A stretch of DNA of 64,000 nucleotides from Lacrimispora amygdalina (GTDB lineage Bacteria; Bacillota; Clostridia; Lachnospirales; Lachnospiraceae). Each line of letters starts with the position of its first letter. The first letter of the stretch is position 1. The position numbers and the translations under genes are program-made. The stretch lies in assembly GCF_003432035.1 (NCBI RefSeq), contig NZ_QOHO01000011.1, forward strand, positions 62,001 through 126,000, read 5' to 3'. Below the pieces are notes generated by a model that searched no databases, was not told where the DNA came from, and saw only the letters and a program-made list of their open reading frames with translations. Shown here piece by piece: positions 1 to 64,000 of the stretch.

Positions 1-606
1 TAACTCTCTTACAAATTTTCTTATTTTATCCTTTACCACCACATCAAGTCCGATGGTCGGTTCGTCCAGATACAGAATATCAGGATCGTGCAAAAGGGCA
101 ATCGCCAGTTCTGCCCTCATTTTCTGTCCAAGGCTTAATTGCCGGACCGGCTTATTTAAAAAAGACTGCATCTCTAAGAGTTCCGTGAACATCTCCGTAT
201 TTCTTTGAAACCGGACTTTTTCAGTTCCATACATTCTCCGGTACAGTTCAAAAGTGTCTTCCATGGGAAGGTCCCAGTTGAGCTGGGATCTCTGACCAAA
301 AACAACACCGATGTGCCTTGCATTTTCTTTTCTGTTTTCCCATGGGATAATTCCTCCGGTTTTTATTGACCCGCAAGTAGGCGTAATGATTCCCGTCAGC
401 ATTTTTATCGTCGTGGATTTCCCTGCTCCATTCGGTCCGATGTATCCAACCAGTTCCCCTTTCTCTACAGTAAACGATAAATCATCCACTGCTTTTCTGA
501 CCTCATAGCTGCGGTTTAATAAAGAAGAAAGAGCATTTTTTAATCCCTCAGGACGTTTAAAACTCTTAAATTCTCTGGTTACATGATCAACTGTTATGTA
601 AGACAT
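1..606 (-). CDS. ABC-2 type exporter ATP-binding subunit (C-terminus cut by window edge)
   Basis: The frame is open from an ATG at 606 to the first base of the window, so about 202 residues are present and the C-terminus is missing. Visible ABC motifs in order are Walker A (GPNGAGKSTT, about residue 57), a 'FGQRSQLNWDLP' Q-loop segment, an ABC signature written LSLGQKMRAELA and Walker B (ILYLDEPTIGLD). The Q-loop form and the two following permeases are typical of the ABC-2 exporters whose permeases belong to the DUF990/ABC2_membrane_6 family. GGAGGGAAATT precedes the ATG. It energises export of an unknown substrate together with the two upstream permeases, from which it is separated by 20 bp. 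The substrate cannot be told from sequence. Confidence 0.88.
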   Translation of the reverse strand, partial: MSYITVDHVTREFKSFKRPEGLKNALSSLLNRSYEVRKAVDDLSFTVEKGELVGYIGPNGAGKSTTIKMLTGIITPTCGSIKTGGIIPWENRKENARHIGVVFGQRSQLNWDLPMEDTFELYRRMYGTEKVRFQRNTEMFTELLEMQSFLNKPVRQLSLGQKMRAELAIALLHDPDILYLDEPTIGLDVVVKDKIRKFVREL

Positions 607-626
607 AATTTCCCTCCGCTCTTGAT

Positions 627-1421
627 TTACGATCCAGTACTCTGGTATGCATGAAGCCCCTTTTGCCAAAAGCTGTAGGCAGTAAAGAAAACAAAAGCTC
701 CCACAAAAGGTGTGAGAAACAAAAATAACGGTGACAGCATTCCCTCCTGTCTGTTAATAAAAAACTGGACAGGATAAAAATTAATAAATCCATAAGGCAG
801 TAGAAATGTCAGCAAAAAACGGATGCCGCTATGATAAATCGTAAGAGGATATTGAAGAAAGCAGGTCAAATTCTTGTAAAAAAGCCGATACAGGCCATCG
901 CTTTTCAGGAACCAGAAAGCAGGTACTGTTGTTACCATAAATCCGGCAGCCTGTATTAACGCAGCGCCGGTTATATCAAGGATCAGCCATACTATCTGAT
1001 TAAATGACAGAGAGATTCCCAGTTTGTGCAGGCTGATTCCTATTATTGCCCCTGCTATCACATAATTGCTGGTATATCCTGCGCTTACTTTCGTACAGAT
1101 CAGATAAATAAGAGGATTCACCGGCTTTGTTAAAATTTCGTCAAGCTCTCCGCTGCGAATCAGCGTGGGCAGCTTGCCAAAACCTCCCATAAAAAATGTA
1201 CCCGCTATGGAATAAGAGAGAACGTCAAAGGCGTATAAAAGAAGAATCTCATATAATCCCCATCCCGCCACAGGTCCCACTTTTTTAAGCAGAATGACAA
1301 GCAGGATAAAACCGGAAGACCAGCCCAGTATTTTAGCAGTCAGCCGCATAAAATACTGGCCCCTGTATTCCAGCTGTGTCAGAAAAGCAACTTTAGCAAA
1401 TGCTCCATACAGACCAAACAT
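627..1421 (-). CDS. ABC-2 family transporter permease (DUF990-like), second subunit
   Basis: A 264-residue integral membrane protein with about six hydrophobic segments and no extracellular domain. The phrase 'LIRSGELDEILTKPVNPLIYL' near residue 90 is typical of ABC2_membrane_6 permeases. It starts at an ATG with GGGAGG upstream; the preceding permease stops only 6 bp away (its GGA GGT TGA supplies part of the ribosome binding site). With the neighbouring permease and the ATPase it forms a heterodimeric exporter of unknown cargo in the cytoplasmic membrane. Family assignment is from characteristic motifs, not from a search. Confidence 0.85.
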   Translation of the reverse strand: MFGLYGAFAKVAFLTQLEYRGQYFMRLTAKILGWSSGFILLVILLKKVGPVAGWGLYEILLLYAFDVLSYSIAGTFFMGGFGKLPTLIRSGELDEILTKPVNPLIYLICTKVSAGYTSNYVIAGAIIGISLHKLGISLSFNQIVWLILDITGAALIQAAGFMVTTVPAFWFLKSDGLYRLFYKNLTCFLQYPLTIYHSGIRFLLTFLLPYGFINFYPVQFFINRQEGMLSPLFLFLTPFVGAFVFFTAYSFWQKGLHAYQSTGS

Positions 1422-1427
1422 AATCTT

Positions 1428-2207
1428 TCAACCTCCCTGTATTTCTATACCGCTTTGAATCCGCTTCCATATCAGCCGCTCTGCCATAAAAAGTATGAGA
1501 ACCCAGAAAAACTGAATGAGCAATATTTTCTGCCACTGGTCTGCTTCCTGCATTCCAAGCCATATGGCAACCGGCTTATATGCTACATAGGAAAAGGGAA
1601 GGAACTCACAAAATGACTTCAGCCAGTCAGGATAAAACCAGAGAGGAATATCGATTCCGGAAAAAAGAAGAAACAATGCATCTGCCGTCATGCGTGTATA
1701 GGTACCATCTTTCATCCAGAAGACCAGTAATCCTATGGTATATTGGATCGAAAACATAATTAAAATCCCAAAAGACAGACTGATAAAGAAAATCAAAACA
1801 GTCCCAGGACCCGGGACAGGCAGTTTCCATAGAAAAAATGACACTGCAGCAATGAAGATCCCTTCAAACAAAACATGATACAAATTCTCTCCTAACTGTC
1901 CAAAGAAGTAATACCATTTTAGAGAAATGGGGCGGATAAAATCAATCGCAATCATTCCTGTCCGAAAACGATCCGCCAGTTCCTCGGCTATCTGGGAACG
2001 CAGCAAACCGTTTACCATGGCAGCTATCACCGAATAGGAAACCATAGTTTTAAAGCTAATATTCTTTATTCCGCCCGAATTAAGAACCGCCTGCCAGATA
2101 CAGATTTTTATGTAAACAGCAAGCCAGTCACCCATAATCTGAAAAAGCAGATTAAATTTATACTGAATTTGCTGACGAAAGCAGCACTTCATAAGCACCC
2201 AGTACAT
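1428..2207 (-). CDS. ABC-2 family transporter permease (DUF990-like), first subunit
   Basis: A hydrophobic protein of 259 residues, first gene of the exporter operon. The open frame extends 32 codons further upstream, but AAAGGAGGCAGGAT sits directly before the ATG at 2207, making this the likely start (MYWVLMKCC). The segment 'LADRFRTGMIAIDFIRPISLKWYYFF' corresponds to the cytoplasmic loop that in this family contains a '...G...D.L..P' motif, as in its partner. No clear sigma-A promoter is visible in the 90 bp upstream; the best candidate is an extended -10 (TGGTAAGAT) near 2230-2240. Function: membrane half of an ABC-2 exporter, substrate unknown. Confidence 0.83.
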   Translation of the reverse strand: MYWVLMKCCFRQQIQYKFNLLFQIMGDWLAVYIKICIWQAVLNSGGIKNISFKTMVSYSVIAAMVNGLLRSQIAEELADRFRTGMIAIDFIRPISLKWYYFFGQLGENLYHVLFEGIFIAAVSFFLWKLPVPGPGTVLIFFISLSFGILIMFSIQYTIGLLVFWMKDGTYTRMTADALFLLFSGIDIPLWFYPDWLKSFCEFLPFSYVAYKPVAIWLGMQEADQWQKILLIQFFWVLILFMAERLIWKRIQSGIEIQGG

Positions 2208-2301
2208 ATCCTGCCTCCTTTCATTTTTTATTCCGAATGCTATCTTACCATAATCAGGCACTGCTTTCCTGATGTTTTGGACAAACTTTTCTCCGGGAGA
2301 C

Positions 2302-2346
2302 AAAAACAGATACCGCAGTCAGCAAGTCCATGCTGCAGTATCTGTT
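2302..2346 (-). terminator. Rho-independent terminator of the liv operon
   Basis: Arms 2305-2318 and 2333-2346 form a 14-bp stem with one G-U pair and a 14-nt loop; on the minus strand the stem is followed by TTTTTG. It lies 12 bp after the livF stop codon and separates the liv operon from the ABC-2 exporter genes. Confidence 0.88.
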
Positions 2347-2358
2347 TCAATCTGTTCT

Positions 2359-3069
2359 TTATTCGCTTAAATATGCCTTCTTTACAGAATCATCATTCAT
2401 CAGTTCTTTGGCATCACCGCTCAGCACAATGGAGCCGGTTTCTAAAACATAAGCCCTGTTTGCAATGGATAATGCCTTCTTTGCATTCTGTTCCACCAAA
2501 AGAACCGTTGTACCGGACTTGTTGATTTCCTGAATAATATCAAAGATTTCATTCACATAAATAGGGGAAAGTCCCATAGACGGCTCATCAAGTACAATTA
2601 CCTTGGGGTGGCTCATGAGCGCACGCCCCATGGCAAGCATCTGCTGTTCCCCTCCGCTTAATGTACCGGCAGGCTGGTTCTTTCTTTCCAGGAGTCTGGG
2701 GAAACGTTTATAAATCATCTGAAGAGTTTCTTCTATTTCATTTTTGTCTCTTCTTGTATAGGCACCAAGCTTTAAATTCTCATACACACTTAAAGCTGCA
2801 AAAACCCTTCTTCCTTCCGGAACATGGGCCATGCCCATACCTACGATTTTATCTCCTCTGATTTTGGTAATATCGTGTCCATCAAACTGTATGCTGCCGG
2901 ATGATGATTTGATCAGACCTGTTATTGTATGAAGAGTGGTTGTCTTACCAGCGCCGTTGGCACCGATCAGTGCAACGATCTCCCCTTCCTTTACTTCAAA
3001 GGAAATATCTTTTAACGCCTTAATGACGCCATAATATACTTCCAGATTTTTCACTTCAAGTATTGCCAT
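2359..3069 (-). CDS. livF: Branched-chain amino acid ABC transporter, ATP-binding protein LivF
   Basis: LivF is the second ATPase of the high-affinity leucine/isoleucine/valine importer and dimerises with LivG on the cytoplasmic face. The 236-residue protein has Walker A GANGAGKTTT at about residues 36-45, the signature LSGGEQQMLAMGRAL, and Walker B VIVLDEPSMGL with the 'GLSPIYVNEIFDIIQ' continuation characteristic of LivF. The frame runs 20 codons further upstream but that would overlap livG; AGGAGGCTTTCAAC precedes the ATG at 3069 and the length then matches the family. It is the last gene of the liv operon, 13 bp after livG and followed by a strong terminator. Confidence 0.95.
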   Translation of the reverse strand: MAILEVKNLEVYYGVIKALKDISFEVKEGEIVALIGANGAGKTTTLHTITGLIKSSSGSIQFDGHDITKIRGDKIVGMGMAHVPEGRRVFAALSVYENLKLGAYTRRDKNEIEETLQMIYKRFPRLLERKNQPAGTLSGGEQQMLAMGRALMSHPKVIVLDEPSMGLSPIYVNEIFDIIQEINKSGTTVLLVEQNAKKALSIANRAYVLETGSIVLSGDAKELMNDDSVKKAYLSE

Positions 3070-3082
3070 GTTGAAAGCCTCC

Positions 3083-3841
3083 TTATTCTCCCAGATATGC
3101 CTTGATGACTTCCGGATCATGAAGCACATCCGCTGTTTTACCCTGGGTAAGCACCTGACCGAAATTCAGCACCGTCAAACGCTCACAAATCCCGGAGACA
3201 AGCTTCATATCGTGTTCTATTAAAAGAATGGTCATATCAAAATTATCCCGTACGAAACGTATGGTATCCATAAGTTCGGCTGTCTCATTGGGATTCATAC
3301 CAGCCGCCGGCTCATCAAGAAGCAGGAGCTTTGGACCAGTGGCAAGCGCTCTCGCTATCTCAAGCTTTCGCTGCTTACCATATGGCAGATTGGACGCAAG
3401 GGTATCCTTCTCCTTATCCAGATCAAAGACCTTTAGAAGTTCTACCGCTTTCTCATCCATCTCCTTTTCAACTTTAAAATATTGGGGAAGCCTTAAGATT
3501 CCCGCAACGGTGGAATAAGGATGACTGTTGTGAAGACCGGTTTTAACATTATCCAGAACAGTTAAGTCTTTAAAAAGACGTATGTTCTGGAACGTTCTTG
3601 CTATTCCGGCCCGGTTGATATCCACAGTTTTCTTCCCAGTTATATTATCTCCGTCTAAGAGGATCGTTCCGGCATTGGGTTTATAAACACCGGTCAAAAG
3701 GTTAAAAATCGTGGTTTTTCCCGCACCGTTTGGACCAATCAGACCGTAAAGCTGTCCCTTTTCAATGGTGATGCTGAAATTATCTACAGCCCGAAGACCG
3801 CCAAATGAAATTCCAAGGTTTTTAATTTCCAGTAAAGCCAT
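3083..3841 (-). CDS. livG: Branched-chain amino acid ABC transporter, ATP-binding protein LivG
   Basis: First ATPase of the liv importer, 252 residues. Walker A GPNGAGKTTIFN at about 36-47, the LivG-typical 'GIARTFQNIRLFKDLTVLDNV' Q-loop region around residue 80-100, signature 'LPYGKQRKLEIARAL' (family form, replacing LSGGQ) and Walker B LLLLDEPAAGMNP. The C-terminal 'GKTADVLHDPEVIKAYLGE' tail is diagnostic of LivG. The start ATG at 3841 is preceded by AAGGAGAGGG. It follows livM by 2 bp and is translationally close-coupled in the operon. Confidence 0.95.
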   Translation of the reverse strand: MALLEIKNLGISFGGLRAVDNFSITIEKGQLYGLIGPNGAGKTTIFNLLTGVYKPNAGTILLDGDNITGKKTVDINRAGIARTFQNIRLFKDLTVLDNVKTGLHNSHPYSTVAGILRLPQYFKVEKEMDEKAVELLKVFDLDKEKDTLASNLPYGKQRKLEIARALATGPKLLLLDEPAAGMNPNETAELMDTIRFVRDNFDMTILLIEHDMKLVSGICERLTVLNFGQVLTQGKTADVLHDPEVIKAYLGE

Positions 3842-3843
3842 GA

Positions 3844-4920
3844 TTATACCCTCTCCTTCTTAGCCCTGTTCAAATGAAAATAACGTTTTCTGAAATCGAT
3901 CAGCTTCGGACTCCAGTTAAATATCATCATGACAATCAGGATGATGGCATAAATCAGCATACGATAAGCATTTAAACCTCTTAAAAGCTCTGGAAGCAGG
4001 GTCAATAAGACCGCCGCAATCATGGAGCCCCGGATGTTTCCGATTCCTCCAAGTACCACAAACACAAGAATCATAATGGACTGGTTGTAGCCAAAATTCT
4101 TCTGAGTGGCTGTCAGGGAAGAAAGGTTATGTGAATATAAAACACCTGCAACACCTGCAAGGGAGGCAGATATGGTAAATGCCATAAGTTTATACTTGGT
4201 TATATTAATACCAATGGACTCTGCTGCAATTCTGTTATCACGGACAGACATAATCGCACGTCCGGATCTGGAATTGATCAGATTGAGTACAATGAGCAGC
4301 GTAATCAAAGTCAGAATCACACCGATGGCAAAGGTGGAGTTTTTAGGTGTGCCGGTAATACCCTGTGCACCATTTAAAATCACCGTTCCGCTTTTCTCCA
4401 TATTAAGTGCCATGGCATTCTTCATAGAGAAATGAAATCCGTTTGAATCCTTTCCAAGATAAAGTACATTCACAACGTTCTTAATAATCTCACCGAATGC
4501 CAGCGTTACAATTGCCAGATAATCACCCCTGAGCCTTAATACAGGGATTCCCACAACGATGCCTGCTGCTGCGGCTGCGGCAGCTCCCACAAGAATGGCC
4601 AGGAAAAAGCGGATTCCTGCGTTAGGTAACGCATCCATCATGGAAATAGAGAAAATGGAACTGGAAAATGCTCCCATGCACATAAAACCAGCGTGTCCAA
4701 GACTTAATTCTCCCAAAATGCCTACAGTCAGATTTAAGGATATGGCCATGATACTATAAATACAAAGAGGCACTAAAAGTCCCTTCATCAGACTGCTGAC
4801 CTGTCCGGCAGAAATTAACAGCTGCACGATGATAAATGCTGCAATCACAATGCCGTAAGTAATTAAGTTGGTTTTTAACGTTTTATCGATATGAATCTTT
4901 TTAGCTGTACTTTTTTCCAT
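3844..4920 (-). CDS. livM: Branched-chain amino acid ABC transporter permease LivM
   Basis: One of two membrane subunits of the liv importer; 358 residues with about nine to ten transmembrane segments and the conserved 'AGFMCMGAFSSSIFS' and 'GDYLAIVTLAFGEIIKNVV' motifs of LivM (BPD_transp_2 family). A GTG three codons upstream (4929) is possible, but AGGTGG sits just in front of the ATG at 4920, so that is preferred. The N-terminus carries a cationic tail before the first helix. livH ends 9 bp upstream, within the same transcript. Confidence 0.93.
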   Translation of the reverse strand: MEKSTAKKIHIDKTLKTNLITYGIVIAAFIIVQLLISAGQVSSLMKGLLVPLCIYSIMAISLNLTVGILGELSLGHAGFMCMGAFSSSIFSISMMDALPNAGIRFFLAILVGAAAAAAAGIVVGIPVLRLRGDYLAIVTLAFGEIIKNVVNVLYLGKDSNGFHFSMKNAMALNMEKSGTVILNGAQGITGTPKNSTFAIGVILTLITLLIVLNLINSRSGRAIMSVRDNRIAAESIGINITKYKLMAFTISASLAGVAGVLYSHNLSSLTATQKNFGYNQSIMILVFVVLGGIGNIRGSMIAAVLLTLLPELLRGLNAYRMLIYAIILIVMMIFNWSPKLIDFRKRYFHLNRAKKERV

Positions 4921-4929
4921 TCCGTCCAC

Positions 4930-5814
4930 CTATACTTTCTCATTGATCTTCTTGCCGAGAATACCGGTAGGCTTCACAAGAAGGACAACGATGAGAACTG
5001 CGAAAACAATAGCATCGGAAAGCTGGGATGAAATGTAAGCTTTGCTTAAGTTTTCAATAACGCCCAGAAGCAGGCCTCCGATTAACGCCCCCGGAATCGA
5101 ACCAATTCCTCCAAATACAGCAGCAACGAATGCCTTAATTCCAGGCATGGAACCGGTATATGGGGTAAGTGTGGGGTATGCAGAGCAGAGAAGTGCTCCT
5201 GCAATCGCAGCCAGAGCAGAACCAATTGCAAAGGTAAGCGCAATGGTACCATCTACATTAATTCCCATCAGCTGGGCCGCTCCCTTGTCTTCTGACACAG
5301 CGAGCATGGCCTGTCCTGCTCTTGTCTTCTTAATGAACGCAGTCAGTCCAATCATAATAATAACACAGCTGATAATTGTAACGATCGTTTCTCCTGAGAT
5401 CGTCAGCTTTCCTTCTGCCAGCTTTAATGCCGGAATTGTTACAACAGAAGTAAAGGATTTTGGATTGGAACCAAAGACAAGCAGTGCGATGTTTTGAAGC
5501 AGGTAGCTCACACCGATTGCCGTAATCAGAACTGCCAGAGGACTTGCCATACGTAAAGGACGATAAGCGACGCCCTCAATGACCACGCCCAGTACAGTAC
5601 ATAGAATAACCGCAAGGAGAATGCCCGCAACAGGACCTAAGCCCATTGTGCTGACAACTGTGAACACCACGTATCCTCCAATCATAATAACATCACCATG
5701 TGCAAAGTTAAGCATCTTGGCAATGCCATATACCATGGTATAACCAAGAGCAATGATTGCATAAACACTGCCAAGGCTTAAACCATTAATAAAATAGGAT
5801 ATGAAACTCATCAT
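4930..5814 (-). CDS. livH: Branched-chain amino acid ABC transporter permease LivH
   Basis: Second permease of the liv importer, 294 residues from the ATG at 5814. The N-terminal 'INGLSLGSVYAIIALGYTMVYGI' and following 'LNFAHGDVIMIGGYV' are hallmark LivH sequence. An open frame begins five codons earlier, but GAGGTG lies 7 nt before the chosen ATG. It pairs with LivM to form the channel. It is separated from livK by an 84-bp spacer that contains a strong hairpin (5862-5886), so its expression is probably lower than that of the binding protein. Confidence 0.94.
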   Translation of the reverse strand: MMSFISYFINGLSLGSVYAIIALGYTMVYGIAKMLNFAHGDVIMIGGYVVFTVVSTMGLGPVAGILLAVILCTVLGVVIEGVAYRPLRMASPLAVLITAIGVSYLLQNIALLVFGSNPKSFTSVVTIPALKLAEGKLTISGETIVTIISCVIIMIGLTAFIKKTRAGQAMLAVSEDKGAAQLMGINVDGTIALTFAIGSALAAIAGALLCSAYPTLTPYTGSMPGIKAFVAAVFGGIGSIPGALIGGLLLGVIENLSKAYISSQLSDAIVFAVLIVVLLVKPTGILGKKINEKV

Positions 5815-5861
5815 ACCAACGCACCTCATTCGTCTTTATTAAAGAAAATTATATCAAAGAA

Positions 5862-5886
5862 GAGGGTCGTCCCTTGGACGGCCCTC
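5862..5886 (-). terminator. Intercistronic hairpin between livK and livH (attenuator or RNA-processing element)
   Basis: Arms 5862-5872 and 5876-5886 form an 11-bp stem (one G-U) with a 3-nt loop. On the minus strand it is followed by TTCTTTGATATAATTTTC, too broken for full termination. Such hairpins commonly stabilise binding-protein mRNA and reduce read-through into permease genes; here that role is inferred. Confidence 0.7.
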
Positions 5887-5898
5887 CAGCGGGTCATA

Positions 5899-7125
5899 TT
5901 ACATTGCTGTATAAACGCCGTTTACAATCTTTACTGCCTTAGGAGCCTTATCCGGCTCTCCGTCTGCAGTCCACTTCATATTTTCACCGGTCAGTCCGTT
6001 GATGGAAATCTCGGTCATTGCAGTTTTTAACTTATCGCAGATTGCAGAAGCATCCATATCTGCTGTGACGCCTGCTTTTTCAGCTGCTGCTTTCACTGCA
6101 TAAACTGCATCGTAAGCATCTGCCGCAAACTGGTTTGGAGTCTCACCGTACTTCTCTTTGAAGGAGGTTACGAATTTTTGAGTCAGATCATCCTTTGCAT
6201 CAGCTGCAAAAGGTGTTAAAAGCATTACATTCTCAGCAAGAGCTGTATCGAAATTCTCTACTGTAAGAAGTCCGTCAAGACCATCACAGCCAAAGAACGC
6301 AGGTGCATATCCCATCTGTTTTGCCTGGGCAAGAATTAAAGCTGCCTGTGAATAGTAGATAGGAAGGAAAACAAGCTCTGCACCGGAATCCTGTGCTTTC
6401 TGAAGCTGTACAGAGAAGTTCGTGTTGTTGTCTGCTGTAAATGCTTCATCAGCTGCAATTTCAATGCCCTGATTTGCAGCTTCGGAAATAAATTTATCAT
6501 GAATGCCGGATGAGTAAACATCAGAGCTGTCATAAATAACCGCTACTTTGGTAGCCAGTTTGTTTTCACCGATATACTGCGCTGAAGCTGCACCCTGGTT
6601 TGGATCTGAGAAACATACACGGAACTGATTTTCAAACTTGGTACAGTCTACTGCAGATCCGGATGGTGTTAACTGGAACATGTTATCGTTGCTGGACTCA
6701 GCACCAACTGCAATACAGGGAGCAGAAGTAACAGTTCCCACCAGTAACTGCATACCCCAGTCTTTTAAGGTATTGTAAGCATTCACTGATTTTTCCGTAT
6801 CATTTTCATCATCCTGGAAATTAAATTCGATCTTTGCGCCGTTAATACCGCCATTTGCATTAATCTCATTCACTGCCAGTTCTGCACCATTCTTTACGGC
6901 CTGTCCGTAAATAGCAGTGCTTCCGCTGATAGGGCCGATTCCGCCGATCTTAATTGTACCCTCTCCTGCTGCTGCGCCGGCTGCGGTGGTCTGTGTCTCA
7001 CCCTTGGATTCTGTTCCAGCTGCGGTTGTTCCCTCTGAAGCTTTTCCGCTTCCGCAGGCAGTTAAAGATGCCGCCATGGCAATTGCCAAACTAAGACTCA
7101 GTAACTTTTTCATAGATTTTTTCAC
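5899..7125 (-). CDS. livK: Branched-chain amino acid ABC transporter substrate-binding lipoprotein
   Basis: Extracellular binding protein of the liv importer (periplasmic-binding-like domain of the leucine/isoleucine/valine class). A signal peptide ends in the lipobox SLTAC, with the lipidated Cys at residue 24 from the chosen start; a Thr/Ser/Ala/Gly-rich linker follows, then 'IKIGGIGPISGSTAIYGQAVKNGAELAVNEINANGG', the classic Leu/Ile/Val-BP opening. Start choice: GAGGAGG lies 8 nt before a GTG at 7125; an ATG four codons later (7113) is an alternative. It is the first gene of the operon behind a near-consensus promoter. Specificity beyond branched-chain or related amino acids cannot be read from sequence. 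Confidence 0.93.
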   Translation of the reverse strand: MKKSMKKLLSLSLAIAMAASLTACGSGKASEGTTAAGTESKGETQTTAAGAAAGEGTIKIGGIGPISGSTAIYGQAVKNGAELAVNEINANGGINGAKIEFNFQDDENDTEKSVNAYNTLKDWGMQLLVGTVTSAPCIAVGAESSNDNMFQLTPSGSAVDCTKFENQFRVCFSDPNQGAASAQYIGENKLATKVAVIYDSSDVYSSGIHDKFISEAANQGIEIAADEAFTADNNTNFSVQLQKAQDSGAELVFLPIYYSQAALILAQAKQMGYAPAFFGCDGLDGLLTVENFDTALAENVMLLTPFAADAKDDLTQKFVTSFKEKYGETPNQFAADAYDAVYAVKAAAEKAGVTADMDASAICDKLKTAMTEISINGLTGENMKWTADGEPDKAPKAVKIVNGVYTAM

Positions 7126-7166
7126 AATCCATTCCTCCTCATGAAACAATTTTATATACGCCACAT

Positions 7167-7180
7167 TAACGTTGTAACGT
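7167..7180. repeat. Direct repeat TAACGT-TG-TAACGT in the livK leader
   Basis: Two copies of TAACGT at 7167-7172 and 7175-7180 with 8-bp periodicity, lying just downstream of the predicted livK transcription start. Possible regulator site; no regulator can be named. Confidence 0.4.
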
Positions 7181-7193
7181 ATACATAGTCTTT

Positions 7194-7222
7194 ATAATAG
7201 AATGGCTTTTAAAAAATGTCAA
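7194..7222 (-). promoter_or_regulatory. Sigma-A promoter of the liv operon
   Basis: Minus strand TTGACA (7217-7222), 17-bp spacer, TATTAT (7194-7199). Transcription should begin near 7187, giving a leader of about 60 nt before livK. Confidence 0.85.
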
Positions 7223-7264
7223 CTAATTTTGGTTCAAAAAAATAAAATAAAGTCAGCTTTTGGA

Positions 7265-8272
7265 TTATTCCCACGGAATATCAGAACTTTCAATCGTCTT
7301 ATCCCGCAGCATCAAATCTCGCACTGCTTCTGATGCTGACTTGCCGTCAAACAGCACTGCGTTCACCTGTTCTACGATAGGCATGGATACCTCATATTTC
7401 TCCGATAAAGCCAGTGCTGCTTTTGCAGAGTAGATTCCCTCTACAACCATCTTCACTTCTTTTGTCGCTTCTTCCATGGACTTTCCCTGGCCCATGAGAA
7501 TTCCTGCTCTTCTGTTCCGGCTGTGCATGCTGGCACAGGTAACAATTAAATCACCGATTCCGGATAAACCGCCAAACGTCTGAATCTTGCCTCCCATGGC
7601 AGTGCCAAGTCTTGATATTTCAGCAATGCCTCTGGTGATCAGCGCAGCCTTTGTATTATCTCCATATCCCAGTCCGTCTGCGATACCAGCTGCCAGAGCA
7701 ATGACATTCTTTAAAGAACCTCCAAGCTCAATTCCCTGAATATCCGGGCTTGTATAAACCCGGAATACCTCGCTCATAAAGATGCTCTGAATGTATTCGG
7801 CAGTCTTTCTCGTGGAGGCGCCTGCCACACAGGTCGTAGGAAGGCCCTTGCTCACTTCCTCCGCATGACTTGGTCCGGATAATACCGCAACATCTGCCAT
7901 AGGAAGTTCCTCTTCCAGAATCTCAGACAAAGTCATCAAAGTCGTTTCTTCAATTCCTTTTGCCACATTCACAACCACCTGCCCATAGCGGCAGAATGGA
8001 TTCATCCGTTTCGCCGTTGACCTGACGTAGACAGAAGGAACTGCAGTAACTAAAAGATCTTTCCCTGTCATAGCTTCTTCCAGATCTTGCGTAAATACCA
8101 TATCTTCCGGAAGTATCAGCTCCGGAAGCGTATGATGCCGGTGAGTCTGCTCCATCTCTTTAATCTCATCCGGCAGAGCAGACCAGACCGCTACCTCATG
8201 TCCATTATTATATAGAAGTACTGATAATGCCATACCCCAGCTTCCTGATCCGATGATTCCAATTTTAGCCAT
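7265..8272 (-). CDS. gpsA: NAD(P)-dependent glycerol-3-phosphate dehydrogenase
   Basis: Reduces dihydroxyacetone phosphate to sn-glycerol-3-phosphate for phospholipid synthesis. The 335-residue protein begins with the Rossmann motif GIIGSGSWGMAL, and carries 'LSGPSHAEEV' and 'GGSLKNVIALAAGIADGLGYGDNTKAALITRG', which contain the catalytic Lys and substrate-binding residues of GpsA. The open frame starts 19 codons earlier inside plsY; GAGGTGAG before the ATG at 8272 and the Rossmann fold immediately after fix the start. It lies 10 bp after plsY, the enzyme that uses its product, forming a functional pair in the DUF512-der-plsY-gpsA operon. Confidence 0.96.
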   Translation of the reverse strand: MAKIGIIGSGSWGMALSVLLYNNGHEVAVWSALPDEIKEMEQTHRHHTLPELILPEDMVFTQDLEEAMTGKDLLVTAVPSVYVRSTAKRMNPFCRYGQVVVNVAKGIEETTLMTLSEILEEELPMADVAVLSGPSHAEEVSKGLPTTCVAGASTRKTAEYIQSIFMSEVFRVYTSPDIQGIELGGSLKNVIALAAGIADGLGYGDNTKAALITRGIAEISRLGTAMGGKIQTFGGLSGIGDLIVTCASMHSRNRRAGILMGQGKSMEEATKEVKMVVEGIYSAKAALALSEKYEVSMPIVEQVNAVLFDGKSASEAVRDLMLRDKTIESSDIPWE

Positions 8273-8282
8273 CCGACTCACC

Positions 8283-8927
8283 TCATTTTGTTTTTCCTGA
8301 TCCAAAGGATATTTTATTCTCTTTGCCATGGATCAGCCTGCCGATATTTGCCCTGTGGCGCCAGAATGCCTGACCGCAGATTAAAGCCGCAACTATGTAA
8401 AATTCCGGCAGAAGTTCCTGCTTCAGTCCATATGCACCCATCGATGCGAACACACACATCCAGATAAGGAATATGGTTGCTACAACCAGCGAACCAAGAG
8501 ATACATATCTTGTAATCAATACGATTAAAATAAAAGAAATCAGGCACAGTAAGGTCATTCTTAAATCAGACGCCATAATAAGACCTGCAGTAGCGGCAAT
8601 TCCCTTTCCCCCCTTAAACTGCAGATAAAACGGATAATTGTGACCCAGAATAACACCGAAACCGGTATACAGGATCAGAAGATATATCATCTCCGGCTGA
8701 TTTTGAAACACCAGGCGGATTGCCAGGCAGGGAAGAAGCGACTTTAAAAAATCACCGAAAAAGACGACTGCTCCCGCTTTAGGCCCCATGACCCTGAGTG
8801 CATTGGTGGTGCCGGAATTACCGCTTCCGTATTTTCTGATATCAATTTTATGTGTTTTACCGTAAAAATAACCGGATTGCAACAGTCCGCAAAGGTATCC
8901 TGCAATAAGGCAGATGATTCGTTCCAT
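8283..8927 (-). CDS. plsY: Acyl-phosphate:glycerol-3-phosphate acyltransferase PlsY
   Basis: Integral membrane enzyme that acylates glycerol-3-phosphate at sn-1 from acyl phosphate. The 214-residue sequence has five to six hydrophobic helices and the three PlsY motifs: 'YGSGNSGTTNALRVMG' near residue 33, 'LGHNYPFYLQFKGGKGIAAT' near 100 and a C-terminal 'FWRHRANIGRLIHGKENKI'. The C-terminal tail is polar. Start ATG at 8927 overlaps no gene and is 2 bp after the der stop, with AAAGGA upstream. Adjacent to gpsA, which makes its substrate. Confidence 0.95.
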   Translation of the reverse strand: MERIICLIAGYLCGLLQSGYFYGKTHKIDIRKYGSGNSGTTNALRVMGPKAGAVVFFGDFLKSLLPCLAIRLVFQNQPEMIYLLILYTGFGVILGHNYPFYLQFKGGKGIAATAGLIMASDLRMTLLCLISFILIVLITRYVSLGSLVVATIFLIWMCVFASMGAYGLKQELLPEFYIVAALICGQAFWRHRANIGRLIHGKENKISFGSGKTK

Positions 8928-8929
8928 AA

Positions 8930-10258
8930 TTATTGTTCCTTTCCGCTCCGCTCTCTATATATAAACTTTAAGGACGTTCCCTTAAAACCAAACGCATCCC
9001 GGATCTTATTCTCTATATACCTGGTATAGGAGAAATGGGTGAGTTCTTTATCGTTTATAAAGATAACAAACGTCGGCGGTTTCACAGCTACCTGTGTGAT
9101 ATAGTAAAGGCGGAGACGCTTGCCCTTATCAGACGGCGGCTGCTGAAGTGCAACTGCTTCCGTCATAATTTCGTTTAAAACTCCGGTTGCAACACGCAGA
9201 GTCTGATTCTCCCGTACCATATCAATCAGTTCAAAAAGCTTATTCATTCTCTGTCCGGTCTTTGCGGAAATAAATATAAATTCCGCATACGGCATAAAGG
9301 ATAAGGTATCTTTTATTTTCCTGGTGTATTCATAAATGGTCTTGTCATTTTTTTCAATGGCATCCCACTTATTCACAGCCACAATGATTCCCTTTCCCCG
9401 TTCATGGGCAATTCCTGCAATCTTGGCATCCTGTTCGGTAACACCTTCCTCCGCGTCAATTACCACAACCACCACATCGGCCCGTTCTACTGCTGTCACT
9501 GTACGGATAATGCTGTAACGTTCCAGTTCTTCTTTAATTTTACTCTTTCTTCTAAGTCCGGCCGTATCAATAAATACGTATTCCGTACCATTATGGACAA
9601 TTTCCGTATCTACCGCATCTCTTGTAGTTCCTGCAATATTGGATACAATAACGCGGTTTTCACCCAAAAGCTGATTAATAATAGAAGATTTACCCACATT
9701 GGGCTTTCCAACGATTGCGATTCTCGGACGGTCATCGTCTTCCTCTTCTGTCTGAAATGCGCCAAAATGCTTGGCAACTTCGTCAAGAAGATCACCTAAT
9801 CCCAGCCTGGAAGCTGCTGATACAGGGATGGGATCTCCGATACCCAGATTATAAAATTCATATACATCATTGCCGAATTTCTGGAAACTGTCCACCTTGT
9901 TCACTGCAAGGACAACTGGTTTCTTTGATTTCCGAAGCATGTCTGCAACCTTTGAATCGGCATCTACCAGACCCTGACGTACATCCACAATAAAGACAAT
10001 GACATCTGCAGTAGCGATGGCGATTTCCGCCTGTTCCCGCATCTGGGAAAGAATAATATCGCTGCTGTCCGGTTCAATTCCGCCTGTATCGATCAGGGTA
10101 AAATTCATATCCAGCCAGGTACAGTCAGCATAAATACGGTCTCTGGTTACTCCCGGCGTATCTTTTACTATAGAAATAGTCTCACCGGCTAAAACATTAA
10201 ACAGCGTAGACTTTCCCACATTGGGGCGGCCTACGATGGCAACTACTGGTTTACTCAT
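8930..10258 (-). CDS. der: Ribosome assembly GTPase Der (EngA)
   Basis: Essential double-domain GTPase acting in 50S subunit maturation. Two complete G domains are visible: [12 protein letters not shown] (about 9-20) with DTGG and NKVD, and [12 protein letters not shown] (about 184-195) with DTAG and NKWD, followed by a C-terminal KH-like domain ending '[10 protein letters not shown]'. At 442 residues it is full length. An acidic 'TEEEDDDRP' linker joins the two domains. Start ATG at 10258 has GGAGATATAATAT upstream. Second gene of the DUF512 operon; the DUF512-der pairing is a recurrent arrangement in Clostridia. Confidence 0.97.
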
Positions 10259-10261
10259 ATA

Positions 10262-11620
10262 TTATATCTCCTTTAATTCATATCCGTCATAAGAAGGTTT
10301 CTTTTCCTCAGCGTATCCTAAAACAGCGTAAACGAAATCCTGACCGCTTGATTTTACAATATCTACCTGTACTTGTAAAGCATTTTGTACATCCTGACGG
10401 GTCAGGTCGTCAAGAAACACTTCTTCTCCGCTGCGAAACATGCACTCTGGAAGCAGAAGTCTTCTACCAAGAGGTTTTCCTTTTAACTGGGCGATTAAAT
10501 CCTGTCCGGTAATTAAACCGGCAACCGTAATCTGCTCGCCAAAGAAATGATTAACGATTGGGTAAACATGAACGGTCCGCCCCGGAAACTGATCGCAAAC
10601 CATCCTTGCATGGTTCTCTATAAAAGGTGCTGCAAGCGTTCCTGTTGCAATGGAAATCTCCTCTGCGGAATCATCTTCCCCTTCTTCTTTCAGGGCTTCT
10701 TTTACCTCAGTCTCTAAAAGCCGAAGCATACCCACACCGTTTTCCAGCTGAATGTATCCGTCATACCGGGTTTCTTCCGGCATACTCCTCTCAGCCAGAA
10801 TATAAAACTCATCGCTTGCATGAATAAAATGACAGCCATGCTCTTTATAAAGCGTCTTCTGCCACCGCTCCACAATCTCCAGAACGGATATGGCATCCTC
10901 TTTTGTAACAGGGCTTAGCGGGAATAATCCATCCCTGAATTTTGATACCCCTACCGGCACCACCGATACACTTTCCATATAAGGGAGATATTTCGATAAA
11001 TCTCTTATGGTCCGTTCCAGTTCTTCTTTGTCATTCACACCTTTGCAGAGCACGATCTGACCGTTCATGGATATCCCTGCCTCATACAAACGGTCAATTT
11101 TTTCAAGAGCTTCACCTGCAAACCGGTTATGAAGCATCTTGCATCTCAGTTCAGGATTTGTGGTGTGAACGGATATATTAATAGGTGCCAGTTTAAACTC
11201 TATGATCCGCTCAATATCGTGTTCGCTCATATTGGTTAAGGTGACATAGTTCCCCTGCAAGAACGAAAGCCTGGAATCGTCATCTTTAAAGTAGAGGGTA
11301 TCCCTCATTCCGGGAGGCATCTGGTCAATAAAGCAGAAAATGCAGTTATTCCTGCAGGTACGGTACTCACTCATCAGACCGTTCTCGAAGGTAAGTCCTA
11401 AATCTTCATATTGGTTCTCTATTTCTAATTCCCACTCTTCCCCGTTTTTTTTCCTTACGGTCATAAGAATGGATTCACTGTTTACGTAATACTCATAATC
11501 GAAGATGTCTTCCAGTTCATGTCCATCGATGGAAAGGACTTCATCTCCAGGTTCCAGTTCCAGTTCTTCTGCAATAGAACCGGTGTCTACAGCTTTAATA
11601 ACATGTCCTCTTTTGCTCAT
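10262..11620 (-). CDS. PDZ / radical-SAM-like / DUF512 protein
   Basis: A 452-residue cytoplasmic protein with three parts: an N-terminal PDZ-like domain ('GSIAEELELEPGDEVLSIDGHEL', residues about 14-36), a radical SAM-like core with the cluster motif CRNNCIFC (C-x3-C-x2-C, about residues 89-96) followed by 'DDSRLSFLQGNYVTLTN', and a C-terminal DUF512 domain containing 'VYPIVNHFFGEQITVAGLITGQDL'. This family is widespread in Clostridia but its substrate is not established; a role in ribosome or translation-linked modification is only suggested by its place before der. First gene of the operon, with its own sigma-A promoter. GTAAAATAG precedes the ATG, with AAAGGT as the weak ribosome binding site. 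Confidence 0.9.
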   Translation of the reverse strand: MSKRGHVIKAVDTGSIAEELELEPGDEVLSIDGHELEDIFDYEYYVNSESILMTVRKKNGEEWELEIENQYEDLGLTFENGLMSEYRTCRNNCIFCFIDQMPPGMRDTLYFKDDDSRLSFLQGNYVTLTNMSEHDIERIIEFKLAPINISVHTTNPELRCKMLHNRFAGEALEKIDRLYEAGISMNGQIVLCKGVNDKEELERTIRDLSKYLPYMESVSVVPVGVSKFRDGLFPLSPVTKEDAISVLEIVERWQKTLYKEHGCHFIHASDEFYILAERSMPEETRYDGYIQLENGVGMLRLLETEVKEALKEEGEDDSAEEISIATGTLAAPFIENHARMVCDQFPGRTVHVYPIVNHFFGEQITVAGLITGQDLIAQLKGKPLGRRLLLPECMFRSGEEVFLDDLTRQDVQNALQVQVDIVKSSGQDFVYAVLGYAEEKKPSYDGYELKEI

Positions 11621-11652
11621 TTCTATTTTACCTTTCTGCAGCTGTCTTTTAT

Positions 11653-11681
11653 ATCATAACAAGATTGTCACTCTTTGTAAA
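11653..11681 (-). promoter_or_regulatory. Sigma-A promoter of the DUF512-der-plsY-gpsA operon
   Basis: Minus strand TTTACA (11676-11681), 17-bp spacer, TATGAT (11653-11658), about 33 bp ahead of the DUF512 gene start. Confidence 0.75.
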
Positions 11682-11724
11682 GGAAGCGTTTTTTGTTTTT
11701 TTCAGTGAAATACTGCAAAGACTA

Positions 11725-11754
11725 TTGACGCATTCTGTCATTCAATGGTATAAA
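11725..11754 (+). promoter_or_regulatory. Sigma-A promoter of prs
   Basis: Plus strand TTGACG (11725-11730), 18-bp spacer, TATAAA (11749-11754). Divergent from the DUF512 operon promoter 44 bp away. Confidence 0.72.
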
Positions 11755-11822
11755 AAGATGTAAGATTATAAAACAGGCAGTCTTACGACTGGCTGTTCAT
11801 TTATTATGGAGGAATCTTTGTC

Positions 11823-13001
11823 ATGGCAAATGATTATGTATTTAACGACCAGCTACCTGTTGCTCCCCTAAAGATCGCAGCGCTGGAAAGCTGCGGGGAA
11901 CTGGCCAGGAAGGTAAATGACCATATTGTCGGTTTTCGCAGAAACGATATCGAGGAGTTAAAGCGCCGTGAGGCAGATCTTCACTACCGCGGCTACGATA
12001 TCGACTCTTATCTTCTAAGCTGCGAGTGTCCTCGCTTTGGAAGCGGCGAAGCGAAAGGAATCGTCAAGGAATCTGTCCGTGGTACCGATGTTTTCGCAAT
12101 GGTGGATGTCACTAATTACAGCATATCCTATACAGTGAACGGATATACAAACCACATGTCTCCTGACGATCATTTTCAGGATTTAAAGCGTATTCTTGGT
12201 GCATGTACAGCTACCGCCCACAGGGTCAGCGTAATTATGCCGTTTCTATATGAAAGCCGCCAGCATAAGAGAACCAAGCGGGAATCTCTTGACTGTGCAA
12301 TGGCATTAGAAGAACTGGTGAACATGGGAGTAAGCAATATTATTACCTTTGATGCCCATGATCCAAGAGTGCAGAATGCCATCCCATTAAGCGGCTTTGA
12401 CAATTTTATGCCGACTTACCAGTTTATTAAAGCTGTATTAAGACAATATCCTGATTTAAAGATTGACAAAGAACACATGATGGTTATAAGCCCCGATGAA
12501 GGTGCCATGGACCGTGCCGTATACCTTGCAAATAACTTAAGTGTAGATATGGGTATGTTCTACAAGAGAAGAGATTATTCAAAAATTGTAGGCGGACGCA
12601 ACCCCATCGTAGCCCACGAGTTTCTTGGTGCTTCCGTGGAAGGCAAAACAGTGCTGATCGTAGATGATATGATTTCTTCCGGAGAAAGCATGTTAGATAC
12701 TGCCAGGGAATTAAAGGAACGCAGGGCGGACAAGGTGATTGTATGCTGTACCTTCGGACTGTTCACCAATGGCCTTGAAAAATTTGATGATTTTTACAGC
12801 AAAGGATACATTGACAGAGTTGTAACTACCAACTTAAATTACCGTCCCAAAGAACTGTTTAACAGAGAGTGGTATGTAGAAGCCGACATCAGCAAGTATA
12901 TTGCTGCAATTGTAAATTCCTTAAACCACGATGTTTCCATCAGTACAGCATTATCCTCTACGGATAAGATTCAGCAGCTGCTGAAAAAATACAAAGCATA
13001 A
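11823..13001 (+). CDS. prs: Ribose-phosphate pyrophosphokinase, long divergent form
   Basis: Predicted to make PRPP from ribose-5-phosphate and ATP for purine, pyrimidine, His, Trp and NAD synthesis. The 392-residue protein has the two phosphoribosyltransferase folds of PRPP synthetases: 'IMPFLYESRQHKRTKRESLDCAMA' (equivalent to the ATP-binding flexible loop), 'TFDAHDPRVQNAIPL' (pyrophosphate loop region), and the PRPP-binding loop VLIVDDMISSGESM in place of the usual VDDIIDTGGT. It is about 75 residues longer than canonical Prs, mostly at the N-terminus, and motifs are diverged, so regulation by ADP and phosphate may differ. GGAGG lies 10 nt before the ATG; single-gene unit with its own promoter and terminator. 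Confidence 0.85.
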   Translation: MANDYVFNDQLPVAPLKIAALESCGELARKVNDHIVGFRRNDIEELKRREADLHYRGYDIDSYLLSCECPRFGSGEAKGIVKESVRGTDVFAMVDVTNYSISYTVNGYTNHMSPDDHFQDLKRILGACTATAHRVSVIMPFLYESRQHKRTKRESLDCAMALEELVNMGVSNIITFDAHDPRVQNAIPLSGFDNFMPTYQFIKAVLRQYPDLKIDKEHMMVISPDEGAMDRAVYLANNLSVDMGMFYKRRDYSKIVGGRNPIVAHEFLGASVEGKTVLIVDDMISSGESMLDTARELKERRADKVIVCCTFGLFTNGLEKFDDFYSKGYIDRVVTTNLNYRPKELFNREWYVEADISKYIAAIVNSLNHDVSISTALSSTDKIQQLLKKYKA

Positions 13002-13015
13002 GCCACTTACACCAT

Positions 13016-13069
13016 GCAGTAAAAGTCCGGAAGAACGAATTCTCCCGGATTTTTACTGCCTTATTCTTT
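13016..13069 (+). terminator. Terminator of prs
   Basis: Arms 13016-13030 and 13045-13059 form a 15-bp stem (one G-U) and are followed on the plus strand by CCTTATTCTTTT. The tail overlaps the end of pgeF, which converges from the other strand. Confidence 0.8.
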
Positions 13070-13915
13070 TAACCCCAAAAATGCTGCCAGATTGCCCCTT
13101 TCATTGCCTGATGTGCGGTGGGAAAACAGATAATCGGAATTGCAGTGGGTGCAGATATCCGTTATCTGTATGTTCTCCGGTTTCACTCCGGCCTCTAATA
13201 GTATGATTTCATTGGCTTTCCATAGATCCAGCATGAACTTGTCATTCTCTTTTTCCCGCAGAATCTTATCCCAGTCTTTTTTTGCAAAAGCCTTTTTAAA
13301 TTCCAGAGCTACCTCTGCCCCTACTTCATAGCAGTCCCCGCAGATACTGGGACCGATACAGGCAATTAAATCTTCTGCTTTTGTTTTGTATGCTTCCTTC
13401 ATTTTTTCGGCTGTGACTGCTCCCATACGCTTTACCGTGCCTCTCCAGCCCGAATGGCTGAGTCCGATTGCTTTGTTCACAGGATCTAAGAAATACAGGG
13501 GAACACAGTCCGCATAAAAGGTGACCAGAGTAATTCCACGGGCATTGGTGATGAGCCCGTCAACATCTGTGTAGTCTCTTTCCTTTACAATTCCCTTGCC
13601 GGCATCCTCTTTCGTAACCAGACGGACATTGGTGGTATGGGTCTGATACGATAAAACCATCCGTTTCTCGTCAACGCCAAGAGCGGCACCCATTCTTTTG
13701 TAATTCTCCATTACATGGTCCGGATTGTCTCCTCTGGTAAATGTAAAATTAAGGGTTGCAAATTTACCCTGGCTGACCCCACCCATTTTTGTGGAAAATC
13801 CCTGGGTAACCAGTCCTGTTTTTTCCAATATGGGAAAGGATAAATAAGGCACCGATTTAGTTTCAATATAATCCATTCCCGTTTCTATGCCCTTACGTTT
13901 CCATATATCACTCAT
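13061..13915 (-). CDS. pgeF: Peptidoglycan editing factor PgeF (multicopper polyphenol oxidase-like, YfiH family)
   Basis: A 284-residue protein of the YfiH/DUF152 family. Conserved metal-ligand motifs are present: 'VTFYADCVPLYFLD', 'HSGWRGTVKRM' and 'CIGPSICGDCYEVG', the Cys/His set of the active centre; the N-terminal 'QGFSTKMGGVSQG' is also typical. In E. coli the family removes wrongly incorporated L-Ser from cell-wall precursors; purine nucleoside activities are also reported. Start ATG at 13915 has AAAAGGAGGTG upstream. Last gene of the ylxM-ffh...yraN block, 14 bp after yraN. Confidence 0.9.
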   Translation of the reverse strand: MSDIWKRKGIETGMDYIETKSVPYLSFPILEKTGLVTQGFSTKMGGVSQGKFATLNFTFTRGDNPDHVMENYKRMGAALGVDEKRMVLSYQTHTTNVRLVTKEDAGKGIVKERDYTDVDGLITNARGITLVTFYADCVPLYFLDPVNKAIGLSHSGWRGTVKRMGAVTAEKMKEAYKTKAEDLIACIGPSICGDCYEVGAEVALEFKKAFAKKDWDKILREKENDKFMLDLWKANEIILLEAGVKPENIQITDICTHCNSDYLFSHRTSGNERGNLAAFLGLKE

Positions 13916-13929
13916 TCCAGCACCTCCTT

Positions 13930-14271
13930 TTAAAATGCATCCCGAATCAACCGGATTTCCTGTCCTAAGATTGCCACCACATCAAACCGGCATGGCACGG
14001 ACTCTCCCAGCCGGTGTCTGTATAAATACCGCCTTGCTGTATTCCTGATTTTCAGCTGTTTTCTGGCATCCACCGCTTCTGCAGGGTCTCCCTTACTCGC
14101 ATTTTCCCGGTATTTTACCTCTATAAACACATAATACATTCCATCTTTTGCTATTAGGTCGATTTCTCCTGACCGGTCCCGGTAATTCCGCTCCAGAATT
14201 TCATAGCCGGCATGCTCCAGATAATCTGCAGCTACCCCTTCAAACCGGCTTCCGGTCTCTCTGTTATTCAT
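13930..14271 (-). CDS. YraN / UPF0102 family endonuclease-like protein
   Basis: Small protein of 113 residues with the UPF0102 signature: 'GVAADYLEHAGYEILERNYRDRSGEIDLIAKDG' and 'YVFIEVKYR', i.e. the E-x-D/E-V-K restriction-endonuclease-like active site. The biological role is unproved; it usually sits beside rnhB. The longer open frame (to 14331) was trimmed to the ATG at 14271, which overlaps the end of rnhB by 8 bp and has GGGGAG close upstream, indicating translational coupling. Confidence 0.88.
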   Translation of the reverse strand: MNNRETGSRFEGVAADYLEHAGYEILERNYRDRSGEIDLIAKDGMYYVFIEVKYRENASKGDPAEAVDARKQLKIRNTARRYLYRHRLGESVPCRFDVVAILGQEIRLIRDAF

Positions 14272-14920
14272 GATTCTCCCCAGATACGAAATTTTTAATA
14301 AAGCTCCGTCTGTGAATTGGGCATGGTCCATGGTCCTTCAGTGCTGCAATGTGGGCTCCGGTGCCATATCCCTTGTGTTTTGCAAAACCATACTGTGGAA
14401 ATAGTTTATCATACTCTTCCATCATATGATCCCTTGTCACTTTTGCCATGATACTGGCAGCTGCGATTGACACGCTTTTTCCATCCCCTTTCACTATCGG
14501 GATCTGGGGAATGTCAAGCATTGGGATGGTAACCGCATCATTTAACAGGATATCAGGTATCATTCCCAGTTTCGAAACCGCAATTCTCATAGCTTCATAG
14601 GTTGCCTGTAATATATTGATTTCATCAATCCTGGCCGGACCCACTATGCCCAGTCCAACTGCCAGTGCCTTTTCCTGTATTTCCTCAAATAAAGCTTCCC
14701 TGCGCTTTTCAGACAGCTTTTTCGAATCATTTAAAAAGAGAATCTCACAATCTCTAGGTAGTATAACCGCTCCTGCAACAACAGGTCCTGCCAAAGGCCC
14801 CCTCCCTGCCTCGTCAATCCCGCAGACAAGTACGTGAGCATCATATCTCAGTTCAAATTCCTTCATCACTTCTAACCGTTTTAACTCTTCCAGACGTTTC
14901 TCTTCAGTTAATTTTTTCAT
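14264..14920 (-). CDS. rnhB: Ribonuclease HII
   Basis: Removes RNA from RNA-DNA hybrids and misincorporated ribonucleotides. The catalytic region begins with 'VCGIDEAGRGPLAGPVVAGAV' (residues about 32-52), supplying the D-E acidic pair, and contains 'NDSKKLSEKRRE' and 'AAASIMAKVTRDHMM' with the third Asp. The C-terminal 'GYGTGAHIAALKDHGPCPIHRRSF' is the substrate-recognition tail. At 218 residues it is a typical short RnhB with a charged helical N-terminal lead of about 25 residues. GGAGAAAAAGG precedes the ATG. Confidence 0.96.
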   Translation of the reverse strand: MKKLTEEKRLEELKRLEVMKEFELRYDAHVLVCGIDEAGRGPLAGPVVAGAVILPRDCEILFLNDSKKLSEKRREALFEEIQEKALAVGLGIVGPARIDEINILQATYEAMRIAVSKLGMIPDILLNDAVTIPMLDIPQIPIVKGDGKSVSIAAASIMAKVTRDHMMEEYDKLFPQYGFAKHKGYGTGAHIAALKDHGPCPIHRRSFIKNFVSGENHE

Positions 14921-14990
14921 CCTTTTTCTCCAGTAATATGATTAAAATAAGGACCTGCTCCTGTAAATGAGCCGGCCCATTGATGTATTC

Positions 14991-15836
14991 TTATGATTGC
15001 TGCGGAGTCTCCAGGGTAAGACGGCCCAGTTTTCCGCTTCTGAAGTCCTCAATCAGCAGATTAGCCGCTCTGTTTAAATCCAGTTCTCCTCCTCTTGCAA
15101 GACATGCTCTGGCCTTTGCGATCTGCATGAGACCTTCCAGGGGATCTTCCGCTGAAAGCTCATATCGTTCGGATAAAACATGGGGATAGGATTTCATTAA
15201 GAAACGGATCAGTTCCATGGCCAGTTCCTCTTTATTTAAGATCTCATCGTTGATGGAACCGATGAGGGCAAGACGGATGCCTACCGTCTGATCTTCAAAT
15301 CTTGGCCACAATATTCCCGGTGTGTCAAGGAGCTCCAGGCTTTTATTCAGACGGATCCACTGATTTCCCTTTGTGACACCCGGCTTATTTCCTGTTTTTG
15401 CGCAGGCTTTCCCCGCAAAAGAATTAATAAATGTGGACTTTCCCACATTGGGAATTCCAACTACCATGGCACGTACCGGGCGGTTTAAAATTCCCCTTCT
15501 CCGGTCCCGTTCGATCTTTTCCTTACAGGCTTCCAAAACAACACCGTTAATGGATTTTAAGCCTGCACCGCTTTTTGAATTCACTTTTACAACATGACAG
15601 CCTTTTTCTTCAAAATAAGCTGCCCATGCACTATTACACCGTTCATCTGCAAGATCCGATTTATTCAGCAGTATCAGGCGGGCTTTCCCCGCTCCCAGAT
15701 CATCAATGTCCGGATTACGGCTGCTTAAAGGCACTCTTGCATCTACCAGTTCGATAATCAAATCAATTAATTTGATATCTTCCTTCATTGCCCTTTTGGC
15801 TTTGGTCATATGACCTGGGTACCATTGTATATTCAT
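14991..15836 (-). CDS. rbgA: Ribosome biogenesis GTPase RbgA (YlqF)
   Basis: Circularly permuted GTPase needed for late 50S assembly. The permuted order is clear: G4 'LNKSDLAD' (about 55-62) precedes G1 'GIPNVGKSTFIN' (about 126-137) and G3 'LLDTPGILWP' (about 173). The N-terminal 'MNIQWYPGHMTKAKRAM' is the YlqF signature. At 281 residues it has the normal C-terminal RNA-binding helical domain. AGAGGAATGTT precedes the ATG, 9 bp after lepB. A 70-bp gap separates it from rnhB. Confidence 0.96.
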   Translation of the reverse strand: MNIQWYPGHMTKAKRAMKEDIKLIDLIIELVDARVPLSSRNPDIDDLGAGKARLILLNKSDLADERCNSAWAAYFEEKGCHVVKVNSKSGAGLKSINGVVLEACKEKIERDRRRGILNRPVRAMVVGIPNVGKSTFINSFAGKACAKTGNKPGVTKGNQWIRLNKSLELLDTPGILWPRFEDQTVGIRLALIGSINDEILNKEELAMELIRFLMKSYPHVLSERYELSAEDPLEGLMQIAKARACLARGGELDLNRAANLLIEDFRSGKLGRLTLETPQQS

Positions 15837-15845
15837 AACATTCCT

Positions 15846-16397
15846 CTATTTCGAACGAATTAATTCCAGCTTTACAAGGGGCAGCATTCGTAACCATATT
15901 TTCCCTTTGATCTGACTGCCGCTGACATTCCCGATATTGGAAAAACGGCTGTCTTCACTGCTGTCCCGGTTATCTCCTAACAAAAAATATTCCTCTTCTC
16001 CCAGCTTCATGGGCTTTTCAGCCAGCCCTGCCAGGGATATCCGGCCAAGTCCTGCCGGCTCTTCCAGCTTCTCGCCATTGATATAGATCTCATCGTTTTT
16101 GATCTGCACCGTCTCTCCAGGCAGTCCAACGATGCGCTTTACATTCATCTTCTGGTCTTCTCTTTGAAACACAACCACATCAAACCGGTCCGGCTTCCCA
16201 AAATCATAGGACAGGCGATCCATTAAAACCACATCACCGGACGCAAAAAGGGGAAGCATGGAATGCCCTGCAACAACGATCTGAGTTCCATAAGCATAGA
16301 CCAGAAACCATGCAAATGCAATCACTACAACGATGTCAACAATCCAGTTGACAAAATGGCGGAGCCTGTTATTATCTTCACTATGATAAAAATCCAT
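15846..16397 (-). CDS. lepB: Signal peptidase I
   Basis: Cleaves Sec and Tat signal peptides on the outer face of the membrane. The 183-residue protein has one N-terminal transmembrane helix (about 14-36), the catalytic Ser in GHSMLP (about residue 45), the catalytic Lys in 'MNVKRIVGLPGE' (about residue 86) and box E 'LGDNRDSSEDSR'. This is the short Gram-positive type with a single anchor. It has GTAGGTGGGG upstream of the ATG and follows rplS after a terminator-like hairpin, so some expression may be independent. Confidence 0.95.
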   Translation of the reverse strand: MDFYHSEDNNRLRHFVNWIVDIVVVIAFAWFLVYAYGTQIVVAGHSMLPLFASGDVVLMDRLSYDFGKPDRFDVVVFQREDQKMNVKRIVGLPGETVQIKNDEIYINGEKLEEPAGLGRISLAGLAEKPMKLGEEEYFLLGDNRDSSEDSRFSNIGNVSGSQIKGKIWLRMLPLVKLELIRSK

Positions 16398-16413
16398 CTA
16401 TGACACCCCACCT

Positions 16414-16443
16414 ACTAAAGAAAGGGACAATTTACATTGTCCC
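16414..16443 (-). terminator. Terminator-like hairpin after rplS
   Basis: Arms 16424-16431 and 16436-16443 form an 8-bp stem (GGGACAAT/ATTGTCCC) with a 4-nt loop, followed on the minus strand by TTTCTTT. It lies 17 bp past the rplS stop codon and 17 bp before the lepB ribosome-binding region, so it probably attenuates read-through into lepB. Confidence 0.7.
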
Positions 16444-16460
16444 CCTCAAATGTTCCGGAA

Positions 16461-16808
16461 TTATTTAACCAGTTCTTTGACCTTAGCAGCCTTACCAACT
16501 CTGTCTCTTAAGTAATTCAGTTTTGCTCTTCTTACTTTACCCTTTCTTACAACTTCAACGTTGTCTACGGAAGGGGAATGTAATGGCCAGGTTTTCTCAA
16601 CGCCGATACCGTTAGAATTCTTTCTTACAGTAAAGGTTTCTCTTGCGCCGCCGTTCTGTCTCTTGATAACGGTTCCTTCAAAAATCTGGATTCTTTCGCG
16701 GGTTCCCTCTTTGATCTTGTTGTATACTTTTACAGTATCACCAACATGGAAAACCGGTACGGTCTGCTTTAACTGTGCTGCTTCAATATTCTTAATAATT
16801 TCGTTCAT
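16461..16808 (-). CDS. rplS: 50S ribosomal protein L19
   Basis: 115-residue ribosomal protein at the 30S-50S interface. '[27 protein letters not shown]' and '[36 protein letters not shown]' are the universal L19 blocks. The open frame continues 23 codons upstream, but AAGGAGGTTCACACG stands before the ATG at 16808 and the length then matches the family. It has its own promoter and a candidate leader, separate from the upstream trmD. Confidence 0.98.
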
Positions 16809-16896
16809 CGTGTGAACCTCCTTGATTTTATTTGATGTTCTTAATACTTCATACTGGAATCCGTAACAGAGGACCATCGCCTTTTGATCACAACAT
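16809..16896 (-). ncRNA. Candidate L19 leader (cis-regulatory 5' UTR of rplS)
   Basis: An 88-nt untranslated leader between the predicted transcription start (about 16895) and the rplS ribosome binding site. It contains the block GGTCCTCTGTTACGGATTCC, able to form a TCC/GGA stem, and a repeated AGTAT element. Autoregulatory L19 leaders are known in Firmicutes in this position; identity is by position and weak resemblance only. Confidence 0.45.
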
Positions 16897-16901
16897 TTTG
16901 T

Positions 16902-16930
16902 ATTTTATCATAAAGGATTGTCGAATGCAA
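16902..16930 (-). promoter_or_regulatory. Promoter of rplS
   Basis: Minus strand TTGCAT (16925-16930), 17-bp spacer, TAAAAT (16902-16907), in the gap between trmD and rplS. Confidence 0.6.
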
Positions 16931-16970
16931 CCCCCCTCTTTAAAATAACAAGAATAAGTTTATTGCTATC

Positions 16971-17714
16971 TTAACCGTTTTCCTGCTCTTTCATAAGCTT
17001 ATTTAAAAATTCTTCCTCTTTTTTAGACAGAACCGCTTCTTTTAAAAGATCCGGCCTCCGCTCTAAAGTCCGCTTTATGGATTGCTCCCGTCTCCAGCTT
17101 TCAATATTCTTATGGTGTCCGGATAATAAAACCTCAGGAACCTTTAATCCCCGGTACTCCTCCGGCCTGGTATACTGGGGATACTCAAGCAGATTGTCAT
17201 GAAAGGATTCAAATTCAGCTGAGGACTCATTATTTAACACCCCCGGTATTAACCGGGAGATGCAGTCAATCATGACCATGGCAGGAAGCTCTCCGCCGGT
17301 CAGCACATAGTCTCCAATAGACAGGAAGTCCGTCGCCACAAGATTTAATGCTCTCTCGTCAATTCCCTCGTAGTGGCCGCAGAGAAAAACCAGATCCTCT
17401 TCTTTGGCCAGTTCCCCTGCAATGGTCTGATTGAATACAGTTCCCTGGGGTGTCATATAAATCACACGCGGCTTCTTACCTGTCTTTCTGCACAGATCGT
17501 CATAAGCCTCACATATGGGCATGGGCTGCATTACCATTCCCGCGCCGCCCCCATATGGGTAATCATCCACACTGTGGTGCTTGTCCTTAGAATAGTCTCT
17601 TATATCAATTGCTTCTATGGATAAAAGTCCTTTTTCTGCGGCTCTTCCGATAATGCTGGTATTTAAGCCGTTTAAGACCATATCAGGAAACAGCGTCAAT
17701 ATATGATAATTCAT
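16971..17714 (-). CDS. trmD: tRNA (guanine-N1-)-methyltransferase TrmD
   Basis: Methylates G37 N1 in tRNAs with G36-G37, preventing frameshifting. The SPOUT knot region is clear: 'YPYGGGAGMVMQPMPI' near residue 55-70, 'LCGHYEGIDERAL' near 115 and 'DYVLTGGELPAMVMIDCISRLIPGVLNNESSAEFESF' near 135-170. The 247-residue length is standard. AGGAGTGGAAATAAAG precedes the ATG at 17714; it follows rimM by 21 bp, the normal rimM-trmD coupling. Confidence 0.97.
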   Translation of the reverse strand: MNYHILTLFPDMVLNGLNTSIIGRAAEKGLLSIEAIDIRDYSKDKHHSVDDYPYGGGAGMVMQPMPICEAYDDLCRKTGKKPRVIYMTPQGTVFNQTIAGELAKEEDLVFLCGHYEGIDERALNLVATDFLSIGDYVLTGGELPAMVMIDCISRLIPGVLNNESSAEFESFHDNLLEYPQYTRPEEYRGLKVPEVLLSGHHKNIESWRREQSIKRTLERRPDLLKEAVLSKKEEEFLNKLMKEQENG

Positions 17715-17735
17715 TCTTTATTTCCACTCCTATCC

Positions 17736-18245
17736 TTAATCCAGAAGCCCGTCCATCATATGGACTGTGACTGTTTTCTTCTCCAGATCCACATTCAGAA
17801 CGCATTCTTTAATTGCGGGCAGTAAAACCTCTCTGCCATCAGTCATCTTAACCTCATAGACATCATTGGCCCCAGTTTTAATCACATCGGTCAATGTCCC
17901 CAGTTTTTCCCCATCATCTTTCACAACCGAAAGACCAATGAGGTCAATAATAAAGTTTTCATCAGGGCCCAGTTTTACTGCCAGATCTCTTGTGATCAAA
18001 AGATCCTTACCCTTGTATTTTTCAATTTCATTAATGGAATCATATCCTTTAAACTTCAGGATTACCATGTTTTTGAAGAATTTTACTCCCTCAATTTCCA
18101 AATCAATCTGTTCCCGGCCTGTATCCAGAATCACTTTCTTTAATTGTTTAAAACGGGCGGAATCATCCGTCGTTGGAAACACCTTCACTTCTCCCTTTAC
18201 CCCATGGGTGGAAGAAATCACTCCGACTCTTAGCAAATTTTCCAT
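17736..18245 (-). CDS. rimM: 16S rRNA processing protein RimM
   Basis: Assists 30S maturation by binding S19. The 169-residue protein has the N-terminal RimM domain ('[25 protein letters not shown]') and a C-terminal PRC-barrel ('[33 protein letters not shown]'). The open frame extends 25 codons upstream, through a hairpin, but GGAGAG before the ATG at 18245 and family length support the shorter start. Two hairpins lie between khpA and rimM, so part of its expression may be attenuated. Confidence 0.95.
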
Positions 18246-18265
18246 TTGTCTCTCCATATCATATA

Positions 18266-18292
18266 AAAGAAACCGGATATTACTATCCGGCT
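18266..18292 (-). terminator. Weak hairpin in the rimM leader
   Basis: Arms 18273-18279 and 18284-18290 form a 7-bp stem (CCGGATA/TATCCGG, 4-nt loop), followed on the minus strand by TTTCTTTTATATG. Partial terminator or processing site between khpA and rimM. Confidence 0.5.
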
Positions 18293-18332
18293 TAATTCTC
18301 CACATTGTTTCGTAAACCATTGGTTTATGAAA

Positions 18333-18370
18333 GCAAAAGAAGACCGTCTTCCCGACAGGCCGGCGGTCTT
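18333..18370 (-). terminator. Hairpin just after khpA
   Basis: Arms 18340-18346 and 18364-18370 (AAGACCG/CGGTCTT) enclose a 17-nt GC-rich loop and are followed on the minus strand by CTTTTGC. It is 8 bp beyond the khpA stop. Weak U-tract, so partial termination is more likely than complete. Confidence 0.55.
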
Positions 18371-18377
18371 ACAAAAG

Positions 18378-18605
18378 CTACTGGATTTCTACAGTAACTT
18401 TTTTATCTTCTTTGGAAGCTGCTGCTTTTACAACAGAGCGGATCGCTTTCGCAATTCGTCCCTGTTTGCCAATTACCTTACCCATATCGGAAGGTTCTAC
18501 CGTAAGTTCAAGAACGATTTCATCGTCTTTTACAGTCTCAGTAACAGCAACATGATCTGGATTATCAACCAGTGCTCTTGCAATTACTTCTACTAATTCC
18601 TTCAT
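18378..18605 (-). CDS. khpA: KH-domain RNA-binding protein KhpA (YlqC)
   Basis: A 75-residue protein made of a single KH domain. The GXXG loop is present as 'MGKVIGKQGRIAKAIRSVVKAAA' around residues 40-62. KhpA acts with KhpB (Jag) as a small RNA chaperone in Gram-positive bacteria. The frame begins at a GTG three codons earlier, but AGAGGTG lies 6 nt before the ATG at 18605, the preferred start. It sits between rpsP and rimM as in most Firmicutes. Confidence 0.93.
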   Translation of the reverse strand: MKELVEVIARALVDNPDHVAVTETVKDDEIVLELTVEPSDMGKVIGKQGRIAKAIRSVVKAAASKEDKKVTVEIQ

Positions 18606-18620
18606 ATGCTTCACCTCTCA

Positions 18621-18863
18621 CTACTGGATACCGGCGATCTTTAAAAGCTTGCTTACAACTTCTGTTGGCTGAGCACCTGTTGCTAACCACTTTTTCGCGT
18701 TCTCTTCGTTAAACTTGATTACGCTTGGTTCTGTGGTAGGATCATAGTATCCAACTTCTTCGATGAATCTGCCATCTCTGGGAGATCTGGAATCTGCAAC
18801 TACAATTCTATAGAAAGGAGCCTTTTTCTGACCCATTCTTTTTAATCTCATTTTTACTGCCAT
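18621..18863 (-). CDS. rpsP: 30S ribosomal protein S16
   Basis: 80-residue small-subunit protein. '[42 protein letters not shown]' is the universal S16 N-terminus. GGAGGTGAATTAGAAC precedes the ATG. It lies 84 bp after ffh with no clear terminator between, consistent with co-transcription. Confidence 0.98.
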
Positions 18864-18947
18864 GTTCTAATTCACCTCCTTAAATCTTAAATTGTAAAAC
18901 TTATATATAGCGACGCAGGAATCTGCCTTGCTAACATCAATGTAATA

Positions 18948-20303
18948 TTAAAACGGTAATTTCAGTTTACCAAGAAGTCCTGCGCCTCCACGGCGTTTTC
19001 CTCCTCCAAGCATTCCAGGCAGCTGTTTCATCATCTTCTTCATCTGATCAAACTGCTTTACAATCCTGTTTACCTCACTGATATCAACCCCTGCTCCCTG
19101 TGCCACACGCTGCTTTCTGGACGCATTCTTCATCAGGTCAGGATTGGTCCGTTCTTTGGCTGTCATGGAAAGGATAATCGCTTCCACCCGGTCCATGGCC
19201 TTTTCATCAATATCCATATCTTTCATCTGTCCCATGCCTGGCATCATACTCATAATGCTGGCCATGCCGCCCATGTTTTTAACCTGGGTCATCTGGTCCA
19301 GAAAATCATTGTAATCAAATTCTGCTTTTTTAAGCTTCTGGGATAATTCCCTGGCTTTCTCTTCGTCCACCTGGGTCTCCGCCTTCTCAATCAGAGAAAG
19401 GATATCTCCCATGCCTAAAATTCTGGAAGCCATACGGTCCGGATAAAACTGCTCCAGATCAGACAGCTTTTCACCCATACCAACGTAGAGAACCGGTTTT
19501 CCGGTGACAGCACGGATAGAAAGCGCGGAACCGCCTCTTGTATCACCATCCAGCTTTGTAATGATGACACCGTCAATTCCAATCTTGTCATGGAACATAC
19601 CGGCAACATTCACAGCGTCCTGTCCTGTCATGGCATCAACTACCAGAATCGTCTGATGAACTTCAACACTGTCCTTAATCTCAATCAGCTCATTCATCAT
19701 GTCTTCATCAATGTGAAGACGTCCTGCCGTATCTAAAATCACAACATTCTGACCATTCTTTGCTGCAGATGCAAGTGCAGCCCTGGCAATATCAGCCGGC
19801 TTCTGGTTTTCTCCCATGGAAAATACCGGAACGCCCTGCTTCTCACCGTTGATCTGAAGCTGTTTAATCGCAGCGGGACGGTAGACGTCACAGGCAGCCA
19901 AAAGGGGATTTCTTCCCTTTGCCTTTAACTTGCCGGCAATCTTGGCGGTTGTTGTTGTCTTACCTGCACCCTGAAGACCAGCCATCATAATCACGGTAAT
20001 CTCACTGGCAGGTTTCAGTTCTATCTCTGTTGTCTCAGAGCCCATTAACTTAACCAGCTCTTCGTTTACAATCTTTATTACCATCTGGCCGGGAGTCAGG
20101 CTGTTCTGGACATCCTGTCCAATTGCTCTCTCCTGTACAGCACTGATAAACTGTTTTACAACCTTAAAGTTAACGTCTGCTTCCAATAAAGCCATCTTCA
20201 CTTCTTTTAAGGCTGTCTTTACATCCGCTTCGGACAAACGTCCTTTGCCTCTTAAATTCTTAAATACATTCTGTAACTTATCGGATAAGCTCTCAAAAGC
20301 CAT
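18948..20303 (-). CDS. ffh: Signal recognition particle protein Ffh (SRP54)
   Basis: GTPase that binds signal sequences of membrane proteins and delivers ribosomes to FtsY. The 451-residue protein shows the N domain, G domain with 'AGLQGAGKTTTTAKIAG' (about 107-123), 'DTAGRLHID', 'TKLDGDTRGG', and a methionine-rich M domain ('MGGMASIMSMMPGMGQMKDM'). The C-terminal tail is Gly/Lys-rich. ATTAGGAGGGCG precedes the ATG. It is 11 bp after ylxM, its usual partner. Confidence 0.98.
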   Translation of the reverse strand: MAFESLSDKLQNVFKNLRGKGRLSEADVKTALKEVKMALLEADVNFKVVKQFISAVQERAIGQDVQNSLTPGQMVIKIVNEELVKLMGSETTEIELKPASEITVIMMAGLQGAGKTTTTAKIAGKLKAKGRNPLLAACDVYRPAAIKQLQINGEKQGVPVFSMGENQKPADIARAALASAAKNGQNVVILDTAGRLHIDEDMMNELIEIKDSVEVHQTILVVDAMTGQDAVNVAGMFHDKIGIDGVIITKLDGDTRGGSALSIRAVTGKPVLYVGMGEKLSDLEQFYPDRMASRILGMGDILSLIEKAETQVDEEKARELSQKLKKAEFDYNDFLDQMTQVKNMGGMASIMSMMPGMGQMKDMDIDEKAMDRVEAIILSMTAKERTNPDLMKNASRKQRVAQGAGVDISEVNRIVKQFDQMKKMMKQLPGMLGGGKRRGGAGLLGKLKLPF

Positions 20304-20314
20304 CTAACGCCCTC

Positions 20315-20665
20315 CTAATGAGCTTCCAGCTCGATGATTTCGCCCGATATCTCTTCGATGCGATGGATCAGACTCATGTCCTTTGTTCCGGCAAACTCAG
20401 CAGTTAAATTCCGGATTTCTCTTGCCAGTCCCTTGGTTTTTTCAAATTTTTCTACCAGATGAAGTTTTTCTTCATAACCCTCTAAAATCTTATCACAGCG
20501 CTTTACCAGGTCATGAACACCCTGACGGCTGATTCCCTGTTCCTGCGCGATCTCACTGAGGGATAAATCGTATAATACTACATCTTCATAGATGTTTCGT
20601 TGATGCTCTGTCAGCAGAGCTCCGTAGAAATCATACAAAAGTCCCTGTCTTGCAATCTTCTCCAT
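20315..20665 (-). CDS. ylxM: YlxM / p13 family helix-turn-helix protein, SRP-associated
   Basis: A 116-residue protein of the UPF0122 family with a sigma-like HTH: 'LTEHQRNIYEDVVLYDLSLSEIAQEQGISRQGVHDLVKRC' around residues 20-60, followed by a coiled region. It is the conserved partner gene of ffh in Firmicutes and modulates SRP GTPase in streptococci. The open frame starts eight codons upstream but AGGTG precedes the ATG at 20665. The promoter -10 ends only about 16 bp before this ATG, giving an unusually short leader. Confidence 0.92.
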   Translation of the reverse strand: MEKIARQGLLYDFYGALLTEHQRNIYEDVVLYDLSLSEIAQEQGISRQGVHDLVKRCDKILEGYEEKLHLVEKFEKTKGLAREIRNLTAEFAGTKDMSLIHRIEEISGEIIELEAH

Positions 20666-20680
20666 ATCATCACCTGTGAT

Positions 20681-20709
20681 ATCATACAATACTTTTTTTA
20701 TGGTGTCAA
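20681..20709 (-). promoter_or_regulatory. Sigma-A promoter of the ylxM-ffh operon
   Basis: Minus strand TTGACA (20704-20709), 17-bp spacer, TATGAT (20681-20686). The predicted start (about 20674) leaves a leader of only about 9 nt before the ylxM ATG. Confidence 0.82.
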
Positions 20710-20736
20710 GTATTTTTTCTTTACACCCCTAAAAAA

Positions 20737-21414
20737 TCAGTTTTCTATTTTACCCGGTACATTTAAAAATTTCTTTATATAAAAATAAAGTTTTCTGCTG
20801 TGAATCACATAACTTCCGTGAGTCTCACCTGGCAGAATTCTAAGAAGGCTGTTTTTTATCTTCGACGCCAGATACTGTGTATGGGAAGTAAGAACCATAT
20901 CCCTTTCGCCGGCCAGTATCAGGGTTGGAACAGAAATCTGCTCCAGTTCCTTACCGGAAATCTGCGGCTCGTTTAACATCATAAGAACCCTGGGATCATG
21001 AAAAAGCAGCCCTAAGAAACCAAATAGAATCAGCCACCTTCGCTTTAGTCCTTCCGGATATGCATTGGCACCGCAGATCACCAGCCTGGAGAAAAGTCCG
21101 GGATACTTAGAAGCTGCCAGTATCCCTATGATACCTCCGTCGCTGAATCCGCAGCAGGCCGGACGATCCAGCTCTAAAAGCCGGATAAATTCCGCCACAT
21201 CCTTTGCCATCTTCTCATAACTGATATTCTCTTTTCCGGAGCTTTTCCCATGTCCTCTGGAATCCAGGGCGTATACCGTATAATCCTGACTGAGTAAGTC
21301 TGCTGTCTCTTTAAATATGCTGTGGTTTTCCCCGTTTCCATGGACCAGAATCACAGCCGGTCCTTTGCCCGTAACTTCATAATAAAGCCGGATTCCGTTC
21401 ACTGTTATAAACAC
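20737..21414 (-). CDS. Alpha/beta hydrolase
   Basis: A 225-residue serine hydrolase of the alpha/beta fold. The oxyanion region 'VILVHGNGENHSIF' (about 20-33), nucleophile elbow GFSDGG (G-x-S-x-G, about residue 94), acid 'LAGERDMV' and catalytic His 'GETHGSYV' are all present. Substrate is not predictable; close in form to small esterases and haloperoxidase-like hydrolases. Translation most likely begins at a GTG (21414) with AAGGAG 7 nt upstream. It follows the VOC gene by 11 bp and probably shares its transcript. Confidence 0.87.
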   Translation of the reverse strand: MFITVNGIRLYYEVTGKGPAVILVHGNGENHSIFKETADLLSQDYTVYALDSRGHGKSSGKENISYEKMAKDVAEFIRLLELDRPACCGFSDGGIIGILAASKYPGLFSRLVICGANAYPEGLKRRWLILFGFLGLLFHDPRVLMMLNEPQISGKELEQISVPTLILAGERDMVLTSHTQYLASKIKNSLLRILPGETHGSYVIHSRKLYFYIKKFLNVPGKIEN

Positions 21415-21425
21415 CTGTTTTCTCC

Positions 21426-21791
21426 TTATCTGGCAGGAACTATTTCCAGCCAGTATCCGTCAGGATCACTGATAAAATAAATTCCCATCCCTGGATTTTC
21501 AAAGCAGATCACGCCCATCTCCTTGTGCTTTTTATAGCATTCCTCATATTCATCCGTATGAAATGCAAGATGAAATTCGCATTCTCCAAGATTATAAGGT
21601 TCTGTTCTGCCGGTTAAATAAGTCAGTTCCAGAGTGAAATCAGTTTTTCCATCCCCTAAATAAACCAGCCGGAAAGATCCGTCAGCCGCTGTCTTCTCCC
21701 GTACCGGAAACAGACCAAGAGCTTCTTTATAGAATGTTAAACTTTTTTCCAGATCAAGTACATTAAAATTAAAGTGGTTGAAAGTAATCAT
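21426..21791 (-). CDS. VOC family (glyoxalase-like) protein
   Basis: A 121-residue single vicinal-oxygen-chelate module. The opening 'FNHFNFNVLDLEKSLTFYKEALGL' and closing 'GIYFISDPDGYWLEIVPAR' are the glyoxalase I/lactoylglutathione lyase blocks, with candidate metal ligands His (residue 6), Glu and the terminal Glu in WLEIV. Lactoylglutathione lyase activity is possible but glutathione is often lacking in Clostridia, so substrate is uncertain. Start at 21791 has GGAGAG 8 nt upstream. Confidence 0.82.
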   Translation of the reverse strand: MITFNHFNFNVLDLEKSLTFYKEALGLFPVREKTAADGSFRLVYLGDGKTDFTLELTYLTGRTEPYNLGECEFHLAFHTDEYEECYKKHKEMGVICFENPGMGIYFISDPDGYWLEIVPAR

Positions 21792-21810
21792 GATGGGTTC
21801 TCTCCTTTTC

Positions 21811-21841
21811 AAAAAGAGTCCGACCTGTAAAAAGCCGGACT
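21811..21841 (-). terminator. Terminator of serS
   Basis: Arms 21817-21822 and 21836-21841 (AGTCCG/CGGACT) with a 13-nt loop, followed on the minus strand by CTTTTT. It lies between the serS stop codon and the VOC gene ribosome binding site. Confidence 0.72.
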
Positions 21842-21850
21842 GAAACGTTA

Positions 21851-23140
21851 TTATTTCTTTGGTACAAGTGCTTTCATACCGCCCATATATGGCTGTAATG
21901 CATCGGGAATCTTCACGGTTCCATCTGCCTGTAAATTATTCTCCAGGAAAGCAATGAGCATTCTCGGGGGAGCCACAACCGTATTATTCAGGGTGTGTGC
22001 AAAATATTTCTGGCCGTCTTCTCCTGAAACACGGATCTTCAGCCTTCTTGCCTGTGCATCTCCTAAATTGGAGCAGCTGCCTACCTCAAAATATTTTTTC
22101 TGTCTGGGAGACCATGCCTCTACATCCACAGATTTTACTTTTAAATCAGCCAGGTCACCGGAGCAGCATTCTAAGGTTCTAACCGGAATATCCAGGGTTC
22201 TGAATAAGTCTACGGTATTCTGCCACAGTTTATCATACCAGTCCATGCTCTCTTCCGGCTTGCAGACTACAATCATCTCCTGTTTTTCAAACTGATGAAT
22301 ACGGTAAACACCGCGCTCTTCCAGTCCATGAGCTCCTTTTTCCTTTCTGAAGCATGGGGAATAGCTGGTAAGTGTCTGGGGAAGCTTAGCTTCAGGAAGG
22401 ATTGTATCAATGAATTTTCCGATCATGGAATGTTCACTGGTACCGATTAAGTATAAATCCTCCCCTTCTATCTTATACATCATGGCATCCATTTCTGCAA
22501 AGCTCATAACTCCGGTTACTACTTCACTGCGGATCATAAAAGGAGGGATGCAATAGGTAAAGCCCCGTCCGATCATAAAATCTCTTGCATAGGAAATGAC
22601 AGATGAATGAAGTCTTGCAATATCTCCCATAAGATAATAGAAACCGTTACCGGCAACCTTTCTTGCGCTGTCAAGATCGATACCGTCAAAGCTTTCCATT
22701 ATTTCGGTGTGATAAGGGATATCAAACTCCGGCACTACCGGCTCTCCGTAACGCTGTACTTCAACGTTCTCACTGTCATCCTTACCGATTGGAACACTGG
22801 GATCTATTATGTTTGGAATGGTCATCATGATCTTCTTGATCTTTTCTTCCAGCTCGCCTTCCTTTGTTTCCAGTTCAGCCAGATGGTCGGAAGCATCGGT
22901 TACCAACCGCTTCAACTCTTCTGCTTCTTCTTTCTTTCCCTGTCCCATCAAGGCACCGATCTGTTTGGAAAGTTTGTTTCGTTCCGCTCTCAAAGCATCT
23001 CCTTCCCGCTTTGCTGCACGGTTTTGCTCGTCCAGTTCGATGACTTCATCAACCAGCGCAAGCTTGCTGTCCTGAAATTTATTTTTGATGTTCTGCTTTA
23101 CAATTTCAGGATTTTCTCTTACAAACTTTAAATCTAACAT
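21851..23140 (-). CDS. serS: Seryl-tRNA synthetase
   Basis: Charges tRNA-Ser. The 429-residue class II enzyme has the N-terminal long antiparallel coiled-coil (about residues 28-105, rich in Lys/Glu/Leu) that grips the tRNA variable arm, then class II motif 2 'SPCFRKEKGAHGLEERGVYRIHQFEKQEMIV' and motif 3 'NNTVVAPPRMLIAFLENN'. AGGAGGAATACC precedes the ATG. No T-box leader is visible upstream: only about 130 bp separate it from pdxK. Confidence 0.98.
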   Translation of the reverse strand: MLDLKFVRENPEIVKQNIKNKFQDSKLALVDEVIELDEQNRAAKREGDALRAERNKLSKQIGALMGQGKKEEAEELKRLVTDASDHLAELETKEGELEEKIKKIMMTIPNIIDPSVPIGKDDSENVEVQRYGEPVVPEFDIPYHTEIMESFDGIDLDSARKVAGNGFYYLMGDIARLHSSVISYARDFMIGRGFTYCIPPFMIRSEVVTGVMSFAEMDAMMYKIEGEDLYLIGTSEHSMIGKFIDTILPEAKLPQTLTSYSPCFRKEKGAHGLEERGVYRIHQFEKQEMIVVCKPEESMDWYDKLWQNTVDLFRTLDIPVRTLECCSGDLADLKVKSVDVEAWSPRQKKYFEVGSCSNLGDAQARRLKIRVSGEDGQKYFAHTLNNTVVAPPRMLIAFLENNLQADGTVKIPDALQPYMGGMKALVPKK

Positions 23141-23205
23141 GGTATTCCTCCTGGTTTTTCCTCAATATTTTCTGCGAATCCAATGCGCATAATAATCTGC
23201 CGTTG

Positions 23206-23211
23206 ATTATA
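23206..23211 (-). promoter_or_regulatory. Possible -10 element of serS
   Basis: Minus strand TATAAT at 23206-23211. The matching -35 would fall inside the pdxK terminator loop (TTTTCT) and is poor, so this is tentative. Confidence 0.35.
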
Positions 23212-23215
23212 CTAC

Positions 23216-23242
23216 AAAAAAAGGGCAAAGAAAAGCCCTTTT
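23216..23242 (-). terminator. Terminator of the ECF S component-pdxK unit
   Basis: Arms 23219-23226 and 23235-23242 (AAAAGGGC/GCCCTTTT) with an 8-nt loop, followed on the minus strand by TTTG. About 30 bp past the pdxK stop codon. Confidence 0.85.
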
Positions 23243-23270
23243 CCTAAAATTCCCCATCTCTCTTCCTGTT

Positions 23271-24110
23271 TTACTGACGAATAAGCAAAGAAAGGATCTC
23301 TTCAAAACAAACTCCATTCTCTGCCGGCACATTCATCTCATCCGAAACCAGAATACTCTGCTTTACAAAATGGGCTGCTTTTTTGACATTCTGCAGCAAA
23401 GGAACACCCTTCACTGCCTGTGCCGCTATGATACTGGCAAACACATCTCCGGTGCCAGGCCTGTCATTTCCCGCTTTTAAAAACTTTAGGAATTTCACCC
23501 CGAAGCCCTTTTGGGCCACAACATTGGTTACAAAGGATCCTTCCCTCACTCCGGTTATTACAGCCGAATCGGGTCCCATACTTGTTATTTCCTCCGCTAT
23601 GGATGCCAGCTCTTTTCTGGTCCAGCCCGTCTGCCGGTATTGTCTTCCGGTAAGGATACAGGCTTCTGTTAAATTGGGAGTCACAATATCACCGGACTCC
23701 ACCAGTGTTCTCATGCGGCTGCACATCTCCTTGGTATAGGTCTGATAGGTATTTCCCTGATCTCCCATAATGGGATCAATGATAACCATGGTTTTTTCTG
23801 TTTTAAAATCACGTATCATATCGGCAACGATCTCAATCTGATCTTCAGAACCTAAAAAACCGGTGAAAATTCCATCAAAGTCCAGGTTCAGCTTCTTCCA
23901 CTGTTCCAGGTATAAAGGCATTTTTTCCGTATAGTCATCAAAAAAGCAGGTGGGAAATCCGGTATGATTGGATAAAATGGAGGTGGGAACCGGACAGCAC
24001 TGCACCTTTAATGCAGATATAACAGGAATAGCCACTGTTAACGAACAGCGGCCGTATCCTGAAAGGTCATGAATTGCTGCAATTTTTTTCTGTTTGTTTT
24101 CTCTTGTCAT
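23271..24110 (-). CDS. pdxY: Pyridoxamine/pyridoxal kinase
   Basis: Phosphorylates vitamin B6 vitamers for PLP salvage. The 279-residue protein is a ribokinase-fold kinase: 'AIHDLSGYGRCSLTVAIPVISALKVQCCPVPTSILSNHTGF' at the N-terminus, 'VIIDPIMGDQG' in the middle and the ATP/anion-hole motif 'NDRPGTGDVFASII' with the catalytic Asp near residue 232. Pyridoxamine-kinase annotation rests on close similarity of these blocks to PdxY/PdxK. AGGAGCTTTT precedes the ATG; it follows an ECF S component by 8 bp, pointing to coupled uptake and phosphorylation. Confidence 0.88.
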   Translation of the reverse strand: MTRENKQKKIAAIHDLSGYGRCSLTVAIPVISALKVQCCPVPTSILSNHTGFPTCFFDDYTEKMPLYLEQWKKLNLDFDGIFTGFLGSEDQIEIVADMIRDFKTEKTMVIIDPIMGDQGNTYQTYTKEMCSRMRTLVESGDIVTPNLTEACILTGRQYRQTGWTRKELASIAEEITSMGPDSAVITGVREGSFVTNVVAQKGFGVKFLKFLKAGNDRPGTGDVFASIIAAQAVKGVPLLQNVKKAAHFVKQSILVSDEMNVPAENGVCFEEILSLLIRQ

Positions 24111-24118
24111 AAAAGCTC

Positions 24119-24706
24119 CTAAGATATCCTGGCAAATAATCCGGACCGCACCAGCGCTTTCCGAAGGGGCATATAAATCAGTACCGATACAATCCCCGAA
24201 GTTACCGCATTGATGGAAGTGGAAGCAACATTATAAACCAGTGCCAGTTCTGCTGCCGGTTTTCCAAGGATAAGAAGTTTGTAGAAATATCCCACCATAG
24301 GATCAAAAATTACATTAAATAAAAGACCTGCTGCTGCCGCCAATATGGTCCACGTAAGAATATGCCTGCTGTCATTGGATTCATTGATCTTTCCCAGCCG
24401 ATGGGCAATCAGTCCTGTGATCAGGCCAATGCATAATTTCAGTACAAATGTTTTGGGGGCATAAATAATGTACACCGGGTCAAATAAATCACCGATGGTC
24501 ATTCCGATGGCGCCGCCAAGCCCTCCGTATAATCCGCCCAGGAGCAGTGCACCCAGCACGCAGACAGCATTGCCTAAGTGAATGGAAGTGGCATCCCCTC
24601 CCGGAAGCGTGATTTTAAACTGAAGAAATGTGAAAACCACATAAGACATTGCTGCAAAAAGTCCGGTCAGTGGGACTTTGTAAATAGTCTGATTTGTCTG
24701 ATTCAT
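24119..24706 (-). CDS. ECF transporter S component, probably for vitamin B6
   Basis: Substrate-capturing membrane protein of an energy-coupling-factor importer; 195 residues, about six transmembrane helices. Typical S-component features are 'VPLTGLFAAMSYVVFTFLQFKI' at the N-terminus and 'LGNAVCVLGALLLGGLYGGLGGAIGMTIGDLFDP'. The energising EcfA/EcfT genes are not in this window, as expected for a group II system. Specificity is inferred only from the adjacent pyridoxamine kinase (8 bp away); the thiN gene on the other side would be the alternative clue for thiamine. The open frame runs 30 codons further upstream, but GGGAGGAACC precedes the ATG at 24706. Confidence 0.8.
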   Translation of the reverse strand: MNQTNQTIYKVPLTGLFAAMSYVVFTFLQFKITLPGGDATSIHLGNAVCVLGALLLGGLYGGLGGAIGMTIGDLFDPVYIIYAPKTFVLKLCIGLITGLIAHRLGKINESNDSRHILTWTILAAAAGLLFNVIFDPMVGYFYKLLILGKPAAELALVYNVASTSINAVTSGIVSVLIYMPLRKALVRSGLFARIS

Positions 24707-24802
24707 TGATGGTTCCTCCCTTACTGCTTTTGTTGTTCTTAATCTTAGCACGCAAGTGGAGTGATATAAATATCCAGTTTTAACATATAAAACCATACCA
24801 GT

Positions 24803-25462
24803 TTAATCATGAGATTCCACACAAATCAGTATACCTGAATCAAATTCAATGGAACCTGACGCACCCGTCAGTTCATTGCTGATGCAAAGGCTGGTTCCTA
24901 TGGATATGTCCTTTTTATGAAGGGGATATTTGAATCCGGAAAGGGTAATTCCCTTTACTTCCATAGTCAGGGGTAAAAATGAAATATAAGTTCCCCACAT
25001 CTTATCCGATTCAAATCCTCTTCCCTTTTCTAAAACGGTAATACGGTTTTTGGAATCCACAATGGATGCCGCCACTCCCTCTTTTAAGCAATAGTAAAGC
25101 AGATGAAGATTCCCCATAAAATGATCAAGCCTGCCGCCGGTTGCTCCCAGAAGCACAAGATCTGTGCACCCTAAATTCATGGCTGTACAAATAGCCAGTT
25201 CTGTATCTGTCTCATCTTTTTCCGGTTTATGGATGTCCCATGTGATATCTCCTGAAAAATTCCGGTATTCCGAAAGGACAGATTCCTCCACTGTGTCAAA
25301 ATCGCCGACAACCGCATCCGGCTTTAAATTCAGCTGTGACAGGGCCGTAAGCCCGCCATCTACCGCAATGATCTTATCAAAGCTTTGATTTGCCAGAAAC
25401 GTTCCTGCAAAATCAAAATCAATGCTTCCTCCCGTAACGATTAATCCCGTTCGTTCTTTCAC
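24803..25462 (-). CDS. thiN: Thiamine pyrophosphokinase
   Basis: Converts thiamine to thiamine diphosphate. The 219-residue protein has the TPK catalytic block 'DKIIAVDGGLTALSQLNLKPDAVVGDFDTVEES' and 'LGATGGRLDHFMGNLHLL', then a C-terminal thiamine-binding beta domain ('MWGTYISFLPLTMEVKGITLSGFKYPLHKK'). Its ATG overlaps the rpe stop by 4 bp (ATGA), so it is translationally coupled. It is the last gene of the priA...rsgA-rpe-thiN block. Confidence 0.94.
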   Translation of the reverse strand: MKERTGLIVTGGSIDFDFAGTFLANQSFDKIIAVDGGLTALSQLNLKPDAVVGDFDTVEESVLSEYRNFSGDITWDIHKPEKDETDTELAICTAMNLGCTDLVLLGATGGRLDHFMGNLHLLYYCLKEGVAASIVDSKNRITVLEKGRGFESDKMWGTYISFLPLTMEVKGITLSGFKYPLHKKDISIGTSLCISNELTGASGSIEFDSGILICVESHD

Positions 25463-26121
25463 CTTTTATATTCCTCAAAAATTTCCAAGAATTTTCTGGT
25501 ATTGGCTGCTGCGTCACCTTTAAATACAGCAGACCCTGCTACAAATACATTGGCTCCTGCTTCAATCAGCTCTCTCACATTATCACAGGTAACACCGCCG
25601 TCAACTTCAATATCAATATCCAGTCCGCGGCGTTCTGTCACGTCCCGCAGAGCACGAACCTTTTCCAGTGTGTATGGAATAAATTTCTGTCCGCCGAATC
25701 CCGGGTTCACTGTCATAATCAAAACCATATCAAGCTCCGGTAAAATACAGTCAAGCACAGACAATGGCGTCGCAGGATTTAAGGCAACCGCCGCTTTCAG
25801 TCCGGCTTCTTTGATCTGATTCACCGTCCTGTCCAAATGCCTGCACGCCTCCGCATGAACACAGATTAAATCTGCACCGGCCGCCTTGATATCTGAAATA
25901 TAGCGTCCCGGCTCCTCCACCATCATATGAACATCAAACATACGGTCCGTGCAGCTTCTAAGGCTGGCAATCACCGGCATACCAAAAGATATGCTGGGCA
26001 CAAAAGCACCATCCATCACATCAAGATGAATATACTGAGCACCTGCATTGGCTGTCTCCACCACCTGTTGTCCAAGATTTTTAAAGTCTGCCGCTAAGAT
26101 TGAGGGGGCAAGTTTAAGCAT
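25459..26121 (-). CDS. rpe: Ribulose-phosphate 3-epimerase
   Basis: Interconverts ribulose-5-phosphate and xylulose-5-phosphate in the pentose phosphate pathway. The 220-residue TIM barrel shows 'LAPSILAADF' at the start, 'HLDVMDGAFVPSISFG' with catalytic Asp and metal-binding His, 'DVHMMVEEP', 'MTVNPGFGGQKFIP' and 'DIEVDGGVT' with the second catalytic Asp. AAAGGAGATACTAAC precedes the ATG. It starts 1 bp after the rsgA stop and overlaps thiN. Confidence 0.97.
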   Translation of the reverse strand: MLKLAPSILAADFKNLGQQVVETANAGAQYIHLDVMDGAFVPSISFGMPVIASLRSCTDRMFDVHMMVEEPGRYISDIKAAGADLICVHAEACRHLDRTVNQIKEAGLKAAVALNPATPLSVLDCILPELDMVLIMTVNPGFGGQKFIPYTLEKVRALRDVTERRGLDIDIEVDGGVTCDNVRELIEAGANVFVAGSAVFKGDAAANTRKFLEIFEEYKR

Positions 26122-26122
26122 G

Positions 26123-27001
26123 TTAGTATCTCCTTTTTTCTTTCAGTTCCTCATACAGAAGCCGGTAATTATCATAACGGCTCTGGCTGATTTTTCCTTC
26201 CGTAACGGCATTTTTTATGCCGCAGACCTTCTCACCGATGTGTACACACCCAAGAAACTTACAGTCTGGCTCGTAGGGTTCAAATTCAGGAAAATATTCC
26301 TTTAACCGGCCGCACTCCATGTCATCTAAATACATGGAACTAAAACCGGGTGTATCCATCATATATGTCTGGTTTCCAATTCCAAATAACTCCGAATGCC
26401 TGGTGGTATGTTTTCCCCTCTGGATCTTTTCGCTGATCCGTGCGGTTTCCATCTCTGCTTCCGGATAAAGCAGATTCGTCAGCGATGATTTTCCAACACC
26501 GGAGGGTCCGGCCAGAACAGTGGTTTTTCCGGCCAGAATTTTTTTCACACAGTCAACTCCCTGATTTTCATAAACACTGGTGAAATAAACAGGGTAACCT
26601 GCCGCCTCATACATCCGGCGCAGATTTTCCATTATTTCATCTTCTGAAAGATCAATTTTATTAAAGCAGATATTAACGGGTACATCCTGAGATTCCATCA
26701 TTACCAGAAAACGATCCAGCAGATTCAAATTAGGTTCCGGATGGGTAATGGAAAACACCACCAGTGCCTGATCTACATTGGCTACAGCAGGGCGCACCAA
26801 AGCATTTTTTCTGGGCAGGATCTTATCAATGTTTCCTTTCCGCTCTGTCTCATCCAGAACGGAAATTTCCACATCATCTCCTACAAGAGGTTTTACATTT
26901 CTGTTTCGGAATATCCCTTTGGCCTTACATTCGTAAAGATTCCCATCCTTGCTGTGGACATAATAAAATCCAGCAATGCCTTTTAATATTTTTCCTGTCA
27001 T
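26123..27001 (-). CDS. rsgA: Small ribosomal subunit biogenesis GTPase RsgA
   Basis: Circularly permuted GTPase of 292 residues checking 30S maturation. An N-terminal OB fold ('LKGIAGFYYVHSKDGNLYECKAKGIFRNRNVKPLVGDDVEI') is followed by G4 'NKIDL', G1 'GPSGVGKSSLTNLL', G3 'DTPGFSSM', and a C-terminal zinc knuckle 'CKFLGCVHIGEKVCGIKNAV' (Cys/His ligands). The frame extends 25 codons upstream into prkC; AAGGAAGCGTAT before the ATG at 27001 sets the start. Confidence 0.95.
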   Translation of the reverse strand: MTGKILKGIAGFYYVHSKDGNLYECKAKGIFRNRNVKPLVGDDVEISVLDETERKGNIDKILPRKNALVRPAVANVDQALVVFSITHPEPNLNLLDRFLVMMESQDVPVNICFNKIDLSEDEIMENLRRMYEAAGYPVYFTSVYENQGVDCVKKILAGKTTVLAGPSGVGKSSLTNLLYPEAEMETARISEKIQRGKHTTRHSELFGIGNQTYMMDTPGFSSMYLDDMECGRLKEYFPEFEPYEPDCKFLGCVHIGEKVCGIKNAVTEGKISQSRYDNYRLLYEELKEKRRY

Positions 27002-27011
27002 ATACGCTTCC

Positions 27012-29168
27012 TTAGGATTGTGGAACAGCAACAAAGGTAATCGCGTAAGAATTAACCACCTCACCTGTATCCACATTTACTATTTCTACTGATCCGCTTG
27101 TTACATTATAGGCTCCCTCTATATTTTTAAATGAAACCGGAAGCATCTGATCTCCTTTTAACGTTACCGGACCCATCAGTTCTCTTACGGTATCCTGTCC
27201 ATTAACCGACTGTCTCAGCTGAATTTTTAAAGTCAGCTGGGTACTGCCAGATCCAGGACCAATGATATTCTGCAGGGAAAAGGATTTATCAATGGATGCA
27301 AGATACTTATATTTGGATTCCTGTCCGTTTCCGGTGCTGATTACAAAATTGACAGCAGTTCCGGATTCCACCTGGCTTCCCGGGGTGGCAGACTGACTGA
27401 TGATATTGCCTCTTGCAACTGTCTCAGAAGAAGCTTCGGTTACGGTTCCCTGAACCAGACCTACATCTGCAAGCATCTCTACTGCAACCTCCTGTGTCTG
27501 TCCCGCAAGATTAGGCACAACAACCGGATTGACCAGCGTTGGACCGCTGCTGGAATACAGGGTAACGGTTTCCCCTTCCTTTGCCTCACCCGGGCTGTAG
27601 CTTACCACATTACCGGCTGTTACAGTATCGCTGTTCTTCTGTTCTACATTGACAACAAGTCCCTTGCCTTCCAGTAAGGACTTGGCAGACGCTGTATCCA
27701 TGGATTCAAGTCCCAGCTTTTTCAAGTCGATGGCTGCTTTCTCCGGACCATTGCTGATTACTACATAGACAGCAGAGTATTTATCAACTACTGTATCAGC
27801 TTTTGGATCCTGGGAAATCACATCTCCCTTGTTAACGGTATCTGAATATTCATATTCACTGATTTTCATATACAGATCACCGCTATCCTTTAATTTCTTT
27901 TCTGCTGTTTCAGAATCCAGTCCGGAAACGTCAGGCATTTTCACTTTTTTATCGCTGAGAGTTTCTTCCGTGGACGCAGCCGTTGTAGAAACCGACTCTT
28001 TTCCGGATCCGGAACGGAATAATCCTCCGACTTTGGAAAATACAATAGCCAGAATAATAACAATAATAATGGCAGTCACGACTCCTGCCGCAGTCAGAAG
28101 CTTTTCAATCTTTGGATTGATATCCTCGTCCGTATTATTTCTTCTGTTTCTGCCAGGTCCGGGCTGTTCCTCATACTTGGAAGAAGGCTGGTATTTCTGC
28201 CCATACTCTTTCCCCTGTGCGGGGCGCTTTACAGGCTGCTCATTCTGGGGTTTGCGGCCGGACCGTATCTGTTCCAGTTCCGGTTTTCCAATAATTACAG
28301 TCTGGGAATCATCCACAGGCGGATGGTTCTGTACAAAATCCCCGTTGGGATTGACCAGAGCCTTGCGCAGATCAGAAATCACTTCGTACATATTCCCATA
28401 TCTGTATTCCGGTTTTTTCTCTGTGCTCTTCAATATGATGTTTTCCAGTGCTACCGGAATCATCTCATTAAAATAACTGGGAGGCGTAATCACAGATTCT
28501 AAGTGGGCCAGGGCAACCGTTACGGTATTATCTCCCTGAAACGGCACTCTGCCGGCAACCATCTCATATAACGTGATACCCAGTGAATAGATATCACTTC
28601 TCACATCGCTGTAACCTCCGCGCGCCTGTTCCGGCGATATGTAATGAACCGATCCCACAGCTGTTGCACTCATTGTCTGGGAGGAAGCCGCTCTGGCAAT
28701 ACCGAAATCTGCCACCTTTACTTTCCCGTCTCGTGCAATAATAATATTCTGTGGCTTGATATCGCGGTGAATAATTCCCTGTTCATGAGCTGCTGCAATA
28801 CCCTGGGCAACCTGCATGGCTATCCCAATGGCTTCCTTAATATCAAGGCAGCCCTTTTTCATAATATAATTTTTTAACGTGATTCCTTCAATTAATTCCA
28901 TTACAATGAAATGAAGGTCACCCTCATCCACTACGTCATAAATATTCACAATATTCGGATGAGAAAGTCTGGCCGCTGACTGGGCCTCCATTTTAAACTT
29001 ACCGACAAAATTACTGTCAGAACTGAATTCTTCCTTTAATACCTTAATGGCTACCAGGCGGTTTAATTTATGGCACAGGGCCTTATACACATCTGACATA
29101 CCTCCGGAACCGATTTGTTCCAGTATTTCGTATCTGTCCTGTAAAAATGTCCCCGGTCTTAAAATCAT
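27012..29168 (-). CDS. prkC: PASTA-domain Ser/Thr protein kinase PrkC/Stk1
   Basis: Membrane-anchored eukaryotic-type kinase that senses muropeptides or lipid II and controls cell-wall metabolism. The 718-residue protein has a complete kinase domain: G-loop 'GSGGMSDVYKA' (20-30), Lys42 in 'VAIKVL', catalytic 'IIHRDIKPQNII', 'VADFGIA' and the phosphorylatable activation loop 'SQTMSATAVGSVHYISPEQ'. A basic juxtamembrane linker and one transmembrane helix (about 355-380) follow, then three extracellular PASTA repeats (about 410-610) and an extra C-terminal domain of about 100 residues rich in beta-type sequence. Its ATG overlaps the prpC stop by 4 bp. Confidence 0.96.
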   Translation of the reverse strand: MILRPGTFLQDRYEILEQIGSGGMSDVYKALCHKLNRLVAIKVLKEEFSSDSNFVGKFKMEAQSAARLSHPNIVNIYDVVDEGDLHFIVMELIEGITLKNYIMKKGCLDIKEAIGIAMQVAQGIAAAHEQGIIHRDIKPQNIIIARDGKVKVADFGIARAASSQTMSATAVGSVHYISPEQARGGYSDVRSDIYSLGITLYEMVAGRVPFQGDNTVTVALAHLESVITPPSYFNEMIPVALENIILKSTEKKPEYRYGNMYEVISDLRKALVNPNGDFVQNHPPVDDSQTVIIGKPELEQIRSGRKPQNEQPVKRPAQGKEYGQKYQPSSKYEEQPGPGRNRRNNTDEDINPKIEKLLTAAGVVTAIIIVIILAIVFSKVGGLFRSGSGKESVSTTAASTEETLSDKKVKMPDVSGLDSETAEKKLKDSGDLYMKISEYEYSDTVNKGDVISQDPKADTVVDKYSAVYVVISNGPEKAAIDLKKLGLESMDTASAKSLLEGKGLVVNVEQKNSDTVTAGNVVSYSPGEAKEGETVTLYSSSGPTLVNPVVVPNLAGQTQEVAVEMLADVGLVQGTVTEASSETVARGNIISQSATPGSQVESGTAVNFVISTGNGQESKYKYLASIDKSFSLQNIIGPGSGSTQLTLKIQLRQSVNGQDTVRELMGPVTLKGDQMLPVSFKNIEGAYNVTSGSVEIVNVDTGEVVNSYAITFVAVPQS

Positions 29169-29908
29169 AAGCTTCCCTCCCTGCCAAGCTGAGGCTCAAT
29201 CAAAACAACAGCAATATTGTCTTTCCCCCCATTATCATTGGCTACTGTAATTAATTTTTCTGCCTTCTCCGGCAGCTCCAGTTCTGAGCATATGATTTCC
29301 TCTATTTCAGCATCTTCCAGCATATTGCTGAGCCCGTCAGAACACAAAAGGATAAAATCTCCCGGTTCCAGACTGACTTCAAAAAAATCAATCTCCAGCT
29401 TATCTTCCGTCCCAACAGCTCTGGTTATAATGTTCTTTTTTTCCCGGTAATCCTTGCTCCCCCGCTCCAGCTGACCCAAAGATACCAGTTCTTCCACATA
29501 AGAATGGTCTTTTGTAATCTGCTTTAACTGATCCCGGATTAAATAAAGGCGGCTGTCTCCCACATTTGCCACATACATGGTGGAGTCTTCAATCACGGCA
29601 GTAACCAGCGTGGTGCCCATACCGTTTAATTCCGGCTTTTTCATGGACTCCTGATAAAGAAGCTCATTCACTTTTTCAATTCCGTCTTTCAGTACTGTAA
29701 CAATTCTGGTATCTTCTGTTATCTTAAAATGAGCCACCAGATTTTCGGCAATGAATCTGGAAGCATAATCTCCTGCCTGATGGCCTCCCATGCCGTCTGC
29801 AACGAGAAACAGATCAGGCAGCACACCCACAGGCTCAATTGAGGCAAAAACATAGTCCTGATTTGCCGAACGGACTCTTCCGGTATCCGTCATAGCACAA
29901 GCCTTCAT
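29165..29908 (-). CDS. prpC: PP2C-family protein phosphatase PrpC/Stp1
   Basis: Metal-dependent Ser/Thr phosphatase that reverses the action of PrkC. The 247-residue cytosolic protein has the PPM metal-binding motifs 'DTGRVRSANQDYVF' (about 8-21), 'LVADGMGGHQAGDYAS', 'MGTTLVTAVIEDSTMYVANVGDSRLYLI', 'LCSDGLSNML' and 'NGGKDNIAVVLI', all Asp residues intact. It ends overlapping the prkC start (ATGA), the usual coupled phosphatase-kinase pair. Confidence 0.96.
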   Translation of the reverse strand: MKACAMTDTGRVRSANQDYVFASIEPVGVLPDLFLVADGMGGHQAGDYASRFIAENLVAHFKITEDTRIVTVLKDGIEKVNELLYQESMKKPELNGMGTTLVTAVIEDSTMYVANVGDSRLYLIRDQLKQITKDHSYVEELVSLGQLERGSKDYREKKNIITRAVGTEDKLEIDFFEVSLEPGDFILLCSDGLSNMLEDAEIEEIICSELELPEKAEKLITVANDNGGKDNIAVVLIEPQLGREGSL

Positions 29909-29928
29909 CGTAACACACTCACTTCCTT

Positions 29929-30966
29929 TTACTCCTGATTTAAAAAACTTTTCCGCAGCTGTCCGCAGGCACCGTTAATATCCCTGCCCATTTCTCTTCT
30001 TATAGTAACATTAATTCCGTTTTTTTCAAGGAGATTTTTAAATGCTTCAATTGCTTTCCTGTCCGACTGCACATAATCCCGTTCCTTAATTGGATTGACA
30101 GGAATGAGATTGATATGTCCATGTTCCGCTTTTAAAAGAGCTGCCAGAGCTGACGCTTCTTTTAAGTTGTCGTTTACGCCGCTCACAAGGCTGTATTCAA
30201 AGGTGATCCTTCTTCCGGTTTTTTCAAAATAAGTATGGCACGCCAAAAGGACATCGGCAAGAGGATAGCGGTTGGCAACCGGCATGAGGCTTTTACGTAC
30301 TTCATCATTGGGCGCATGCAGGGAAAGAGCAAGCGTTATCTGCAGTTTCTCCTCTGCCAGTTTTAAAATTCCGGGCACAATTCCACAGGTGGAAACCGTT
30401 ATATTTCTCTGACTGATATTTAATCCATGTTCGTCGGTGAGAAGCCGGATAAACTTCACCAGATTATCATAATTATCAAGAGGCTCTCCCGATCCCATAA
30501 CAACGACGTTGGATACCCGTTCTCCGGTAAGTTTCTGAATCCGGTAAATCTGATCCAGCATCTCGGCAGGGCTTAAATTGCGCTCCAGTCCGTCAAGTGT
30601 GGACGCGCAAAAGCGGCAGCCCATGCGGCATCCAACCTGAGAAGAGATGCACACGGAATTGCCGTGCTTGTATTTCATCAGTACACTTTCAATTACATTG
30701 CCATCGGAAAGGCCAAATAAATACTTTCTTGTTCCGTCTATCTGGGAGATTTTTTCTTCTACAACAGTAAGTGCAGGAAGGTCTGCAATCCCAGACAGTT
30801 TTTCCTTCAGAGCATTTGGAAGATTCGTCATTTCTCCGTAGCCGGCAGCCAGCTTCTGATGGATCCATTCGTACAGCTGTTTTGCACGAAACGGTTTTTC
30901 TTTGGCATTCACCATGAAAACCGTCAGCTCTTCCAGATTTAAAGACTTAATATCTGTTCTTTCCAT
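29929..30966 (-). CDS. rlmN: Dual-specificity 23S rRNA/tRNA (adenine-C2)-methyltransferase RlmN
   Basis: Radical SAM enzyme that methylates A2503 of 23S rRNA and A37 of some tRNAs. The [4Fe-4S] motif is 'CRMGCRFCASTLDGLERNL' (C-x3-C-x2-C, about residues 115-122), with the SAM-binding 'VVMGSGEPLDNYDN' and the C-terminal 'DINGACGQL' containing the methyl-carrying Cys. The 345-residue length is normal. Starts 2 bp upstream of the rsmB stop, with AAGGTAG as a weak ribosome binding site. Confidence 0.97.
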   Translation of the reverse strand: MERTDIKSLNLEELTVFMVNAKEKPFRAKQLYEWIHQKLAAGYGEMTNLPNALKEKLSGIADLPALTVVEEKISQIDGTRKYLFGLSDGNVIESVLMKYKHGNSVCISSQVGCRMGCRFCASTLDGLERNLSPAEMLDQIYRIQKLTGERVSNVVVMGSGEPLDNYDNLVKFIRLLTDEHGLNISQRNITVSTCGIVPGILKLAEEKLQITLALSLHAPNDEVRKSLMPVANRYPLADVLLACHTYFEKTGRRITFEYSLVSGVNDNLKEASALAALLKAEHGHINLIPVNPIKERDYVQSDRKAIEAFKNLLEKNGINVTIRREMGRDINGACGQLRKSFLNQE

Positions 30967-30968
30967 TC

Positions 30969-32303
30969 TTATTCTACCTTTTTTTGTAATACACCGATAA
31001 AGAATCCGTCACAGGGATGAATTCCCGGCAAAAGCTGCATATAACCCTGTTTCATGGTATCTATCTGAAACCGGTTTTTAAACTTCCCTTCCAGATCAAC
31101 TGCCTGAAACGGAAAATTCTCTAAAAACCATGTCATGTTCTCTTCATTTTCTTTTTTATCTATGGTGCAGGTGCTGAAAACAAGTTTTCCTCCCGGCTTT
31201 ACATAGGTCTGTACAACCGAAAGAATCTCTCTTTGAAGGGAAGCCAGTTCATCTAAATTTTCCGGTTTAATCCTGTACTTAATATCAGGTTTGCGCCCCA
31301 TAATTCCAAGACCGGAACAGGGAAGATCTGCAAGTACGATATCCGCTTTTTCAGCAGAATCAGGATCAGGCACCAGCGCATCCCATACCTTAGCCCTGAT
31401 ATTGTCAAAGCCGCACCGGTTGATGTTCTCCTGGATCAGACCGATCTTATACTCTGTTAAATCCCTTACTTCAACCATACCGGTCCCATTCAGCTTATCT
31501 GCCAGATGGATGCTCTTTCCTCCCGGTGCACCGCAGACATCAATGCAAAAATCTCCTTCTTTGGGATCTGCTGCCTCTCCCACAAGGGCAGAGCTTAAAT
31601 CCTGAACCTGAATATATCCTTTTTGAAAGGCTTCCAGGCTTTCCAGATAATCATACTTTTCTAAAATCAGTATTTCATCAGAAATACCCGACTCTGTTAC
31701 CTGTACATTCTGTTTTCTCAGACTGGAAAGAATCTCTTCTTTCCCCGCTTTTGAACTGTTTAAGCGTATTGTAGTTTTACTGTTTTCTAAAAATGATGCC
31801 ATAATGGCATTGGCCGTTTCCTTTCCATAATCCTGAGTCCACATGGAAACCATCCATGCAGGAACAGAATAACGAACAGAGTCATCCGGCCAGACAAGGC
31901 TTTCCTTATTTCTTGAAATGTTTCTTAAAACACCATTTACAAATCCTTTCAGCCCCACGAATTTCCGTCTGGCAGCAAGTTTCACCGCCTCGTTGCATAC
32001 GGCGGAATCCGGAACCCGGTCCATATATAAAATCTGATAAACCGACATCCGCAGGATATTACGGATGACCGGTTTCATTTTTTTAACTTTCGTTGAAGAG
32101 AAAAAGTCAATGACGTAATCAATTTGTATTAAGTATTCTACTGTTCCTTCAACCGTTCTGGTTATAAAGGAACGTTCTGCTTTATCCAGATACTGGTATT
32201 TATTTAAGGCCTGACGCAGGATTAAATGGCTGTATGCGGAACGTTCTAATATTTCAGTAAGAACATCCAGTACAATCTCCCTGCTGTCTGTGTCTTTAGT
32301 CAT
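30969..32303 (-). CDS. rsmB: 16S rRNA (cytosine-967-C5)-methyltransferase RsmB
   Basis: 444 residues: an N-terminal NusB-like RNA-binding domain (about 5-130, 'EIVLDVLTEILERSAYSHLILRQAL') and a C-terminal Rossmann methyltransferase with 'DVCGAPGGKSIHLAD' (SAM binding), the catalytic pair 'ADLPCSGLG' and 'FSTCTIDKKENEEN'. The start at 32303 overlaps the Zn-peptidase gene by 8 bp; the GGAGGAAG ribosome binding site is inside the end of that gene, indicating translational coupling. Confidence 0.96.
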   Translation of the reverse strand: MTKDTDSREIVLDVLTEILERSAYSHLILRQALNKYQYLDKAERSFITRTVEGTVEYLIQIDYVIDFFSSTKVKKMKPVIRNILRMSVYQILYMDRVPDSAVCNEAVKLAARRKFVGLKGFVNGVLRNISRNKESLVWPDDSVRYSVPAWMVSMWTQDYGKETANAIMASFLENSKTTIRLNSSKAGKEEILSSLRKQNVQVTESGISDEILILEKYDYLESLEAFQKGYIQVQDLSSALVGEAADPKEGDFCIDVCGAPGGKSIHLADKLNGTGMVEVRDLTEYKIGLIQENINRCGFDNIRAKVWDALVPDPDSAEKADIVLADLPCSGLGIMGRKPDIKYRIKPENLDELASLQREILSVVQTYVKPGGKLVFSTCTIDKKENEENMTWFLENFPFQAVDLEGKFKNRFQIDTMKQGYMQLLPGIHPCDGFFIGVLQKKVE

Positions 32304-33012
32304 TATCTCTTCTTCCTCCAAATAATATAACAAGTCTCAGCAGCTGAAGCACGGTTGCTGCAAGCGCCGCCACATAGGTAAGAGCCGCAGCCCCAAGCAC
32401 TTTTCTTGTGTGGGACAGCTCTTCGTCTCCTAAAATCCCTACCTGTCCCAATAAAACAACTGCTCTTCTGGAAGCATTAAACTCAACTGGAAGCGTTACC
32501 AGCTGGAACAAAACTGCCAGTGAAAATAAAATCAACCCGATGTTTACCAGAGGTGAACCCGCACCGCTGATAAAAAAGCCCAGTAAAATAATAGGCAGCG
32601 CAGCATGGGAGCCGATATTGGCAGCCGGAACAATAGCACCTCTTAACCGCAGCGGTACATATCCCGTATTATCCTGCATGGCATGTCCGCATTCATGGGC
32701 TGCCACGCCGATTGCTGCAACTGAAGTTGATCCATAGACCGAATCCGATAAATTAACGGTCTTTGACCTGGGATCATAATGATCAGACAATCTTCCGCTG
32801 ACAGGTCTTACCTGCACATCATAAATGCCCTGGGAATTTAAAAGGCGCTTTGCTGCCTCTGCACCTGTCATTCCTGACATGCTTCTTACTTTGGAATATT
32901 TATTAAAAGTACTGGTTACTCTGGCTGATGCCGCCATGGATAACAAAGCGCCTATAATTACAAAAATCCAGGTCGGGTCCATATAATAACCCATCATACC
33001 ACCATAGTACAT
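32296..33012 (-). CDS. Zinc metallopeptidase, YugP family
   Basis: A 238-residue membrane protein with N-terminal and two or three C-terminal hydrophobic segments and the zincin motif HECGH (residues about 106-110, in 'VAAHECGHAMQD'). This is the neutral zinc metallopeptidase_2 (YugP) family, whose substrates are unknown. Its place between fmt and rsmB is a recurring arrangement in Clostridia. The Gly/Tyr/Met-rich N-terminus ('MYYGGMMGYYMDP') is family-typical. AAAGGAGAATCTGATT precedes the ATG. Confidence 0.9.
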   Translation of the reverse strand: MYYGGMMGYYMDPTWIFVIIGALLSMAASARVTSTFNKYSKVRSMSGMTGAEAAKRLLNSQGIYDVQVRPVSGRLSDHYDPRSKTVNLSDSVYGSTSVAAIGVAAHECGHAMQDNTGYVPLRLRGAIVPAANIGSHAALPIILLGFFISGAGSPLVNIGLILFSLAVLFQLVTLPVEFNASRRAVVLLGQVGILGDEELSHTRKVLGAAALTYVAALAATVLQLLRLVILFGGRRDND

Positions 33013-33051
33013 AATCAGATTCTCCTTTCCCGGGAATACGGTTTGTATTCG

Positions 33052-33987
33052 TTATAAATGTTTAAAAACAGTTCCATTCTCTATCTGGTAACCGCGGAGG
33101 AAAGCACCGATATCCATACGTTTCTTTCCCTGCAGCTGTAGTTCTTTAATAGACAATCCGCCTTTTCCGGTTTTCACCACCAGATGATTTTTGCTGGTTT
33201 CCACCACCTGGCCGCAGACTCCTTCATATTCCTGATCTACCACATCTGCATCCCAGAGTTTCATTACTCTGCCATCCCAGTCTGTGTAAGCACTTGGCCA
33301 TGGGTTTAATCCCCGGATCAGCCGTTCGATGGAGACGGCATCCATGGACCAGTCAATATCACCCATGTTTTTTTTGATCATTCCCACATAGCAGGATTCT
33401 GCATCATTTTGCTTCTGTAAAACAGCAGTTCCATCTTCTAACTTCTTTAGCGTTTTTACAATGAGATTTCCGCCGATCTTACCGAGCTTATCATGAAGGC
33501 TTCCGCCAGTCTCTTTCTTATCCAGGGAAACTGCTTCCTGGTCAATCATCTCTCCGGTATCTATAGTTTCCGCCATCATCATAGTAGTGATACCGCTTAC
33601 CTCTTCCCCGTTTATAACTGCATACTGGATGGGAGATGCACCACGGTATTTGGGAAGCAGAGATGCGTGAATGTTGACACAGCCAAATTTCGGAATCTCC
33701 AAAATGCTTTTTGGAAGAAGCTGTCCAAAAGCCGCAACTACCATCACATCCGGCTTTAAGTCTGTCAGTAATTTTACAAATTCCGGGGCTCTCGCCTTTA
33801 CAGGCTGATAAACAGGAATTCCATATTCCAGAGCTTTTTCTTTAACCGGTGACACGGAAACTTCCTTCCCTCTTCCCTTTGGCTTGTCCGGCTGGGTCAC
33901 TACAGCCAGAACATCATGTCCTGCCTCTACCAGTGAGCAAAGGGCAGGAACAGAAAAGTCAGGGGTGCCCATAAATATAACTTTCAT
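33052..33987 (-). CDS. fmt: Methionyl-tRNA formyltransferase
   Basis: Formylates initiator Met-tRNA with 10-formyl-THF. The 311-residue protein has 'IFMGTPDFSVPALCSL', the catalytic 'CVNIHASLLPKYRGASPIQYAVINGE' (Asn-His and GASP region) and 'TGVTTM'-like 'SGITTMMMAETIDTGEM'. The C-terminal OB-like domain is complete. A TTG one codon upstream is possible, but the ATG at 33987 shares a base with the def stop (TGATG) and has GAGG upstream, so translation is coupled to def. Confidence 0.97.
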   Translation of the reverse strand: MKVIFMGTPDFSVPALCSLVEAGHDVLAVVTQPDKPKGRGKEVSVSPVKEKALEYGIPVYQPVKARAPEFVKLLTDLKPDVMVVAAFGQLLPKSILEIPKFGCVNIHASLLPKYRGASPIQYAVINGEEVSGITTMMMAETIDTGEMIDQEAVSLDKKETGGSLHDKLGKIGGNLIVKTLKKLEDGTAVLQKQNDAESCYVGMIKKNMGDIDWSMDAVSIERLIRGLNPWPSAYTDWDGRVMKLWDADVVDQEYEGVCGQVVETSKNHLVVKTGKGGLSIKELQLQGKKRMDIGAFLRGYQIENGTVFKHL

Positions 33988-34481
33988 CAATATTCCTCAA
34001 CCTCCTCGTTCTCTTCTTCCAGAGTCACATCCTCGATTTCCCCTTCTACCTTATCCACAAAAAGCTCACCGCTTAAATGGTCGCATTCATGGCAGATGGC
34101 GCGGGCAAGAAGTTCTTCTCCTACCAGCTCAAAGGGCTGCATATCGGCATCAAACGCTCTGACTTTCACATGATTGGGTCTGGTGACTGTTCCGGATTTT
34201 CCTGGTACACTTAAGCAGCCTTCCGGTCCGGTCTGTTCGCCATCTGTCTCTATAATTTCCGGATTGATGAGGACGTACTGGTTGCCGTCTTCCACATCAA
34301 TGACTACAATCTGTTTTAATATTCCTACCTGGGGAGCTGCAAGTCCTACGCCATTAGCCTCATACATGGTTTCAAACATGTCTTTGATTAAATCAGTAAT
34401 TCTTGGGGTAATCTCCTTCACAGGCTTACATTTTTTTCTTAAAATTTCATCTCCAATGGTTCTAATTTTTCTAATCGCCAT
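33987..34481 (-). CDS. def: Peptide deformylase
   Basis: Removes the N-formyl group from nascent proteins; 164 residues. All three motifs are intact: 'GVGLAAPQVG' (about 46-55), 'EGCLSVPG' with the metal-binding Cys, and 'HECDHLSG' with the two His ligands and catalytic Glu. The C-terminus is unusually acidic ('EGEIEDVTLEEENEEVEEY'). Sits with fmt, whose product it acts on after translation. Confidence 0.97.
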   Translation of the reverse strand: MAIRKIRTIGDEILRKKCKPVKEITPRITDLIKDMFETMYEANGVGLAAPQVGILKQIVVIDVEDGNQYVLINPEIIETDGEQTGPEGCLSVPGKSGTVTRPNHVKVRAFDADMQPFELVGEELLARAICHECDHLSGELFVDKVEGEIEDVTLEEENEEVEEY

Positions 34482-34498
34482 TCTCTTTATCCTCTCAT

Positions 34499-36727
34499 TT
34501 ACGAAAAATCATATTGGATCAAAACTTGTTCAAACAATTCGGGATGATTTTCAGAAAAACCATCAATTTGATCCCTGATTTTAATTAGTATATCATAGTT
34601 TTCTTGTTTCAAGTATAAAATTTTTCTATATATATCATTAATTTTGTAGACGGAAGCCTCCACCGGACCGATGATCTGCACCTGCCGGGGTTCTCCCAAA
34701 GCTGCTGCAAATACCCCTGCTGCAGCTGCCGTTTCCGTAAGGACGGATTCGTTGCGTGATGAAAACTGAATGGTTAAAAGCCCGCTTGCCGGGGGGTATT
34801 TCATCAGGCTGCGAAATGCCATCTCCTGTTTATAGAAGGTCTCATAATCCTGGTTTGCCGCAGTAACGATGCTGTAGTGTTCCGGACTGTAGGTCTGAAT
34901 GACCACATCTCCGGGCTTTGAATCCCTGCCGGCCCTGCCGGCTGCCTGGGTCAGAAGCTGAAAGGTCCGCTCTCCCGACCGGTAATCCGGCGTATTTAAA
35001 GACAAATCAGCTGCCAGAACCCCAACCAGTGTCACATCCGGGAAATCGTGTCCTTTTACAATCATCTGTGTCCCGATGAGAATATCTCCTTCATGTTCGG
35101 AAAATGCAGAAAGTATGGCTTCGTGTCCGCCCTTTTCTTTGGTCGTATCCATATCCATACGAAGAATTCTGGCCTGGGGAAACATCTTTTTTGTCATCTG
35201 TTCAATTTTCTGGGTTCCCACACCAAAGTTTGCAATATAAGGAGAACCGCAGGAAGGGCATTTAGACGGCATGGGAATGGTATGTCCGCAGTAATGACAG
35301 ACAAGACGGCTGTTGTTGTGCAGCGTCAGTGTCACATCACAATGGGGGCAGCGGATCGCTTCCCCGCAGGAGCGGCAGGATACAAAATTGGCATAGCCTC
35401 TCCGGTTTATAAACAGCATGACCTGTTCTTTTTTCCTTAGCTTTTCTTCCATCAGCATCTGTAATTTTCTGCTGAATATGGATTTATTTCCGTCCTTTAA
35501 TTCCTGCCTTAAATCCACAATTGATACATTTGCCAGACTGCTGTCTTTTTTCGCCCTTTCTGTCAGACGAAACAACTGGTATTCGCCTCTCAGTGCCCTG
35601 GAATAAGCTTCTAAAGAAGGGGTTGCCGAGCCCAGTACTAAAGATGCATTCTCCATCTGTGCCCTTTTAGCAGCCACTTCTCTGGCGTGATATCTTGGTA
35701 CTGTCTCACTTTTATAGGCGCTTTCATGTTCCTCATCAATGAGAATCAGCCCCAGTCTGGAAAAAGGTGTAAACAATGCGGATCTTGGTCCGATCATAAT
35801 ATCAATATCACCATTTTTAGCACGTTCAAACTGATCGAAACGCTCTCCAGCAGACAAACGGGAATTGATGATGGAAACCCGGTTTCCGAATCTGCCATAG
35901 AAACGCATCACGGTCTGATAGGTCAGCGCGATTTCAGGAATCAGAACAATCACCTGCCGGTCTTCTTCAATTACCTTTTGGATTAAGTCCATATAAACTT
36001 CTGTTTTGCCGCTGCCTGTAATGCCATGAATGAGATAAGTTTTCCGGATGCCTTTTAAATAATCCTGGCAGAAAGAGTCCACAATCATCTGCTGCTCTTT
36101 ATTGAGCCGGAGATTTCTTTCTTCCTGTCCGTCTAACTGAATAGGGTTGCGGTAAATCTCTTCTGACTCAAGGCAGATCTCGCCCTTTTCAATCAGCGGT
36201 TTTACTGCCGATGCGGAAAGATTCATCTGGTTTACTGCTATCTCATAAGGAATTACCGGGTTGTTAAGCAGCGCCGTAAAGAGCCTGACTCTCGCCTTGT
36301 AATTCTTTTTTTCCGCTTCTTTTAACGCACAGCCTAACTGTTCCCGGTCCAGGAGACTTCTTATAATCTTTTTTTCTTTTGGTTTCACTTTCTGTTTTAC
36401 CGGCAGCACGGTTTTCAGTGCCTGGTTCATGGTGGATCCATACTGTTCTTTCAGCCACCATGCAAGGGTAATCAGCCTTGATTCCGCCGATACCCCGTCA
36501 GTCACTATTCCCCCGATTTCTTTTATCTTATCCGGATCATAACCGGCCTGGGCCGTAATTTCCACCACATATCCCTTCCGCATGGTATTTCCCCTTCCAA
36601 AAGGGATCAGAACCCGGGTGCCGACGGAAATATCCTTAAGCAGATTCTCCGGAATCCGGTAATCGAAGGTTCTGTCTACTTTTTCATGAGAAATGTCAAT
36701 GATGATCCTGGCATAGTTTTTTGTCAT
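34499..36727 (-). CDS. priA: Primosomal protein N' (replication restart helicase PriA)
   Basis: 3'-to-5' DEAH helicase that reloads the replisome at stalled forks. The 742-residue protein contains 'HGITGSGKTEVYMDLI' (Walker A, about 228-243), 'LILIDEEHESAYKSE' (DEEH), an eight-Cys zinc region 'CRSCGEAIRCPHCDVTL...CHYCG...CPSCG' at about 448-500 and 'GTQMIVKGHDFPDVTLVGVL'. The N-terminal DNA-binding domain ('DRTFDYRIPE') is intact. GGAGGAAATGA precedes the ATG. Confidence 0.97.
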   Translation of the reverse strand: MTKNYARIIIDISHEKVDRTFDYRIPENLLKDISVGTRVLIPFGRGNTMRKGYVVEITAQAGYDPDKIKEIGGIVTDGVSAESRLITLAWWLKEQYGSTMNQALKTVLPVKQKVKPKEKKIIRSLLDREQLGCALKEAEKKNYKARVRLFTALLNNPVIPYEIAVNQMNLSASAVKPLIEKGEICLESEEIYRNPIQLDGQEERNLRLNKEQQMIVDSFCQDYLKGIRKTYLIHGITGSGKTEVYMDLIQKVIEEDRQVIVLIPEIALTYQTVMRFYGRFGNRVSIINSRLSAGERFDQFERAKNGDIDIMIGPRSALFTPFSRLGLILIDEEHESAYKSETVPRYHAREVAAKRAQMENASLVLGSATPSLEAYSRALRGEYQLFRLTERAKKDSSLANVSIVDLRQELKDGNKSIFSRKLQMLMEEKLRKKEQVMLFINRRGYANFVSCRSCGEAIRCPHCDVTLTLHNNSRLVCHYCGHTIPMPSKCPSCGSPYIANFGVGTQKIEQMTKKMFPQARILRMDMDTTKEKGGHEAILSAFSEHEGDILIGTQMIVKGHDFPDVTLVGVLAADLSLNTPDYRSGERTFQLLTQAAGRAGRDSKPGDVVIQTYSPEHYSIVTAANQDYETFYKQEMAFRSLMKYPPASGLLTIQFSSRNESVLTETAAAAGVFAAALGEPRQVQIIGPVEASVYKINDIYRKILYLKQENYDILIKIRDQIDGFSENHPELFEQVLIQYDFS

Positions 36728-36750
36728 TCATTTCCTCCAGAGGCACACTG

Positions 36751-38115
36751 TCAGTGAAACTGTTCTGCTACCTGCCCCAGCTTCATGCTGTTGGAGCCCT
36801 TAAACAGTACACAGTCACCTGCCTTTAACTCTTCCTTTAAATAAGCAGTTAACGGTTCCTGTTCCATAAATTCCTTTACTGTGATATCAGGGGCATTCTC
36901 CTTCACCGCCCTGGCAATTTCTCCTGCCAGTTCTCCCAGTGTCACCACACAGTCAACGGGGTGTGCCGCAATATAGGCGCCGATTTCATAATGAAATTCC
37001 AAAGTACGTTCACCCAGCTCCTTCATGTCAGCCAGTACGGCTATCTTCCTTTTTGCCTTCGTAACGGAACCTAAAACTTCAAGTCCCGCTTTCATGGAGA
37101 CAGGACTGGCATTATAGGTATCATCAATTACAGTGAAGGTTCCTGTATCATAGATCTGCTGGCGGTTTTTAAACCCGGTAAAGCTTCCAAGAGACTTTGC
37201 CGCCTCTTCCATGGGAATGCCGTTTTCTGCCGCAACTGCCAAAGATACCATGGCATTTAAAATATTATGGCTTCCCATAACAGAAAGCCGGACGGGGACT
37301 TTCTTTTCTTTATGCACTGCCGTAAACACGGGAAATCCATCTTCCAAATGTATATTAACGGCTCTGTAATCACAATTTTCTCCAGTCCCGTAGAAAACCG
37401 TTGTGCAGCCTTCCTTTGCTTTTGTATCTTTTAACATATCATCATCCCCGTTTAAAAAGAGAATTCCGTTATCGCAAAGGCCATCCTGGATGGTAAGCTT
37501 TTCTCTGTATATATTTTCCCTTGAGCCCAGCTGTTCAATATGCGCCACTCCGATATTGGTTATGACAGCCATATGTATTCTGGCGATTCTGGCAATCACG
37601 GTGAGTTCTCCCGGTTCGCTCATTCCCAGTTCGATGACGCCGATATCATCTTCCGGCGTGATTTCGCAGAGAGTGATGGGAAGTCCCACCTGGCTGTTGC
37701 TGTTGCCCGGAGTCTTATAAACCTGATAACGGGAAGAAAGCGCACATGCCACCATCTCTCTGGTCGTTGTCTTTCCCACACTTCCTGTTATACCTATGAG
37801 GGGAATGGATAAACGGTTTCTGTAAAAACTGCCCACTGCCTGCAGTGCTTTTTTCGTATCATCCACGCGTATCCAGGGCTTTTCTGAATCCATGAAATCA
37901 TGCTCGCTGGTTATAACAGCTGCTGCTCCATGCTCAAATGCCTGATGGATAAAACGATGGGCATCCACCTTTTCCCCGATAATGGGTACGAATAAATCAT
38001 TCCCCTTCATAGTTCTGGAATCGATGCTTATGTGATCCAGAACAGTATCTTCCCTTCCGCAAAGAAGTGTTCCGCCTGTAGCCGAAAGTATATCCTTCAC
38101 TGTCATGTCTACCAT
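36751..38115 (-). CDS. murF: UDP-MurNAc-tripeptide--D-Ala-D-Ala ligase MurF
   Basis: Adds D-Ala-D-Ala to the cytoplasmic peptidoglycan precursor. The 454-residue Mur ligase has 'ISIDSRTMKGNDLFVPI' in the N-domain, 'GITGSVGKTTTREMVACAL' (P-loop), 'NIGVAHIEQLGSRENIYREK' and 'DDTYNASPVSMKAGLEVL'. The open frame extends 23 codons upstream; GGAGGAAAC precedes the ATG at 38115, though an ATG three codons later is also possible. It follows murE, the preceding pathway step, after a 115-bp gap with a hairpin. Confidence 0.96.
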   Translation of the reverse strand: MVDMTVKDILSATGGTLLCGREDTVLDHISIDSRTMKGNDLFVPIIGEKVDAHRFIHQAFEHGAAAVITSEHDFMDSEKPWIRVDDTKKALQAVGSFYRNRLSIPLIGITGSVGKTTTREMVACALSSRYQVYKTPGNSNSQVGLPITLCEITPEDDIGVIELGMSEPGELTVIARIARIHMAVITNIGVAHIEQLGSRENIYREKLTIQDGLCDNGILFLNGDDDMLKDTKAKEGCTTVFYGTGENCDYRAVNIHLEDGFPVFTAVHKEKKVPVRLSVMGSHNILNAMVSLAVAAENGIPMEEAAKSLGSFTGFKNRQQIYDTGTFTVIDDTYNASPVSMKAGLEVLGSVTKAKRKIAVLADMKELGERTLEFHYEIGAYIAAHPVDCVVTLGELAGEIARAVKENAPDITVKEFMEQEPLTAYLKEELKAGDCVLFKGSNSMKLGQVAEQFH

Positions 38116-38169
38116 GTTTCCTCCGTTCCATGTCCGCTCTAAGCGCACATTCCTGCCATCTTTCGTGGA

Positions 38170-38208
38170 AATGCCGAAAGCCACATTTCCTTTTCGGCCT
38201 CCGGCATT
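38170..38208 (-). other. Intercistronic hairpin between murE and murF
   Basis: Arms 38170-38182 and 38196-38208 form an approximately 13-bp stem (AATGCCG/CGGCATT plus an inner GGCC block) with a 13-nt loop and no U-tract. Possibly an mRNA-processing or stability element; the function is not known. Confidence 0.5.
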
Positions 38209-38230
38209 CTTATCTTATGGCAATTTTAAT

Positions 38231-39709
38231 TTATTGTCGGTTTATAAATTCAGAGTTCTCTACTACGTTTAAGATCTCTTCCCTGTCTGAGAAATGGTGG
38301 CGCTCACCGTTTACTTCCTGATAGTCTTCATGGCCTTTGCCTATTACTGCAATCATATCTCCGGGCTGGGCATGTAAAATACTGTAGCGGATCGCTTCTC
38401 TTCTGTCAGGAATCTCAATAAAGGTTCCCTCTGTTTTTGAGATACTGCTTCTGATATCTGCAATAATGTCTTCTGTTTTTTCAAAGCGGGAATTGTCAGC
38501 GGTCAGAATCGTAAAATCTGCCAGGCGGCCTGCACTGTCTCCCATGGAATAGCGGCGGTCTTTGGAGCGGTTTCCCCCGCAGCCAAATACGCAGACCAGA
38601 CGCCTGGGCTTGTAATCTCTCAGTGTTTTTAAGAGGCTTTCCATACTGACTGCATTATGTGCATAATCTACAATAACGGTACACCTTTCAGAAGAATAAA
38701 CAATCTCCATTCTTCCATTTACACTTAAATGCTCCAGTCCATGACAGATCTTTTCCTTAGGCAGATTAAGAAAGCTTAAAACACTGACAGCAGCCAGAGC
38801 ATTGGCAACATTAAATCTGCCTGGTATATTAACCCGGACAGCCAGTTCATAGGCTCCCTTTACATCAAATTCAAGGCCTACAAAATCAGACTGGGCCACA
38901 TAGCGGATGTTCTCCGCCTTAAAACTGGTCCCTGCTTTATCAAGGGAAAAGGAATACAGGCGGCAGGCAGCATCTTTGACAACCTCATCATAGTGCTCGT
39001 CATCCCCATTCATAATGCCCACTTCGCAGCACTGGAATATCTTGGATTTATAAAATAAATATTCTTCAAAATTCTCGTGTTCATCCGGTCCGATATGATC
39101 GGGAGAAATATTGGTAAATAATCCATAGTCGAACACCAGGCCATCCACCCGGTGCATCTTAAATGCCTGGGAGGAAACTTCCATTACCATATACTCACAG
39201 CCTTCTTCCGCCATTTGATAAAAAGCTTCATGAAGCTGATAAGATTCCGGCGTTGTATTGGCAGTCGGAGTCACTTTCTCTCCGATTACAATCCCTGTAG
39301 TTCCAATCATGCCCACTTTTTTCCCGCACGCTTCCAAAATTGCCTTTATCATATGGGTGGTTGTTGTCTTCCCCTTTGTACCGGTTACTCCAATGGTCAC
39401 CATACGTTTTGCAGGATAGTCAAATCTGGCGGCAGACAAAACAGCCAGCGCTTCTCTGGCATTATGTACGAAAATGGCAGTTACTCCTTCCGGCAGGCTC
39501 ACCCTGCGCTCCAGAACAAGAACAGTCACCCCTTTTTCCACCACTTCCGGTATAAAATCATGGGAATCAACCCTGGTTCCTACGGTACAGACAAAGACGG
39601 TACCGCTTCTGGCCTTTCTGGAATCATACACCACATCTTCCACTTCCACATCCAGATTCCCCTGCAGTAATTCATACTCCAGATTCTTTAGCCACTGACT
39701 AAACTTCAT
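38231..39709 (-). CDS. murE: UDP-MurNAc-L-Ala-D-Glu--2,6-diaminopimelate ligase MurE
   Basis: Adds the third stem amino acid. The 492-residue Mur ligase has 'DVVYDSRKARSGTVFVC', P-loop 'GVTGTKGKTTTTHMIKAIL', 'MEVSSQAFKMHRV' with the carbamylated-Lys region and 'VIVDYAHNAVSMESLL'. The third-residue specificity motif, DNPR in meso-DAP enzymes, reads DNSR here ('TADNSRFEKTEDI'), keeping Asn and Arg, so meso-DAP is the best guess. GGAGG lies before the ATG at 39709; the frame begins with a TTG four codons earlier. Confidence 0.94.
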   Translation of the reverse strand: MKFSQWLKNLEYELLQGNLDVEVEDVVYDSRKARSGTVFVCTVGTRVDSHDFIPEVVEKGVTVLVLERRVSLPEGVTAIFVHNAREALAVLSAARFDYPAKRMVTIGVTGTKGKTTTTHMIKAILEACGKKVGMIGTTGIVIGEKVTPTANTTPESYQLHEAFYQMAEEGCEYMVMEVSSQAFKMHRVDGLVFDYGLFTNISPDHIGPDEHENFEEYLFYKSKIFQCCEVGIMNGDDEHYDEVVKDAACRLYSFSLDKAGTSFKAENIRYVAQSDFVGLEFDVKGAYELAVRVNIPGRFNVANALAAVSVLSFLNLPKEKICHGLEHLSVNGRMEIVYSSERCTVIVDYAHNAVSMESLLKTLRDYKPRRLVCVFGCGGNRSKDRRYSMGDSAGRLADFTILTADNSRFEKTEDIIADIRSSISKTEGTFIEIPDRREAIRYSILHAQPGDMIAVIGKGHEDYQEVNGERHHFSDREEILNVVENSEFINRQ

Positions 39710-39722
39710 AAAAACCTCCAAA

Positions 39723-41393
39723 TCAGAATAATCCTGTGATTACTCCGTCATTATTCACATCAATATTATCGGCTGCCGGTTTCTTCGGCAGACCTGGCAT
39801 CGTCATAATCGCGCCTGTTAAAACAACAACAAATCCGGCACCGGCGCTGACATAAGCATCCCGCACATTAATCTCAAAGCCCTGAGGACGGCCCAGTTTT
39901 GTCTGGTCATCGGATAAGGAGTACTGTGTCTTAGCCATACACACAGGCAGACTGCCAAATCCCATTTCCTCAAATTTTCTGATGGATTTTAAAGCGGAGG
40001 GCGCATAAGTCACCCCGTCTGCTCCGTAAATTTCTCTGGCAACTGTGCTGATCTTATCCTCAAGACTCATGTCATCGGGATAAATGGGCGCAAAATTGCT
40101 CGTTTTGTTCTCCAGTGTTTCAAGAACCTTTTCAGCCAGTTTCACTCCGCCTTCTCCGCCCTTTTCCCACACCTGGGATAAGGCGAATTCACAGCCTTTC
40201 TCTTCGCAGAAGTTCTTTACAAACTGGTATTCACTTTCTGTATCTGTTACAAAAGAATTCAGCGTTACAACAACAGGAACGCCGTATTTCTGCATATTTT
40301 CGATGTGCTTTTCAAGGTTTACGATTCCCTTTTTCAGTGCCTCTAAATTCTCTTCCTTCAGCTGGTCCTTTGGTACACCGCCGTTATATTTTAACGCTCT
40401 GACAGTTGCCACCAGAACAATGGCATCGGGTTTTAAGGAAGCCTTTCTGCATTTGATATCCAGGAACTTCTCGGCACCTAAATCCGCACCGAAGCCAGCC
40501 TCAGTCACAACAATATCAGCTAATTTCAGTGCTGTCTTCGTGGCGCGCACACTGTTACAGCCGTGCGCAATATTTGCAAACGGACCTCCGTGGACGATCG
40601 CACCGGTATGCTCCAGCGTCTGAATCAGATTTGGTTTCAGGGCATCCTTAAGAAGGGCAGCCATGGCACCTACCGCATTCAGCTGGGCTGCTGTCACAGG
40701 CTCTCCGGAATAATTATATGCAACAATAATCCGTCCCAGCCGTTCTTTTAAATCATTCATGTCATCTGCAAGGCAGAGAATAGCCATAATTTCAGAAGCC
40801 ACTGTAATAACAAAGTGATCCTCTCTTACAAATCCTTCCGCTTTTGAGCCAAGTCCCACCACGATATTTCTTAAAGCCCGGTCATTCATGTCCAGACATC
40901 TCTTCCACAGTATCTGCCTTGTATCAATTCCCAGAGCATTGCCCTGGTGAATGTGATTGTCAAGAAGGGCTGAAAGCAGATTGTTTGCAGAGGTAATGGC
41001 ATGAAAATCTCCGGTAAAATGAAGGTTTAAATCTTCCATGGGAACAACCTGGGCATAACCGCCGCCTGCCGCTCCGCCCTTGATTCCAAAGCATGGGCCT
41101 AAAGAAGGCTCTCTTAAGGCGATGATTGCCTTTTTCCCGATCTTTCCAAATGCCTGTCCTAATCCCACAGTCGTCGTAGTCTTTCCCTCTCCGGCCGGTG
41201 TGGGATTAATTGCCGTAACAAGAACCAGTTTTCCATCGGGACGGTCCTTTACCTGTTCCCACAATTCATCAGAAAGTTTCGCTTTGTATTTGCCGTAGAG
41301 TTCTAAATCGTCTTCTGCGATCCCATAAGCTGCTGCCACTTCCTTAATCGGTATCATCTTCGCTTCCTGTGCGATCTCAATATCCGTTTTCAT
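39723..41393 (-). CDS. fhs: Formate--tetrahydrofolate ligase
   Basis: Makes 10-formyl-THF from formate, THF and ATP, feeding purine synthesis and Met-tRNA formylation and, in acetogens, the methyl branch of the Wood-Ljungdahl pathway. The 556-residue sequence contains the P-loop '[19 protein letters not shown]' and family blocks '[36 protein letters not shown]' and '[19 protein letters not shown]'. The ATG at 41393 has AGGAGG 9 nt upstream. No other Wood-Ljungdahl genes are nearby, so a general one-carbon role is more likely. Confidence 0.97.
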
Positions 41394-41443
41394 AAGTATC
41401 ATCCTCCTTATATGTAAGCAATGGTTTTAAACCTTCTGCCATA

Positions 41444-44170
<2,727 letters not shown>

Positions 44171-44231
44171 AATACTTCCCCCTTCTGTCCATTGGTATCA
44201 GTATACAAAAAAAACGGGAGAATTGCAACGT

Positions 44232-44999
44232 CTAAGAGGAAGCAGTTTCCATCAGTTCATATAATTTTTTTAACGCATCCTTAATTCCGCCCACCTCATC
44301 AATCAGACCTTCCTTAACGGTTTCCTCTCCTACCAGTACCGTACCCAGGTCCCTGGTAAGCATTTCCGTATTAAGCATAAGCCGTTTTAACTGATCATAA
44401 GCAATCTTTGCATGCGAGGAAACAAAGCTTAATATCCGGTCCTGAATCATTTCAAAATATTCATAAGTCTGGGCAGCGCCAATCACCATGCCGGTCATTC
44501 TGACCGGGTGAATCATCATGGTTCCGGTAGGAACGATAAAGGAGTAATTGGTGCAGACTGCCAGAGGCACTCCGATGGAATGACTGCCTCCAAGAACCAG
44601 CGATACCGTAGGAATGCTTAAGGATGCAATCATTTCCGCAATGGCTAACCCTGCATCAACATCCCCTCCCGAAGTATTTAAAAGGACTAACAGCCCCTCC
44701 ACGGTATCATCATCCTCTATCTCTGCCAGTTTTGGAAGAATATGATCATATTTGGTAGCTTTGCTGTTGCTTGAGAGATTTTCATGTCCCTCCACTTCTC
44801 CTATAATGGTCAGCAGATGGATTTTCCGCTTGCCGGCATTGTCATCCAGCGTCATCTGACCATACTCTTCCAGCTTCTGATCTTCTTTCTGCTCAATATC
44901 TTTCTCAGTTTTTTTCTCATCCAGATTTTCTTCTCTGGTTCCTTGCTTATTCTTTGTTTCTTCTTCCTGGCTGTTATTTCTATATTCAGACTCTTTCAC
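44232..44999 (-). CDS. tepA: ClpP-family serine protease, TepA-like
   Basis: A 255-residue ClpP-fold protein ahead of ftsK. The fold core is 'VEGLLVLLNTSGGDVDAGLAIAEMIASLSIPTVSLVLGGSHSIGVPLAV', with the nucleophile region 'GGSHS' and a His in 'TGTMMIHPVRM'. In B. subtilis TepA (YmfB), also next to spoIIIE, is linked to protein translocation; substrates are unclear. The first 50 residues are highly charged (Glu/Lys/Gln-rich) and probably disordered. Translation begins at a GTG (44999) with AGGAGG 9 nt upstream. Confidence 0.85.
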   Translation of the reverse strand: MKESEYRNNSQEEETKNKQGTREENLDEKKTEKDIEQKEDQKLEEYGQMTLDDNAGKRKIHLLTIIGEVEGHENLSSNSKATKYDHILPKLAEIEDDDTVEGLLVLLNTSGGDVDAGLAIAEMIASLSIPTVSLVLGGSHSIGVPLAVCTNYSFIVPTGTMMIHPVRMTGMVIGAAQTYEYFEMIQDRILSFVSSHAKIAYDQLKRLMLNTEMLTRDLGTVLVGEETVKEGLIDEVGGIKDALKKLYELMETASS

Positions 45000-45139
45000 T
45001 TAAGGAAACCTCCTGTTTGCTGTTTATAATGAATCACTTTCTTATGATGTGAAAAAAACAGTAAAAGTATGCCTTAATTTGTAAACCAAAAATTTAACCG
45101 CTCATTTGTATTTTTTTGTTCATGGTAACAATATTTTCA
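45000..45139. other. AT-rich part of the tepA-gltA intergenic region
   Basis: The first 140 bp of the 308-bp divergent gap holds the tepA ribosome binding site (AGGAGG) and long A/T tracts. I see no convincing tepA promoter; TATAAA near 45028 on the minus strand lacks a good -35. The rest of the gap is described in the next three entries. Confidence 0.4.
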
Positions 45140-45151
45140 TTGTGATCACAA
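45140..45151. promoter_or_regulatory. 12-bp perfect palindrome TTGTGATCACAA upstream of gltA
   Basis: A perfect inverted repeat centred about 49 bp before the predicted gltA transcription start and ending 7 bp upstream of the -35. It resembles the TGTGA-N-TCACA pattern of CRP/FNR-family sites and is a candidate operator. No regulator gene for it is in the window. Confidence 0.55.
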
Positions 45152-45158
45152 CAAGGTA

Positions 45159-45187
45159 TTGACTTTGATGCTTTTACATGATAAACT
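45159..45187 (+). promoter_or_regulatory. Promoter of gltA-acn
   Basis: Plus strand TTGACT (45159-45164), 17-bp spacer, TAAACT (45182-45187), giving a leader of about 114 nt. Confidence 0.65.
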
Positions 45188-45200
45188 ACGAAACAATAAA

Positions 45201-45281
45201 AAGCTACATACCATTGCCAATGAGGGCAGCGCCGGAGAAATCCCATCGCGCTGCTTTTCTGTAAAAAAGTCCCTGTAGCTT
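45201..45281 (+). ncRNA. Structured leader of gltA (nested stem-loops)
   Basis: An outer inverted repeat, AAGCTACA (45201-45208) with TGTAGCTT (45274-45281), encloses a 7-bp GCAGCGC/GCGCTGC stem (45226-45232 with 45248-45254) followed by TTTT. This could fold as an 80-nt element, or the inner stem plus TTTT could act as an attenuator. No known riboswitch class is recognised. Confidence 0.45.
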
Positions 45282-45307
45282 AATCTGAAAAAAGGAGAAA
45301 TAATCGC

Positions 45308-46639
45308 ATGAACAACTTTTTCATTGCACAAACGTTTGGCAAATCCTCTAACTTCACGGATATTCCGAACAACTTATTCAAAGAATACAACGTAAAAAAG
45401 GGGCTCCGCAATGAAGACGGTACCGGAGTCAGAGTCGGACTTACCCGCGTATCCGATGTAGTTGGCTACGAAATCGAAGATGGAAAAAAGGTTAATGTTC
45501 CAGGAAAGCTTTACTACCGCGGAATTGAAATCAGCGATCTTGTAAACGGAAAAGACAATTCCCGTTTCGGCTTTGAGGAAACATCATTTTTACTCCTTTT
45601 TGGATATCTTCCCTCAAAAAAGGAATTGCGTGAATTCACCTCTCTGCTGTGTGAGCATTATAACCTTCCTGATGAATTTCTTGAAAAAAACATGCTTCGC
45701 ACGCCTTCCCGCAACTTAATGAACAGCCTCCAGAAAAGCATCCTTGCTCTTTACGATTACGATGAAGATGCGGATAACACAGACCCCTACCAGACTTTGT
45801 TAAAGGGGATTAATATATTAGCAAAGCTTCCGTCTCTTGCTGTATATGCCTATCAGTGCAAGATCCATCATTACGACCGGGAAAGCCTGATTATCCATTA
45901 TCCGAAGCCAGAATATTCCATGGCTGAGAACATCCTTTATATGTTAAGAAAAGACGGATCCTTTACACAGCAGGAAGCAGATCTTTTGGATATCATGCTT
46001 ATGATACATGCGGATCACGGCGGCGGCAACAACTCCACATTTACAAACGTTGTCATCTCTTCCACCGGAACCGATATTTATTCCTCCAGCTCTGCATCCA
46101 TTGGTTCCTTAAAAGGGCCAAAACATGGCGGTGCCAACATCCGCTGCAGCGAGATGATCACTGCGATTGAAAAGGAAATTGGAGTAAAGGCAACCGAAGC
46201 CCAGATGAAAACTGTCATCCACAAAATACTGGCTAAGGATTTTTATGACAATTCCGGCCTGGTATATGGACTTGGCCACGCGGTATACACCGTATCCGAC
46301 CCCCGTGCAGATCTGCTGAAAGTCTGCTGTGAAAAGCTTGCAAAAGAAAAAAACAGAGAAGATGAATATGAATTCCTGACAAAATTTGAAAAGGTTGCCA
46401 AATCTTGTCTCGCCGGAAACGGCAAGTCTCTGTCTAACAATGTAGACTTCTACAGCGGCTTCGCTTATAATATGTTACAGATACCCGAAGACATGTACAC
46501 CCCATTATTTGTGTGCTCACGTATGGCCGGCTGGCTTGCACATAACATTGAGAATAAAATGTATGACGGCAGAATCATGCGTCCGGCTACAAAATACGTG
46601 GGGGAAACCATTCCCTATAGAAAGAGAGAGGAACGATAA
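45308..46639 (+). CDS. gltA: Citrate synthase
   Basis: Condenses acetyl-CoA and oxaloacetate to citrate. The 443-residue protein has the family signature 'LKGPKHGGANIRCSEM' with an active-site His, the upstream 'MLMIHADHGGGNNSTFTNVV' His block and 'NNVDFYSGFAYNML' with the catalytic Asp. It is longer than average at both ends and belongs to the bacterial citrate/2-methylcitrate synthase superfamily. The aconitase-family gene begins 3 bp later, so the operon probably provides 2-oxoglutarate precursors for glutamate rather than a full cycle. AAAGGAG lies 10 nt before the ATG. Confidence 0.95.
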   Translation: MNNFFIAQTFGKSSNFTDIPNNLFKEYNVKKGLRNEDGTGVRVGLTRVSDVVGYEIEDGKKVNVPGKLYYRGIEISDLVNGKDNSRFGFEETSFLLLFGYLPSKKELREFTSLLCEHYNLPDEFLEKNMLRTPSRNLMNSLQKSILALYDYDEDADNTDPYQTLLKGINILAKLPSLAVYAYQCKIHHYDRESLIIHYPKPEYSMAENILYMLRKDGSFTQQEADLLDIMLMIHADHGGGNNSTFTNVVISSTGTDIYSSSSASIGSLKGPKHGGANIRCSEMITAIEKEIGVKATEAQMKTVIHKILAKDFYDNSGLVYGLGHAVYTVSDPRADLLKVCCEKLAKEKNREDEYEFLTKFEKVAKSCLAGNGKSLSNNVDFYSGFAYNMLQIPEDMYTPLFVCSRMAGWLAHNIENKMYDGRIMRPATKYVGETIPYRKREER

Positions 46640-46642
46640 CTT

Positions 46643-48955
46643 ATGGTAAAGTTGTATGACGGAGGAGCATATCTTGTAAACGGTACCCAGCTGATTCCTG
46701 AAGCGGAAATGGCTGAAGGAAACGCCCGGAGAAGTACTCCCATTACAAAAGAAGAAGCAAAAAAGGGGACTATTGCATACTCCATTTTAGAAAAACATAA
46801 TACATCAGGAAACATGGACCACTTAAAACTGCGTTTTGACTCCATGGCATCCCATGACATAACATTTGTAGGAATTATTCAGACAGCACGTGCATCAGGG
46901 CTAACCGAATTTCCTATCCCATACGTAATGACCAACTGCCACAATTCCCTTTGTGCCGTTGGCGGAACAATTAATGAAGACGACCATGTGTTCGGTCTTT
47001 CTGCAGCAAAAAAATATGGCGGAATCTTTGTACCTCCACACATTGCAGTCATTCATCAGTATATGAGAGAAATGATGGCAGGCTGCGGACGCATGATTCT
47101 TGGCTCTGACAGCCATACCCGCTATGGTGCCCTGGGTACCATGGCAATTGGGGAAGGCGGCGGAGAACTGGTAAAACAGCTTCTTAGGGACACCTATGAC
47201 GTGGCCTATCCGGGAGTAGTTGCGATCTATTTAACCGGCGCTCCCGCTCCTTTTGTGGGTCCCCATGATGTGGCACTGGCCATTATCGGAGCTGTTTTTA
47301 AAAATGGTTATGTTAAAAATAAAATCATGGAATTTGTAGGACCCGGAGTCTCATCCATGGACACCGATTACAGAAACGGTGTGGATGTCATGACAACGGA
47401 AACGACCTGTCTTTCCTCTGTCTGGAGAACAGATGAGGATACCAGGGAGTATTTAAAACTCCATGGCAGAGAGTCTGACTACGAGGAACTAAACCCAGGG
47501 GAAACCGCTTATTATGATGGTGTTGTTTATGTGGATTTAAGCACCATTAAGCCAATGATTGCACTCCCCTTCCATCCAAGCAACACCTATGAGATTGATG
47601 AACTGAATGAAAATCTGGCTGACATCTTAAGAACTGTGGAAAAAGAAGCGGCTCACATTCTTGGAACTGCCAAAGCCAGCCTTTCCCTGACCGATAAGAT
47701 AACTGATGGAAAACTGATGGTTCAGCAGGGCGTAATCGCAGGCTGTGCAGGGGGCAATTACTCCAACGTAATGATGGCTGCACACATGCTGTCCGGTAAA
47801 GACTGCGGAAATGACATCTTTAACCTTTCCGTATACCCATCTTCCCAGCCGGTCTATATGGATCTGGTTAAAAAAGGCGCCATATCCCAGCTGATGGCTG
47901 CTGGTGCCACGGTGCGTACCGCATTCTGCGGTCCCTGCTTCGGTGCCGGTGATACGCCGTCAAACAATGCTTTAAGCATCCGCCATACCACAAGAAACTT
48001 CCCCAACCGGGAAGGCTCCAAGCCTGGTAATGGCCAGATATCCTGTGTGGCATTAATGGATGCCCGCTCCATCGCAGCAACTGCTGCAAACGGCGGATAT
48101 CTTACTTCTGCCCAGTACTTTGCGGATGATTATACCGTACCTGCCTATGAATTTGACTCCTCTTCCTATGACAGACGTGTTTATCAGGGATACAAAAAAG
48201 CCAGGGAGGACGAATCCTTAATTTTAGGACCAAATATCAAAGACTGGCCTTCCATGAGTGCCCTCACTGACAATATTTTATTACGGGTTTGTTCTAAGAT
48301 CATGGACCCGGTTACAACCACCGATGAGCTGATTCCTTCCGGTGAGACCTCCTCTTATCGTTCCAATCCTCTGGGACTTGCGGAATTTACCTTATCCCGA
48401 CGGGATCCGGAATACGTGGGCCGCTCCAAGGAAGTAAATGAGTTAGAGAAGGTCAGAAAATCCGGCTCCTGCCCGCTTAAAGCAGATCCGGAACTGGAAT
48501 CCGCCTTTCATGCTCTAAAGGAATATTTAAAGCAGCCGGATTTAAAAGCCGGTGAAACCGAAATCGGAAGTGTGATCTACGCTGTAAAACCGGGAGACGG
48601 TTCAGCAAGAGAACAGGCTGCAAGCTGCCAGAGAGTTCTGGGCGGTCTGGCCAATATTGCAAACGAGTATGCTACCAAGCGTTACCGTTCCAATGTAATG
48701 AACTGGGGAATGCTGCCATTTTTACTGGATGAAGATCCGTCCTTTGAAATAGGTGACTTTATTTATGTACCTGATATCCGTACTACTCTTGACGGTGCAA
48801 TGGATCATATTCCGGCTTATGTGGTAAAAAATAAAGCAGGAAATCCCATACACGAAATCCGGCTCCATATAGCAGATATGACAACAGAAGAACGGGAAAT
48901 TGTGAAAGCCGGTTGTCTGATTAATTACAATAGAAATAAAAGCAGCCAGTTATAG
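46643..48955 (+). CDS. Aconitase-family hydratase (YbhJ-like), probable aconitate hydratase
   Basis: A 770-residue member of the aconitase superfamily. Visible blocks: '[23 protein letters not shown]' (substrate pocket, about residue 152), then '[16 protein letters not shown]' and '[16 protein letters not shown]', whose Cys residues would bind the [4Fe-4S] cluster. The canonical GSCTN of aconitases is replaced by the GCAGGNYSN form, so this is the atypical YbhJ-like branch. Co-operonic citrate synthase makes citrate/isocitrate isomerisation the most economical function; another 2,3-hydratase reaction cannot be excluded. AGAGGAAC precedes the ATG. Confidence 0.85.
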
Positions 48956-48964
48956 TTAATAAGA

Positions 48965-49012
48965 CCGCTGCCTGCAGGAAGAATTCCGCCTGTAAGCAGC
49001 GGCTCTGTTTTT
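48965..49012 (+). terminator. Terminator of gltA-acn
   Basis: Arms 48965-48978 and 48989-49002 form a 14-bp stem (one mismatch, one G-U) with a 10-nt loop, followed by CTCTGTTTTT. Confidence 0.88.
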
Positions 49013-49033
49013 ACAGAAAGCACTCCTTTGCCA

Positions 49034-49062
49034 TTGACAGCATCGGTAAACTGTGTTATATT
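49034..49062 (+). promoter_or_regulatory. Sigma-A promoter of tetR
   Basis: Plus strand TTGACA (49034-49039), 17-bp spacer, TATATT (49057-49062). Confidence 0.82.
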
Positions 49063-49067
49063 CAGTC

Positions 49068-49079
49068 TACCAACCGGTA
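49068..49079. promoter_or_regulatory. Candidate TetR operator O1 (TACCAACCGGTA)
   Basis: A TACC/GGTA inverted repeat that covers the predicted transcription start of tetR. A related sequence recurs at 49725-49740 in front of the aldo/keto reductase. Placement suggests autorepression. Confidence 0.6.
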
Positions 49080-49107
49080 GTTTAGTTGCAAGGAAAGGAA
49101 CACACAC

Positions 49108-49701
49108 ATGGGTCAGGGAGTGGATACAAAAGAACGGATTATTAAGGCAGCATTGGAGGAATTCTCTCTTCATGGTTACGAAGGCGCCCGTATGGAAAAG
49201 ATCGCATCAAAAGTCGGCATCAACAAAGCCTCTCTCTATTTTTATTTTAAAAGTAAGGAACAGTTGTTTCGCGAACTTTTCGATATCATTGTAAAAAAAC
49301 ACTATAATTACTTAACAAATATTTTTAATAAATATAAAGATCTGCCTTCCAGAAAGCTTCTGTCTTCTATTTATAAAGACTATCTGAAGTATCACTGGGG
49401 TAATACAGAGATGGATTTCTGGAATATGATTTATTACTATCCCCCGGAACAGATGAAGGAAGAAATCATTCATTTCACACAGGACAGTTATGATCTGTTT
49501 ACTGCCGAACTGACTTCAGTTATGAAAAAAGGAATTGAAAAAAAAGAGCTTCAGCCATTAAATCCGGCAGATATGGCAGCCACCTTTTACTACCTGGTCA
49601 CCTGTATTACCCTGTCTACTGGTTTAATGAGTATGGAACAGGGGCTTTCCCATATGGATTCATGTTTTGAAGTATTCTGGAATGGAATAAAGGGTGTATA
49701 G
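49108..49701 (+). CDS. TetR/AcrR family transcriptional regulator
   Basis: A 197-residue one-component repressor. The N-terminal HTH is typical: 'TKERIIKAALEEFSLHGYEGARMEKIASKVGINKASLYFYFKSKEQLFRELFDII' (about residues 7-62). The C-terminal ligand domain is all-helical and gives no clue to the inducer. AAGGAACACACAC precedes the ATG. A terminator overlaps its stop codon, and operator-like repeats lie over its own promoter and before the next gene, so self-control and control of the aldo/keto reductase are likely. Confidence 0.92.
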   Translation: MGQGVDTKERIIKAALEEFSLHGYEGARMEKIASKVGINKASLYFYFKSKEQLFRELFDIIVKKHYNYLTNIFNKYKDLPSRKLLSSIYKDYLKYHWGNTEMDFWNMIYYYPPEQMKEEIIHFTQDSYDLFTAELTSVMKKGIEKKELQPLNPADMAATFYYLVTCITLSTGLMSMEQGLSHMDSCFEVFWNGIKGV

Positions 49702-49714
49702 CCCTTTATTTTTT
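49686..49714 (+). terminator. Terminator overlapping the tetR stop codon
   Basis: Arms 49686-49694 and 49702-49710 (AATAAAGGG/CCCTTTATT) with a 7-nt loop containing the TAG stop, followed by TTTT. Ribosomes finishing tetR would cover the left arm, so termination may depend on translation. Confidence 0.78.
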
Positions 49715-49724
49715 CAGCATCATC

Positions 49725-49740
49725 TACCGAACGGTTGGTA
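49725..49740. promoter_or_regulatory. Candidate TetR operator O2 in front of the aldo/keto reductase
   Basis: TACCGAACGGTTGGTA; its complement begins TACCAACCG, as O1 does, and its arms are TACC/GGTA. No separate promoter fits the 50 bp between the tetR terminator and the next gene, so this site may block read-through transcription. Confidence 0.5.
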
Positions 49741-49763
49741 AATTATTTGGGAGGTAATTTATA

Positions 49764-50741
49764 ATGGAACAAAGATTATTAGGAAGATCCGGTATTAAAG
49801 TCAGCCCCATGGGAATTGGCAGCTGGGCGATCGGCGGTCAGTTCTATATGGACGAGAAAATTGACGGCTACGGCCAGACAGACGATGAGACTTCCATCAA
49901 AGCCATTGAAACTGCTTTGGATCTTGGAATCAATTTGATCGACACATCAGATGCATATGGGATTGGACACAGCGAAACTGTGATCGGAAAGGCGATTGAA
50001 GGAAAAAGAAATCAGGTTATTCTTGCAACAAAATTTGGCTACATGGGAAATGAAGCTACACGGACGCTGAAAGGTTACAATTTAGATCCGGGATATATTG
50101 AAAGAGCCTGCGAGGCCTCCATGCGCCGATTAAAAACAGATACCATTGATTTGTATCAGCTTCATGTCTGGGAAATAGGATTATCAGAGATGGAAACAGT
50201 TGTGGACACGCTGGAACGAATGACGGAAAAAGGGAAAATCAGAACCTATGGCTGGAGTACCGATCTGGTAAAGGGAGCAAAGCTTTTTTCAGAAAACAGG
50301 AACTGCAGCGCCATTCAGCATCAGTTAAATATCCTTCAGGATGCCCCCGAAATGATTCAGCTCTGCGAAGAAAGAAATCTGGCAAGCATTAACCGCAGTC
50401 CTCTTGCCATGGGATTTTTAAGCGGTAAATTCAACCAGGATTCCTTTCTTTCCCCTGATGATGTAAGAGGCGCAGGCCATTCCTGGACAGAATCAGTCTT
50501 TAAAAACGGAAGACCTGCACCGGAAGTTTTAGAGAAACTTCATGCAGTACGGGATATTCTTACCAGCAACGGAAGAACTCTGGTACAGGGCTCTCTCGCC
50601 TGGATCTGGGCAAAAAGCAGCGTGACAATTCCAATTCCAGGCTTTAAAACCCCACAGCAGATAAGGGAAAATGCCGGGGCCATGGACCACGGAATGCTTA
50701 CCCCGAAGCAAATGGAAGAAATTGATCAGCTGTTAAAGTAA
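49764..50741 (+). CDS. Aldo/keto reductase
   Basis: NAD(P)H-dependent oxidoreductase of 325 residues with the full AKR tetrad: Asp in 'NLIDTSDAYGIGHSE', Tyr in the same block, Lys in 'ILATKFGYMG' and His in 'LYQLHVWEIG'. The C-terminal 'IPIPGFKTPQQIRENAGA' is the usual cofactor-binding strand. Substrate is unknown. GGGAGGTAATTTATA precedes the ATG. It lies downstream of the TetR gene and may be its target; it ends tail to tail with the next operon, only 4 bp away, with no evident terminator. Confidence 0.92.
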   Translation: MEQRLLGRSGIKVSPMGIGSWAIGGQFYMDEKIDGYGQTDDETSIKAIETALDLGINLIDTSDAYGIGHSETVIGKAIEGKRNQVILATKFGYMGNEATRTLKGYNLDPGYIERACEASMRRLKTDTIDLYQLHVWEIGLSEMETVVDTLERMTEKGKIRTYGWSTDLVKGAKLFSENRNCSAIQHQLNILQDAPEMIQLCEERNLASINRSPLAMGFLSGKFNQDSFLSPDDVRGAGHSWTESVFKNGRPAPEVLEKLHAVRDILTSNGRTLVQGSLAWIWAKSSVTIPIPGFKTPQQIRENAGAMDHGMLTPKQMEEIDQLLK

Positions 50742-50745
50742 TCTC

Positions 50746-51864
50746 TTACTGAACAATATCCTCTGCCTGTGCATCGGTAAGCTGCACATGATAAAAAAGA
50801 TCATAAAATGTTTTAACATCAGCCTTTACATCTTCATGATACTGCTCCGGATAAACCAGGTTGCCAAGCCAGAGAATGCCAATCATGCGGTTTACGGAAG
50901 GAGGATTGCTCATGAAGCTGTAGGGAGCTGATGGTATCTGATAAACATGTCCTTCTTTCACAGCATTTAATTCAGCCCAGACAGAATCCGTTGTGATAAT
51001 CTGATAAAGAGTTTCAGAATCTGCCAGAATAATATCCGGCTGCCAGAGTAGCAGCTGTTCCATGGACACCTCACTTCCGCCTCCGCTTGACGCCTGATCA
51101 ACCTTTGCAGCATTCTCCGCTCCGATCTGTTCTATTACACGGGCATGTATGGATCCTTCTGCATTGGTATGAAGTCCATTGTCTCCGATTGCGAAATATA
51201 CGGATTTCTTTTGATCCGCCCCCAGAGAAGCCTTGGCAGCCTCGGATTTTTTCAAAGTGCTGTCACAGTAATCCGCCAGCTTCGCAGCCTGTTCTGTTTC
51301 ACCCGTAATTTCTCCCAGCATTTTATATGCAGAGCTCATTGAATCTAAGTCAGCTTCTACAAACACCACCGGTATCCCAAGCTGTTTGGACAATGCGTCC
51401 ATATCTTCCTTAACAGTCTTTTTAGCCTCGCCGATGTCAATGATAACATCTGGTTTTGCAGCAATCAGTGCTTCCATATTCAAATTCGCGTTCTTACCAT
51501 AAAACTGGCCGAATTTGGGCAGTCCCCAGTATTTTTCATCTATATACTTCTTAGCGCCGTCTGAAAAATCTGATGCAAGTCCTGCCAGCTTGTCAGGAGC
51601 CACAGTGTAAAGGACGATCTGGGCCAGCGGACCGGACGGAGCAATTTTTTGTATATCTTCCGGTAGTGTTACCTCCCGTCCTGCGGAGTCGGTAAATACC
51701 CGTGTTTTTTCCCCGGTGCTCTCCGATGGTGGTACCGTGGCAGTTTCAGTCTGTTCAGGTGTTGTCTCTTTGGTTTCTTTGATGTCTGCCTTTTGACAGC
51801 CGTAAATCAGAATAGCGGTGCAAAGTACGGCTGCCAGAACCAATCCCCTTCTATGTTTTCTCAT
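50746..51864 (-). CDS. Metal/oxyanion ABC transporter substrate-binding lipoprotein (FecB/TroA-like fold)
   Basis: A 372-residue extracellular lipoprotein. Signal peptide ends in IYGC with lipidated Cys23; a Thr/Glu/Pro-rich linker follows, then 'TRVFTDSAGREVTLPEDIQKIAPSGPL', the opening of FecB/BtuF-type (peripla_BP_2) proteins, and 'LIAAKPDVIIDIGEA' and 'QLLLWQPDIILADSETL'. It pairs with the FecCD-type permease and ATPase of the same operon. Fold-type members bind siderophore iron, cobalamin or (as in MolA) molybdate/tungstate; operon context favours the last. Start ATG at 51864 overlaps the DUF364 gene stop by 4 bp. Confidence 0.88.
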   Translation of the reverse strand: MRKHRRGLVLAAVLCTAILIYGCQKADIKETKETTPEQTETATVPPSESTGEKTRVFTDSAGREVTLPEDIQKIAPSGPLAQIVLYTVAPDKLAGLASDFSDGAKKYIDEKYWGLPKFGQFYGKNANLNMEALIAAKPDVIIDIGEAKKTVKEDMDALSKQLGIPVVFVEADLDSMSSAYKMLGEITGETEQAAKLADYCDSTLKKSEAAKASLGADQKKSVYFAIGDNGLHTNAEGSIHARVIEQIGAENAAKVDQASSGGGSEVSMEQLLLWQPDIILADSETLYQIITTDSVWAELNAVKEGHVYQIPSAPYSFMSNPPSVNRMIGILWLGNLVYPEQYHEDVKADVKTFYDLFYHVQLTDAQAEDIVQ

Positions 51865-52637
51865 AAATCCTCCATTCTGCCTTTCAGGCAATGTTTATTT
51901 TCAGTGACACGAACCGGAGTACCGGCACGGATCACCGCTTTTTTCTCTTCATTCTTTACCAGCTCTTCCAGCTGTATTCTGTCCCGTATCAAAGTTCCCG
52001 CAAGCTCGCTGACACCAAATTCAAAGAGCTTCGGAGCCAGCGGAATGCTTGGTCCTACTAAAATAATCTTCGAATTGTGCGCTAAGTTAAGAAGTCTTGG
52101 CAATGTTTTGTTTACCAGTGTAAAGCCGGTAATAAACACGTAATCCATTTCCTCCAGCAGAAATTCACAGGCGCTGTCGGGATAATCATTTTCTCCTGGA
52201 TCCCGCTCCAGAACAACACATGTACCCGCTTCTTTTAAAAACTCCTCTGCATAGCAGAAATGCCCGACTGTTGCAACCTTTTTTCCCTTGTAATCTGTTC
52301 TATGGGCAAAAAATGTATCCTCACCGGACAGCATATCAATCTGGCCGGCTCTATCAAGACAGTTCAAGGACTCATACTGATTGTAATAAGCATTTATGGC
52401 TGCTGCCCCAATACTCGCTTCAGTGAAATTCCAGGATTTTATCAGACCAGCCGCTTCTTTCCAGGACATCTCCCTCACATCTTTTCCCTTACTCTTTATC
52501 GTACATAAAGGATTTGTGGCAGCTGACCCCAGACAGCCTCCTGCAGTTAAAAGTGTGCAGTAAGTTCCGGTGAAATAATCACTTACTTTCACATCATCCG
52601 GAATCGGTTCGATCAGACAGTCGTACAATTCCCACAT
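51861..52637 (-). CDS. DUF4213/DUF364 protein (putative heavy-metal chelation domain)
   Basis: 258 residues. N-terminal DUF4213 part contains 'LTAGGCLGSAATNPLC' and 'ASIGAAAINAYYNQYESL'; C-terminal DUF364 Rossmann-like part contains 'VATVGHFCYAEEFLKEAGTCVVLERDPGENDYPDSACEFLLEEMDYVFITGFTLVNKTL'. Similar proteins occur beside FecCD-type metal importers in anaerobes; the family is suggested to chelate metal or bind an intracellular metallo-ligand, unproved. The frame is open further upstream, but AGGAGATACATAT lies before the ATG at 52637, which overlaps the ATPase gene by 25 bp. Confidence 0.82.
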   Translation of the reverse strand: MWELYDCLIEPIPDDVKVSDYFTGTYCTLLTAGGCLGSAATNPLCTIKSKGKDVREMSWKEAAGLIKSWNFTEASIGAAAINAYYNQYESLNCLDRAGQIDMLSGEDTFFAHRTDYKGKKVATVGHFCYAEEFLKEAGTCVVLERDPGENDYPDSACEFLLEEMDYVFITGFTLVNKTLPRLLNLAHNSKIILVGPSIPLAPKLFEFGVSELAGTLIRDRIQLEELVKNEEKKAVIRAGTPVRVTENKHCLKGRMEDL

Positions 52638-53416
52638 ATATGTATCTCCTCTCCTGGCATGCATATCTTTCTTCCGCTGCTCCCCTCCTCATAAATATCA
52701 ATCGGGACCTGATAAAGCTTCTGAAGAAGTTCTTTCGTCAATACTTCCGATGGCTCTCCCAAAGCTGCAACCGCCCCCTCCATCATCACCATGGCCTGAT
52801 GGGCAAAATAAAATGCATGCTCCGGATTATGAGTGGACATTACTACCAGATAACCCTTTTGAGATAAATTCTTTAACTCACTCATAACTCTGATCTGATT
52901 TCCGTAATCCAGGCTGGCACAGGGCTCATCTAACAGAAAAATCCTGGCCTCCTGGGCGATTGCCCTTGCTATGAGGACAAGCTGCTGTTCACCGCCGCTT
53001 AACTGGCTGTAAATCCGGTCCTTTAATGCTTCAATTCCCATTATCTCCAGCGCCTTTACAGCTTTTTCTCTCTCCTTTTTACCAGGAGATCCAAACAAAG
53101 GCAGAGACGCTGCGGTACCCATCATAACCATATCAATGACTGGAAACGCAAATACAGAATCATGATTCTGGGGAATATATGCAATCTTTTTTGCAAGCTC
53201 CTTTTCCGAATAATCCTCCTGTTTTATTTCATCAATGAGGATTGTTCCGTGAAAGCCCCTTAAAAAGCCAAGTATACAGCGAAACAAGGTACTCTTTCCT
53301 GCCCCGTTTTTCCCAAGAATACAGATTAGCTGCCCTCCTTCAAATGCAAAGGAGGTTCTCTTTAAAACCGGATGCCTCTGATAGGAAAATTCCAGATTCT
53401 TAATCATCAGTTCCAT
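52613..53416 (-). CDS. ABC transporter ATP-binding protein (FecE/MolC type)
   Basis: A 267-residue cytoplasmic ATPase: Walker A 'GKNGAGKSTLFRCILG' (about 35-50), Q-loop 'YIPQNHDSVFAFPVIDMVMMG' (the FecE/BtuD form), signature 'LSGGEQQLVLIARAI', Walker B 'IFLLDEPCASLDYG' and 'MSTHNPEH'. The last 20 residues, beyond the ABC fold, include 'ICGNC', a C-x-x-C of unknown meaning created by the 25-bp overlap with the next gene. GGAGACATT precedes the ATG. Works with the permease 12 bp upstream. Confidence 0.92.
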   Translation of the reverse strand: MELMIKNLEFSYQRHPVLKRTSFAFEGGQLICILGKNGAGKSTLFRCILGFLRGFHGTILIDEIKQEDYSEKELAKKIAYIPQNHDSVFAFPVIDMVMMGTAASLPLFGSPGKKEREKAVKALEIMGIEALKDRIYSQLSGGEQQLVLIARAIAQEARIFLLDEPCASLDYGNQIRVMSELKNLSQKGYLVVMSTHNPEHAFYFAHQAMVMMEGAVAALGEPSEVLTKELLQKLYQVPIDIYEEGSSGRKICMPGEEIHICGNCTTV

Positions 53417-53428
53417 AATGTCTCCTTT

Positions 53429-54445
53429 TTAAAGCCTTTTTCCTTCCTTTAAGATCAGATACAGGAAAAATGGTGCTCCCACAAAAGCAGTTAAAATACC
53501 AATGGGAATCTCACTGGTTGCAATGAGTCTTGCAAAGTTGTCTACAATCAGAAGGAAACTTCCTCCAAGGAGGAGAGATGCCGGCAAAAGTCTCCTGTAA
53601 TCGCTGCCAACCAGCATACGGGCCAAATGGGGTACAACCAGCCCCACCCAGCCGATCAAACCACTTACAGATACCGATGCGGATGTAATCAGGGTAGCTC
53701 CCAGCACAACTGCAAACCTTAACCTTCCAGTATGTATCCCCATGCTTCTTGCCTCTTCATCACCCAGGCTTAATACATTGATTCTCCATCTGAGAAGAAA
53801 AATAGGGAGGATTCCCAGAATAATCCATGGAGCTGCAAATAAAACATCCTTTTGTCGAATGGAGGCCAGGCTTCCCATAAGCCAGTAGGTGATGACCGGC
53901 AGCGTATTGGCAGGATCCGCTACAAGTTTAATGAAGGAAACAGCCGCATTGGCAAGGGAACTGACCATAATGCCGGAAAGTACCAGGCCCAGTACCTGAT
54001 TATAGGGAACACGGCTGCTTACAAGACAGACAATTCCAACAGCAGTAAGACCAAAAACAAATGCGCACAAAGAAACACCGCCATATCCCAGAGAAAGGAA
54101 TAATCCCAGCGCCGCCCCAAATCCGGCGCCTGATGATGCTCCCAGCACATCAGGCGAAACCATGGGGTTTTTAAAAATCCCCTGGTAAGCTGCACCTGCA
54201 AAGGAAAGTCCCCCGCCGACCAGCGCCGCCATCAACACTCTTGGAAGTCTGACTTTAAAAACAACAGTTTCAACCTGAGAAGGCCAGGAGGCCTCAATGG
54301 GAAACCCGCGTGACAGCAGAACTTTCACCAGCGTTACGGGATAAACAGGATAACGTCCCAGAAGAAAAGAACCAAAAAAACAAACCACAAAAATAGCACC
54401 TATAAGAATAAGCCGATTGTTATAACATTTCTCCCTGTCTCCCAC
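53429..54445 (-). CDS. FecCD-type ABC transporter permease (MolB/BtuC-like)
   Basis: A 338-residue membrane protein with about ten helices. Family motifs: 'VRLPRVLMAALVGGGLSFAGAAYQGIFKNPMVSPDVLGASSGAGFGAALG' (about 65-115), 'LVLSGIMVSSLANA' and 'GLIGWVGLVVPHLARMLVGSDYRRLLP' (the ATPase-coupling and gate region). FecCD permeases carry siderophores, haem or cobalamin, and in H. influenzae MolBC, molybdate/tungstate. The operon argues for a Mo/W role. Translation probably starts at a GTG (54445) with AAGGG upstream. Confidence 0.92.
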   Translation of the reverse strand: MGDREKCYNNRLILIGAIFVVCFFGSFLLGRYPVYPVTLVKVLLSRGFPIEASWPSQVETVVFKVRLPRVLMAALVGGGLSFAGAAYQGIFKNPMVSPDVLGASSGAGFGAALGLFLSLGYGGVSLCAFVFGLTAVGIVCLVSSRVPYNQVLGLVLSGIMVSSLANAAVSFIKLVADPANTLPVITYWLMGSLASIRQKDVLFAAPWIILGILPIFLLRWRINVLSLGDEEARSMGIHTGRLRFAVVLGATLITSASVSVSGLIGWVGLVVPHLARMLVGSDYRRLLPASLLLGGSFLLIVDNFARLIATSEIPIGILTAFVGAPFFLYLILKEGKRL

Positions 54446-54449
54446 TTTT

Positions 54450-55043
54450 TTAAATCCCTTCTCTTATATATTTTAAAATCTTCTTTCTGACTGCCTCCTC
54501 ATCCTTACGTGAAAAGGTCAACAGCTGATTGTTCTGATTGTTTAATACAGCTTCTTCCAGCTCATCACGAAGATGTGAGGCAGAAGGATTGCCTCCATTG
54601 CGGCTCATCATCAATGCATAATTTTTCCGGCTCTTGATTACTCCAATGCAGGGGACTGGACCTTTCATGCAATCATGAACCACTTCCATAAACTCAGGAA
54701 TTAAAAGTTCCACTCCGCCAATCTCATCCATCAGAATGAACTTATCATCTCCCTGAACGGAAAGCAGTCTCCTGCCTTCCTTCTGAAACACCTCCGGAAA
54801 TGATACCATTCCTTCTTTCGTACGTCTTAAGAATATATTGGTAAGCCCTTCCCGGTAACAGGCTATAGGCGACCACTCCTCTTTAACAGAAGCCAGCCGG
54901 AAACCAGCCGTATCCCCTTTTTCATCAATTAACCGCTGGGAATAGAATCCGCCTGTAGCAGCCCGGAATGGTTTCAGACACTCAAAAAGAAGTGTGGTCT
55001 TTCCCTCTCCTGAGTCTCCCGTTAAAAAAAGACTTTTCCCCAT
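54450..55043 (-). CDS. THEP1-family nucleoside-triphosphatase
   Basis: A 197-residue P-loop protein: 'LFLTGDSGEGKTTLLFECL' (Walker A, about 4-22) and 'FILMDEIGGVELLIPEFM' (Walker B, about 98-115), the layout of NTPase_1/THEP1. Family members hydrolyse NTPs and GTPases; in Mo-linked operons similar proteins accompany MobA/MobB-type cofactor enzymes, though their exact role is unknown. The ATG (55043) shares a base with the xdhC stop, so translation is coupled. Confidence 0.87.
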   Translation of the reverse strand: MGKSLFLTGDSGEGKTTLLFECLKPFRAATGGFYSQRLIDEKGDTAGFRLASVKEEWSPIACYREGLTNIFLRRTKEGMVSFPEVFQKEGRRLLSVQGDDKFILMDEIGGVELLIPEFMEVVHDCMKGPVPCIGVIKSRKNYALMMSRNGGNPSASHLRDELEEAVLNNQNNQLLTFSRKDEEAVRKKILKYIREGI

Positions 55044-56077
55044 TACCTGCGTCTTCCTTCCCGGCCTGCCCTGATGCTGATTAATTCCCCCGCCACGCTG
55101 ATGGCTATTTCAGCCGGTGTTTCCGCATATATTTCCAGGCCGATGGGGCTGTGGCAGCTGTCAATTATATCACCTGCAATACCGTCAGCCATAAGCTTTT
55201 CTTTGATAGACGCCAGTTTTTTTCTGCTTCCTATTACACCCACATAACAGGCATTTCTTGTTAGAATCTGTCTCTGCACAACATAATCCGACTGATGCCC
55301 CCTGGTCATTATGCACACATAGTCACATTCCCTGATCTCCAGGTAATCAAAAATGCGTTCAAAGTCTCCGGTAATAGTTTGCTCAGCTGCAGGGAACAGA
55401 GTCTGGCTGGAAAATTCAGCACGGTCGTCAAAAACCACGCACCGGAAGCCAATATGAGTGAGAACCGGAACAATCTCCTGGGCAACATGTCCTCCGCCAA
55501 AGATATAAACACGGCCGGCACTGACAAGAGGTTCACTGTAATATTTATGTATTCCAAAAGAAAGCTGAACCGATTTATTCTGAAGCAGCTCTGCCTTTAA
55601 AGCTTCGTCCGGTTCCTCAATTCCCCAAAAACCTGAGGATTCATTATAAAGTCCCATCCCCCACGCCGTTTCGTCAGTGATATCCATGATAAGCCAGCTG
55701 TTTTCATCTCTTTCAAATGCTTTTTCTATCTCCCTGCAAAGATTCTGAAATTCCAGATTTTTATGGTCCAGGTATTGAAAATAAACCACAACATCTCCGC
55801 CGCAGATCATCCCCAAATCTGCAACCTGTTCCTTTCCCAGTACGAAACCATGAGTGTAGGAAAGCTTGTCTTCCATTGCTTTCAGTGCTCTTTCCACAGA
55901 CTTAAACTCGACTGCGCCGCCTCCAATGGTCCCTGCTGTCGTCCCGTCTTTGCGGACCAGCATATGGGATCCGGATCCTCTTGGTGTGGAGCCTGAACTT
56001 GCAATAATCGTAACCAGAACAGCATCCTCGCCCCGTAAAAGTGTGGATAATACTTCATGAAACAGCTGTCTCATCAT
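55043..56077 (-). CDS. xdhC: XdhC/CoxI-family protein (molybdenum cofactor insertion/maturation)
   Basis: A 344-residue protein with the N-terminal XdhC domain ('ASSGSTPRGSGSHMLVRKDGTTAGTIGGGAVE') and a C-terminal Rossmann domain ('VYIFGGGHVAQEIVPVLTHIGFRCVVFDDRAEFS'... 'VGVIGSRKKLASIKEKL'). XdhC proteins bind molybdenum cofactor, protect it and pass it, after sulphuration, to xanthine dehydrogenase-family enzymes. No molybdoenzyme is in this window. Start may be ATG 56077 or 56074; the first overlaps the stop codon of the upstream fusion gene (ATGA). Confidence 0.92.
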   Translation of the reverse strand: MMRQLFHEVLSTLLRGEDAVLVTIIASSGSTPRGSGSHMLVRKDGTTAGTIGGGAVEFKSVERALKAMEDKLSYTHGFVLGKEQVADLGMICGGDVVVYFQYLDHKNLEFQNLCREIEKAFERDENSWLIMDITDETAWGMGLYNESSGFWGIEEPDEALKAELLQNKSVQLSFGIHKYYSEPLVSAGRVYIFGGGHVAQEIVPVLTHIGFRCVVFDDRAEFSSQTLFPAAEQTITGDFERIFDYLEIRECDYVCIMTRGHQSDYVVQRQILTRNACYVGVIGSRKKLASIKEKLMADGIAGDIIDSCHSPIGLEIYAETPAEIAISVAGELISIRAGREGRRR

Positions 56078-57000
56078 AAACCCTCCTCAAAGTATTTTTT
56101 TAACAGTTCTTCTGCCTTTCCTTTTAATTCCTTCTCAAACGCCATGTACTTTTCCAATAAATCCGCTGCCTTTGGCGTAAGCTGTGAAAACCCCCCTTCT
56201 AAACCGCCCGACTGTGTGATCAGCAAAGGATACCCCAGCTGGTTTTCTGCATTCTTTAAAAGCTTAAATCCCTTGCTGTAAGACATATTCATCTGACGGC
56301 AGGCTGTCTGCATGGACCCTGCGTGCTCAATCAGCATTAGAAACTGTGCCATCTCAGGACCGAAAAACACTTCATCAAATTCCAGAGACAGACTGACAGA
56401 CGGGCGCATGACATGGTGCCCCAGAGCCGGATATATGGCAGTATCCTGATTTGATTCAACCGCTTCAATGATTCCTTTATCATCTACCGGGATCTCTTCG
56501 ATCAGCGCATCCACCCCTTCCTGCCTTAAGGCCCCTCCTAATCCCCTTTCCCCCCTGTATGAGAGCAGGGATGGTATCAGATCTTTATGGATCATAACCG
56601 GATGGCCCCTTCTTCCCTCATATACCGGACAGGATGCCTTCCCGCTGCATTCCATTATTTTTTTGATTGTTTCCGGTAGAAGCAATGGGAATTTGGGGGG
56701 CAGAATTAAAATTCTGTCGCACAGATCCTCTATGTAGCGAAGCCCCATTCCAATGCTGTCAAACATCTGGGAGTTCTCATACTCCTCATTTCTCAAGCAG
56801 ATAACCCTTAATTTGGATATATGCTTTTCTACCTCCTTCGCATCCCTGCCGGTAATCACCACAACGGGATCAACCCCGCACTGTTTCAGTGTGGTTATAA
56901 CCCTTCTGATAACTGTAGTATGACCAATTGGCAGTAACGGACTAAATGCATTGGCCAAACTATTATGACCTGCAGCACTTATGACAGCACCTGTCTTCAA
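56074..57000 (-). CDS. MobA/MocA-like NTP-transferase domain fused to a ModE-type winged helix
   Basis: A 308-residue fusion. Residues 1-190 resemble molybdopterin nucleotidyltransferases ('AVISAAGHNSLAN', 'RRGHPVMIHKDLI'), but the nucleotide-binding loop has no R-x-G-x-x-K and the GDQP aspartate site reads 'LPPKFP', so catalysis is doubtful. Residues about 205-300 are a ModE/LysR-type winged helix: 'AQFLMLIEHAGSMQTACRQMNMSYSKGFKLLKNAENQLGYPLLITQSGGLEGGFSQLTPKA'. There are no TOBE/molbindin domains. Start: a TTG at 57000 with GGAGG 7 nt upstream; the frame upstream has no ribosome binding site. First gene of the operon, and probably its regulator through a ModE-like box in its own leader. Confidence 0.87.
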   Translation of the reverse strand: MKTGAVISAAGHNSLANAFSPLLPIGHTTVIRRVITTLKQCGVDPVVVITGRDAKEVEKHISKLRVICLRNEEYENSQMFDSIGMGLRYIEDLCDRILILPPKFPLLLPETIKKIMECSGKASCPVYEGRRGHPVMIHKDLIPSLLSYRGERGLGGALRQEGVDALIEEIPVDDKGIIEAVESNQDTAIYPALGHHVMRPSVSLSLEFDEVFFGPEMAQFLMLIEHAGSMQTACRQMNMSYSKGFKLLKNAENQLGYPLLITQSGGLEGGFSQLTPKAADLLEKYMAFEKELKGKAEELLKKYFEEGL

Positions 57001-57015
57001 ATGAATCCCTCCAAT

Positions 57016-57039
57016 CGTTATGTTTTTAAAAATATAACG
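57016..57039. promoter_or_regulatory. ModE-box-like inverted repeat
   Basis: Read on the minus strand, the arms are CGTTATAT and ACATAACG around an 8-bp A/T centre. They match, from memory, the E. coli modA operator. The site lies just downstream of the -10 and overlaps the predicted transcription start (about 57042) and early leader, an ideal place for a repressor. Confidence 0.78.
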
Positions 57040-57048
57040 CTTAACCTG

Positions 57049-57077
57049 ATTATAATTGATTGGAAAATATTTGTAAA
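57049..57077 (-). promoter_or_regulatory. Sigma-A promoter of the Mo/W operon
   Basis: Minus strand TTTACA (57072-57077), 17-bp spacer, consensus TATAAT (57049-57054). Confidence 0.85.
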
Positions 57078-57091
57078 CCCATAATAAACGC

Positions 57092-57127
57092 AAAAACTCC
57101 CGGAACGGTCAAAATCCGTTCCGGGAG
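57092..57127 (-). terminator. Terminator of the SH3/NlpC gene
   Basis: Arms 57097-57108 and 57116-57127 form a perfect 12-bp stem with a 7-nt loop, followed on the minus strand by TTTTTG. It insulates the Mo/W operon promoter. Confidence 0.93.
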
Positions 57128-57131
57128 CATA

Positions 57132-58733
57132 TTAATCTCCGACCATATTCCTAATCTTTACAGGAGTCCGGTAGTTCCAAGTGGAAATCTTAATTCCGCT
57201 TCTCCGGCTCGCTGCATGAACAATCTGCCCGTTACCGATGTACATGGCAACATGATTGATCTTTCCGCCGCTGCTGGCATAAAAGAGCAGATCACCAGGC
57301 TTCATCTCTCCAGATTTAACCGCTTTTCCCATTCCAGCCTGGGAGCCGGAATAATGAGGCAGGCCTACTCCAAACTTTCCATAGATTGCCATGGTAAATC
57401 CGGAGCAGTCCGCTCCTTTTGTCAGGCTGGTTCCTCCCCATACATAGGGGTTGCCTAAAAACTGGAGCGCGTAATTTACGATCTGTGTCCTTAACGAGGA
57501 CTGGGCATTGGCTTTTTCTTCAAGAGGCGAGAACTTAATGGCTTCCGGCAGCGCATAACGTACATCAATGTAATCCGTAGAAACAAATGCACTGCTGTTT
57601 TCTTCCAGCTCAATCTCAACCCAGCCATCAATCTGCTTTAAAACAGGATATTTCTCATTATTGGATATCTGCGTCCATATCTTGGCATCTGTGGAGGGTT
57701 CTGTTCTGGCATTCAGCATATCGGTATTCACCACAGCCATCAGCTCAGCCACCTGCATGGCCTCGTCTTTCGCCGCCTGACCAGTGAGAATAAAGTCTGA
57801 CTTTACATAGCCGGTCACTTTTCCAGACTGGATCTTATACCAGCCGTCATCAGTCGTCTCCAGAATATTACCGGCTGCTTTACTTGGCATCTTGGCAATA
57901 ATCTTTCCGTTCTCACTCGGCTCTTCTCTGACATTTAAATAATTATCTACATCGGAAATACCAATATTCTTGTAATAATTAAAGACCATGGCCTTTAAAT
58001 CCAGCTTCCTGGCTTCATTCATGGAATATTCAAGTTTAACATAGTCCGCAGACAAATATCCGGTGGGAATCTGCACCCAGCCGTCCGTCTGATCCACCAC
58101 TTCATACCGTTCATCCGTCAATGCCTGACCAACCACATCAGAGTCTTTAGACGGCTCTTTTCTGATATTTAAATTGTCGGTCTGGACGATTGCCCTGAGC
58201 TTTACCAGATCCTGCGCCTTCTTCTTGGCGTCATCTCCGGTAATAACAAACTCCGAAGTAATATAACCTTCAATTCCGCCGGAGGAAATACGGTACCAGC
58301 CCTGTTTCGTATCCTCTAATATGTCACAGGCACTGTCTCCCTGCAGCTTTCCGATTACATCTGCATCTGTTCCGGGTTCCTTTCGGACATTTAAATATCC
58401 GCTTACCTGTACTATACCAAGGTTTTTATAGGAATTAATCACCTCTTCCCTGGCCTTTGCTTCCTGTGCTTTCAGCTCTGCTTCATTCTCACCCTTTTTA
58501 TCTGCATCATCAGCTGCCTTTGTATCCGCTGCAAGAGCTTCCGAACCTGTAGCTGCTGCCGGTCTGGCATTCTTTTGCCTGCTGGCAGTAATTCCCGCTG
58601 CAGCAACAACAGATACCAGAAGAATTGCAGAACCTGTGAGTATCAGAATCTTTTTATAATCATTCTTATTACGGTTTTTTTTGGCTTTATCCAAACGGAT
58701 TATGTAATCTTTTTTCTCGTTGTTGTTTTCCAT
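57132..58733 (-). CDS. Membrane-anchored SH3 / NlpC-P60 peptidoglycan endopeptidase
   Basis: A 533-residue cell-wall hydrolase. A Lys/Asn-rich cytoplasmic start and one transmembrane helix (about 28-48) precede an Ala/Lys/Glu-rich linker, four bacterial SH3 domains (about 100-400) and a C-terminal NlpC/P60 domain. The catalytic triad is in place: Cys in 'GADCSGFTM', His in 'INHVAMYIGNG' and a third polar residue in 'QIVHAAS'. The SH3 domains alternate between two types (A-B-A-B). It should cut the D-Glu-diamino acid bond of stem peptides. Start ATG 58733 has GGAGAG about 10 nt upstream; an ATG eight codons earlier is possible. Confidence 0.93.
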   Translation of the reverse strand: MENNNEKKDYIIRLDKAKKNRNKNDYKKILILTGSAILLVSVVAAAGITASRQKNARPAAATGSEALAADTKAADDADKKGENEAELKAQEAKAREEVINSYKNLGIVQVSGYLNVRKEPGTDADVIGKLQGDSACDILEDTKQGWYRISSGGIEGYITSEFVITGDDAKKKAQDLVKLRAIVQTDNLNIRKEPSKDSDVVGQALTDERYEVVDQTDGWVQIPTGYLSADYVKLEYSMNEARKLDLKAMVFNYYKNIGISDVDNYLNVREEPSENGKIIAKMPSKAAGNILETTDDGWYKIQSGKVTGYVKSDFILTGQAAKDEAMQVAELMAVVNTDMLNARTEPSTDAKIWTQISNNEKYPVLKQIDGWVEIELEENSSAFVSTDYIDVRYALPEAIKFSPLEEKANAQSSLRTQIVNYALQFLGNPYVWGGTSLTKGADCSGFTMAIYGKFGVGLPHYSGSQAGMGKAVKSGEMKPGDLLFYASSGGKINHVAMYIGNGQIVHAASRRSGIKISTWNYRTPVKIRNMVGD

Positions 58734-58801
58734 TCTGTATTTTCTCTCCATCCTCATATATTCATCGGCTGACCGATTCAGATTATGAGCCTATCTGCTA
58801 C

Positions 58802-58810
58802 AGTATATCA
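58802..58810 (-). promoter_or_regulatory. Extended -10 promoter of the SH3/NlpC gene
   Basis: Minus strand TGATATACT (TG-n-TATACT), with a weak -35 (TCGCAA) 17 bp further upstream. It lies about 70 bp before the chosen start. Confidence 0.5.
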
Positions 58811-58875
58811 CAATTTATTACATATTGCGACAATTGTATTTCAAAAAATTATTAAGATTATGTTACAAACTAATT

Positions 58876-58917
58876 AAAAACAGGACCAAAGGCATCTGCT
58901 AACGCCCCCGTCCTGTT
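58876..58917 (-). terminator. Terminator of the TrpXYZ-type ABC operon
   Basis: Outer arms 58879-58886 and 58910-58917 (AACAGGAC/GTCCTGTT) with a short inner GGCG/TGCC pairing, followed on the minus strand by TTTAATT. Confidence 0.72.
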
Positions 58918-58924
58918 CATCAAT

Positions 58925-59722
58925 TTATTTTGCCAGAATCATGCGGTCATTGGAGAATTCCTCTCCGCTGGCTTCTTCAAATTTTTTCAGCAGATCTTCC
59001 ACTTCCAGTTTTTTCTTTGCCTCCCCTGAAACATCATATATGATACGGCCTTCATGCATCATAATCAGACGGTTGCCGATCTGAATGGCATCTTTCATAT
59101 TATGGGTAATCATAAGTGTGGTCAGATTCTGCTCAGCCACAATCTCCTGCGTAATATCAAGAACTTTTCTTGCTGTCTTGGGGTCCAGTGCAGCCGTATG
59201 CTCATCTAAAAGCAGAAGCTTTGGTTTCTGAAGCGTCGCCATCAAAAGAGTAAGTGCCTGCCTCTGGCCTCCGGAAAGAAGTCCCACCTTATTGGTCATA
59301 CGGTCCTGCAGACCCAGTCCCAGTTTCTGAATGGCATCATAATAAAATGCTTTTTCTTCGGATTTAATTCCCCATGACAAGCCTCTTGCTTTTCCTCTTC
59401 TGTATGCAAGCGCCATATTCTCCTGTATCTCCATACCGGCGGCTGTTCCCATCATAGGATCCTGAAAAACCCTGCCGATATACTGGGCTCTTTTGTATTC
59501 CGGATATCTGGAAATATTGATTCCGTCTATTTCAATCTTTCCAGAATCAATGGGGTATACGCCGGCAACCATATTTAACATCGTTGATTTCCCGGCTCCG
59601 TTTCCGCCGATGACTGTAACAAAGTCTCCCTCATTCAGATGAAGGTTAATGCCATTCAGCGCTTTTTTCTCATTAATTGTATTCTTATTAAAGGTTTTTC
59701 TTACATTCTTAATATCAAGCAT
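58925..59722 (-). CDS. ABC transporter ATP-binding protein (TrpZ/YnjF-like, aromatic amino acid or related solute)
   Basis: 265-residue ATPase with Walker A 'GGNGAGKSTMLNMVAG' (about 39-54), 'GRVFQDPMMGTAAGM' Q-loop, signature 'LSGGQRQALTLLMAT' and Walker B 'LLLLDEHTAALDPKTA', where the family has His after the catalytic Glu. This Q-loop and 'DEHTAALDP' are typical of the importers partnered with PF04392 binding proteins, which in streptococci carry tryptophan. GGAGGAG lies 7 nt before the ATG at 59722; the permease stops just upstream. Last gene of the operon. Confidence 0.9.
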   Translation of the reverse strand: MLDIKNVRKTFNKNTINEKKALNGINLHLNEGDFVTVIGGNGAGKSTMLNMVAGVYPIDSGKIEIDGINISRYPEYKRAQYIGRVFQDPMMGTAAGMEIQENMALAYRRGKARGLSWGIKSEEKAFYYDAIQKLGLGLQDRMTNKVGLLSGGQRQALTLLMATLQKPKLLLLDEHTAALDPKTARKVLDITQEIVAEQNLTTLMITHNMKDAIQIGNRLIMMHEGRIIYDVSGEAKKKLEVEDLLKKFEEASGEEFSNDRMILAK

Positions 59723-59724
59723 GA

Positions 59725-60639
59725 TCATTCTCCTCCTTCTGTGTAAGATTTCTTCAGACGAAGCTTTCTCACCACAACAGGCACGCAGAGCGCCACTGCA
59801 ACAATCACTGCTGACAACAGTTTCATATCATTGGCATTCATACCCATTCTTAATACAACTGCACGGATCACGAAATAAATCACGGAACCCACAACTGCAG
59901 AAGTCAGTTTACTTCCAAAAGAACGAAGCCTGCCCATCAGCACCTCTCCGATTACAATGGCTGCAAGGCCGATGACAATCGCTCCGGTTCCCATACCGAT
60001 ATCCGCATATTTCTGGCTCTGGCAGACAAGACCGCCTGATATTCCCACCAGTCCGTTGCTGATAACCAGTGCCAGAAGCTTCGTCCAGTTGGTATTAACT
60101 CCCTGGGCGCGTATCATTGATTCATTATTGCCGGTGGCACGCATGGCGCTGCCGATTTCTGTTCCGAAAAACCAGTAAAGAAGCGCAATCATGATCACTG
60201 CAATTCCGATACCAATCACAAGAGACGCAACGGGTTTATTCAGACCGGTAAGATCAATGAATTTTGACATAATTGTATCGGTCTTTAAAAGGGGAACGTT
60301 GCTCTTGCCTCCCATGATCCTCAGATTAACGGACCATAATCCGATCTGGGTCAATATTCCCGCCAGTATGGCCGGAATTTCAAAGATTGTATGTAACAAT
60401 CCTGTCACTGCTCCGGCAGCCATTCCTGCAATTGCCGCCACTGCCAGGGCAACCCACGGATCCACATGAAAATTAAGTATCATAACGGCGCAGACACAGC
60501 CGCCCAAAGCAAAGCTTCCGTCTACGGTCAAATCCGCAATATCCAACAACTTATAGGTAATATAGACACCTAATACCATAATCCCCCATAAAACGCCCTG
60601 AACCACCGCGTCCTGAAGGGATACCAGTAAACCGCTCAT
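59725..60639 (-). CDS. ABC transporter permease (TrpY-like, BPD_transp_2)
   Basis: 304-residue permease with about eight helices. 'VLWGIMVLGVYITYKLLDIADLTVDGSFALGG' near the N-terminus is the hallmark of this subgroup of BPD_transp_2 permeases. 'RATGNNESMIRAQGVNTNWTKLLALVISNGLVGISGG' is the coupling region. GGAGG precedes the ATG at 60639. A 149-bp spacer with unusual RNA structure separates it from the binding-protein gene. Ligand specificity (Trp, Tyr or another small solute) is inferred from family only. Confidence 0.9.
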   Translation of the reverse strand: MSGLLVSLQDAVVQGVLWGIMVLGVYITYKLLDIADLTVDGSFALGGCVCAVMILNFHVDPWVALAVAAIAGMAAGAVTGLLHTIFEIPAILAGILTQIGLWSVNLRIMGGKSNVPLLKTDTIMSKFIDLTGLNKPVASLVIGIGIAVIMIALLYWFFGTEIGSAMRATGNNESMIRAQGVNTNWTKLLALVISNGLVGISGGLVCQSQKYADIGMGTGAIVIGLAAIVIGEVLMGRLRSFGSKLTSAVVGSVIYFVIRAVVLRMGMNANDMKLLSAVIVAVALCVPVVVRKLRLKKSYTEGGE

Positions 60640-60668
60640 CAATCATTCCTCCGCATGCTTTCTTTTCA

Positions 60669-60722
60669 CAGGCATAAATGCCTTACATAAAAAATGCCTG
60701 ATTCATCTTTTATGTAAAGCAT
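60669..60722 (-). other. Competing stem-loops in the SBP-permease spacer
   Basis: A 15-bp stem pairs 60678-60692 with 60708-60722 (one G-U). A 7-bp stem CAGGCAT/ATGCCTG pairs 60669-60675 with 60694-60700 and an AGGCAT/ATGCCT hairpin pairs 60670-60675 with 60678-60683. The latter two cannot coexist fully with the 15-bp stem. Confidence 0.6.
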
Positions 60723-60731
60723 CTATGGATT

Positions 60732-60759
60732 ACAGGCGGTCGTTTTCCAGACCGCCTGT
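60732..60759 (-). other. 10-bp hairpin after the binding-protein gene
   Basis: Perfect stem ACAGGCGGTC/GACCGCCTGT (60732-60741 with 60750-60759) and an 8-nt loop, with no U-tract behind it. It lies 30 bp beyond the binding-protein stop, probably protecting that message from 3' decay. Confidence 0.72.
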
Positions 60760-60788
60760 TCGTTTCAACCATTTTATTCTTTATGTTT

Positions 60789-61829
60789 TTATTTCAGACC
60801 GGATAAATCAATACCCAGTGTCTTTGCAGTTTCTTCATTTACAGACAGTTTGCACTTTTCCAGTGGAAGGTATTCAATCGGCATTTTAGAAACGTCTCCG
60901 CCTTCTGTTAAGATCTTCACTGCCTGCTTGCCGGTTAAATAACCAAGCTCATAGTAATCGATCCCATAAGTTGCAAGACCGCCTGCTTTTACCATTCCTT
61001 CTTCTCCGCAGATTGTAGGGATTTTATTTTCGTTGGCAATCATCGCTACCGTAGTCATACCTGCTGCAATGGTGTTATCTGTCGGTGCATAGATTGCGTC
61101 CACTTTTCCCACCATGGAGGTAACAACTGTCTGGATCTCATTGGAGCTTGAAACGGTATAATCAACGCCTGTCATTCCTTCCGCCTCAATTGCTTCCTTT
61201 GCCATCTTTGCCTGAATTTCAGAGTTGGATTCTGCTGTACAGTAAAGAACACCTACTGTTTTCGCATCCGGGAGAATCTTCTTTAATAAGGAGATCTGTT
61301 CTTTTACAGGAGTCAGATCTGAGGTACCGGTAATATTGCCTCCTGGCACTTCATTGCTTTCAACCAGATCGGAAGCGGCCGGGTCCGTAACAGCCGTTAC
61401 AAGTACCGGTATCTCACTGGTTGCGCCTGCTACAGCCTGAGCTGCCGGAGTTGCTATGGCAAGAATTAAATCGTCTCCATCATTCACCAGCTTGCTGGCA
61501 ATCGTCTGACAGGTAGGCTGGTCACCGGAAGCGTTCTGCTGATCAACCGTATAGTTTAAACCGGCGTCATCCAGTGCCTGAATAAATCCTTTATTAGAAG
61601 CATCTAAAGCCGTATGCTGAACCAGCTGAAGAACTCCAATCTTATACTGTTTTCCATCTGCTGTTTTAGCCGCTGTGGTTGCTGCTTCGCTTGCTTTTTC
61701 AGAGCTTTGCGCTGCTGTGGTATCCGCAGCTGCCTCCGTCTTTTCAGGCGCCTTGCCGGAGCATGCAGCAAGGGACAACATCATGATACCTGCAAGTGCC
61801 AGGGATAATGCTTTCGCTTTCTTTTTCAT
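60789..61829 (-). CDS. ABC transporter substrate-binding lipoprotein (TrpX-like, PF04392)
   Basis: 346-residue lipoprotein: signal peptide ending LAAC (Cys23), an Ala/Thr/Glu/Ser linker, then 'YKIGVLQLVQHTALDASNKGFIQALDDAGL', the standard opening of the ABC_sub_bind family, and 'LILAIATPAAQAVAGATSEIPVLVTAVTDP'. Streptococcal relatives (TrpX) bind tryptophan or tyrosine. A family T-box is not visible here; the gene has a plain sigma-A promoter. GAGGAGAGAAATT precedes the ATG. It is the first gene of the operon. Confidence 0.9.
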   Translation of the reverse strand: MKKKAKALSLALAGIMMLSLAACSGKAPEKTEAAADTTAAQSSEKASEAATTAAKTADGKQYKIGVLQLVQHTALDASNKGFIQALDDAGLNYTVDQQNASGDQPTCQTIASKLVNDGDDLILAIATPAAQAVAGATSEIPVLVTAVTDPAASDLVESNEVPGGNITGTSDLTPVKEQISLLKKILPDAKTVGVLYCTAESNSEIQAKMAKEAIEAEGMTGVDYTVSSSNEIQTVVTSMVGKVDAIYAPTDNTIAAGMTTVAMIANENKIPTICGEEGMVKAGGLATYGIDYYELGYLTGKQAVKILTEGGDVSKMPIEYLPLEKCKLSVNEETAKTLGIDLSGLK

Positions 61830-61880
61830 AATTTCTCTCCTCTTTCTTCTAAAACTTGTCCTGTTCAGAACTTAATTTGT

Positions 61881-61909
61881 ATCATACTACAAAAAATAAC
61901 CTCCGTCAA
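61881..61909 (-). promoter_or_regulatory. Sigma-A promoter of the TrpXYZ-type operon
   Basis: Minus strand TTGACG (61904-61909), 17-bp spacer, TATGAT (61881-61886); leader of about 45 nt. Confidence 0.8.
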
Positions 61910-62004
61910 TTTTATTGCTTTAAATTTATGTGTTTTTAAAGTGTTAAAGCACATTTTCGTCATTTTTAACTGATTTTGCATTATGAAATTAATATTTTTT
62001 ATGC

Positions 62005-62039
62005 AAAAAACCGAAGAACAACAGTCCTTCGGTTTTTTT
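62005..62039 (-). terminator. Terminator of the YitT-family gene
   Basis: CCGAAG/CTTCGG stem (62011-62016 with 62027-62032) extended by A/T pairs, followed on the minus strand by TTTTTTG; A-runs on both sides would allow bidirectional function. Confidence 0.9.
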
Positions 62040-62046
62040 CTATTCT

Positions 62047-62910
62047 TTAACTGGCAAGAAATCCCTTGCCTATAATTTCGCTTGAATTGGAAATGAGTAC
62101 AAATGCAGACGGTTCCACACTGCGTATATAATTTCGAAGCTTAAGTGCCTGAGAACGTTTCATGGTTGTCAGAATCACCGTCTTTTTATGGTGGCTGAAA
62201 GCACCCTGGGCTTCATATACCGTAGCGCTGCGGTTCAGTCCATGAATAATATAATCGCAGATCGGAGCGGGGTCATCACAAATGATGCTGAAGCATTTAC
62301 AAAGATTCATGTTTTCAATGACATCGTCAATTACCAATGATTTTGCCATTAATCCCAGGGAAGAAAACAGTCCCGTCTCTGGTCCAAAGACAAAATAAGC
62401 GATAATCACTCCGGTCACATCCACTAACAGAAGAACAGTTCCAATATTAAAGCTGGTATATCGTTTTAAAATCATCGCAATAATGTCCGTGCCTCCGCTT
62501 GATGCTCCGATGTTAAACAGAATGGCAGTCCCAACACTTGGCAGAAGTATGGCAAAAATCAGTTCCAGCAGCGGCTCTTTTGTCAGTGGTTGGGAAATCG
62601 GGCATACCTTTTCCAGAATATATAAGAAAACCGACATCAGGACACTGGCATAGACGGTCTTAACACCAAAACTCCGGCCTAAAAACAGAAATCCAAGCAC
62701 AAGCAGCACAGTGTTCACAATCGTAGTAAACTGACTTGCTGACCAATGAGTTAATGCGCTGATCACAGTCGCAAGCCCGGTTACACCTCCGAAAGCAAAA
62801 TTATTGGGAAATTTAAAGAAGTAAATCCCCACCACCATAATCCAGATACTGAACGTAATCAGTCCATACTCCGTAAGCGTTCTCAGTGTTTTATTTTCTA
62901 TCTGCTTCAT
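62047..62910 (-). CDS. YitT family membrane protein (DUF161 + DUF2179)
   Basis: A 287-residue protein with about five or six membrane segments in the first 200 residues ('YFFKFPNNFAFGGVTGLATVISALTHW', 'FNIGASSGGTDIIAMILKRYTSFNIGTVLLLVDV') and a cytoplasmic C-terminal DUF2179 domain ('GAFSHHKKTVILTTMKRSQALKLRNYIRSVEPSAFVLISNSSEIIGKGF'). The function of the family is not established. A GGAGGGGG is 14 nt before the ATG, a rather wide spacing. It has its own promoter and terminator. Confidence 0.88.
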   Translation of the reverse strand: MKQIENKTLRTLTEYGLITFSIWIMVVGIYFFKFPNNFAFGGVTGLATVISALTHWSASQFTTIVNTVLLVLGFLFLGRSFGVKTVYASVLMSVFLYILEKVCPISQPLTKEPLLELIFAILLPSVGTAILFNIGASSGGTDIIAMILKRYTSFNIGTVLLLVDVTGVIIAYFVFGPETGLFSSLGLMAKSLVIDDVIENMNLCKCFSIICDDPAPICDYIIHGLNRSATVYEAQGAFSHHKKTVILTTMKRSQALKLRNYIRSVEPSAFVLISNSSEIIGKGFLAS

Positions 62911-62990
62911 GACTGTTAATATGTCCCCCTCCGGCTCATAAGTCCGGTTCCGTATTCAGTAAACGGAGACTTTCCATCCGTTCCCACTAG

Positions 62991-63019
62991 AATATAACTC
63001 AAAGGGAAGATAATTACAA
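62991..63019 (-). promoter_or_regulatory. Promoter of the YitT-family gene
   Basis: Minus strand TTGTAA (63014-63019), 17-bp spacer, TATATT (62991-62996), with a leader of about 75 nt. Confidence 0.6.
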
Positions 63020-63051
63020 ACATGATTCTATCTGATAGTATCACAGTCTTT

Positions 63052-64000
63052 CTATTGTGGCACCAGTTTAAATCCCATGCTGGTGAGAAAGCGCTTAAAT
63101 CCGGCTCTTCCTGCCTCATCGTATTTGAATACACCGGAATCCTCAAGCACACGTTCAAACACAAGTCCAACCTCTTTTTTTAATATGTCATCTATATTAT
63201 CTTTCGTGAAGGATTGGTAAGCTGTGCGGAATGAATCAACCCAGTCTCCATGCTTTTCAATTGTTTCATTGCTTCTTAAGTCTCTGCCCTCAATCAGATA
63301 TTCCGATATGAGATTTAACTCTTCCTTCAGTCTGGAGGGAAGAACAGCGAGTCCCATCACTTCAATTAAGCCAATATTTTCTTTCTTTATATGGTGCAGC
63401 TCTTCATGAGGGTGATAGACTCCGTAAGGAAATTCTTTCGTCGTAATATTATTTCTAAGTACGAGATCCAGTTCATATTCATCACCCCGTTTTCTTGCAA
63501 TGGGGGTTATGGTATTATGAGGCTGTCCGTCAGTACTTGCAAAAACAAAGACGGATTCATCGGTATAGGCTCTCCAGGATTCCAGTACTTTTGTACCAAG
63601 TTCAATTAAATCCTCCGGTTTTTTGCTTCTTGTACGCAGAACAGACATGGGCCATTTCACGATACCGGCTGTCACATGTTCAAACCCCTCTATGCAAAAC
63701 AACTCTTCTTCTTTGGCTTTCGCCATTGCAAAATCATAATTTCCTCCCTGAAAATGGTCATGGGATAAGATTGATCCGCCTACAATGGGGAGATCAGCAT
63801 TAGACCCCAGGAAATAATGAGGAAACTGCTTAACAAAATCAAATAATTTTACAAAGGTGTCCCTTTCGATCTTCATTGGGGTATGAGATCCGTTGAAAAC
63901 AATACAGTGTTCATTATAATAAACATATGGAGAGTATTGAAATCCCCACTGGCTGTTATTGATCTTTAATCGTATGATTCTGTGGTTATTTCTGGCCGGA
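63052..64000 (-). CDS. galT: Class II UDP-glucose--hexose-1-phosphate uridylyltransferase GalT (N-terminus beyond window)
   Basis: The frame is open from its stop at 63052 to the window end, so 316 C-terminal residues are present of about 500 in the family; an internal Met at 63876 is not the start. The sequence upstream of it continues in frame with '[18 protein letters not shown]' and then '[45 protein letters not shown]', the class II GalT (GalT2) core, with the nucleophilic His region HDHFQGG. It transfers UMP to galactose-1-phosphate in the Leloir pathway. No galK or galE is seen in the window. Confidence 0.93.

Follow-up and report, generated by a model that had tools for sequence, protein, structure and literature searches.

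In Escherichia coli, ModE is composed of an N-terminal winged helix-turn-helix (wHTH) and two TOBE domains, as described in the available part of PMC11980592. Solo ModE-type wHTH proteins without a molybdate sensor have been documented for Desulfovibrio; the accessible sections of that report (PMC545781) term their Mo sensing "not clear" and give CGGTCACG-N14-CGTGACCG as the predicted site. The stretch of Lacrimispora amygdalina DNA analyzed here as a whole (64,000 nucleotides; hereafter termed the window) encodes, as the first of the seven genes of an operon, a protein in which a MobA/MocA-like nucleotidyltransferase domain is joined to a ModE-type wHTH (see Table 1). The likeness to E. coli ModE comprises identical operator arms and arm spacing, a homologous wHTH (1b9m, 1o7l) and targets in molybdate import and molybdenum cofactor (Moco) formation; in contrast to E. 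coli ModE, the wHTH forms the C-terminal part of the fusion protein, TOBE domains are absent (no match at an E-value of 0.001) and the MobA/MocA-like domain stands in their role. With the Desulfovibrio proteins, as far as the available part of PMC545781 describes them, the fusion shares a ModE DNA-binding domain that lacks a molybdate sensor, whereas their predicted site differs from the E. coli-type box of the fusion loci. The solo ModE-type genes of Lachnospiraceae and E. faecalis EF2572 (accessible part of PMC2432076) possess the wHTH of the fusion but no fused domain. Compared with MocA/YgfJ, MobA and the DVU_1551 family (NF045665), the fusion lacks the loop Arg/Lys pair and the GDxP Asp and is joined to a wHTH. 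Among the matches listed in the open-access literature, titles and abstract openings named neither a MobA/MocA-ModE fusion nor, for Lachnospiraceae, a ModE box of the E. coli type.

Table 1. Features of the fusion-gene operon and its control region (positions in the window).
Feature	Position	Strand	Remarks
Strong terminator-like hairpin	57096..57128	minus	separates upstream gene from operon promoter
-35 hexamer TTTACA	57072..57077	minus	promoter scan
-10 hexamer TATAAT	57049..57054	minus	promoter scan
Predicted ModE-type operator CGTTATATTTTTAAAAACATAACG	57016..57039	minus	about the inferred transcription start
Shine-Dalgarno-like GGAGG	57008..57012	minus	
MobA/MocA-like + ModE-type wHTH fusion gene	56074..57000	minus	308 aa, TTG start
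NTP_transf_3 domain (P0001 residues 6-161)	56521..56988	minus	degenerate in the active-site loop and at the GDxP Asp
ModE-type winged helix (P0001 residues 214-298)	56110..56364	minus	profile matches
XdhC-family molybdoenzyme maturation factor	55043..56077	minus	domain search
NTPase_1 family P-loop protein	54450..55043	minus	Pfam domain search
FecCD-type ABC permease	53429..54445	minus	Pfam domain search
ABC transporter ATPase	52613..53416	minus	Pfam domain search
DUF4213-DUF364 protein	51861..52664	minus	Pfam domain search
Peripla_BP_2 substrate-binding protein	50746..51891	minus	Pfam domain search

The first-pass annotation of the locus had assigned a ModE-type wHTH to the first gene of the operon, and profile comparison supported this assignment: the domain matched TIGR00637 with 48.6 bits (E-value of 6.5e-13) and the profiles of 2ijl, 1b9m and 1o7l. 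Judged by these matches it is homologous to ModE, although it stays under the curated TIGR00637 threshold of 98.5 bits. In the genome-wide search with the same model the fusion reached 51.1 bits and the next best protein 18.4 bits; it is the sole clear ModE-type protein of the genome. The other 13 matches (18.4 bits or less), mostly in frames of 290-400 aa, were rejected as candidates for a second ModE; by their length, they look like LysR-type proteins. The NTP_transf_3 assignment of the first domain (77.4 bits versus a cut-off of 27) was also borne out at the level of fold by a structure comparison restricted to fusion residues 1-196; since GlmU and IspD scored within 1 Z unit, the fold alone cannot single out MocA. 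The DVU_1551 family model NF045665 matched the N-terminal half only (139.2 bits; more than 315 bits over the 359-residue model are needed), and the fusion stayed under the TIGR03310 cut-off as well as under that of NF045665. Among the Pfam and NCBIfam models there was none that spans the whole fusion protein. Of 398 genomes sampled across the phylum, at least seven besides that of the window covered at least 240 of 309 residues, with five family codes represented.

The residues of the nucleotidyltransferase active site deviate in the window's fusion: it contains AAGHNSLANAFSPL and PPKFP where intact relatives show AAGMSSRMGDFKPM and PVDIP. The window's group has lost the Arg and Lys pair of the loop, and a Lys replaces the GDxP Asp (in the fusion alignment to 3d5n, GDMP stands at the place of GDxP); the loop Arg/Lys and the metal-binding Asp are taken here as catalytic residues of MocA/MobA. 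Within the resulting Asp-to-Lys group (n = 41, defined by the Lys itself), Leu occupies position 93 in all 41 sequences, compared with Lys in 29 of 33 intact fusions. A separate MocA-like gene is present in the genome of the window (contig C20; motifs AAGDSLRF..NK and CDQP; under the TIGR03310 cut-off as read), on a contig that also contains a MoCoBD_1 gene. The active-site loss together with this separate gene suggests that the first domain of the fusion is probably dispensable as an enzyme; we infer that it may instead sense a cofactor intermediate.

With respect to the control region, the earlier description of a promoter TTTACA-17-TATAAT followed by a 24-bp inverted repeat at about the inferred transcription start was verified by coordinates on the minus strand: the hexamers are spaced by 17 nt, the repeat begins 9 nt past the -10 hexamer, and the TTG start codon of the fusion gene lies at 56998-57000. 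With 11 of 12 consensus matches, the operon promoter was the top of 12 promoter-like sites between 50500 and 57300; as shuffled versions of this region yielded 9.6 such sites on average, only the score of the operon promoter stands out. The identity of the arms with the E. coli modA operator, which the first-pass annotation had put forward, proved correct for both 8-bp arms: the DNA upstream of modA in E. coli MG1655 contains CGTTATATTGTCGCCTACATAACG, and the window repeat has both arms of this K-12 operator at the same spacing, whereas the 8-bp centers differ. An inverted repeat of the CGTTATAT-N8-ACATAACG type is present at the window site with 0 mismatches; if up to three mismatches were allowed, there were 2 matches in the 64-kb window, i.e. 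the two strands of one site (shuffle mean of 0.40; 2 matches reached in 9 of 100 shuffles). The arm pattern occurred without mismatch at a single place in the 5,943,630-bp genome and with 2 mismatches at three further places; CGTTAT-N12-ATAACG had one occurrence. Its identity, position and conservation (see below) support the 24-bp repeat as a predicted ModE-type operator.

For the analysis of further loci a half-site score (maximum of 17.6) was devised, the weights and thresholds of which were fixed after the first sites were known. Applied to 79 fusion loci taken from named genome records, the score revealed 36 matches at a score of at least 15.4 (200 permuted half-sites: mean 0.9, largest 14) and 45 matches at a score of at least 14.6 (mean 4.8, largest 25). 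A threshold of 14.0 was rejected: it gave 59 matches (mean 18.7), and with permutations that reach 74 it says little. Matches near -2.9 kb (CGATAT...GTATAACG; L043, L044, L046, L051, L058 and L069) are repeated among related loci and have the look of coding sequence; they were excluded from the nucleotide counts on arm conservation and from the pairing counts given below. Conservation of the repeat at orthologous promoters had been set beforehand as a test, and the repeat proved to be conserved: a box of at least 14.6 was present within 8 kb upstream in 39 of 90 fusion loci of known status (the 79 loci, 19 further loci and the window, minus L074 and L109), of which two are doubtful for the fusion, as the L099 box is that of a solo ModE gene, and L077 gave a weak match. 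The Asp-to-Lys group including the window had a box in 30 of 40 loci, the other 10, with at least 1.5 kb of upstream sequence, showing no box at the fusion locus; in a 27-row clade that kept both loop residues in 25 and the Asp in all 27 rows, the box was found in 0 of 24. Related loci are, however, non-independent data points, and tree-based tests on independent pairs showed no significant link of the box to active-site or recognition-helix traits (median p of 1, 7 pairs); the link to the clade (30/40 versus 0/24) therefore rests on few events.

The boxes head operons, even when the fusion gene is located far downstream or elsewhere. The box precedes the start of the fusion gene by 38-58 nt in six Lacrimispora-like loci (L039-L042, L079, L089; proteins 82-87% identical), in three Hungatella loci (L045, L047, L057), in Clostridium gasigenes (L075), in two Bacillota MAGs and in L082; in the Lacrimispora-like loci, by label three Lacrimispora, two Paenibacillaceae (L040, L041) and one Hungatella sp. 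(L089), and in the three Hungatella loci the box is placed as in the window. The C. gasigenes locus has the exact arms, the box at the same place and an identical seven-gene order, with a fusion protein 43% identical to that of the window; the exact arms were found again in L060 and L073. In the six nearest relatives, one arm reads CGTAAT or CGTATT instead of CGTTAT (position 4 or 5 changed). The outer bases of the arms are the best conserved, though imperfectly so, and positions 7-8 drift. In loci of the Enterocloster type, the fusion gene is situated late in a longer Moco/modABC operon and the box lies 5-7.5 kb upstream, behind a promoter. The Pfam domains of the L060 operon are a MoCF domain, MoaC, a MoaA-type radical SAM, MOSC-MoCF, SBP_bac_11, a permease and an ABC ATPase; gene names of the Enterocloster type outside L060 are ORF readings, and L070 and L073 are without one or another gene. 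Of the 42 rows (50 in total) with a promoter score of at least 9, 27 had a gap of 8-10 nt between -10 hexamer and box.

Within the genome of the window, the moaC-moaA-ABC operon showed no box, the best score in 20 kb being 14.0 at 16493, off the promoter; the regulon may therefore consist of one operon in this genome. This moaC-led operon (L127:2752-8758, contig C31) contains MoaC as assigned by Pfam, and moaA, MOSC, ABC transporter and MoCF genes as assigned by ORF reading; the Rfam search at its promoter gave a chance-level match only. Two boxless loci of the Asp-to-Lys group were set beside the genome-wide search, with a clear Moco operon found only in one: in Acetivibrio ethanolgignens (L088, taken as G302) the fusion gene sits among other genes without a box, and the only perfect palindrome of the genome heads a MoCF/radical-SAM operon with TATAAT 8 nt ahead. 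In the other (L067, taken as G111), the only palindrome, identical to the 24-mer of the window, precedes Sulf_transp and TusA genes without an obvious promoter; these genes (region L175:1372-2887) adjoin a hydantoinase-like gene (ORF reading), a setting that hints at selenium-linked molybdenum hydroxylases. One genome, G271, had one palindrome before a MoCF/mod/fusion operon and another before a Peripla_BP_2/FecCD operon like that of the window.

At family scale, the perfect palindrome was found at 60 places in 52 of 397 genomes and its reversed control at 88 places in 71 of 397. Raw frequency was discarded as an argument, since the control is the commoner of the two; only location and genome association speak. 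Among genomes that encode a ModE-type wHTH, be it fused or solo, 28 of 86 had the palindrome, versus 24 of 311 among the others (Fisher test, 3e-8, uncorrected for kinship); for the reversed control, the counts were 18 of 86 versus 53 of 311 (p of 0.43, likewise uncorrected). Ten of the 60 palindromes lay within 500 bp of a ModE-type gene (1 fusion, 9 solo), compared with about 0.06 expected if palindromes were spread evenly over 3-Mb genomes; nine solo ModE-type genes had a CGTTAT-N12-ATAACG palindrome less than 200 bp away. Of the genomes with a full-length fusion, 13 of 36 hold a perfect palindrome, degenerate boxes not counted. Among 12 perfect palindromes in 23 genomes (reversed pattern: 5 places), 9 were situated at genes linked to Mo, Se or importers, the remaining 3 at genes without visible Mo link (G361, G059 C4, G380; all by ORF reading); by this reading, and with these three exceptions, the box goes with operons for molybdate transport or Moco. 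Three kinds of ModE-helix proteins thus accompany the site: ModE of E. coli, the fusion, and helices that occur solo.

Taken as a whole, the pattern makes it likely that the fusion protein acts as autorepressor of its seven-gene operon, with a MocA-like pseudoenzyme as sensor that may read cofactor status. Operator identity, position and conservation, domain content and active-site loss have their support in the sequence; binding, repression, dimer and ligand are inferred. The C-terminal ModE-like winged helix, presumably dimeric, would bind the repeat over the transcription start and thereby repress the fusion regulator itself, the XdhC-type factor, the NTPase, the FecCD importer with its ATPase, the DUF364 protein and the binding protein. 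In place of the TOBE domains by which classical ModE senses molybdate, the fusion has the MobA/MocA-like domain, which in the window's clade is devoid of the presumed catalytic residues and most likely serves as sensor. Its probable input is the status of the cofactor pathway (molybdopterin, Mo-molybdopterin or a cytidine/guanosine nucleotide; the ligand is a guess), and it would signal sufficiency. BirA and NadR are cofactor-pathway enzymes that double as repressors, each reading and repressing its own pathway; their folds are unrelated to that of the fusion, and in contrast to them the enzyme part of the fusion looks inactive in the window's clade. Apparently, an E. coli-type site at Mo uptake and cofactor operons of gut-type Clostridia is read by a sensor-swapped fusion; the first-pass proposal of a conserved DNA site with a replaced sensor gains support from the missing TOBE match and from the arms in common with E. 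coli.

The invariant GHP and D-x-G positions of a 12-sequence alignment suggest a pocket under selection, and the aligned fusions all have the nucleotidyltransferase domain (a few are cut by contig ends). Both observations argue against a fusion that binds the box but uses this domain as a dimerization scaffold, molybdate or tungstate being sensed indirectly via a Mop/TOBE storage protein or the importer. In favor of such indirect sensing, which we regard as unlikely, are a small TOBE ORF in the same genome (C94, 94-aa frame, 67.5 bits) and the solo ModE-type wHTH proteins without sensor domain near the same palindrome, which indicate that sensing in trans may exist. The direction of control bears on another possibility, namely that the fusion activates, or both activates and represses, instead of simply repressing the operon: a site just downstream of the -10 hexamer is the usual position for a repressor, and the box is so placed in the window and in most relatives with a scored promoter. 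In L084 (6054-6077) and L108 (2081-2104), however, a CGTTAT-type box abuts the upstream side of the -35 region of a modA-type gene, which, unlike the downstream placement elsewhere, is a possible activator arrangement; for the operon in the window, activation is nevertheless decidedly unlikely.

That the fusion is an ordinary bifunctional enzyme, its HTH no longer DNA-binding and the box read by another regulator, would fit the distant fusions that keep AAGxSSRMGxFKPM and PVDIP, with the box in 0 of 24 loci of the 27-row clade. The window's clade, in contrast, is without the active-site residues, yet kept the wHTH with its GGxxGG stretch and the box, and its genome lacks a second clear ModE-type protein, so that this reading is very improbable. 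An extremely slim chance is left to a function of the repeat as RNA hairpin beside the Shine-Dalgarno site. The repeat can fold (-3.9 kcal/mol, z of -1.64 in 36 nt), but the z-score was 0.03 with 61 nt and -0.58 in C. gasigenes, and the site in L084 and L108 is located upstream of the promoter. Across 40 distinct sites, the six outer pairs were broken in 22 cells and compensated changes were none, a pairing count that is weak because the sites were selected by half-site letters. The Rfam scan of 50000-60000 gave no match at gathering scores. As the longer stretch did not exceed its shuffles in hairpin stability and the selection-biased count showed no compensated pair changes, the RNA reading was rejected.

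The autorepressor reading would provide a clear candidate for an operator that was kept across phyla, arms to the letter, while the sensor half of its regulator was exchanged, and it points out candidate molybdenum regulons for gut Clostridia. Should a dead MocA-like domain be the sensor, a pseudoenzyme cofactor sensor would join the known enzyme-regulators. Mo sensing by ModE DNA-binding domains without a molybdate-binding domain, as in the Desulfovibrio case outlined in the accessible part of PMC545781, becomes testable. On a wider scale, we tentatively consider, with more doubt than confidence, that in these Clostridia control of Mo genes moved from the oxyanion (TOBE) to the cofactor pathway: a fusion of MocA-like domain and ModE helix might have been an active enzyme-regulator at first and a pseudoenzyme sensor in Lachnospiraceae later, with the E. 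coli-type site retained, and, on Rosetta-stone grounds, separate MocA-like partners might inform the solo ModE helices of other Firmicutes.

Three loci with solo ModE-type genes deserve description. In L099 (1488-1925), molybdenum hydroxylase-like genes (ORF reading) adjoin a solo ModE-type wHTH gene that scores 69.5 bits and is closely preceded by a CGTTAT box, and the fusion on the opposite strand has intact catalytic motifs. In L176 (1501-1524), the palindrome CGTTATCCTTGCACAAGGATAACG precedes a TusA-domain gene and a YqeB-like gene of selenium metabolism (by reading; no Pfam match) at a distance of 2.7 kb from a solo ModE-type gene. In G668 (C9:259062-259993), a MocA-like frame (205 aa) adjoins a solo ModE-type wHTH frame (125 aa) on the same strand; by its arrangement, this pair is a split form of the fusion.
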